Assembly: GCA_013138765.1 (NCBI GenBank)
Contig: WTCB01000066.1
Location: 1-35,658, forward strand
From: Candidatus Nanohaloarchaea archaeon
GTDB taxonomy: Archaea; EX4484-52; GLR71
Direction: 5' to 3'
DNA: 35,658 bases
Positions 1-35,658 of the stretch are shown in pieces. The translations under genes were made by a program, and so were the position numbers. Below the pieces are notes generated by a model. It was given only the letters and a program-made list of their open reading frames with translations, did no database searches and was not told the DNA's origin. The stretch's first letter is position 1. Every line of letters begins with the position of its first letter.

Positions 1-1
1 C

Positions 2-505
2 GCAAATGCGCAGATAGTTCAAAGACTCGATAATCTTGAAATAAAACAACTTGAGACTAATAAAAAGATTGATTCTGTTTTGGATGCAATGGAAGTTAAA
101 GAGATTGCGCCTAAACAAGGCATCTTCTTTGACGGTCAGATATTTGATGCATATAAATTTGTTTCAGATCTTATACGGCGTGCAAAAGAATCAATTATTT
201 TAATTGATAATTTTGTTGATGATTCTGTCTTGACATTGTTCTCTAAAAGAGACGATGATGTGCGCGCTGTAATCTATACAAAAAATATTACAGAACAATT
301 AAAGTTAGACTTGAATAAATACAATTCTCAATATCCTCAAATCTTGATTAAAGAATTTAAGAAGTCGCATGATAGATTTTTGATAATTGATGATAAAGAA
401 GTATATCATATTGGCGCATCATTAAAGGATTTAGGAAAGAAATGGTTTGCATTCTCTAAATTCAATAGAGATGCATTCAAACTTCTAGAAAGATTGGAAA
501 ACTAA
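2..505 (+). CDS. C-terminal part of an ORF6N/RhuM (virulence-protein-like) family protein, 5' truncated by the window edge
   Basis: Frame is open from base 2 (ANAQIVQRLDNLEIKQLE...) into the supplied ORF. The segment GIFFDGQIFDAYKFVSDLIRRAKESIILIDNFVDDSVLTLFSKR is typical of the C-terminal region of ORF6N-domain proteins. Confidence 0.75.
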   Translation, partial: ANAQIVQRLDNLEIKQLETNKKIDSVLDAMEVKEIAPKQGIFFDGQIFDAYKFVSDLIRRAKESIILIDNFVDDSVLTLFSKRDDDVRAVIYTKNITEQLKLDLNKYNSQYPQILIKEFKKSHDRFLIIDDKEVYHIGASLKDLGKKWFAFSKFNRDAFKLLERLEN

Positions 506-749
506 TATTTAAATGTCAATTAAAAATATTTTTAAATTTTGTCATTAATTACCACCGAATGTGTCACCTAATTATATGCAAGGCAGTCGGATACATTTTA
601 TCGTACGGTAAGAATCAATATAGATTAAATGCGGGTTTGAATTCGTTTACAATATCGCCTTCAAAACTGGAAGATATAAGAGTGAGACTTTTGCGCATAA
701 GGATATTGCTTTTGAGTCCTTGAACTTAATTTAAAGGTTATCTGTTTAT

Positions 750-1412
750 TCATTTCTCAATATAACTCCAATATGAGTTATCACCTATTATTACATGGTC
801 TAAGACTTTGATGTTTAATAACTCACCTGCTTTTATCAATTTCTTTGTTATAGAAAGATCTTCGTCAGATGGCGCACAATCACCTGAAGGATGGTTGTGG
901 ACCAATATAATTGAATTTGCGCTCTCTTTTATGGCGGACTTAAATACTTCGCGAGGATGGATAAGGGAAGCATTTAATATACCAATTGATATTGTCTCGT
1001 CTTTTGTGATCTTGTTTTTGGTGTCAAGGTGCAATATTACAAAATGCTCGCGGTCAAGATCTTTTAATCTTTCATGCGCATAATTAAAAACGTCTTTTGC
1101 TGATTTGATTGAAACGTTTTTATCTTGTTTTGAAATATTGTATCTTTTATTGAATTCAAATAAAGCTTTTACTTGCATTGCTTTTACTGGACCTATACCT
1201 TTAATCTTTTGAAGTTCGGGAAATGATAATGTGGATAGATTAGAGAGACCATAAGTTGTTATTAAGCGGTTGCTCATGTCGATTACGTTTTCGTATCTTG
1301 TTCCTTTTTCAAGAATTATCGCTAACAATTCTGCATCACTTAAAGAATAAGCTCCATTTTTTTTAAATCGTTCTCGAGGTCTGTTCTCTTTTGATATGTC
1401 TTTTATGCGCAT
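750..1412 (-). CDS. radC: RadC family protein (JAB/MPN domain)
   Basis: N-terminal RPRERFKKNGAYSLSDAELLAIIL, HhH-like KIKGIGPVKAMQ, JAB motif LVHNHPSGDCAPSDEDLSITKKL. Confidence 0.92.
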   Translation of the reverse strand: MRIKDISKENRPRERFKKNGAYSLSDAELLAIILEKGTRYENVIDMSNRLITTYGLSNLSTLSFPELQKIKGIGPVKAMQVKALFEFNKRYNISKQDKNVSIKSAKDVFNYAHERLKDLDREHFVILHLDTKNKITKDETISIGILNASLIHPREVFKSAIKESANSIILVHNHPSGDCAPSDEDLSITKKLIKAGELLNIKVLDHVIIGDNSYWSYIEK

Positions 1413-1430
1413 AACATTTTAACTCCTATT

Positions 1431-2768
1431 TTAATCTATAATCGTCCAATGACCGTATTTAGCAGAGCCTATTCGTTTTATTAATTTATTTTTTTGTAAT
1501 TTAGATAAATTTCGTTCTATAGTTCTAATGTCTTTCTGGAAAAAATCAGTCATTATCTCTGCAGTAATTAATTTATTTTCAATAATTTTCTCTAAAATAT
1601 TTTGTTGTAATTTTGATAATTTTACACCGGCATTTACACCGGCATTTACACCGGCATTTACACAGTTTCGAGGAAATATTACTCTAAACCAATTTGAACT
1701 AATTTTAAATTTAATATTTGGAACTAATGATTTCATTCGGCTAATTCCTGAACCAATCTTTTCAACATATCTAAGTCGTTGCATGCAATTAACTAAAATA
1801 TGATTGCGAGAAACACTAACTTCTCCTAAATCATTTTTATCGAATAATAAGTTCCCGGGATTTGAAACTTCAACTCGATTTAAAAATATGTCAATCTGTA
1901 CACGCCCTTTTGAAAAATAATCTCTATGGATCATTGCATTAATGATTGCTTCACGAAGTGCTTCTTCTTGAATTTCAGGAGTATCTATTCTTTCAATACC
2001 TTTGATAATAGCTCCAGTCTTTGTATTTCTCATAACAAAAATTACTGAATCATTAAAATTAGAAACAAAATCTGCATCAAATTCTTTTTTATCTAAAATT
2101 TCAGCTCTATCTGTTCCAGAATACAAAACACAACTAATGACTGCATTTGTAAAAAATTTACTGATTTTTGAAGAAAATAATAATACGCAGGCATTATTTT
2201 GGATGGTATCTGTAAGTAAAGACAGATTTTTTAAGATATGTTTTCGATTTATATTTGATGGCAGATTTGTGCGTCTTAAAAATTTCTGAAAAAGATTATT
2301 ATCAAAATCTGTTGCCAAATCAAAATCGGTATTAATCTTATCATCAAAACTTAGCTTGTTTTTTAGTTCAAACAAGCTTCTGATTTCGTCGGGTGATATT
2401 AATTTTTGAGTCATGTTTCCTTCTCTTATAAAAAACATGCCATTGATATTATGTAGCTCGTCACTTTTGAAGACTTCAATTATGATGACATGCAATTCAT
2501 CACAGACACTAATATGTATCTTTAGGTTAGGATTTATCTCGCGGGCAAAATGCTGGACTTGTGCTAAAATTGAATTATTGTAATCAACACCGAGCACTTT
2601 GCCAGAATCAGTAACACCTACTAATATCTTTCCACCTAATGTGTTTGCAAATGCACAGATAGAATATTTAATCGATTTTCTAAGTTCTCTGCTTAAACTT
2701 TCCTTAAATTCTAGATGTAAACTTTCATCAAATGAAATTAATTCAAGTAATTCATTTTTTGTGTACAT
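1431..2768 (-). CDS. AlbA_2 (Schlafen-like) DNA-binding domain / RecG-like ATP-binding transcriptional regulator
   Basis: LEFKESLSRELRKSIKYSICAFANTLGGKILVGVTDSGKVLGV (AlbA_2), EEALREAIINAMIHRDYFSKGRVQIDIFLNRVEVSNPGNLL (HATPase_c_4-like), C-terminal wHTH. Confidence 0.85.
   Translation of the reverse strand: MYTKNELLELISFDESLHLEFKESLSRELRKSIKYSICAFANTLGGKILVGVTDSGKVLGVDYNNSILAQVQHFAREINPNLKIHISVCDELHVIIIEVFKSDELHNINGMFFIREGNMTQKLISPDEIRSLFELKNKLSFDDKINTDFDLATDFDNNLFQKFLRRTNLPSNINRKHILKNLSLLTDTIQNNACVLLFSSKISKFFTNAVISCVLYSGTDRAEILDKKEFDADFVSNFNDSVIFVMRNTKTGAIIKGIERIDTPEIQEEALREAIINAMIHRDYFSKGRVQIDIFLNRVEVSNPGNLLFDKNDLGEVSVSRNHILVNCMQRLRYVEKIGSGISRMKSLVPNIKFKISSNWFRVIFPRNCVNAGVNAGVNAGVKLSKLQQNILEKIIENKLITAEIMTDFFQKDIRTIERNLSKLQKNKLIKRIGSAKYGHWTIID
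1621..1663 (-). repeat. 12-bp in-frame tandem repeat (about 3.6 perfect copies of tttacaccggca) encoding (NAGV)n
   Basis: Direct reading of tttacaccggca x3 + tttacac; translates to NAGVNAGVNAGV on the minus strand. Confidence 0.95.
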
Positions 2769-2807
2769 TATGTATCATTAACATTACATCATACATAAAA
2801 ATTGGTT

Positions 2808-2822
2808 ACCACTTATGGTGGT
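2808..2822. promoter_or_regulatory. Small perfect inverted repeat ACCAC-ttatg-GTGGT between nadM and the AlbA_2-family gene
   Basis: 5-bp arms and 5-nt spacer read directly; located 40 bp upstream of the 2768 start on the minus strand. Confidence 0.35.
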
Positions 2823-2854
2823 TACTTTTTGATTTTTAATTAACAGAAATTTTA

Positions 2855-3340
2855 TTATTTATATCTGTCTTTACTAAGGATTTCAAATACTTTTACCGGT
2901 ACAAGGTGCTTTATCTCTTTTTTTTCTTTTATGCGCAATCGGATATTGGTGCCGTTTAAGATTTCTTTGTCAAGAAAATCCGGGTCTTCAACTTTGCAGA
3001 AAGGTTCCATGCATCTTCTTGTCCATCCGTTGCCGCTGTAGGCAACTGTTGCATCGGGTGCAATCTGTCTTAGGTTCTTGATCCATTCGTCGTCGTCTGT
3101 GCAGTCGTCAAGGCCTGAAATTGATATCTGTCTGTTTTCGATTAAATTTTGTAATGATTTAGAAATAATATCTTTTCGTGTCTCAAAAGATAATGGATTG
3201 CTGTCTGTGTCTTTCTTGTCTGCGCTACCTATGATTATGTGAAGGTGGTCTATGTCATCTTGCTCGATTATATTTCTGATCGCGTTTACATGACCGTTGT
3301 GCAATGGCTGGAACCTGCCAACAAAAACTGCTTTTTCCAT
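2855..3340 (-). CDS. nadM: Nicotinamide-nucleotide adenylyltransferase, archaeal NadM type
   Basis: MEKAVFVGRFQPLHNGHVNAIRNI (HxGH-type nucleotidyltransferase motif) and LSFETRKDIISKSL. Start moved to the internal ATG giving MEKAVF. Confidence 0.85.
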   Translation of the reverse strand: MEKAVFVGRFQPLHNGHVNAIRNIIEQDDIDHLHIIIGSADKKDTDSNPLSFETRKDIISKSLQNLIENRQISISGLDDCTDDDEWIKNLRQIAPDATVAYSGNGWTRRCMEPFCKVEDPDFLDKEILNGTNIRLRIKEKKEIKHLVPVKVFEILSKDRYK

Positions 3341-3498
3341 AAATATCATCAACTATAATTATCAAATATTATCAAAGATCTTATTATACTTGATTATATT
3401 AGTAATTTATTAAACATTTTAAATGTTTGTAATATTTTTTTAGCTATGTCAACTTTTATATAGGGGTGTGGGTAAAATAAAGTAGAGTAACTTTGTAG

Positions 3499-4287
3499 AT
3501 GATGTTTATGGCTGTCAGTGATATATTGAAAAATGCGTACAATCTTGTGAAAAATAATTTTCGTGAATCTTTGCTTATAGGTCTCATCTTTTGGTCTGCG
3601 GTATTAATTATTGAAGGTTTTTTCATAGTTACAGGTCTTGTTACGCTTGAACAATTATCAATTGGTACTTCTCCTATGATATCAGTCATGAGCATATTCC
3701 TATCTTTTGTGCTTGCCATGCTTTCGGGTGGTGTCTATTATAGCATCAATCTTATGCGCGATAAAAAGATTAAGCTATCAAATATTCGCAAAGGTATAGA
3801 TACAAGATGGGCTGATATTTTTAAAGCGTTCATCGTCATTCAATTTATTGCGGCAATTGTTGGATCTATGATCAATATTTTGATGGATAATTATATGTTG
3901 ACTTCAACATCTGTCAGTGTTTTTGTGTATTCTTTATTTTTTGTCATTGCTTTATCTGTTCAGCTGTCACTTATCTTTTCAATACCTATAGTTGCTGCAA
4001 CTAAAGTTGATGGGTTTTCCGCTGTTAAAAAAAGTGTGAAGTTTTTTACAGGTAATGTCTCTTTAGTTGCAGGGGCAATATTGTCTGTATTTGTGATATT
4101 TTTTTCAGTTATGCTTGTCATATTGGGAATAACTGGAATTGCCGGATATCTGGCTGAGATAAGTATTTATCTATCTATACCATTTTTATTGGCCATTGCC
4201 GTTTTAATGTTTTTTGTACTGTTCTTGGCGTTCCCATTCATGTCATTCGTGATTGTCGGTGTCTATAAAGAAGGTACGAAAAAGTAA
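3499..4287 (+). CDS. Polytopic membrane protein of unknown function
   Basis: 262-aa ORF with multiple hydrophobic segments; upstream TATA-like tttatata. Confidence 0.75.
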   Translation: MMFMAVSDILKNAYNLVKNNFRESLLIGLIFWSAVLIIEGFFIVTGLVTLEQLSIGTSPMISVMSIFLSFVLAMLSGGVYYSINLMRDKKIKLSNIRKGIDTRWADIFKAFIVIQFIAAIVGSMINILMDNYMLTSTSVSVFVYSLFFVIALSVQLSLIFSIPIVAATKVDGFSAVKKSVKFFTGNVSLVAGAILSVFVIFFSVMLVILGITGIAGYLAEISIYLSIPFLLAIAVLMFFVLFLAFPFMSFVIVGVYKEGTKK

Positions 4288-4349
4288 TTTTTCTTTTATC
4301 AGTAAATATATTTTTATACGTATAGGTACTAATCTATAGATAGGTAGCT

Positions 4350-7043
4350 ATGGAATTCATTATTGACTTATCAATACTTTCATCTTCTGACCGTGAAAAA
4401 GTAGGGGATAAAGCAATTGCATTATCACAACTGATAGCTGCAAAGTTTCCGGTACCATCTGGTTCTGTGATAACCAATGCCGGGTTTCATGAATTTGCTG
4501 TAGAAAATAATATTTCTGAATCAATAATTCGGCTGTTGCAGGAGATAGGTAATTGCGGTCCGGAAGAACTTGCTGAAAAATCTAAGAAAGTGCGCGATTT
4601 AATCCTTTCCGGGAAAATTCCTAAAAAATTAAAAGATGAAATCAAGGCCACATATTCTTCATTGGGCATAAGCCCTGAGATGCAGGATCTTAATCATGAT
4701 ACGCTCGGGACAATAAATGCAGGCGGAAATAATGCTTCTGTTGCCATAAGGTCCAGTGTTTTTACTAATGGTTCTAAAAAGATAACATTTAGGGGTTTCT
4801 ATAAATCTTATCTTCATGTAAGTGGGCTTCAAGGTGTGATAGACAAAATAAAAGAATCATGGGCAAACATATACAGCGATGAGGCAATATTTGCAAGGCA
4901 GAAGTATAATGGTGGTCAGGATATATTTACTGGCATAATTATTCAGAAGATGATCGATGGTGAAAAATCCGGCATGTGTTCTACTGCAAATCCTATGACA
5001 AATAATCTGAATGAGATTGTCATTGAAAGCAGTTTTGGTTGTGGGCTTGTGTCTGATGGTGAGATAACGCCTGATGTCTTTATAACTGATAAGACTTCTT
5101 CAGCACTTAACGGCAAGAAAATAAATCATAAGGAATGGCGTTTTGTGAAACACGCAGTCAGTGGAGATGTGATAAAAGAAAAAGTATCTCCTGAACTTAC
5201 TAATTCTGAATCAATTGATGGAAATGAGATAATTTCTATTTCTAATCTTGCAAAGAGTGTTGAAGCTTTTGCAAAGTATCCAGTCTATATAGAATGGGTC
5301 TTCAAGAGGGATAAGCTTTATCTTGTTGATGTGTCTAATATTTCGACAATCAATAAACCGCTTAAAGCGATATATGAAACATCTGAGGTATCTGCATTTA
5401 ATGGGATCGGTGCAAACAGCGGTAATGGGAACGGTGTGGCTGTCAAGGTGCACAATATTTCTGATGTCTTAAAAGTTAGGGCGGGAAATATATTTATTGC
5501 ACCAGTCATTGAACCTTCATCAATACTTGTCTTAAATCGTGTGGGTGGTGTCATTTCTGAGAATGGTGGCCTTTTGTCTGATATGTCTATTCTGTGTCGT
5601 GAACTTGATATTCCCTTAATTGTCAATTGTCCTGGTATCTGTGGCAATATTTCCGATGGGACTAAAATTGCAATGGATGCTACTTCAGGGAAGATATATG
5701 TTAAAGCTGTACCTCAAGATGATATGGATAATGTGGGACAAGAGACATCCAGTCCGCAAGCGAATAATGTGTCTTTCAATGTGTCATCTGATGTTTCTGA
5801 TACTGGAAGTAATGTTCGCGATGTGGACGCGTCTGTTGATATGAGCGGTTCTGACACAGATGGTGCTGTTTTGCAATCTGCACCGGTTGGTCATTCTTTT
5901 GAAGATAAGAATTCTTTGTCTCAAGGTGCAAGCAATGTTGGCGGTAATGTATTTCGTGATTCAAATCTGCAGCAATCTGCAGATGCGAATAATATGGATC
6001 TATCAGTCTCTGAAAGAGAGAATGTTAATTTAAATAATACCAGTGACAATAATAGTATTGATACAGATATCATTAATAATTCTGTTAATGTCAATGACAT
6101 AAATAATAATGTTTCTAGTGTGGATAATATGATTGAAGAAGACCCGTTAGCAATGATTACCGGAACAAAAGTCAAGGTTCTTGCTTCGGATGTGCAGAAT
6201 GTTGAGGAAGTTTTTGACGGTATTGGTCTTTTTCCATCTGAACTTGTATTATTAAATTTAGGGAAGCATCCAGACAAGATACTTTCTGAGGGTATGGAAG
6301 AAGAATTGGTCAAGTATCTTGAGACTAAATTGAGTCCTATTGTTGAATCAGCATATCCTAAATCTGTAACATTCAGGACATTGAGCGCGCAGACGTCGAC
6401 TCTTAGCGGTCTTCCTGATGGAAGTCATGAGGTTGTTGAGGCTAATCCTAAGCTTGGTTGGAGAGGTATAAGGCGGACTCTTGATTCTCCCGCAATATTT
6501 AAGGCTGAGCTTAAGGCGCTTAACAATCTTATACTTAAAGGATATAAAAATATAGAGATACTTCTGCCTTTTGTGCATCATCCGCAGCAGATATATGAAA
6601 TAAACAATATTTTTAAAGAGTGCGGTATCGATATGCAGAACCTTAAAGTCGGTATAAGTGTTGAAGTACCTGCTGCCGGATTGGCGTCAACTGAATTTGT
6701 TAAGGCTGGCATTGATTTTGTATTCATCGATTCAGACAGGCTTGCAGAACACATGCTTGGGATAGATTCGTTGAATGAAAAGGTGAATAAGCATTTTGAT
6801 GCAAAACATCCCGGGGTACTGAGGATGATAAAGATGATCATTGACGGCTACAAAAAAAATAAGGTTCCTGTAAGTGTGGGCGGGTCTATGCTCAATGAGG
6901 GTGAGATAATCGATAAGCTTGTTGAATTTGGTGTGGATGCAATAGTTGTTCCGGCTGACAAGGCAAAAGTTTCAAAGTATGTTGTTGCGCGCGCTGAAAG
7001 GAAGATGCTTCTGGATATCATGCGAGAGCGTGGCAATTATTGA
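4350..7043 (+). CDS. Phosphoenolpyruvate synthase-like protein, catalytic residues apparently lost, Asn/Ser/Asp-rich linker before the C-terminal barrel
   Basis: ATP-grasp region VAIRSSVFTNGS..FRGFYKSYLHVSG, QKMIDGEKSGMCSTANP; mobile-domain remnant ISENGGLLSDMSILCRELDIPLIV; PEP-barrel NPKLGWRGIRRTLDSPAIFKAELKAL and VGISVEVPAAGL. Confidence 0.88.
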   Translation: MEFIIDLSILSSSDREKVGDKAIALSQLIAAKFPVPSGSVITNAGFHEFAVENNISESIIRLLQEIGNCGPEELAEKSKKVRDLILSGKIPKKLKDEIKATYSSLGISPEMQDLNHDTLGTINAGGNNASVAIRSSVFTNGSKKITFRGFYKSYLHVSGLQGVIDKIKESWANIYSDEAIFARQKYNGGQDIFTGIIIQKMIDGEKSGMCSTANPMTNNLNEIVIESSFGCGLVSDGEITPDVFITDKTSSALNGKKINHKEWRFVKHAVSGDVIKEKVSPELTNSESIDGNEIISISNLAKSVEAFAKYPVYIEWVFKRDKLYLVDVSNISTINKPLKAIYETSEVSAFNGIGANSGNGNGVAVKVHNISDVLKVRAGNIFIAPVIEPSSILVLNRVGGVISENGGLLSDMSILCRELDIPLIVNCPGICGNISDGTKIAMDATSGKIYVKAVPQDDMDNVGQETSSPQANNVSFNVSSDVSDTGSNVRDVDASVDMSGSDTDGAVLQSAPVGHSFEDKNSLSQGASNVGGNVFRDSNLQQSADANNMDLSVSERENVNLNNTSDNNSIDTDIINNSVNVNDINNNVSSVDNMIEEDPLAMITGTKVKVLASDVQNVEEVFDGIGLFPSELVLLNLGKHPDKILSEGMEEELVKYLETKLSPIVESAYPKSVTFRTLSAQTSTLSGLPDGSHEVVEANPKLGWRGIRRTLDSPAIFKAELKALNNLILKGYKNIEILLPFVHHPQQIYEINNIFKECGIDMQNLKVGISVEVPAAGLASTEFVKAGIDFVFIDSDRLAEHMLGIDSLNEKVNKHFDAKHPGVLRMIKMIIDGYKKNKVPVSVGGSMLNEGEIIDKLVEFGVDAIVVPADKAKVSKYVVARAERKMLLDIMRERGNY

Positions 7044-7091
7044 TTAATATTTAAATTGTTATAAAGCTGTTTTTGGTTTGAAAAAACTCGT

Positions 7092-7140
7092 CAGAAATTC
7101 CATAAGTCTGTTGCATAGCAACAGTTGTGTTTTTAAGTAT
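7092..7140. repeat. Dispersed intergenic repeat, copy 1 (contains CTGTTGC-ata-GCAACAG hairpin)
   Basis: CAGAAATTCCATAAGTcTGtTGcAtAGCAACAG-TTGTGtttTtAAGT closely matches 18684-18734. Confidence 0.7.
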
Positions 7141-7205
7141 GGGATGAATGGTGTGATGTTTATTTTTTTGTTATGATGTTTGTTGGGTTTAGAGAAAACA
7201 AAAGA

Positions 7206-7300
7206 GTATTTATAGGTACATTAATGTTAAATGATGATTTTTGCTTCTGGGCAAAGCGAAGACGTCGCCTGAAGGGCAAGTCTTTAGATCGGGAAAGATG
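7206..7300 (+). ncRNA. Candidate structured RNA or other element in a locally GC-richer intergenic island
   Basis: TATA-like gtatttatagg at 7206-7216; AAGAC...GTCTT hairpin arms at 7259-7263/7280-7284 with inner GCC-tgaag-GGC; C-box-like ATGATGA at 7231 and CTGA at 7269. Confidence 0.25.
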
Positions 7301-7313
7301 TCAAATTAAAAAA

Positions 7314-8738
7314 TTAATTTTTATCCTGAATAAAATCTGTTTTCATTAAAATAATAGGTTCATTTTTTGGTTTTGGAGCTTTAATTTGTGGATTTTTTAG
7401 ATGGAGAACCACAAATTTATAAAAATCAAATAGCATCTCTTCAATTAATTTGATGAAGACTTTAGATTTTTCAAAAGGTAAAGTTTTATTAAAAATAATT
7501 CTAAATTCATTTATATTTTGAGTTTTATCAATTGTTTTATAACTATTTTCAGTAAGTTCATTAAAATTAATTGATACATTACGACTATTTCCTCTAATAA
7601 TTGTTTTAACTGACAAATGATTAATTAATTTCTCAAATCTCTCATTGTCCGAGTCACATTTCTTAATTTGTTTTCTGATATCTGTAAAATTTGCTCTGAT
7701 TGAATTATGAGGATTTGTTTTAACAGAAACAAACATTTGAACATTATTACTATGTAAATTCAAAGTTATATGTATATCTGATACTACATTTTTAATTTTC
7801 AAATTAGAAATTAATTCCTGTTTTGCACATAACATTTCAACATCACGATTTATCCGATCCTGAATATTATTTTTAAATTTAGAATTTCCTAAAGTTACTA
7901 AAACACCTAATTCAGAACTTAATTTTAACATCATATTTTTTTCTTCTTGAATCCAACTTAATATTGCTTCCCTAATATTAGAATCTGTTTTTCTTATTTT
8001 TTTAGATTGTTTAATCTCTTTACAAATAGTTATCCAACCATCATTCATTTGAGAAAAATCCATTATTCCAGATTTATTATGTTCAAAATACGATACAACT
8101 TCTTGCATAATCGCAACTTGGTCTTCATCTTTAATTCTTTTATTATTTCCTTGGTCCTTAAATAATAATAAGTTTGCTTCAGTTAAAATATAAGTCCATG
8201 AAAAATGGAATAAATCAACTCGTTTAGTTAGTTTAATATTTTTAATTGGTGATTGTGTTGGGGAGGTGACAAATTCATTTGAGATGGTCACTATTTTAGG
8301 AACATTATATTTTTTAGCAATTTCAATATATTTATTTATTTGTAGTTCCGTTAATTTATCTGATTTATTTTTCATTTCAAAAAATGCTGCGTCTACAATT
8401 ATACCTTTAGAAACATAAATAATTAAACCATCAACTCTCGAATTTTCTAGTCCACCCGAGCTATTAAATGCAGCTTCACGATATAAAAATATATTATTTT
8501 TATTTTTTCCTTTAAATTTAATTTCATTCAATAATTTTTCTCTAAATTCATCAACTAATTTTAAACTTGCTAAAAATACTGAAGTTAAAGCTTGTTCATC
8601 ACCAAGTTTTTCAATAGGTATTAATTTAACACTTTGAACTTGTAGGGTCTCATAATTAGGCATATTGGGATTAATAAAATTGTCAAATTCTGTTTTATTT
8701 AAACCAACTATTTTTTTTAATTCTTTTTTATTCATCAT
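7314..8738 (-). CDS. Hypothetical protein with candidate PD-(D/E)XK nuclease motif
   Basis: SRVDGLIIYVSKGIIVDAAFFEMKNKSDKLTELQINKYIEIAKKYN fits a D-(x)n-ExK...Q arrangement; long AT-rich single ORF. Confidence 0.7.
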   Translation of the reverse strand: MMNKKELKKIVGLNKTEFDNFINPNMPNYETLQVQSVKLIPIEKLGDEQALTSVFLASLKLVDEFREKLLNEIKFKGKNKNNIFLYREAAFNSSGGLENSRVDGLIIYVSKGIIVDAAFFEMKNKSDKLTELQINKYIEIAKKYNVPKIVTISNEFVTSPTQSPIKNIKLTKRVDLFHFSWTYILTEANLLLFKDQGNNKRIKDEDQVAIMQEVVSYFEHNKSGIMDFSQMNDGWITICKEIKQSKKIRKTDSNIREAILSWIQEEKNMMLKLSSELGVLVTLGNSKFKNNIQDRINRDVEMLCAKQELISNLKIKNVVSDIHITLNLHSNNVQMFVSVKTNPHNSIRANFTDIRKQIKKCDSDNERFEKLINHLSVKTIIRGNSRNVSINFNELTENSYKTIDKTQNINEFRIIFNKTLPFEKSKVFIKLIEEMLFDFYKFVVLHLKNPQIKAPKPKNEPIILMKTDFIQDKN

Positions 8739-9142
8739 AGCACCTTTATTAGATATTATTAAATTTATTTTGTATTTGTTAAATTAATCCATTCAACTTT
8801 TGTGGTTTTTTAAAAAACTGTAAATAGCATGTAATTTAATACTCTTTTATACAAATGAAAACCATACCTATTTAGTATTTATTTATGGTATTCAAGTTTA
8901 AATGTTTTTCGTTAGGATGGCACAATTTATTTTTCGAGTGATTTCAATATAAATTGTAGTTAATCTATTTTCTTTATTTTTTTTCTAAATGTCTTTAAAA
9001 TTAATATTTAAAAGTATTTTTGAGATGTTTTATAAATTAAAAATATTTTAAAAAAATTCAAAATCACTTATTTTTTGAATTGTGCCGTATTTTTGGTTTA
9101 AGTTATATTAGTTATATAAACGTCAAGTACTAAATATGTTGT

Positions 9143-9949
9143 ATGCCTGCAAAAAAGACTGCTAAAAAAATTAAATCTAAACAGAAGAGCACTGTGGATA
9201 GATCAGTAAAAGATCAGTCTTCGGATAAGATTACGTTTTCAGTTGATAAAAAGTCTATTGTATATATGATTGCCTTTGCTGTCCTTGTTATAGTCTCTAT
9301 AGGTATTGTCGGTATGTTATCCAATGATTCAGATTCTGAAAAACAAGATGATATCATTGATAATGATGATGTGACCTCTGATATTCCTGCGGTGGTTGAA
9401 GATGATAGTCTGTTAGATGATTCTGTTGCTGATGATACTATTTTAGATGAGATTGATTCTATAGTTGATTCTGAGGTTTCTGATTCCGATTCAGAACTGG
9501 ATACATCTTATATTTCTGAGGCTGGAGAGATTGTTGCCGAAGTCGGTGTTGCTGTTGAAACTGATGTAATTGATGTGACACTTGATTCTTATGAACTTTC
9601 AACAAGCCATATATACCAAACTGAAGATGACGGTGAGAATATAACTGATACTGCAAGGGCAGGCAAGCAGTTTCTTATTGCTGATTTTTCTGTAAAAAAT
9701 AAAGGTGCAACTTCTGTATATATCGGGTCAACTAAGATTACTTTGATCTCTGATGGTGCATATACATTTGAACCGGTTACATATGAAGGATATGATGTGC
9801 TGCCTAAATCAAAGAGGATATATACTGGAACTGAAATTAATGGTCGTGTTGTCTTTGAGATTCCTTTAAGTTCTGAAGACATGAAAATAAGGTATAGTCT
9901 TTCTGGTCTTTCAATAAGTGATAGATTTGTTACATGGTTTTTGAAATAA
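9143..9949 (+). CDS. Membrane-anchored DUF4352-like protein
   Basis: Lys-rich N-terminus, one TM (IVYMIAFAVLVIVSIGIVGML), acidic linker, then AGKQFLIADFSVKNKGATSVYIGSTKITLISDGAYTFEP resembling DUF4352. Confidence 0.75.
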   Translation: MPAKKTAKKIKSKQKSTVDRSVKDQSSDKITFSVDKKSIVYMIAFAVLVIVSIGIVGMLSNDSDSEKQDDIIDNDDVTSDIPAVVEDDSLLDDSVADDTILDEIDSIVDSEVSDSDSELDTSYISEAGEIVAEVGVAVETDVIDVTLDSYELSTSHIYQTEDDGENITDTARAGKQFLIADFSVKNKGATSVYIGSTKITLISDGAYTFEPVTYEGYDVLPKSKRIYTGTEINGRVVFEIPLSSEDMKIRYSLSGLSISDRFVTWFLK

Positions 9950-9985
9950 GATACATTTATAAATTCTTAGAATTTCTTTTATGTT

Positions 9986-10360
9986 ATGGACGGTATTGTT
10001 GAAAGCATAAGTGAACTTAAAAAAAGCAGAAATGGTAAACCATATTTTATAATATGCATTTCCGGTGAGAGTTTTTCGGTATGGGAACCATCTTATATTG
10101 AAAATGTTTCAGTTGGAGACACCGTTGAGTTCTCTCATTCTGTGTCTGGTAATTTTAAGAATATTACGTCTATTGAAAAAAAAATAGTTGAGGAAATGGA
10201 AATTGTGCCAGAAAAGATTGAAACCGAGTATCCTATTGAATTTCAAAAAGGTACAGAGGTCGATACATCAAATAGGGTTGATGAGCGTCTTTGTGAGATA
10301 AGCAATAAACTATCTGTCATAATTGATATTCTTTTGGAAAAAAGTTCTGAAAAAAAGTAA
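9986..10360 (+). CDS. Small hypothetical protein, possibly OB-fold-like
   Basis: 124-aa ORF MDGIVESISELKKSRNGKPYFIICISGESFSVWEPSYIENVSVGDTVEFS; upstream TATA-like acatttataa. Confidence 0.6.
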   Translation: MDGIVESISELKKSRNGKPYFIICISGESFSVWEPSYIENVSVGDTVEFSHSVSGNFKNITSIEKKIVEEMEIVPEKIETEYPIEFQKGTEVDTSNRVDERLCEISNKLSVIIDILLEKSSEKK

Positions 10361-10428
10361 TTATTCTATATTTTCATCACATTTCAGGATAAACTATATA
10401 TGCAGTTTCAACTAAACTATTTGTTTAT

Positions 10429-12429
10429 ATGGGCGTAAAACCTGTGTTTAATAGTCTTTTTAAATTATTTGGTAAAAATGCTGTTGAACCTGAAATTGAT
10501 AATCATGTTGATGGTGTCGGGAATAAAACTGTGCCTGATAGTTCTTCTTTAAGTCCTGAGGAGAAAGAAGCAGTCTGTGATATGGCTTTAAAAATCAATA
10601 GCAAGATTGATGCTGATAACAGGAAAAGAATCATTGATTATTGGGATTTTTGGGAGTCTAATGTTTTTGAGATGAAAAATACTAATTCTAATCTGTTGGG
10701 TTCGTTTTCATATGATAATTTTTTTGTTGATCTATCTTTTAGAAATTTTATGCGTGATGAATCATTTGTTAAACCTACTTTAGGTATTTTTGATGTGGAT
10801 GGTACTTTATTTAAGAAAGGTAATTTAACTTACAATTCTCATTCGAATAGGATAGGGCTTATGGATGTGGGAGTCAAGCAAGGCATATTTAATTCACCTG
10901 ATGAACTTTTTTATGGGTATATGGGGATGTCTGATTTTTCAGCTGAAGGTGACAGGATAATCAATATAGACGGGATGTATGATGTTTCAAAACTTTTAAA
11001 GATGGATCTGCATCTAAGCCGTGGTTTTGCTGAAATTTATAATCTTCATAAGGATGGTGGGGGTGATGCTTTTTTTGAGGCGAAGTTATATTTTTTGAAA
11101 GAGATGTGTGCGCATCCAGAAAAGACTTGCATTTCACAGACATATTTTCATGATCTTATGCTCTTAAGACATTTTTATGATACTGTTGCGTTGATAACAT
11201 TATCTGATAATGATATTGCAAAAGTTATATTTGAGATTTCAGATTTAGTCATGCCTGATTTTAATTGTGGTCAAGTGATTAGTATGGGCAGTACTTTGTC
11301 GGTCGGTGCGAGAAAAATTGATATAACTGATGATAATAGTTTAAAAAAACACGTGAATCTTGCATTTGGTCCAAAAAAGGTAAATCTGTTAAATAATTAT
11401 TTTCGTAAATCTGGGGTGAGTGAGGAGATGCGGACTATAAGTTCAATATCTGATATTCTTTCATCTGATCCTCTTGCTTTTTCTTTAGAAGATATGGTCA
11501 ATATTGAGAATGTGTGCGGACTTGACCATCCTCTTGCAGTTGTTGCTTACGATAAGATACCTGGACAATTTAATTTAAGCCTTACAAGTGATAATATCGA
11601 AGATTTTTCCGGGCTTAATGAATTAAGTCCTAAAGGAAATATAGGGAGGATAATATGTAATTTTGTTGAGAATAATCAAAATGGTGATTGGTCTGATGTC
11701 ATAAAAAAATATGCAGATGAGAATGGGATTGATTTTAATAAGATCAAAAAGGCAACTGATGTTGTCACTCTTGAACTTTTTGAGCAATCTATAAAGACAA
11801 TTCTTTTTGATTATGGTTTTTCAGGAATCAAATATATCTGTAGTGAACTTGATGAGATAAGACCTCTTATTGAGGAGTATGGTGTTGGGCGTGGTGATGA
11901 TAGTGATGATATTCTTGAAAATATAAGGGATAGATTTGAATCGTTGCGTGATACTTTGATTAAAGATTATCATGGTGATGTTAAATCTAGTGGGTCTAGT
12001 GATGACAATGCAACATTATTTTTAAATCTGCTTAATCTTGAAATTGCTGATATGGGCAATAATGCGTATGGGGTGGAAAGACTTGGTTCAAGGATAAAGA
12101 CAAGCGGTCTTTTTAATATGGATAAACAGACAATTGAAAATATTGAAAAATCATTATCTGGGCAAGGTGAGGATTATGTAAAATCTATGCGTGAATTTTT
12201 GGGGTTCAGTTATTTTTCCGAATCACAAGTAACATCTGTGTCTGATATTCTTCGTGGTATATATCTAAAAAATAATCATGATTGTTTTGGTGAAGTTGTA
12301 GGGATGTTTTTAGATCCAGAAAAGTCTTATGTATTCTTAGCAAGAACTTATGGTGATAGTCCTGAAACTTTGTCTGTGTTAGATAGGGTTACTAAAAAGA
12401 ATGAGATATTTTTAAGATGTATGAATTGA
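10429..12429 (+). CDS. Large hypothetical protein with N-terminal HAD-like region (degenerate) and long unknown C-terminus
   Basis: LGIFDVDGTLFKKG (HAD motif I), VALITLSDNDIAKVI (motif II-like), GPKKVNLLNNYFRKSG (motif III-like Lys), motif IV position reads TISSISDIL. Confidence 0.7.
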   Translation: MGVKPVFNSLFKLFGKNAVEPEIDNHVDGVGNKTVPDSSSLSPEEKEAVCDMALKINSKIDADNRKRIIDYWDFWESNVFEMKNTNSNLLGSFSYDNFFVDLSFRNFMRDESFVKPTLGIFDVDGTLFKKGNLTYNSHSNRIGLMDVGVKQGIFNSPDELFYGYMGMSDFSAEGDRIINIDGMYDVSKLLKMDLHLSRGFAEIYNLHKDGGGDAFFEAKLYFLKEMCAHPEKTCISQTYFHDLMLLRHFYDTVALITLSDNDIAKVIFEISDLVMPDFNCGQVISMGSTLSVGARKIDITDDNSLKKHVNLAFGPKKVNLLNNYFRKSGVSEEMRTISSISDILSSDPLAFSLEDMVNIENVCGLDHPLAVVAYDKIPGQFNLSLTSDNIEDFSGLNELSPKGNIGRIICNFVENNQNGDWSDVIKKYADENGIDFNKIKKATDVVTLELFEQSIKTILFDYGFSGIKYICSELDEIRPLIEEYGVGRGDDSDDILENIRDRFESLRDTLIKDYHGDVKSSGSSDDNATLFLNLLNLEIADMGNNAYGVERLGSRIKTSGLFNMDKQTIENIEKSLSGQGEDYVKSMREFLGFSYFSESQVTSVSDILRGIYLKNNHDCFGEVVGMFLDPEKSYVFLARTYGDSPETLSVLDRVTKKNEIFLRCMN

Positions 12430-12452
12430 AATCATTTTGGTGTGTGTGATCT

Positions 12453-13340
12453 ATGGATGAAAATTATGAGGATGCGTCTGAAACATTTAAATCTGCAATT
12501 AATGAACTTGATGATTATGCTTCATCTATTTCGGAGAGAATAGGATTGTTATTGTCTGAAATCTCATCAGATGAACCTTTATTTGATGTGTCTTGTTTAA
12601 GCACTTTTGAAATTGATTATTTAGGATGTCTTAAGCATATGAAAGATATCATCTCTTCAGAGTCCTTAATGGGCGGTGTCTCACTTATTCAAAGTCTGAG
12701 ATATAATAAGGACGTTATTTTTGGTAAAGATGATGGTCTATCGTCTGGTATGACTTATGATATTGATCAGTCTTATAAGGTGCGGTTAAATCGTGGAAAA
12801 AATGAAAAGATTTCCGGATCTGTTGATTCTTTTGAATCTGTTAAAGAATCATTTGACAAAGATATATTCCGTGCTTTGGTCTATAAGAGGGCGCTATATA
12901 AACATTTAGATTATATTGATGCGCTTGATTATGAAGTTGAAAATAAAGAGCAGTTTGAAAATGAATTGGAAAAGACTAAATTTCTTCTGCAATCATCATT
13001 TTTTATGTATATCGGGCATTTTAGTATATTTGAAAGGCTTTTAGATATAAATAAGAGTATGTATCATAAAGGTCATTGGATTGTGGGTAGCGATTTTATT
13101 GAAAATAGTGATTTGAATTTTTTTGATTCTATTAAAAAATCTTTATCTTTTGGGAAAGATATTATTCGAGATGAATATCTTTTGTCTTCTTATCTGAAGC
13201 AATCTAATGATTCGGGAATCATTGATCTTATTGAAAATGGTATATTTCCAGAATCAGAATTGGAGGGGATTGGATCAATTATGGAAGGAGTCTATAAGAC
13301 ATACTCTTCAGTTTCGTCTCAACCTAATTCAAATATATAA
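12453..13340 (+). CDS. Hypothetical protein, no recognised domain
   Basis: 295-aa ORF 24 bp after the previous gene; GGTGTGTGAT SD-like sequence before the start. Confidence 0.75.
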   Translation: MDENYEDASETFKSAINELDDYASSISERIGLLLSEISSDEPLFDVSCLSTFEIDYLGCLKHMKDIISSESLMGGVSLIQSLRYNKDVIFGKDDGLSSGMTYDIDQSYKVRLNRGKNEKISGSVDSFESVKESFDKDIFRALVYKRALYKHLDYIDALDYEVENKEQFENELEKTKFLLQSSFFMYIGHFSIFERLLDINKSMYHKGHWIVGSDFIENSDLNFFDSIKKSLSFGKDIIRDEYLLSSYLKQSNDSGIIDLIENGIFPESELEGIGSIMEGVYKTYSSVSSQPNSNI

Positions 13341-13362
13341 TATTTTGCAGGTAATTTTATTT

Positions 13363-14442
13363 ATGGATAATATCTGTTCTGAGATAGATGTAATTGTCTC
13401 TGATCTTGTCGGTTGGGAGAAAAAGATATCTCTTGTTGCTAAAGGTCTTAGGGAGAAAAATAAAAGTATTGGTCCTAATGATGTTTTTTTAGACGGTGCT
13501 TTGATTGTCAAGGTCGGACCTGATGATCTGTCTAAAATTACTGTTGGTGGGATTGATGGAGGTCTTCTTCAAAAAGAGTATCATGGAGTTAATATCATTT
13601 TGACACGGGCTGTTTGCGCCGTATTTAATTATCGTGACGGAAAGCTTTCTGGGTCTGATTATTATCCTTCAGCATTTCCTAAACCAAAAATAAAAATTGT
13701 TAAGTCTTCTTTTGATCCTTCTGGTCTGTCATCAGCTGCCTCGATTTTTAGGCTTGAAGCTGAGCTTGGGCTTGCCTGTGATATGATCAATACACAAAAG
13801 GATATGGATTTTCTTTTCCTTGATGGTTCATTGACACTTCATCCGTCTGTAGGGGTAGGTGTTTCTCTAGATTGTAAAAGGGAATATGAGGTACTTATTG
13901 AAATTGTAAAGCGTATGTATTCTTTGGCATCTGTGAAAAAAACAGTACTTTCAGGTATTGTGGAAGATTCGAGAAGTCAGGCATTTATTAAAAATTGCAG
14001 GTCAATGCTTGATGTGGAGATGGTCAAATCTCTTTTCAATGTCAAGGATACTCATCTTTTGACTTATCTTCTTTCTGTCGGGGAAAGGACTTCTGTCTTT
14101 AGGACTGTTTGCGATAATAAGGGTGATTTAGCTGTTGGTGTAAAAGGTTTTGAAAATAATCTTTTTTCGTTTTATATCAGGCCATCTGAATTTGATCGTG
14201 CATTGAGGGTTGATTTTATTGCAAAAGATAATCCGGTTTCTGTCGCCTCTAAAATTGCATCATCGATTTTTTCAATGTCAAGGCATAACAGTGTTTATGG
14301 GATACCGCCTGTCATAATTGATGCTGACCAGAGGGCTAAGCTTTCAGGTGATGAACTTATATCTGTTGAAAATGAGATCAGATGTGGTGTGGGCAATGTT
14401 TCTTCGTTTTCAGAGCTTAGAAGGAATTCAAGGCCTGTCTGA
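13363..14442 (+). CDS. nurA: NurA-domain nuclease
   Basis: ITVGGIDGGLLQKEYHGVNIILTRAVCAVF, DFLFLDGSLTLHP, GIVEDSRSQAF and YGIPPVIIDADQRAKLS match NurA order. Start moved from 13207 to 13363 to avoid overlap with the upstream gene. Confidence 0.82.
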   Translation: MDNICSEIDVIVSDLVGWEKKISLVAKGLREKNKSIGPNDVFLDGALIVKVGPDDLSKITVGGIDGGLLQKEYHGVNIILTRAVCAVFNYRDGKLSGSDYYPSAFPKPKIKIVKSSFDPSGLSSAASIFRLEAELGLACDMINTQKDMDFLFLDGSLTLHPSVGVGVSLDCKREYEVLIEIVKRMYSLASVKKTVLSGIVEDSRSQAFIKNCRSMLDVEMVKSLFNVKDTHLLTYLLSVGERTSVFRTVCDNKGDLAVGVKGFENNLFSFYIRPSEFDRALRVDFIAKDNPVSVASKIASSIFSMSRHNSVYGIPPVIIDADQRAKLSGDELISVENEIRCGVGNVSSFSELRRNSRPV

Positions 14443-14520
14443 AGTTGTTTTGGGTTTTAATCGTTACAGTTGAGGGTAGTTTTATAATGTTAATTGTACT
14501 TTATCTTTTCTGTGCGGATT

Positions 14521-15471
14521 ATGGATTGTAAAAGCCTTGTTGAAAAAGTAGAGATTTCTGAGTATTGCTTAAATTGGGAATCTATTCTTGAAAATGCTGA
14601 TAAAGATCCTTATACTGTTTATGATCTTTTGGATTCTGTGTTTGATTATATTGATGGTTCGACTAATTGTTGTACAATCAATAAGGATATTGGTGAGAAG
14701 ATGCCTTATAGCAATGAATCTGTTGTGGATAAGATGAATTTATTTTCAACATTTATTAAGTCTGTCACTAGTTATACTACAATAAAAGGAAATGATGAAT
14801 ATGTTAAAACTGTTTTAAAACCACTTATTATTATGTCTGAAGATATTAAATTTGTTGTCAATTCGCTTAATGAAAATACTACAGTTAAGATGAGTCATAA
14901 TAGATATGAATCATTAAGGCTTGTATTTAATGCACTTGGCCGTGATCTAATACCTACAGCAAATAACAATAATGAATCTTTGGAGGATATGGGTGATTTA
15001 CTAAAAGAATATAGATTAGTGTCTTATGGGATTGAAAATTTTTCAGAAGATACAAATTATTTTGATATTACAAAAATTATGGATCTTATATATTGTCTTC
15101 CTGTCGATGACAATAATAGTCCTTTGAGGATTAGATTAGTTGATGTATTAACAGCATTAAAAAATGTTCCTGAATATGAACAATATCAGAAGATTATTGC
15201 TGAGACGACTCTTTGTGATTTTGTTGAAACTGTTTTATCTGATGAGATGATTGTTAAAAATAAATTAGTTAAAATCATTCCTGATTCAGGAAAGATAGAT
15301 AAGACTTATGGTTATGATATTTCTTTGACATCTAATGGTGTATTTATTAGGGATGGATTTTTGAGAAAGAATAAAGAAAGATTTGAAAAAGAATTTGTGC
15401 CTAAAGAATTATTTCATCCTCTCAGTTCGCGAAATATATGGGATATGTTGCCGAAGCAAGTCTGTGTCTAA
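14521..15471 (+). CDS. Hypothetical protein
   Basis: 317-aa ORF starting MDCKSLVEKVEISEYC; co-directional with neighbours. Confidence 0.7.
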   Translation: MDCKSLVEKVEISEYCLNWESILENADKDPYTVYDLLDSVFDYIDGSTNCCTINKDIGEKMPYSNESVVDKMNLFSTFIKSVTSYTTIKGNDEYVKTVLKPLIIMSEDIKFVVNSLNENTTVKMSHNRYESLRLVFNALGRDLIPTANNNNESLEDMGDLLKEYRLVSYGIENFSEDTNYFDITKIMDLIYCLPVDDNNSPLRIRLVDVLTALKNVPEYEQYQKIIAETTLCDFVETVLSDEMIVKNKLVKIIPDSGKIDKTYGYDISLTSNGVFIRDGFLRKNKERFEKEFVPKELFHPLSSRNIWDMLPKQVCV

Positions 15472-15558
15472 TATACATTGATTTTATTGAATATCTGTCT
15501 GTAAAACCAAAATCATTTAAATAGAAGTGCGCATAATTTAAATATAAGATATATTATT

Positions 15559-16266
15559 ATGGCTGATACTATGGCTGATGAATCTATGCTTACTGTTGTT
15601 GTCGGGGCGTTTGTCCTTATTGCAGGTATAATCGGGCTTGCATCATATTCTTCCGATGGTTCTGGATTTGACCTTGATCTTTCTGCGCTTAAAGCGCCGA
15701 CTGGGAATCTTCTCAAAGGCATGTTCCAGTCAAGTACTGAGACTGTGCAGTTCAGTGCTAGGCTTCTGTCATCTGAACATCAGAATATGCAATTTAAGTT
15801 TCGTGATCCTGTTGAGTCTATAGTACTTAGATATACAATACCTAATCCATCTATATCTTTAATGGATATGGAATTTCCGTCAGATAATATGTCCATTGAA
15901 TTTTATGAGTTTAAGGGCGATGTTATAATTTCAGAAAAAACAACCATATTAGGAAAGGTATCCAGTTTTACTCTTAAAGATGCATCTAGTCCTATTAGTT
16001 CTAAAAGAGAGATCCCTTTAGTAATTGAGAATCTTTCTTTAGATCATATATCTGTTTCTGGAATGTCTGATAAGTCTTTTGATCTTAAGAATGTGTATGG
16101 TGTAATAAATATTTCAGCTGAAAGTGGAAATTTAGTTTATCAGAAAAATACGGGTGATATGGAAATAAGATCATTTGATGGGGACTTATGGATTGATGAT
16201 GGTATCATATATATCAAGGGTACTGGAATCTTAAAGGCAGATGTCCTTAACAGTCCGGGTATTTGA
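15559..16266 (+). CDS. Hypothetical protein with N-terminal TM anchor
   Basis: 235-aa ORF MADTMADESMLTVVVGAFVLIAGIIGLASY followed by a beta-rich-looking sequence. Confidence 0.7.
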   Translation: MADTMADESMLTVVVGAFVLIAGIIGLASYSSDGSGFDLDLSALKAPTGNLLKGMFQSSTETVQFSARLLSSEHQNMQFKFRDPVESIVLRYTIPNPSISLMDMEFPSDNMSIEFYEFKGDVIISEKTTILGKVSSFTLKDASSPISSKREIPLVIENLSLDHISVSGMSDKSFDLKNVYGVINISAESGNLVYQKNTGDMEIRSFDGDLWIDDGIIYIKGTGILKADVLNSPGI

Positions 16267-16277
16267 GGTTGTTTATC

Positions 16278-16955
16278 ATGGCTGATATTGCAGCAATATT
16301 CTCTTCATTTGGTGAATATTCTGTATACTTTATTCTTCTTTTTATCATTGTCGTAATTGTTGCGATAAAGATAACTAAACTTCTTTTAGGTCTAGGGATT
16401 GCAGCTGTCATCGGTGCGTTATTTCCGTTTATCGTCAATGATATACTTAAAGTGTCAGGTCTTGTTGAGCCAGGTCTTCAGTCAAGTCTTACCTTTGCTG
16501 TTCTTGCTGTGATTGTGTATGGTGTCTATTCGTTATTGAGTATGGTCTACAGTCTTTTGAAAACAACAGGCAAAGCTGCATTTTTACCAATACGTGTTCT
16601 TGCTTTTATTGGTGATATGACAATGAAACTTTTGACTTTATTGGGACGTCTGGTTGTTGCACCAATAAAATATGCGGGTAAGTTAATCTCTGGAAATAAA
16701 GGAAAAGAAGAAAAGAAAGAGACAGAATCTAAAGGTTATAAACCCAAGGAATCAGATGATGATTTTTGGAAAGGCCGTGAAGAATCAGGTTCGGATGAAT
16801 ATGATGGTTCACATGATATGTCTGTTGAAAAGACTGAAGAAAGGGTTGAAGAAGTTGAAGAGAAGAAGAAGGTAAAAAAAGATACTAATTCTTTCTTGAG
16901 TAAGGTCTATGCAGACTATGAAGAGTTTGAGAAGGATAAGAAGAAAAAGAAATAG
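16278..16955 (+). CDS. Hypothetical membrane protein with Lys/Glu-rich cytoplasmic tail
   Basis: ATG preceded by GAGGT; MADIAAIFSSFGEYSVYFILLFIIVVIVAIKI plus further TM segments; charged C-terminus. Confidence 0.72.
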   Translation: MADIAAIFSSFGEYSVYFILLFIIVVIVAIKITKLLLGLGIAAVIGALFPFIVNDILKVSGLVEPGLQSSLTFAVLAVIVYGVYSLLSMVYSLLKTTGKAAFLPIRVLAFIGDMTMKLLTLLGRLVVAPIKYAGKLISGNKGKEEKKETESKGYKPKESDDDFWKGREESGSDEYDGSHDMSVEKTEERVEEVEEKKKVKKDTNSFLSKVYADYEEFEKDKKKKK

Positions 16956-16976
16956 TCTAATTATTAAGATCTTATT

Positions 16977-18620
16977 TTATTTTTTTAAAAGAGAGTCTAT
17001 GCCTGTTCTTCTTCTGTAAATCTTAAATGTGATGAAAGTCAATAAAATTAATATTATGAATATGACAAGATATCTTGCGTAGGTTTTTATGTCTGTTTTT
17101 TTGGTCATGTCATTTTCGGTATTGATCTGTGTTGGTTCTGTTATCTCTTTTTTTGGGTTTGCATTTGATCCATTGTAAATGTTTTCACTCTGGTCAGTAT
17201 TGTTCTGGTCTGTCATGTTTATCATATCATCTTTATTTATTATTGCGGGCACTAAATGATTAGTTGCTGTAGCTATATCTTCTTCATCGTTTATTGATGT
17301 TTCACTATCATCATTATTTTCTTCGTCTTCAAGGTAAAGTGTTTCGGTATCTGGGTTTGTGGACAGGATATATAATTTTCCGTCATAGGACCCAAAAATG
17401 ATGTCAAGAAAACCGTCATTGTCTATATCAAGGATTGTTGGGGGTGTAACTATCTTTCCGTCTGTCGCAAAAGACCAAAGTTCAGTACTGTTAGAGTCGA
17501 TTGCATATATCGATCCATCATTTGAGCCGACAATTATGTCCATATACGAATCATTGTCTATATCTACAATCACTGGTGAAGATATAATTTCATCTTCTGT
17601 CGTGTATGTGTTTAAGATTTCACCGTCTGAGCCGTTAAGGATATATAAATGTGTGTCCCCTGAACCTATTGCGATCTCTGTTGTGTCATCGTTATTTATG
17701 TCATATATGGCGGGTGTTGAAATTATTCGGTCTTCTGTCTCTCTTGACCATTTAAGGATGCCTGTTTTAGCGTCAAGAGCATAGATGTTGAAATCTGTTG
17801 AACCAAATACCACTTCAAGGTTATTGTCGTTGTCTATGTCTGCAATAGCTGCTGAACCTAAGATTACATTATCTGTTGTGTAATTCCATAATATGTTACC
17901 ATCTGTGCCTTTAAGGGCCAGTATGTTGAAATTTCCGGTACCTATGATCATCTCTAAAATATTGTCATTATTGATGTCTGCGATTGCAGGAGATGATAAG
18001 AAGATTGATCCTATATTTTTCTTCCAGATTTCAGAACCATCTTCTGCATCAAGAACATATAGGTAACCGTCACCTGAACCGATTGCAACTTCAAGTGATC
18101 CATCATTATTGATGTCTGTTATGGTCGGTGATGAATGGACAAGGTTTCCTGTCTTAAATTTCCATATAAGTGTTCCGTTGTTGCCGTTTAAGGCGTATAC
18201 ATATGTGTCGTCAGAGCCGAAGATTATGTCCAGTTGAGAATCGTTGTTTACATCTATTATTGCAGGAGATGATATGATTCCTCCGCCGGTCTTATATTTC
18301 CATAGGATGTTTCCATTCTCGCTGTCAAATACGTATAAGTTTCCGTCAAAAGAACCAATTATGATCTCAAGCTTTCTGTCATTGTCTACATCTGCGATTG
18401 CAGGGGCTGAATCTACCTGAAGACCTATTGTGTAACGCCATTTAAGTTTTACTTCTTTTGTTGCGTTTGAGAATTGCGGGTCTGTGATTGCGCTTACATG
18501 CCTTATGTCATTCTGGTAGGTTGTCCATGTGTCGAATGCGTATGTCTGCGGGAGAATTAGAATAAGGAGTGTTAGTAATGTTGCAATTGATATTATTTTT
18601 GTGGAATTAAGAGGCTCCAT
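16977..18620 (-). CDS. Surface-anchored PQQ/VCBS (FG-GAP)-like beta-propeller repeat protein
   Basis: Signal peptide-like N-terminus, eight consecutive repeats of SPAIxDIxNDxxLEIIxGSxDGxLYxLxxxxGxxxW, then an Asn/Asp-rich stalk and C-terminal TM followed by RRR/KK. Confidence 0.88.
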   Translation of the reverse strand: MEPLNSTKIISIATLLTLLILILPQTYAFDTWTTYQNDIRHVSAITDPQFSNATKEVKLKWRYTIGLQVDSAPAIADVDNDRKLEIIIGSFDGNLYVFDSENGNILWKYKTGGGIISSPAIIDVNNDSQLDIIFGSDDTYVYALNGNNGTLIWKFKTGNLVHSSPTITDINNDGSLEVAIGSGDGYLYVLDAEDGSEIWKKNIGSIFLSSPAIADINNDNILEMIIGTGNFNILALKGTDGNILWNYTTDNVILGSAAIADIDNDNNLEVVFGSTDFNIYALDAKTGILKWSRETEDRIISTPAIYDINNDDTTEIAIGSGDTHLYILNGSDGEILNTYTTEDEIISSPVIVDIDNDSYMDIIVGSNDGSIYAIDSNSTELWSFATDGKIVTPPTILDIDNDGFLDIIFGSYDGKLYILSTNPDTETLYLEDEENNDDSETSINDEEDIATATNHLVPAIINKDDMINMTDQNNTDQSENIYNGSNANPKKEITEPTQINTENDMTKKTDIKTYARYLVIFIILILLTFITFKIYRRRTGIDSLLKK

Positions 18621-18683
18621 GTTATATCTTTTATGTCTTGTGTGTATATATGTATCTAAGATATGTATCTAAAAAAATTAAGC

Positions 18684-18734
18684 CAGAAATTCCATAAGTA
18701 TGCTGTAGAGCAACAGGTTGTGCCTTCAAGTGAG
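18684..18734. repeat. Dispersed intergenic repeat, copy 2
   Basis: CAGAAATTCCATAAGTaTGcTGtAgAGCAACAGgTTGTGccTtCAAGT matches copy 1 at 7092-7140 (16 identical leading bases). Confidence 0.7.
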
Positions 18735-18800
18735 AGAGGTATCAAAATTATAAATTTTGTTGATGTATGGGTCTGTTAAGAATTAAAACAAAAAAATTGA

Positions 18801-19304
18801 TTATTCCCTAAATAGTTTATCTCCATGATCTTGGATGATAAACTGTGCATAACTAGTATTATGTGTCAAGTCAAGTATACGACCTCTAAGATTTTCTAGA
18901 TGTGCGTAATGCCCTAAGTTATTAAATTCGTCTTTTATGAACACATAAATATTTTCGGTATTATTTCTTAGTTCAAACTTCAATCTTTCTTGTATTTGTG
19001 TCATATAATCGTCTTTTTTGTTAGGGCAAGATTCTAAACGGATGAGGTTTAATTCTTTTATATCATCTTCAGGTACATATATTTCGTGATGATTAAATTT
19101 TTCATTGATTGCAGTTTCGTTATCATATACCTGAATGCGATATTTTTCACTCTCAAGTTCTTGTGGTATTCTTGTTATAATTTCTGGAGTAACAAAAAGT
19201 ATTTGATGTATTAGGTCTGGTTCTTCAGCTTTAATTGAATCGTATTCTTCTGCAAGAAGATGAATTATTTGTAATACTGTGTTATCATTATATTCATATT
19301 CCAT
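18801..19304 (-). CDS. Hypothetical protein
   Basis: 167-aa isolated ORF MEYEYNDNTVLQIIHLLAEEYDSIKAEEPDLIHQILFVTPEII; no recognised motif. Confidence 0.6.
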   Translation of the reverse strand: MEYEYNDNTVLQIIHLLAEEYDSIKAEEPDLIHQILFVTPEIITRIPQELESEKYRIQVYDNETAINEKFNHHEIYVPEDDIKELNLIRLESCPNKKDDYMTQIQERLKFELRNNTENIYVFIKDEFNNLGHYAHLENLRGRILDLTHNTSYAQFIIQDHGDKLFRE

Positions 19305-19472
19305 AAAATAGATTATGTGAGTTGTATTTTAAATACTTTTGTGTAGTTAATATCTCCGCATTATTCAAAAATTAGTATTAATATTCATAATATTTTATAT
19401 AAATGAGAGATGGATTGCTAAAAATTACATAGAATTCAAAAATAAGACAAATATATGATCAAAATAAAAAAA

Positions 19473-19547
19473 TGGACCAGATGAGGTTTGAACTCACGAT
19501 TTCACGGTTATCAGCCGTGCGCCTTAACCAGGCTAGGCCACTGGTCC
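19473..19547 (-). tRNA. tRNA-Ile (anticodon GAT)
   Basis: Minus-strand cloverleaf: GGACCAG/CTGGTCC acceptor, D arm GCCT-AGCCTGGTTA-AGGC, anticodon arm CACGG-CTGATAA-CCGTG, T arm GTGAG-TTCAAAC-CTCAT, discriminator A; 75 nt. Confidence 0.95.
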
Positions 19548-19603
19548 ATTGAACAAAATAAAAATAACAAGATTAATTAATGAGAAATCTTTTTAAACGT
19601 TTA

Positions 19604-20407
19604 TCAGTTTTTGTCCATGATCTCTAAGATATCAAGAAGGCATCTTGCTGCAAGACTTGGAGTAATATTGTTTTCAATCATTGGATTTACTTCCATAATG
19701 TCTGCGCCAACTATATCTGCTTTTGACAGCAGTTCAAATACTGATCTGAAATTCTCGTAGAAGAAACCGCCAGTTTCCGGGTCTCCTACCCCGGGTGCGC
19801 ACGAGGGTTCAAAAAAGTCTATGTCAAGAGATAAGTATATAGGTCTTTTAAGGTCTATCTTTTTTAGATCTGTGTTTATTTTTTTTGAAAATCTTATCTC
19901 ATCTTCAGATCCTGTCCTTGCGCCAACTATTGTCACTGGAATTTTTAGTTCATGGATGCGTCTCATGACAGTAGCATGGGATAGTTTTTCGTCTTCAACT
20001 GTGTCTTTAAGGTCGTAGTGGGCGTCAAATGATATCACCTGCAGATTTGGATATATCTTCTTCAATGCTTTTACAGAACCCAAGGTTCCGCTATGTTCGC
20101 CTCCAAGGATTATCGGTCTTATGTCATTGCTGTCGGAAAATATGTCATCTATCGTCTCTGTCAGTTTCTGTAAAGTCTTTTCTGCATTTCCATGGACTGG
20201 TACGATGTCGCCGGCATCAAATATCTTTGTTGTCATGTCTTTTGATTCTAGTGCAAGAAATTTGTCTCTTATTGATTGTGGACCAAATCTTTGTCCGGGT
20301 GTGTTCGTCTCTGTTGAATCGAAAGGGAATCCTATTATGCAGAATCTTGTATCTTTTGGATTATCAATCTCTGAGATAAGTCTTAGCCGTTCTGTGTGGA
20401 ATAACAT
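19604..20407 (-). CDS. speB: Agmatinase/arginase (ureohydrolase) family protein
   Basis: ILGGEHSGTLGSVKAL, ISFDAHYDLKD, YLSLDIDFFEPSCAPGVGDPETGGF match ureohydrolase metal-binding motifs. Confidence 0.88.
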   Translation of the reverse strand: MLFHTERLRLISEIDNPKDTRFCIIGFPFDSTETNTPGQRFGPQSIRDKFLALESKDMTTKIFDAGDIVPVHGNAEKTLQKLTETIDDIFSDSNDIRPIILGGEHSGTLGSVKALKKIYPNLQVISFDAHYDLKDTVEDEKLSHATVMRRIHELKIPVTIVGARTGSEDEIRFSKKINTDLKKIDLKRPIYLSLDIDFFEPSCAPGVGDPETGGFFYENFRSVFELLSKADIVGADIMEVNPMIENNITPSLAARCLLDILEIMDKN

Positions 20408-20505
20408 GAATCCTATTTTTATTCTATATTTTTAAATAGGTTTAGTTTTTTTGCAGCATTTGATAAATGATATATTTTTATTGATGTGGATACAGTTAAG
20501 TGTCT

Positions 20506-21519
20506 ATGAAAAAAAAGTTGGCTTATTTTTTAGGCAGCATTTTACTTCTTTTGTATATTGTTGAAATTATAGGCATTAAGGATATTGTAATTACTGTGTT
20601 GTCTCTTGATTATCGTGTAATCGTCCTTGCTTTTATTATTGCATTCTTGTGGTCTGTTCTGGGCTGCTTTAAATGGTCTATCTTGCTTGTTCAAATTAAG
20701 AAGATATATGTATCAAAACTTTTGCCTGTCTATTTTTCGGGTGAGCTGTTCAATGCATTGACACCGGGGGCAAAAACCGGTGGTGAGGTCGTAAAGGCGC
20801 ATTATACATCTAAATTATTCAGTATACCCCAATCAAAGGTGTATGCGACAATACTTTTAGATAAGTCAATACTCATGGCTGTGTTTTTCGTTATGCTTAT
20901 ATTGACGTCTATCTATACTGTGCTATTTCTTGAGATACCTTCAGTTGTAACTGGTATATTTAGAGCTTCTGTAGGTCTTGTCTTTTTGCTGTCTGCTGTT
21001 ATAATACTTGTCAATCAGAAGTATTGGAAAAGGAAGCATGAACTCTTATTTTCTTTTTTGAATTTTATCTATCATCTAAGATTTTTGGAGTTCATAAAGA
21101 GGCGGTTTGAGACATATAAGATATTTGAAGATTTTATAATGGGCACTTTCTCTGAATTTTTTGAGTCTTTCAGTCTATTGCTTGAACATAAAAAAGGAGT
21201 GTTCACAAATGCAGTATTGTCTGTGGTGATGTTCTTTCTGTCTTTTGCGCGTGCATGGGTCTTATTCCTCGGTCTAGGTTATGAGATTGATATTGTCCTT
21301 ATAATTGTTGTTGTCACTTTGGGTTCGGCCATAAGCTATATGATGCTTACTCCAGGTGGTGCTGGGGTAACTGAGATTGCACTCATAAGTCTTTATGTTG
21401 CGGTCGGTGTTGATCCTGATGTTGCGGCTATTGTTGCGCTTGTGGATCGTGGTATGTACTATTTAAGTAGTTTTGGTCTTGGGTATGTTGCTGTGGTATA
21501 TCTGAAATTTAAGAAATGA
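20506..21519 (+). CDS. Flippase-like / lysylphosphatidylglycerol synthetase TM family (UPF0104) membrane protein
   Basis: LPVYFSGELFNALTPGAKTGGEVVKAHYTSK and MMLTPGGAGVTEIALISLYVAVGVDPDVAAIVALVDRGMYYLSSFGLGY. Confidence 0.83.
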   Translation: MKKKLAYFLGSILLLLYIVEIIGIKDIVITVLSLDYRVIVLAFIIAFLWSVLGCFKWSILLVQIKKIYVSKLLPVYFSGELFNALTPGAKTGGEVVKAHYTSKLFSIPQSKVYATILLDKSILMAVFFVMLILTSIYTVLFLEIPSVVTGIFRASVGLVFLLSAVIILVNQKYWKRKHELLFSFLNFIYHLRFLEFIKRRFETYKIFEDFIMGTFSEFFESFSLLLEHKKGVFTNAVLSVVMFFLSFARAWVLFLGLGYEIDIVLIIVVVTLGSAISYMMLTPGGAGVTEIALISLYVAVGVDPDVAAIVALVDRGMYYLSSFGLGYVAVVYLKFKK

Positions 21520-21529
21520 GGGCGATGTT

Positions 21530-22123
21530 ATGGCAGAAATAAGTTTAAAGGATGAGTTTTTTAGGAAATTGATACATTTGACTTCTGTGCTTATTGTGTT
21601 TTTTTATTATTATCTTGGTAAAGAGGTTACTCTTTTTATTCTTGCTATTGCTCTTATTTTGTTTATTGAAAGTGAGTATCTAAGAATTGAGAAAGGCGTC
21701 AATATTCCTCTGTTGCACGATTATGTTCGTGATAAGGAAAAAAACCGTCTTGCAGGGCATATATTTTTTATTATAGGCGCTATAATCTCAATAGCTATAT
21801 TTGACATGGATATTGCAGTTGCAGCTATACTTATGACAACTTTTGGTGATTCGGCAGCAGCGATCATTGGCAGGAGATATGGTAAGGTATCAATTCCAGG
21901 AATAAGAAATAAAAAATTAGAGGGATGTCTTGCTGAGCTTTTTGTTAATCTTTTTATCGGTTATCTGTTTATTGATGGGATAATTATCATATTAGTCATG
22001 GCATTCACTGCCACAATTGTTGAAACTTTAGTTGATAAATTAGATGATAATCTTATTATACCAGTATTTTCGGGGTTTAATGCGCAGGCAATTAGGTTTT
22101 TATTTAAGTCTTTAGGGTATTAG
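21530..22123 (+). CDS. Dolichol/diacylglycerol kinase-like (SEC59/DGK/VTE5) family membrane protein
   Basis: FFRKLIHLTSVLIVFFYYYLG, FGDSAAAIIGRRYGKVSIPGIRNKKLEGCLAELFVNL, TIVETLVDKLDDNLIIPVFSG. Confidence 0.8.
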   Translation: MAEISLKDEFFRKLIHLTSVLIVFFYYYLGKEVTLFILAIALILFIESEYLRIEKGVNIPLLHDYVRDKEKNRLAGHIFFIIGAIISIAIFDMDIAVAAILMTTFGDSAAAIIGRRYGKVSIPGIRNKKLEGCLAELFVNLFIGYLFIDGIIIILVMAFTATIVETLVDKLDDNLIIPVFSGFNAQAIRFLFKSLGY

Positions 22124-22150
22124 GATTATTTTTTGTTTTGTCATTTTTTC

Positions 22151-24424
22151 TTAGATTTCAATTACTTCTGTTACATCTTCTTTGTTCTCTCCGCGGTTCA
22201 ATCGGTATAATTTTCCAGTGACTGCAGTTTCCATAGCTTCGTCATGTGTAATCAGGAAGACTTGGTCTACTATGTCTGAGACTTTTGTCCTCAATGTCTC
22301 TGCAAGCTCTTCGACTGCTTTCCGGTCTAGGTTGTGTGTGGGTTCATCAAGAAGGAGCATTTTCATACCTGGGGCAAGGACTGTTGACATTGCGATGCGC
22401 AGGACTAAGACTGCAGTCATCCGTTCACCACCTGAAACTGTGCCTTCGACATTCATCCAGGTATCATCCATATTTCTAAGCTGGAGTATATAGTCGCCTT
22501 CGTCAACCGATATCTGTATTCCTGTGTAATCTTTATATGGGTAGACTGAGAACCAGAGGTCTTCCATTATATTGTTTATTGATTCTATGAATTGTTCACG
22601 GAGCATAATCTGTGTGGTTTCAAGGACGATTTTAAATCTTTCAAGTTCCGGGAGTCTATCTTTCATCATTTCAATCTGTTTTTCATTTGTTTTTACAAGT
22701 TTTGCCTGGTCTTTAAGAACTGACAGGTTTTTTGCTTTTTCTTTATACATGTCTTGCAATGACCTTAATTTGACTATGTCTGTGCTGTAAAGCTTGTCAT
22801 GTGCGATGAATTCTGTCAGTTTTTTTTCAAGTTCTTCGGGTTTGAATTTTAATTCGTCTATGTTTATCTTTATCTGTTTTTTTTCTTCTTCAAGGTGTCG
22901 TTTTTCGTGGATGTGCCGCAATATTGTCTTTGTGGTCTCAAAACGTCTTATCTCTTGTTCAATCTTTTTTATTTTGTCTGATGAAAATATTTTTTTTGAG
23001 TCTTCAAGTTTGTTTTTCTGTGTTTTTAGCTGTGAGTCAATCTGTTTTATGGTTTCGCTTGTGTTAAGTATATCTTTTTCAAGATTTATGTATTGCAATA
23101 GTTCTCGTTTTTTCTTTTCAGATTCAGTCATCTTTTCTCTTTCAGTTTTTATCTCTTTATTTATGATTACAAGTGAATTTTCAAATGTGTTCATCTGATC
23201 TCTTTTTTCTTTGATGACATCTGTTTTTTGCTCTGTGTTGAGTGGTGTGTCGCAAGTGGGACAGTTGGCATCTGATTTTTCAAGAGCGGTTATCGATTTA
23301 GTCGTGTCATCTATTTTTGAGTTGATCCCTGCTTCTTCTTTTAATAGTTTTTCAATAGCTGTTTTCAGTTCTTCAATTTTAGTTTCTGTGTCTTTTAGTT
23401 TTTCTATTTCAGGACGTCTACTTTCAAGGATTTTTAGTTTTGTATTTCCACTATTAAGATTATTGGTGTCTGTATTTATTTTTTCTTCAAGGATGGCTAT
23501 TTCTTTTTCTAAAGATTTTTGTTTTTTAAGTACTGAATTGAGCCGTTCTGTCTGTGTGTCTATGAATTCAGGGGTGTAGGATTGTACATCATCTACATTT
23601 GTGTAATTTTTTAGTTCGTCTGTAATCTGTTCAATTCGGGTCATTATTTTGATCTCTCTATTTTTTTGTTCGTCATAGATATTTTTTTTCTTTTGAAGTA
23701 TCTCTGTCTCTTTTTGCAGTGTGTCTCTTATTTTTTTTATGTCGGTAAGCCGTCTGTTGAAAGCTTTAATCTCAAGTTCTATCTTTTCAATCTCTTTTTT
23801 TTGTGTATCTATATCTTTTGAATCTATGAGTGCTCTAAGGGATGCTGTGTGTGTCTCGAGTTCTTTTGCGCTTTTTGATATACGATTCTTTAATGTTACT
23901 ATGTTTGCTCTTGCAGTCTCAAATTTGTCAATTTTTAAGAGCTCGTCAATCTTTTTCATTCTCTGTCCACGGGGTATCTGGAGGAATTGATCAAGTCTGT
24001 TCTGTTCACAGTAGACGACTTGTGCAAATGTGCTGTAGTCAATACCTATTATTTTTTCTATCCGTTCTGTTACGCGTTGGCTTGCTGGCGATTCTACGAG
24101 CAGTCCGTCACATCTTAATTCTGATGTTGATGTTTTTTTTCTATCTAATTTTCTTTTTATTTCATATATCTTGTCTTCTTTTTCAAATTCAAGCGTGACC
24201 TCTGCATTATCATGTCTTGTAAATATGTCGGTTATTACATTTTCTAATTTTATTCTTCTCTGCTGGGCTGCTGGGAATGTGCCGAAGAATGCGAATGATA
24301 TTGCGTCAAGGACTGATGATTTTCCTGAGCCCATGACACCTAATAGTGCGTTTATTCCCTTAGGAAATTCAAAAGATGAATCTATATGTGTCTGCCAGTT
24401 CTTGAGTCTTATCTTTTTTATCAT
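22151..24424 (-). CDS. rad50: DNA double-strand break repair ATPase Rad50
   Basis: Walker A GVMGSGKSSVLDAISFAFFG, zinc hook CPTC flanked by coiled coils, signature TVSGGERMTAVLVLRIAMS, Walker B KMLLLDEPTHNLD. Confidence 0.95.
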   Translation of the reverse strand: MIKKIRLKNWQTHIDSSFEFPKGINALLGVMGSGKSSVLDAISFAFFGTFPAAQQRRIKLENVITDIFTRHDNAEVTLEFEKEDKIYEIKRKLDRKKTSTSELRCDGLLVESPASQRVTERIEKIIGIDYSTFAQVVYCEQNRLDQFLQIPRGQRMKKIDELLKIDKFETARANIVTLKNRISKSAKELETHTASLRALIDSKDIDTQKKEIEKIELEIKAFNRRLTDIKKIRDTLQKETEILQKKKNIYDEQKNREIKIMTRIEQITDELKNYTNVDDVQSYTPEFIDTQTERLNSVLKKQKSLEKEIAILEEKINTDTNNLNSGNTKLKILESRRPEIEKLKDTETKIEELKTAIEKLLKEEAGINSKIDDTTKSITALEKSDANCPTCDTPLNTEQKTDVIKEKRDQMNTFENSLVIINKEIKTEREKMTESEKKKRELLQYINLEKDILNTSETIKQIDSQLKTQKNKLEDSKKIFSSDKIKKIEQEIRRFETTKTILRHIHEKRHLEEEKKQIKINIDELKFKPEELEKKLTEFIAHDKLYSTDIVKLRSLQDMYKEKAKNLSVLKDQAKLVKTNEKQIEMMKDRLPELERFKIVLETTQIMLREQFIESINNIMEDLWFSVYPYKDYTGIQISVDEGDYILQLRNMDDTWMNVEGTVSGGERMTAVLVLRIAMSTVLAPGMKMLLLDEPTHNLDRKAVEELAETLRTKVSDIVDQVFLITHDEAMETAVTGKLYRLNRGENKEDVTEVIEI

Positions 24425-24427
24425 ATG

Positions 24428-25704
24428 TCAATCATCTATTTTTTTATCTGTTTTTTCATTTAATTTTTCATCTATATTGTCAGTGAGATTTTCAAGAAGA
24501 TTCTTTTCTGCAGCGTCAACATTGCCTTCTGCAAGCAGTTCGAATATGTGGTTGTAATCGAATGTTATCTTTTCTTTGTCTGCGTAGTCTTTCATTATTT
24601 TTAGGCCCATGCTGTCTATTGACATTGTGTTTTTTATGAGCTGTGCTACAAGTTCTTTGTTTTTTGTCTGTTTTTCGCTGTCAAGATTGTTTTTTAATGA
24701 AAGTATGAAATCTTTTTCGTAATTTTTTAATATGTCTGAAAAATCTATTCTGTGGTTGTTGCCTTCAATCTGTCCTATGACTTTTATCCGTACAAGCGGT
24801 CTTTTTTCAAATTTTTCTTTGTTTAATCCTGAGAGGTATTCAATTATTTTTTTCTTGATTGTCTTTATGTCTTCATTATTACATCTAATTTCATTGTATA
24901 TGACTTTTCTTTGAGATATTATGGGCAAAAATTCTGTCTCTTTTGTCTGTGTATCGTAAATAGTCACGCCTTTGTCTTTTCCTGCTTCGTTTTTTCTGAT
25001 CTGTGTGGTTATTGTGCTTCCGGGCAAGAGGAAAAGTGTTTCTTTATCTGGACCTATGCGGCATTGGTTTTTCCAGTGGATATGACCATTTATTATCAGG
25101 TCAAAACCTTTTGGTAACTCTTCAAGTTTAAGTCCTGGACTTTTTTCGTCTGTGTATACATATTCACCGACTGATTGGTGCATTAAAAATATGTTCGTGC
25201 ATTCTTGTTCTGGTTTCGGGTCAATCTTTTCAAATACGTCTTTTGCAAATGTTTCAGGGACTCCTGAAATGCCGGTTATTGCAACTGTTTCATTTCCTTT
25301 TTTGTATATTGCAGTTTCGCCGTGGAGGTTTATCAGGTATCCTGTTGAATCCATCAGTTCTACTGGATTGGTAACATCTTTACCCCGACGTTCATGTGTT
25401 CCTGCAATTGCTATCACTGGGATTCCTGTCTTGTTGAGTGGGTGAATTCTGTGTTTATTTTTTCCTTTTATCTCAATGAATTCAGTATCACATGATAGTT
25501 CTTTTGGTCTGAAAAATATGTTTAATGCTTTTGCTAAGACATCTTGTTTTGGTACTCGTGAATCGAATATGTCTCCTGGGACTAGGATCAGGTCGCAGTT
25601 TTCGGATAGTCTAAATGCGTCTATTGCATTGTCGTAACTATCATTCTCTATTTCTTTTCCTGTGCCGAAACCAAAATGTGTGTCTGAGAATATAGCAATT
25701 TTTA
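24428..25704 (-). CDS. mre11: DNA double-strand break repair nuclease Mre11; apparent AUA start
   Basis: Supplied ORF begins at an internal ATG (25417), but the frame extends upstream through IKIAIFSDTHFGFG...LVPGDIFDSR, with GTHERRG and INGHIHW downstream. No ATG/GTG/TTG in frame before DTHFG; AUA at 25702-25704 is preceded by GGTG. Confidence 0.85.
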
Positions 25705-25751
25705 TGTTATCACCTGTATGAATAATTATTTTTTAAAATTTAAAAGTTTAT

Positions 25752-26261
25752 TTAATCTTTGTTATTTTTTTGTTTATGATATTCTTTTAAGAATTTAATC
25801 TCTTTTTTTAGTTCTTCAGTTATCCTTTGGTCGTCATCATTTTCTTTTATTGCAGTTTTAAGATCTTTGATTGTCTTTTTTATATCAAGACCTTTATTTT
25901 TTTTGATCTTGAATATGTTCCGTTTTATTTCTTTCAGTTTTTTTTGTGTCTTCATCTCTTCGATCTTTTTGTGTTCGTTGCCTCTTTTTATGTCATTGTA
26001 GTCTTTTGTTTTCTGTTCAAAGGCTACCTTTGCGCCAAGGTAGAATAGATGTTGTGCAATCTCTTCTTTTGTCATCTTGTCTATGTCTTCTTTTGCTTTG
26101 TATGAGTCCCAGATGGTATAGAATGCGTCTTTTTGTATCTTTTTTGCAAGAAGGTTGCTTCGTTCTGTTGTCTTTTTGATTTTTGTCTGGATTGTTTTTG
26201 TTATCAGTCTTGTTTCTTTTTCATTTTCTTCATTGGTTTTATCTTTTTTTTCAGGTAGCAT
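25752..26261 (-). CDS. Hypothetical Lys/Glu-rich coiled-coil-like protein inside the repair operon
   Basis: 169-aa ORF between rnhC and mre11, KIQKDAFYTIWDSYKAKEDIDKMTKEEIAQHLFYLGAKVAFEQ then charged helical sequence. Confidence 0.75.
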   Translation of the reverse strand: MLPEKKDKTNEENEKETRLITKTIQTKIKKTTERSNLLAKKIQKDAFYTIWDSYKAKEDIDKMTKEEIAQHLFYLGAKVAFEQKTKDYNDIKRGNEHKKIEEMKTQKKLKEIKRNIFKIKKNKGLDIKKTIKDLKTAIKENDDDQRITEELKKEIKFLKEYHKQKNNKD

Positions 26262-26305
26262 AAGTATTGTTTTAATTTTTTGTTTTTAAATTATTTTTGG
26301 AACAA

Positions 26306-27151
26306 TCAGTTATCAAATACTTTTTTTACATTTCTGAAATTCATCTTTACGAACAGTTTTGGGTCAAGATCTTTTTCTTTTAATTCTTTGAGTGCGCTTT
26401 TGACATGGGTGCTGCCTTTCGGAACTTTGAAGCCTGCCTGTTCTGATAACCTGTCAATCTGCTTTAGGCCAGCATCTCTTGCAAGGATTGATGCTGCTGC
26501 GACTTCTGTGTAATTTGATTCCGCTTTTGTTTCCGTCTTTGCGTTTTTTAGATTGATTCTTGCTCCGGGGTACTGGTCAATCATTATCAGGTCTGCATCG
26601 CCTAAATTTTTTATTGCTCTTGTGTGCATTGCGTTCAGAAGTGTTGTGGTAGTGCCTATGTGCTGGTTGTATGTTTCAGGGGTCTTTTCATAGGTGCAGT
26701 AATTATCTTTTCCAAGAATGTCTTTGATCTTTATTGCAAGTTTGATTATGTCTTTATCTGTAATTGTCTTTGAGTCTTTTACGCCTATGTCTTCAAGTCT
26801 TTTTCGTGTGTCTTTATCTGCTTTGACGGCTGTAACGACCATTCCACCGAATGTGTCGCCCTTGAGTGTCTCATCAGAACCTATTATTGTCTTTGTGTTT
26901 TTAGTATCTTCTTTTTTTGGGTCTTTATCTTTTATTTTTCCGCCTATGAATTTTGCTATGAATTGTGCATATTTTTCTTTGCCCTGGATCACTGTCTTTC
27001 CTGAGGTGTATTGGATTATAAGGACATCTTCATTTTTTAGGCGTCTTCTTTCGTACAGGTTTGTGATAGGGGTTGTCTTGAATTCCCCTTCAAGCAGTTT
27101 TTCTATCTTTTTTTCGTCTACGCCTGTCAAGGAAATCCATACATCTGTCAT
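26306..27151 (-). CDS. rnhC: Ribonuclease HIII-like protein
   Basis: IIGSDETLKGDTFGGMVVTAV, GVKDSKTITD, DLIMIDQYPGAR, TKAESNYTEVAAASILARD; N-terminal extension ending in ...SGKTVIQGKEKYAQ typical of RNase HIII. Confidence 0.87.
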   Translation of the reverse strand: MTDVWISLTGVDEKKIEKLLEGEFKTTPITNLYERRRLKNEDVLIIQYTSGKTVIQGKEKYAQFIAKFIGGKIKDKDPKKEDTKNTKTIIGSDETLKGDTFGGMVVTAVKADKDTRKRLEDIGVKDSKTITDKDIIKLAIKIKDILGKDNYCTYEKTPETYNQHIGTTTTLLNAMHTRAIKNLGDADLIMIDQYPGARINLKNAKTETKAESNYTEVAAASILARDAGLKQIDRLSEQAGFKVPKGSTHVKSALKELKEKDLDPKLFVKMNFRNVKKVFDN

Positions 27152-27194
27152 TGTTTATTTCGCATCCTGTCTATTATTTTTGTCTTTTTTAGAT

Positions 27195-27524
27195 TCATAA
27201 TGAGGTTATTATTTCATCAATTTTTTCTCTTAAAAGACTTTCAGGTAATGCACCCACAATTCTCCCGACTTCAATTCCTCTGTTGAATACAATCATTGAT
27301 GGGATCCCTTGCACTGAAAATTTTGCGGAGATATCTTGGTTCTCGTCAACGTTAAGTTTTCCAAATGTCATTTTATCTTCATATTCGCCTGATAGTTTTT
27401 CAAATGTCGGTCCTAAAATTTTACATGGACCGCACCATTCAGCCCAGAAGTCTATTATGACCGGTTTTTCGTTTTTTATGACGTCGTCTTCGAAATTGTC
27501 TTTGTTTATTTTTATTAATGCCAT
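27195..27524 (-). CDS. trxA: Thioredoxin
   Basis: VIIDFWAEWCGPCKILGPTFEKL and FSVQGIPSMIVF; ATG at 27524 preceded by GGTG with 6-nt spacing. Confidence 0.93.
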   Translation of the reverse strand: MALIKINKDNFEDDVIKNEKPVIIDFWAEWCGPCKILGPTFEKLSGEYEDKMTFGKLNVDENQDISAKFSVQGIPSMIVFNRGIEVGRIVGALPESLLREKIDEIITSL

Positions 27525-27558
27525 ATATTTCACCTTTTAATTTATTTTTTAATATGAT

Positions 27559-28485
27559 TTATGAATTTTCTTTTAGGAACTTGAATGCGGAATCGGCGGC
27601 AATTGATCCTTCTGATGCTGCGGTTATTATTTGCCTGAAATAGTTTGAATTGGTCGTTATGTCGCCAGCTGCAAATATGCCGGGTATGTCTGTTTTTTGT
27701 GCAGGGTCTACGTCTATGTATCCTTTTTCGTCAAGATTGATCCCTAATTCTTTTGCAAGGACTGTTGTCGGTGTTGAACCTACTTCAATGAATACACCAT
27801 CTAGTTTGAGCTTTTTCTCTTGACCTGTCTTTAGATTTTTTGTATTTAATGCTGTGACTGTGATCTCTCCGGATATGCCTGTCGGTACTGTGTCGAGTAT
27901 CAGTTCAATATTTTTTGATTCTTTTATCTTCTTTAGTTTTATTGGCTCGCCTCTGAATTCTTGTCGTCTGTGGATCAGGTATATCTTTTTTGCTATTCCT
28001 TCAAGATATAAGGTTGCTGAAAGTGCTGCATCACCACCACCTATGACTGCTATTGTCTTTTCTCGGAAGAATGCACCGTCACAGGTTGCGCAATAGGAGA
28101 CACCTTTACCTAAGTATTCGGTTTCTCCTTTGATGTTCAGTTTTTTTATTGTTGTTCCGAGTGCAAGGATGATTGTCTTTGTCTCGTATTCATTGTCACC
28201 TGTGTTGATCTTGAATGTCTGTGTCTTTTTATCTTTTTCAAATTTTTGCGCTCTTGTGTAAATTATTTCAACACCTTGTGTTTTTGCATGCTCCTCAAAT
28301 TTTTGCATAAGTTCAAAGCCTGATATTGATGGGAAACCTGGGTAATTTTCAATGAGATGTGCGTCTGCCGCCTGACCACCTAATTTTTCGCCTATGACCA
28401 TTGTCTTTAAGTCTGAGCGGGCAGCAAAGATTGCAGCAGATAGACCTGCCGGGCCGTTTCCGATAATTATTGTGTCATATATCAT
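27559..28485 (-). CDS. trxB: Thioredoxin reductase
   Basis: MIYDTIIIGNGPAGLSAAIFAARS, SYCATCDGAFF redox motif, VIGGGDAALSATLYL, GIFAAGDITTNSNYFRQIITAASEGSIAA. Confidence 0.93.
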   Translation of the reverse strand: MIYDTIIIGNGPAGLSAAIFAARSDLKTMVIGEKLGGQAADAHLIENYPGFPSISGFELMQKFEEHAKTQGVEIIYTRAQKFEKDKKTQTFKINTGDNEYETKTIILALGTTIKKLNIKGETEYLGKGVSYCATCDGAFFREKTIAVIGGGDAALSATLYLEGIAKKIYLIHRRQEFRGEPIKLKKIKESKNIELILDTVPTGISGEITVTALNTKNLKTGQEKKLKLDGVFIEVGSTPTTVLAKELGINLDEKGYIDVDPAQKTDIPGIFAAGDITTNSNYFRQIITAASEGSIAADSAFKFLKENS

Positions 28486-28539
28486 CTTATCCAACTTCTT
28501 TTGTTTATTTTTGTGTTTGTGTAAGTTTAAGTATATTTC

Positions 28540-28567
28540 TTGCATAAACTATATAAATGTTTGCATA
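28540..28567. promoter_or_regulatory. Direct repeat TTGCATA...TTGCATA flanking a TATA-like box in the trxB/HTH divergent intergenic region
   Basis: TTGCATA at 28540-28546 and 28561-28567 (21 bp start-to-start) around actatataaatg. Confidence 0.45.
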
Positions 28568-28579
28568 CTATCATTATCT

Positions 28580-28948
28580 ATGGAAAACTTAAATGTTTTT
28601 GATGCAAAGACTTGCGATATTCCTGAAATACGTGAATTGCTGTCAATGTTCTATCGTATTTCAGTTTCTGATATTGATGTATTTTTTTCTGTCTGTGGGC
28701 TGTCTGGTGCCCGTGTTGAGGCGATATCAGACTCTATGGGTAAAGATAAGTCAACTGTGCAGAGATGTTTAAACAGGCTTTATTCGTCAGGTCTTATCAA
28801 GAGGGAAAGCAAGTGCTGTATAAAAGGCAAGAAAGGCCGGTATTTTATTTATTTCGCTGTCTCTAATGCGGAATTGAAAGAGATGTTGTTACTGCACGTG
28901 AATAATTGGCATTCGTTGCGTTTTGCAGTTATTGATTCTTTGAGATGA
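28580..28948 (+). CDS. Winged-HTH transcriptional regulator (TrmB/MarR-like), Cys-rich
   Basis: ISVSDIDVFFSVCGLSGARVEAISDSMGKDKSTVQRCLNRLYSSGLIKRESKCCIKGKKGRYFIYFAV; start placed at ATG 28580 (supplied ORF begins further upstream). Confidence 0.82.
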   Translation: MENLNVFDAKTCDIPEIRELLSMFYRISVSDIDVFFSVCGLSGARVEAISDSMGKDKSTVQRCLNRLYSSGLIKRESKCCIKGKKGRYFIYFAVSNAELKEMLLLHVNNWHSLRFAVIDSLR

Positions 28949-29033
28949 GAGTTTTAAAGACATATAAAGTTTTAGACTTTATAATTAGTATTGTCTTTTG
29001 TTTTTTTAGATTTAATTTGAATTATATTGGGAA

Positions 29034-29831
29034 ATGATTTTGATGAGTGGAAATGGTGATAATGTTACTGTATATGCGGGGGTAGATGATTATTGTACTT
29101 CTGTGGAGCGAATAAAGGGTTTAGATGATTTTTCTCAAACTGGGCCTGTTAAAGATATAAAATTAATAAATCTTGATTTTATACCCAATGAATCTAATAT
29201 TAATGGGGTTTCTGGTTTAGATAAATATGGAGATATTCAACTTGCAGATGCTATTTTTGATGGTTCTTGTGAGCTTTTGAAAGAAGAATATGGTGTTGAT
29301 CCGTCTGTATTCATTGATTCAAATAATCCCAAATTATGGTCTACTATCGATGATTTTGAAAAAACAATTATAAGTACAATAGATTCTTTAACAAGTGTTT
29401 ATGGATCTTATACTCCTGAAAATGCATTTTTATTTATGTGTGATATTGCTGAGACTTTGAATAATATTGTAAAAGAAAAGCATTTAAATGATTTTTCACA
29501 ATTAAAGTCAAAATCTGATATTTCTTTAATACCTACTTTTATGGTATATGGTGTTTCGAAATTAGATGATGTTCAAGGAAATAAACTTGCAGATAATATT
29601 ATTGAGAGCTCCTGTGAACTTTTGAAAACCTCATATGGTGTTGATTTATCTTTATTAATTGATTCAAATAATCCCGAATTATGGTTTAATCTTGAGGAGC
29701 TTGAACAATCTATTGGGGATGCAATAAATGGATTAATAAGTGTTCATGGACCTTATACATCTGAAAATGCTTTTATGTTTATCTATGATATCTCTAGTAA
29801 TTTAAACAAAATGGCAAAACAAAATGTTTAA
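29034..29831 (+). CDS. Hypothetical protein with two tandem copies of a ~90-aa unit
   Basis: Gapless match of SGLDKYGDIQLADAIFDGSCELLKEEYGVDPSVFIDSNNPKLW... to SKLDDVQGNKLADNIIESSCELLKTSYGVDLSLLIDSNNPELW... Confidence 0.75.
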   Translation: MILMSGNGDNVTVYAGVDDYCTSVERIKGLDDFSQTGPVKDIKLINLDFIPNESNINGVSGLDKYGDIQLADAIFDGSCELLKEEYGVDPSVFIDSNNPKLWSTIDDFEKTIISTIDSLTSVYGSYTPENAFLFMCDIAETLNNIVKEKHLNDFSQLKSKSDISLIPTFMVYGVSKLDDVQGNKLADNIIESSCELLKTSYGVDLSLLIDSNNPELWFNLEELEQSIGDAINGLISVHGPYTSENAFMFIYDISSNLNKMAKQNV

Positions 29832-30027
29832 TGCAGTAATATCTTTAAAAGATAAATAAATCAATTATTTTTCTATTTTTATTTTATTTTTTATATCATT
29901 TTTTGGCGTATGGTGTCATTATTTATTTCTTGTTTAAAGCAAAGTATTTATAAAGTTAATATGTCTTATATCTTTTTACTTATTTTTTATTTACTGGAAG
30001 TTATAACAATTTATAGGTGTTTGATTA

Positions 30028-30987
30028 GTGGTGTCTGTGTTTGAATGTGATAGTGGGGCTGTAGATCCTGATACTGTTAGTAAGGATAATTTTCAAAAAA
30101 AGGTATTAGCAAACGCAATAGCTTATAAACAAATGATTGATGAACAAAAATCAAGTGATGGAACGAAAGAAGCACTTGAAGAACCAGATACGCCTGAGAC
30201 ATTTATTTCTAATATATATGATATTTTTACTAGTATAACATATAATAAATATATTGAAAAAATATATTCAGATAAACTTGATTACCCTAGCATCAAAAAA
30301 GATTTTAATATTTCTATGGGTGAATTCAAAGCACTTGTATCAAAGAATATATATGACTTAATTAAAGAAACAGGAGATATAAAGCCTATGTCCGAGCTTG
30401 TAGAGACATTTAGTCTTGCAAGAATGCTTAATCTTGCAATTAATGGGGATAAAAGAGTCTGTGAACATATTACTCCTAAAAATCTTAAATCCGATATGGG
30501 GGGTCATACAGATAAGAAACAACTTGATCTTTGTGCTTGTGCTATATATAGTAAGATGAGTGATGAAAAAAATATAGATTTAATATGGTATACAAATAAT
30601 TCAAGTCGCCCAAATACTATGGAGGATATGGGGGGTATTTTTAAAATTAAGAATGCTAAGGGTTCTAAAAATAATCTTCATGAAATATGTCCACATACTA
30701 AAGATCTTGATAGGGATGAATGTGAACAGTTAAGACCTAAACTTTGTGAATTATTTGATATGGATGTATGTTTAAAAGATGACTCTTATGAACCTATTGA
30801 CGATTATTTGCAACGTAAGTATGATGTCGTTATAGGTCAAGTTAAAGGCGATGCGGATTATTTAGATAAACAAATTAAAATTATTTCTGGATTAATTTAT
30901 GGTAAATATATAACGAATATAGTTATTAATAATGAAGGTCATTTCAGTTTAAAAAAAGAGGAACCAGAAATTCCTGGATATATTTGA
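30028..30987 (+). CDS. Hypothetical protein with Cys/His-rich C-terminal half
   Basis: 319-aa ORF, GTG start; RVCEHITPKNL..LDLCACAIYSK..EICPHTKDLDRDECEQLRPKLCELFDMDVC. Confidence 0.65.
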   Translation: MVSVFECDSGAVDPDTVSKDNFQKKVLANAIAYKQMIDEQKSSDGTKEALEEPDTPETFISNIYDIFTSITYNKYIEKIYSDKLDYPSIKKDFNISMGEFKALVSKNIYDLIKETGDIKPMSELVETFSLARMLNLAINGDKRVCEHITPKNLKSDMGGHTDKKQLDLCACAIYSKMSDEKNIDLIWYTNNSSRPNTMEDMGGIFKIKNAKGSKNNLHEICPHTKDLDRDECEQLRPKLCELFDMDVCLKDDSYEPIDDYLQRKYDVVIGQVKGDADYLDKQIKIISGLIYGKYITNIVINNEGHFSLKKEEPEIPGYI

Positions 30988-31028
30988 TTATTCTAATTCT
31001 ATCAATTCTCATCATGTAACATTTTTAA

Positions 31029-31053
31029 ATAACAGATGACAAGTATCTGTTAT
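31029..31053. promoter_or_regulatory. Perfect 9+7+9 palindrome (ATAACAGAT-GACAAGT-ATCTGTTAT) overlapping the start codon of the zinc-finger/HTH gene
   Basis: Arms read directly; adjacent TATA-like tttttaaat at 31022-31030. Confidence 0.7.
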
Positions 31054-31303
31054 GCGCATATGCAAATTCTGTGGAAAGTTTATTCTTACAAGCTATAATC
31101 AACACTTGGCTATTGCGCATCCGCGCGAGTGGAACAAGATCAAAAAAGAATGGGTCCAGCTCAAATCAGACGGCATGTCTGCGCAACAGATAGCCGATAA
31201 GTATGAAACCAATACGACTACGGTAAGTCGCGCCATAAAAGACAGCTATGGCGCATTCCATAAACTTCAGAGACAAAAGAATCCACCCATTGAGATTATG
31301 TGA
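31052..31303 (+). CDS. Small C2H2 zinc finger plus helix-turn-helix DNA-binding protein
   Basis: MRICKFCGKFILTSYNQHLAIAH (C-x2-C-x10-H-x4-H) then SDGMSAQQIADKYETNTTTVSRAIK (HTH). Confidence 0.82.
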   Translation: MRICKFCGKFILTSYNQHLAIAHPREWNKIKKEWVQLKSDGMSAQQIADKYETNTTTVSRAIKDSYGAFHKLQRQKNPPIEIM

Positions 31304-31364
31304 TTAATTCTTTTGATATCATTATACAAAACAATAAAAAGGTACACAGTACAAATTAATTCTT

Positions 31365-32174
31365 ATGAGCATCATATCTGATCTTAATATCAGTCCTGAT
31401 AAAAAGTTAGGGCAGAACTTTCTTGTAGATAAAAATATAGTCGGTGTCGAGATCAGAGAGGCAGAAGTATCTGATAAAGATACAGTCCTTGAAATCGGTG
31501 CGGGTTATGGTGCGCTTACTCTTGAACTTGCGAAAGCTGCCAAAAAAGTGATAGCTGTCGAACTGGATCCTGAACTTGTTGAGATTCTCGAGGATAGGCT
31601 GGTTGAAGAGAATATAACAAACGTTGAAATCATACAGGGCGATATATTAAAGGTAACTGTACCGCCATTTGATAAATGTGTGGCAAATATACCTTATCAG
31701 ATATCTTCTAAAATTATCGAGATGCTTGGCAGGTTGGGTAAATATTCGGTATTAATCATGCAGAGAGAGTTTGCAGACAGGCTTGTTGCAAAACCTGGAG
31801 AGAAAAATTATTCTAGGATCTCTGTTCTTGCGCAATATCACTTCAATTCTAAGTTTTTAAGAAAAGTGGGCAGAAAATGTTTTTATCCTGCACCTAAAGT
31901 TGATTCGGCGATAATTAAGCTTCTGCCAAAAGATACAAAAGCAAAAGTATCGGATGAAGAGTTCTTCTTTAAGTTTGTCCGGGCGGCATTTATCCATAAG
32001 AACCAGAAATTGTGGAAGGCGATATCGCATTCCAAGCGCGAGATGGAACTTGACAAAAGTGTACTTTCAAAGATTGGTCATGAGTTATCATTGGCAGATG
32101 TCCGTGTGCGCACAATGGATATTGATCAGCTTGCTAAGTCTTCTGAGGAGATGTTGGTTCTTCTTAAGAAATGA
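31365..32174 (+). CDS. ksgA: 16S rRNA dimethyladenosine transferase KsgA/RsmA
   Basis: KKLGQNFLVDKNIV, VLEIGAGYGALTLELA, ANIPYQISSKIIEML, FYPAPKVDSAIIKL. Confidence 0.92.
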   Translation: MSIISDLNISPDKKLGQNFLVDKNIVGVEIREAEVSDKDTVLEIGAGYGALTLELAKAAKKVIAVELDPELVEILEDRLVEENITNVEIIQGDILKVTVPPFDKCVANIPYQISSKIIEMLGRLGKYSVLIMQREFADRLVAKPGEKNYSRISVLAQYHFNSKFLRKVGRKCFYPAPKVDSAIIKLLPKDTKAKVSDEEFFFKFVRAAFIHKNQKLWKAISHSKREMELDKSVLSKIGHELSLADVRVRTMDIDQLAKSSEEMLVLLKK

Positions 32175-32238
32175 TTGATTGTTTTTTTTATTTCCCCTAA
32201 GTAGTACCTATATAAAGTTTTATATTTATAATAGCTTG

Positions 32239-32928
32239 ATGCAAAGATTAAAAATGTCTGATTTGATTACTGATGCTGTTCTGAATGAATTGCAAAGGCA
32301 TTATGATGGTTTAAGATTAGAAATAAATAATGATGATATTTTGGTGTCGGGTATTTCTGATAAAGATACAATTAAGAAGGTTGAAATAGATTTAGAATTT
32401 TATTTAGATAATAGTGAATTGCCATTAGAGAATCTTTGTTGCAGGTTAGATAATTATGAACCCCATAATGATTTACAAAAAGAACTTTTAGAATATGCCC
32501 ATAAATTATTGGATTTAGATACTGCTATGACTGGGGGTATATATGCCTGGGGTGCCCCTGGTGTTGGGAAAAGTCATGTTGCGATTGGTATTGCAAAAGA
32601 ATTTATGTCTAAAGGCCAAGATGTATATTTTTTATCTGCAGAGAATTATAGGTTACCTGATAATTTAGGACCAAATCAAGTTTTTATTTTTGATGATTTA
32701 AATTCTCCTTATGGTACTTATAAAGATAATTTTAAAAAAGCAGTAATAAATATTCACAATAAAGGTGGTAGGATTTTTGTAACCAGTAATATCTCTTATG
32801 ATGAATTTATGGATCATGCTTTGAAAATTGAAGAAAAACAAAGATATATGGATAGAACAAAACAGATGTTTAAAGTTCTGCATATTGAAGGAGACAGTCA
32901 ACGAGAACAAAAAGCATGGTATCAATAA
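32239..32928 (+). CDS. DnaC/IstB-like AAA+ ATPase
   Basis: Walker A WGAPGVGKSHVAIGIAKEF, Walker B VFIFDDLNSPYGTYKD, sensor-1 GGRIFVTSNISYDEF, C-terminal RYMDRTKQMFKVLHIEGDSQRE; TATA-like ctatataaag upstream. Confidence 0.82.
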   Translation: MQRLKMSDLITDAVLNELQRHYDGLRLEINNDDILVSGISDKDTIKKVEIDLEFYLDNSELPLENLCCRLDNYEPHNDLQKELLEYAHKLLDLDTAMTGGIYAWGAPGVGKSHVAIGIAKEFMSKGQDVYFLSAENYRLPDNLGPNQVFIFDDLNSPYGTYKDNFKKAVINIHNKGGRIFVTSNISYDEFMDHALKIEEKQRYMDRTKQMFKVLHIEGDSQREQKAWYQ

Positions 32929-32972
32929 TATTTTGATTAATTCAAAATAAAATTTATGTGTTTATTTTTTTT

Positions 32973-33707
32973 TCAGTTTCTACTTCTCATCTTTGCCAAA
33001 AGTCTTAAGATCTCAAGGTACAGCCATACCAATGTTACTATCAATCCGAATGATGCGTACCATTCCATGTATTTTGGTGCGCCGGCCTTTACACCGTTCT
33101 CTATGAAATCAAAGTCTAGGACAAGGTTCAATGCAGCTATTGTGACTACGAACAGGCTGAACAGGATTCCGAATGTTCCGCTTTCATGGATTAATGGGAT
33201 CTGCGATCCAAAAAATCCTAAGATGAAGTTTATTACATAGATAAGCATGATTCCGCCTGTAGCTGCAACCACGCCTAGTTTGAAATTTTCTGTGGCTTTG
33301 ATCATTCTGGATTTATAAGCCATAAGGAGCGCAAATAAGGTGCCAAAAGTCAAGAATATTGCGTCTATTACAATTCCTGGGTAACTCATCTCAAAATATG
33401 CAGATATTCCTCCAAGTGCAAAACCTTCAAGGAGTGCATATATCGGCGCTGTTACTGGCGACCAGGTCTTTTTGAATACTGTGATTAATGCAAGTATTAA
33501 GCCGCCAATAAGGCCACCTATCATGAATAGCATCAGATTTGGATTTCCGTCTAAAAACATGGACCATGTCTTTGATGCAGTAATCATGACAAGCATAAGG
33601 AGAATTAATGTCTTGTTTGTTGTTCCCTGGATTGTCATCTTTTCTGTTACTGGACCTTGGTGTTCAAATGTCTTTGAGTTGAGCGCGGGGTTAGAACTTC
33701 GTATCAT
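32973..33707 (-). CDS. Bax inhibitor-1/YccA family membrane protein
   Basis: SSNPALNSKTF N-terminus and seven-TM-like pattern GFALGGISAYFEMSYPGIVIDAIFLTFGTLFALLMAYKS...WYASFGLIVTLVWLYLEILRLLAKM. Confidence 0.85.
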   Translation of the reverse strand: MIRSSNPALNSKTFEHQGPVTEKMTIQGTTNKTLILLMLVMITASKTWSMFLDGNPNLMLFMIGGLIGGLILALITVFKKTWSPVTAPIYALLEGFALGGISAYFEMSYPGIVIDAIFLTFGTLFALLMAYKSRMIKATENFKLGVVAATGGIMLIYVINFILGFFGSQIPLIHESGTFGILFSLFVVTIAALNLVLDFDFIENGVKAGAPKYMEWYASFGLIVTLVWLYLEILRLLAKMRSRN

Positions 33708-33800
33708 TATGATTACCTTTTGTTATCTATTTATTGTATAAATATTGTTCAAGTTGCATATATGTGTTTTTGTCCTTTGTTGTATTTATTTTGTTTATTG

Positions 33801-34610
33801 TTATTCTAACCTGTCTTTGATTTTATCAAGCAGTGTGCTCAATTCTTCAAAAGACAGCATTATCACTTTCTTGTCAAGTGTTTTTATGTCAAGGTTTAAG
33901 GTTGCTATGAATTCGCGTGATTTGTTTTTGGTATATCGTTTTTTGTCTTTCAATGTCTTATAATCAATTATCGCTTCAAGGAGTGCGTTCTCTGTCTTTT
34001 TGGTGCGCCGGTCAAAAAGAAGTCTTGTTATATATCTTATTTTGTCATCTATTAGGCTCTCTTTTTTAATTGGTCTTATGCTTATGATTGCTGATGAAAT
34101 TCGTGGTCTTGGTTCAAAAGAACTTTTAGGCACTATCTCAAGAAATTTCATATCAAAATATGCAGGGGCAAAGAGTGATAAAAGTGATGGCTCTCTTTCC
34201 ATGTCAAGCATCTTTTCAGCAAAACTTTTGTTTACTGTCAGTATGCCTTCTTTGAAATCATATCTTGATAATTTTAATATCAATGGCTCTGAGATGTTGT
34301 ATGGGATGTTTGCGACTATCTTGTCGAATTGTGGCAACTCACTTTTGAGTACGTTTTCATATATTATGATTAGGTTCTTGTATTTTTTTTTGAGGGTTTC
34401 ATGGTGTGTTTTTAGAGTTGTGTCTATTTCGTAGGACGTGAGTGCGCATCCGGTTTCTGCTAGCGCTTCTGTCAGTATTCCGGTACCAGTTCCTATTTCA
34501 ATTACTGTCTCTTTTTCTTTTATGTCTGCAAATATTATGATATTGTCTATCATTGTCTGGTCTGTCATGAAATGCTGACCGAATCTTGAGACTTTATCTT
34601 GTATGGGCAT
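33801..34610 (-). CDS. Second, diverged KsgA/Erm-type rRNA adenine dimethyltransferase paralogue
   Basis: RFGQHFMTDQTMIDNII, VIEIGTGTGILTEALA, DKIVANIPYNISEPLILKL, SSFEPRPRISSAIISI. Confidence 0.87.
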   Translation of the reverse strand: MPIQDKVSRFGQHFMTDQTMIDNIIIFADIKEKETVIEIGTGTGILTEALAETGCALTSYEIDTTLKTHHETLKKKYKNLIIIYENVLKSELPQFDKIVANIPYNISEPLILKLSRYDFKEGILTVNKSFAEKMLDMEREPSLLSLFAPAYFDMKFLEIVPKSSFEPRPRISSAIISIRPIKKESLIDDKIRYITRLLFDRRTKKTENALLEAIIDYKTLKDKKRYTKNKSREFIATLNLDIKTLDKKVIMLSFEELSTLLDKIKDRLE

Positions 34611-34662
34611 ATTATCAATATGTTTCTGTAGGTATTTAAAGAGGTATATATGTAATTTCCTT

Positions 34663-35478
34663 ATGAGTGATAATAAAACGTTATATGTTATTGATGGGGG
34701 TATTCATACACCTGATGATACTAAAGCATATCTTGAATTTGGTATAGATCTTAATCGGAGTGACCTTTCAACTTATTGGGCTGAACAAATTGGGAATCGT
34801 TTTGAATCGCTTGTTAAAAAAAATTATCAATATTATACTGGGGGATCTATAGAGGGGGTCATATGTCTTATTAAAACTGATGCATTTCCAGAAAAGATTT
34901 ATGTCGATGCTCTTTCAGAACAAGGTTTTACTGTTTATCCCTCTGCTGAAATACAGACTACTTTTGGACATTTTAATGTTATAAAAGGTAAATCTATGGA
35001 ATTTAAATCCGGGTTAGATGTGGGTGGTATGGAAAGTGTTTCTGATATTTTAAATTATGTAAAAGAAAATGAATTTATACTTACGCTTGCGCATCCATCA
35101 ACTGTTGATTATGGTATGAGGTTAAGTGATGTTAAACTATTTGAATCACTACAAAAAGATTATAAAAATATTTTTTATGATCGTAATGCTTGGGTTAAAA
35201 CATTGACTGAAAATTCTAATTTTGGTATGGCAATCAATAAAATATTTCCTAAAGCTACAGAAGATTATAATACAAAACTTAAGATTATTGCATCAACAGA
35301 TGATACTACACCAAATATTGCATTTTCAGGGAAACAAATAACTATTGAACCAATTGATGGCACTCTTGATATGCTTAAAATTGCATTTTTAAATACTGGA
35401 TCTAAAACAGATCCTATATCTGCAAGTTATATCTTAAAGAAAATCTTAACTAAATTCGGATTATTTAAAACTTTTTGA
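34663..35478 (+). CDS. PHP-domain-like protein with degenerate metal ligands
   Basis: YVIDGGIHTPDD, CLIKTDAFPEKIYVDALSEQGFTVYPSAEIQTTFGHFNVIKG, EFILTLAHPSTVDYGM, KIIASTDDTTP follow PHP motif order. Confidence 0.62.
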   Translation: MSDNKTLYVIDGGIHTPDDTKAYLEFGIDLNRSDLSTYWAEQIGNRFESLVKKNYQYYTGGSIEGVICLIKTDAFPEKIYVDALSEQGFTVYPSAEIQTTFGHFNVIKGKSMEFKSGLDVGGMESVSDILNYVKENEFILTLAHPSTVDYGMRLSDVKLFESLQKDYKNIFYDRNAWVKTLTENSNFGMAINKIFPKATEDYNTKLKIIASTDDTTPNIAFSGKQITIEPIDGTLDMLKIAFLNTGSKTDPISASYILKKILTKFGLFKTF

Positions 35479-35532
35479 ATTTAAAGATTAAATTAAAAAA
35501 TAATAATAAAAAGAAAAGAAAATTTTGTGAAC

Positions 35533-35658
35533 CTATTTGATATTCACATATCTGCCGTCTGTCATTATGTGGACTGTGTCGCCTATTATGAATCCTTCTT
35601 CTTCGCATAATGATGCAAAAGATGCAAGCCTTTCAGTCTCACCATGGACCGGTATTAT
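35533..35658 (-). CDS. C-terminal fragment of a metallo-beta-lactamase/beta-CASP ribonuclease (RNase J-like), truncated by the window edge
   Basis: Minus-strand frame IPVHGETERLASFASLCEEEGFIIGDTVHIMTDGRYVNIK* matches the PVHGE...-terminal region of RNase J-type proteins. Confidence 0.65.
   Translation of the reverse strand: MIPVHGETERLASFASLCEEEGFIIGDTVHIMTDGRYVNIK

What the first reader, a model, noticed from the sequence alone, without database searches (positions are those of the whole stretch)
4350..7043. PEP-synthase homologue that has lost its phosphocarrier His, PEP-site Arg and catalytic Cys: a likely pseudoenzyme
Established: PPS/PPDK needs the mobile-domain His (GGxTxHAAI), a barrel Arg (GIGLxRTEF) and the Cys in xxCGQ. 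Seen: GGLLSDMSI puts Asp411 (codon 5580-5582) at the His site; GIGLFPSEL puts Pro629 (6234-6236) at the Arg site; VSVGGSM puts Gly844 (6879-6881) at the Cys site. GTNDLTQ also becomes DSDRLAE. The fold signatures (NPKLGWRGIRR, EVPAA, ATP-grasp RSS) and the intact ORF remain, suggesting selection for a non-canonical role.
Basis: partly seen in the sequence, partly recalled or inferred. Interest (0 to 1): 0.62.

Follow-up and report, generated by a model that had tools for sequence, protein, structure and literature searches.

The report
Dead PEP synthase kept by archaea
A group of tiny symbiont-like archaea keeps, beside an apparently working PEP synthase, a second copy in which every catalytic centre is damaged, yet natural selection still preserves the protein, so it probably does a non-catalytic job that nobody has described.

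Summary
ORF 4350-7043 (897 aa) has all three PEP-synthase (PPS) domains. Asp411 replaces the phospho-His, Pro629 the barrel Arg and Gly844 the Cys; DSDRLAE replaces GTNDLTQ. All 30 canonical PPS rows scored keep these residues.

It is not a pseudogene. All 7 genomes of the genus carry it intact. dN/dS is about 0.07 in the ATP-grasp domain, 0.02-0.10 in the barrel and 0.55-0.83 in the disordered linker. The same genome has a second, motif-complete PPS on another contig. The pseudoenzyme is not a recent duplicate of it (AU p about 1e-52). It belongs to a set of degenerate archaeal-type copies spread through this DPANN phylum. Some members still keep the His, so the PEP-forming half was probably lost first.

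An AlphaFold model folds all three domains. Its barrel matches the octahedral assembly domain of Pyrococcus PPS (TM 0.90). Best reading: a conserved pseudoenzyme acting through assembly or regulation rather than chemistry. The pseudoenzyme status is well supported; the exact role is inferred.

The parts
4350..7043 (+). Degenerate PEP synthase paralogue (pseudoenzyme), 897 aa + stop
   Evidence: ORF; Pfam PPDK_N, PEP-utilizers, PEP-utilizers_C; orthologues in all 7 genomes of the genus
4350..5369 (+). ATP-grasp domain (aa 1-340); Lys21, Arg134, Glu315 kept; D313->Y, Q327->D, R329->S, GLGE Glu lost
   Evidence: dN/dS about 0.07 (0.12 for the deepest pair); pLDDT mostly 70-94
5370..5708 (+). Mobile (phosphohistidine) domain aa 341-453, His replaced
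   Evidence: dN/dS 0.14-0.19
5580..5582 (+). Asp411 at the phospho-His position (Asn in G001 and G003)
5709..6137 (+). Asn/Ser/Asp-rich linker aa 454-596, predicted disordered, length-variable
   Evidence: pLDDT below 50 for 455-604; dN/dS 0.55-0.83; total length 858-982 aa among orthologues; linker lengths
6138..7040 (+). C-terminal PEP-binding-type barrel aa 597-897, catalytic residues lost, fold kept
   Evidence: dN/dS 0.02-0.10; 8a8e TMt 0.90, rmsd 2.1 A
6234..6236 (+). Pro629 at the first PEP-site Arg position
6735..6740 (+). Asp796-Arg797 replacing Asn-Asp of GTNDLTQ (metal ligand Asp lost)
6879..6881 (+). Gly844 at the catalytic Cys position
3499..4287 (+). Upstream membrane protein (262 aa, weak sub-threshold GPDPase_memb match), 62 bases before the pseudoenzyme gene, same strand; possibly co-transcribed, relation unproven
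   Evidence: in the phylum found only in this genus, directly upstream in 6 of 7 genomes (in G004 the contig ends at the PPS gene)

Best explanation
This is a conserved pseudoenzyme. It descends from an archaeal-type PEP synthase whose three-step chemistry (ATP -> phospho-His -> PEP) has lost essential residues at every centre, while the three-domain fold is kept by purifying selection (shown). The organism's PEP synthesis is carried by a separate, motif-complete PPS of another type (presence shown, activity inferred). The protein most likely works through assembly: its barrel, the most constrained part, is closest to the octahedral 24-mer-forming domain of hyperthermophile PPS, and it would act as a non-catalytic oligomeric scaffold or regulatory subunit from which the ATP-grasp and mobile domains hang on a disordered linker (inferred). 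I hold the pseudoenzyme status at about 0.93; the confidence given is for the whole statement including the assembly mechanism.
For: Catalytic residues lost at all three centres, against 30/30 canonical PPS rows that keep them. The same state in all seven genomes of the genus, from several sequencing projects. dN/dS about 0.07 / 0.15 / 0.02-0.10 in the three domains against 0.55-0.83 in the linker. Separate motif-complete PPS at G000:C38. AlphaFold model with 25 sequences: mean pLDDT 72, domains mostly 70-94, linker about 25. Foldseek: barrel to 8a8e 'PPSA C terminal octahedral structure' TMt 0.90, 2.1 A, 39% identity, and to 9dae, the S. marinus multimeric PEP-binding domain, TMt 0.84. The review PMC8100219 states that the S. 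marinus PPS is a 24-subunit octahedral complex and that in P. furiosus the smaller octamer was the active form, so large assembly and activity are separable. Positions where six aligned copies of the family share a residue found in at most one canonical row include former active-site columns (S329, M412, C416, D796, E800, S846), which suggests a re-set pocket rather than random decay.
Against: No oligomer was modelled and assembly-interface residues were not mapped. Three ATP-site residues (Lys21, Arg134, Glu315) and two PEP-site residues (Arg676, Glu772) remain, so ligand binding or a new reaction is not excluded. pTM is only 0.51, so the relative placement of the domains is not reliable. The fold similarity of the barrel follows from homology and does not by itself show assembly.
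Confidence: 0.5

Rival explanations
1. Prozyme-type regulator: the dead copy binds the organism's own working PPS and switches or stabilises it.
For: A canonical PPS accompanies the dead copy in most genomes of the phylum. In G007 the order is L10e - dead copy - canonical PPS on one strand with a 200-base gap, and in G019 a dead barrel-only relative sits next to the canonical PPS. PDRP (DUF299), the known PPDK/PPS regulator, is stated to be absent in archaea (PMC8100219).
Against: The canonical PPS is of a different type (PpsA-like), only 26-28% identical to the dead copy in the ATP-grasp and barrel domains. In the window's own genome the two genes are on different contigs. PPS is expected in most such genomes anyway, so co-occurrence is weak evidence.
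Confidence: 0.22
2. Remodelled enzyme or ligand sensor: the pockets were re-set for another nucleotide or metabolite, with or without new chemistry.
For: New residues at former active-site columns are themselves conserved in the family (S329, D796, E800, S846). Lys21, Arg134, Glu315, Arg676 and Glu772 remain. A PPDK-derived neofunctionalised kinase is known (VadK, PMC13400623).
Against: Both substrate sites and the phospho-carrier have lost essential residues. The H site is D in some and N in other orthologues, which argues against phospho-Asp. VadK keeps its His and ATP site.
Confidence: 0.18
3. Translation- or membrane-linked accessory protein acting with the neighbouring gene products.
For: Ribosomal protein L10e (identified by its sequence) lies directly upstream in G007, G008 and G013, which belong to two families. 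A membrane protein lies directly upstream in the window's genus.
Against: Neighbours differ between lineages, which looks like drift in gene order.
Confidence: 0.06
4. Pseudogene or relic under relaxed selection, or an assembly artefact.
For: Loss of catalytic residues; whole-gene dN/dS higher than in the canonical PPS (about 0.15 against 0.03-0.05 for the same pairs).
Against: Open reading frame in all 7 genomes, barrel and ATP-grasp dN/dS 0.02-0.12, only the linker relaxed.
Confidence: 0.02

Closest known systems
Archaeal (Pyrococcus / Staphylothermus type) PEP synthase, EC 2.7.9.2; PDB 8a8e, 9dae
   Same: Three domains in the same order; barrel 39% identical to 8a8e, TMt 0.90; RTL and NPxLGWRGIRR barrel motifs
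   Different: Lacks His, the ND pair, Cys, first PEP Arg, ATP-site D/Q/R and the GLGE Glu; carries a disordered linker of about 140 residues
PpsA-type PEP synthase of the same organism (G000:C38, 783 aa)
   Same: Same superfamily and domain order
   Different: All catalytic motifs intact; separate clade; forced grouping rejected with p-AU 4.9e-52
VadK (Rv1127c, M. tuberculosis), a PPDK-derived histidine kinase (PMC13400623)
   Same: Descendant of PPDK/PPS that left PEP metabolism
   Different: VadK keeps ATP site and His and has lost the PEP domain; here all domains are kept and all centres damaged
Pseudoenzyme paralogues that regulate a working paralogue (trypanosomatid DHS and AdoMetDC prozymes; from own knowledge)
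   Same: Dead paralogue retained beside a live one
   Different: Different enzyme families; no complex has been shown here

Membership tests
PEP synthase (EC 2.7.9.2), as an enzyme | ATP-grasp, mobile and PEP-binding barrel domains in order | tested here: met
   Pfam; Foldseek
PEP synthase (EC 2.7.9.2), as an enzyme | Phosphocarrier His in GGxTxHAAI | tested here: not met
   Asp411 (Asn in G001, G003)
PEP synthase (EC 2.7.9.2), as an enzyme | PEP-site Arg pair, metal Glu/Asp, catalytic Cys | tested here: not met
   First Arg -> Pro629, Asp -> Arg797, Cys -> Gly844; Arg676 and Glu772 kept
PEP synthase (EC 2.7.9.2), as an enzyme | ATP-site K, R, D, E, Q, R and GLGE Glu | tested here: not met
   K, R, E kept; D, Q, R and the GLGE Glu lost
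PEP synthase (EC 2.7.9.2), as an enzyme | Score above the NCBIfam PEP synthase cut-offs | tested here: not met
   PRK06464.1 398.6 against 598; TIGR01418 357.1 against 739.75
Conserved pseudoenzyme | Homology to a catalytic family with loss of essential residues | tested here: met
Conserved pseudoenzyme | Maintained by purifying selection in several species | tested here: met
   seven genomes
Conserved pseudoenzyme | No activity of the purified protein | not testable with these tools
   needs an assay
Octahedral PPS-type assembly | Barrel fold of the 24-mer-forming PPS domain | tested here: met
   TMt 0.90 to 8a8e
Octahedral PPS-type assembly | 24-mer formation / conserved interface residues | not tested
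   no coordinates or multimer prediction available
Prozyme-like regulator of the working PPS | Physical interaction with and effect on the live paralogue | not testable with these tools
   only gene adjacency in G007 and G019

The most novel reading that the evidence does not exclude
An old family of dead PEP synthases in one DPANN phylum. The ancestral archaeal-type PPS was superseded by a PpsA-type enzyme, lost its PEP-forming half first and its phospho-His later, and lives on as a non-catalytic oligomeric cage or regulatory subunit.
Probability: 0.4. Interest if true: 0.65.

Novelty: new variant of a known kind. Interest (0 to 1): 0.5.

Why it matters
Genomes of about 1 Mb are not expected to keep a 900-residue protein without use. 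A central-metabolism enzyme stripped of its chemistry but kept under strong selection gives a natural series of intermediates: His still present in sister genera, absent in the window's genus. It also offers a test of whether the large PPS assemblies of archaea have a function apart from catalysis. Domain-based annotation would call such proteins PEP synthase and wrongly credit the organism with a second active copy.

Tried and rejected
The first AlphaFold job, with six close relatives, gave pLDDT 33.7 and was discarded; adding 19 PPS from viral contigs fixed it. A viral-contig search with the dead-family profile found nothing. Six high-scoring proteins in other archaea (G271, G305, G220, G185, G288, G073), at first taken for distant dead copies, carry all motifs and are canonical PPS with long charged linkers. 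A relocated phospho-His was looked for among the invariant residues of the mobile domain: none. A conserved C416/C427/C431 triad in the mobile domain is confined to the window's genus (only C416 extends to G007 and G008), so no metal or redox site is claimed. A recent duplication of the organism's own PPS was rejected. Literature: no held paper combines 'phosphoenolpyruvate synthase' with 'pseudoenzyme'.

Full report
OBSERVATION. The ORF at 4350-7043 (+) is intact and encodes 897 aa. Pfam finds the three PPS domains: PPDK_N at 16-337, PEP-utilizers at 378-447 and PEP-utilizers_C at 613-883. Both NCBIfam PEP synthase equivalogs that match best are well below their curated cut-offs. Every coordinate and motif in the finding is right. 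The HMMER alignment to Pyrococcus PPS (8a8e) puts Asp411 at the His, Pro629 at the Arg, DSDRLAE at GTNDLTQ and Gly844 at the Cys; the codons were read directly.

THE LOSS IS WIDER THAN REPORTED. In an alignment with 30 canonical PPS rows, 30/30 keep K, R, D, E, Q, R, H, R, R, D, E, N, D and C at the key columns and the Glu of GLGE. The window protein has lost D (Tyr313), Q (Asp327), R (Ser329), the GLGE Glu, H (Asp411), the first PEP Arg (Pro629), D of RTLD (Ser679), N and D (Asp796, Arg797) and C (Gly844). It keeps Lys21, Arg134, Glu315, Arg676 and Glu772. The ATP site, the phospho-carrier and the PEP site are therefore all damaged. No His is invariant in the mobile domain of the genus. The roles of these residues are taken from established knowledge of PPDK/PPS.

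GENOME CONTEXT. The genome (1.26 Mb, 127 contigs, 88% complete) is DPANN-like; records of close relatives are titled Nanohaloarchaea, Aenigmatarchaeota and DPANN archaeon. A second PPS at G000:C38 (783 aa) has every motif intact. All seven genomes of the genus carry the dead copy without internal stops. Directly upstream in the genus lies a membrane protein of about 260 aa, found nowhere else among the 34 genomes of the phylum that are held. In G007, G008 and G013 the upstream neighbour is ribosomal protein L10e (named from its sequence), and in G007 the canonical PPS follows the dead one on the same strand after 200 bases. The L10e order is shared by two families, which suggests that these dead copies are orthologous.

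SELECTION. Nei-Gojobori dN/dS between orthologues is 0.07-0.12 for the ATP-grasp domain, 0.14-0.19 for the mobile domain, 0.02-0.10 for the barrel and 0.55-0.83 for the linker. The canonical PPS gives 0.03-0.05 for most pairs and 0.09 for the deepest pair. dS reaches or exceeds 1 in some pairs; the closest pairs (G006/G004 and G003/G001, whole-gene dS below 0.4) give the same picture. The protein is a maintained product, not a relic.

PHYLOGENY. The 29 canonical proteins in the tree form one 100/100 group, and all 14 degenerate copies of this and related lineages lie outside it. Holding the family's dead copies together with the organism's own PPS type is rejected (p-AU 4.9e-52; with the whole PpsA-type clade 2.9e-5). 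Long branches are present, so a single origin of all 14 is likely but not proven. The group G000/G006/G001/G005/G007/G008 is secure (100/100). Barrel identity is higher to archaeal-type PPS (35%) than to the own PPS (28%).

ORDER OF LOSS. The Cys is gone in all 13 dead copies with data. At the ND pair the Asn has become Asp or Glu in 13/13 and the Asp is lost in 12/13 (G037 keeps an Asp). His remains in G007, G008, G011 and G037. The simplest reading is that the PEP-forming half died first and the phospho-His later, more than once (D/N, P, N and R states). This is inference from the distribution.

STRUCTURE. A model built with 25 sequences has mean pLDDT 72, three confident domains and a disordered stretch 455-604. 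Foldseek finds PPS, PPDK and rifampin phosphotransferase. The barrel matches 8a8e, the octahedral C-terminal PPS assembly, with TMt 0.90 and 2.1 A over 298 columns, and 9dae (S. marinus, multimeric PEP-binding domain) with TMt 0.84. The review PMC8100219 states that S. marinus PPS is a 24-subunit octahedral complex and that in P. [quoted passage not shown]

MECHANISM. Shown: homology, loss of essential residues at all catalytic centres, maintenance by selection, kept fold (predicted), presence of a motif-complete second PPS. Inferred: no catalysis; action through assembly, because the barrel is the most constrained part and is closest to the cage-forming PPS domain. The main rival is a regulator of the canonical PPS, favoured by the adjacency in G007 and of a barrel-only relative in G019. 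A re-set ligand pocket remains possible, because several former active-site columns carry new conserved residues.

NOVELTY. PPDK/PPS relatives with new functions are known (rifampin phosphotransferase, VadK), but they keep ATP site and His (VadK: PMC13400623; rifampin phosphotransferase: abstract of PMC4844700, and own knowledge). I found no described PPS relative in which all centres are lost and all domains kept; the library searched holds no paper joining the terms PEP synthase and pseudoenzyme. That is absence in one library only. Hence 'new variant of a known kind'.

Noticed in passing
window 31365-32174 (+) and 33801-34610 (-): Two rRNA adenine dimethylase (RrnaAD) genes within 3.3 kb; one may be a divergent paralogue.
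   Followed up: no
window 750-1412 (-); L067:9547-10272; L068:6648 onward: A RadC-family gene near the dead PPS in the window's genome and just upstream of a dead PPS in G033 and G023, which belong to a different family.
   Followed up: partly
G012:C2 (L125:3735-5693), G017:C2 (L126:4259-6214), G014:C48 (L128:9249-9995), G019:C65 (L124:3468-4220): Even more degenerate PPS relatives: proteins of about 650 aa with hardly any barrel match, and proteins of about 250 aa that are barrel only and lack the catalytic residues.
   Followed up: partly
L030 (G040); perhaps also the long PPS frames of G171 and G239: A canonical archaeal PPS interrupted just before the phospho-His motif by what looks like an intein with a LAGLIDADG-type sequence.
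   Followed up: no
L197-L218 (IMG/VR contigs): Many viral-collection contigs, several of 200-300 kb, encode full-length PPS with the His motif.
   Followed up: no
L107-L112 (G271, G305, G220, G185, G288, G073): Canonical PPS of other archaea with a charged linker of 93-140 residues at the same place as the disordered linker of the dead copy.
   Followed up: partly
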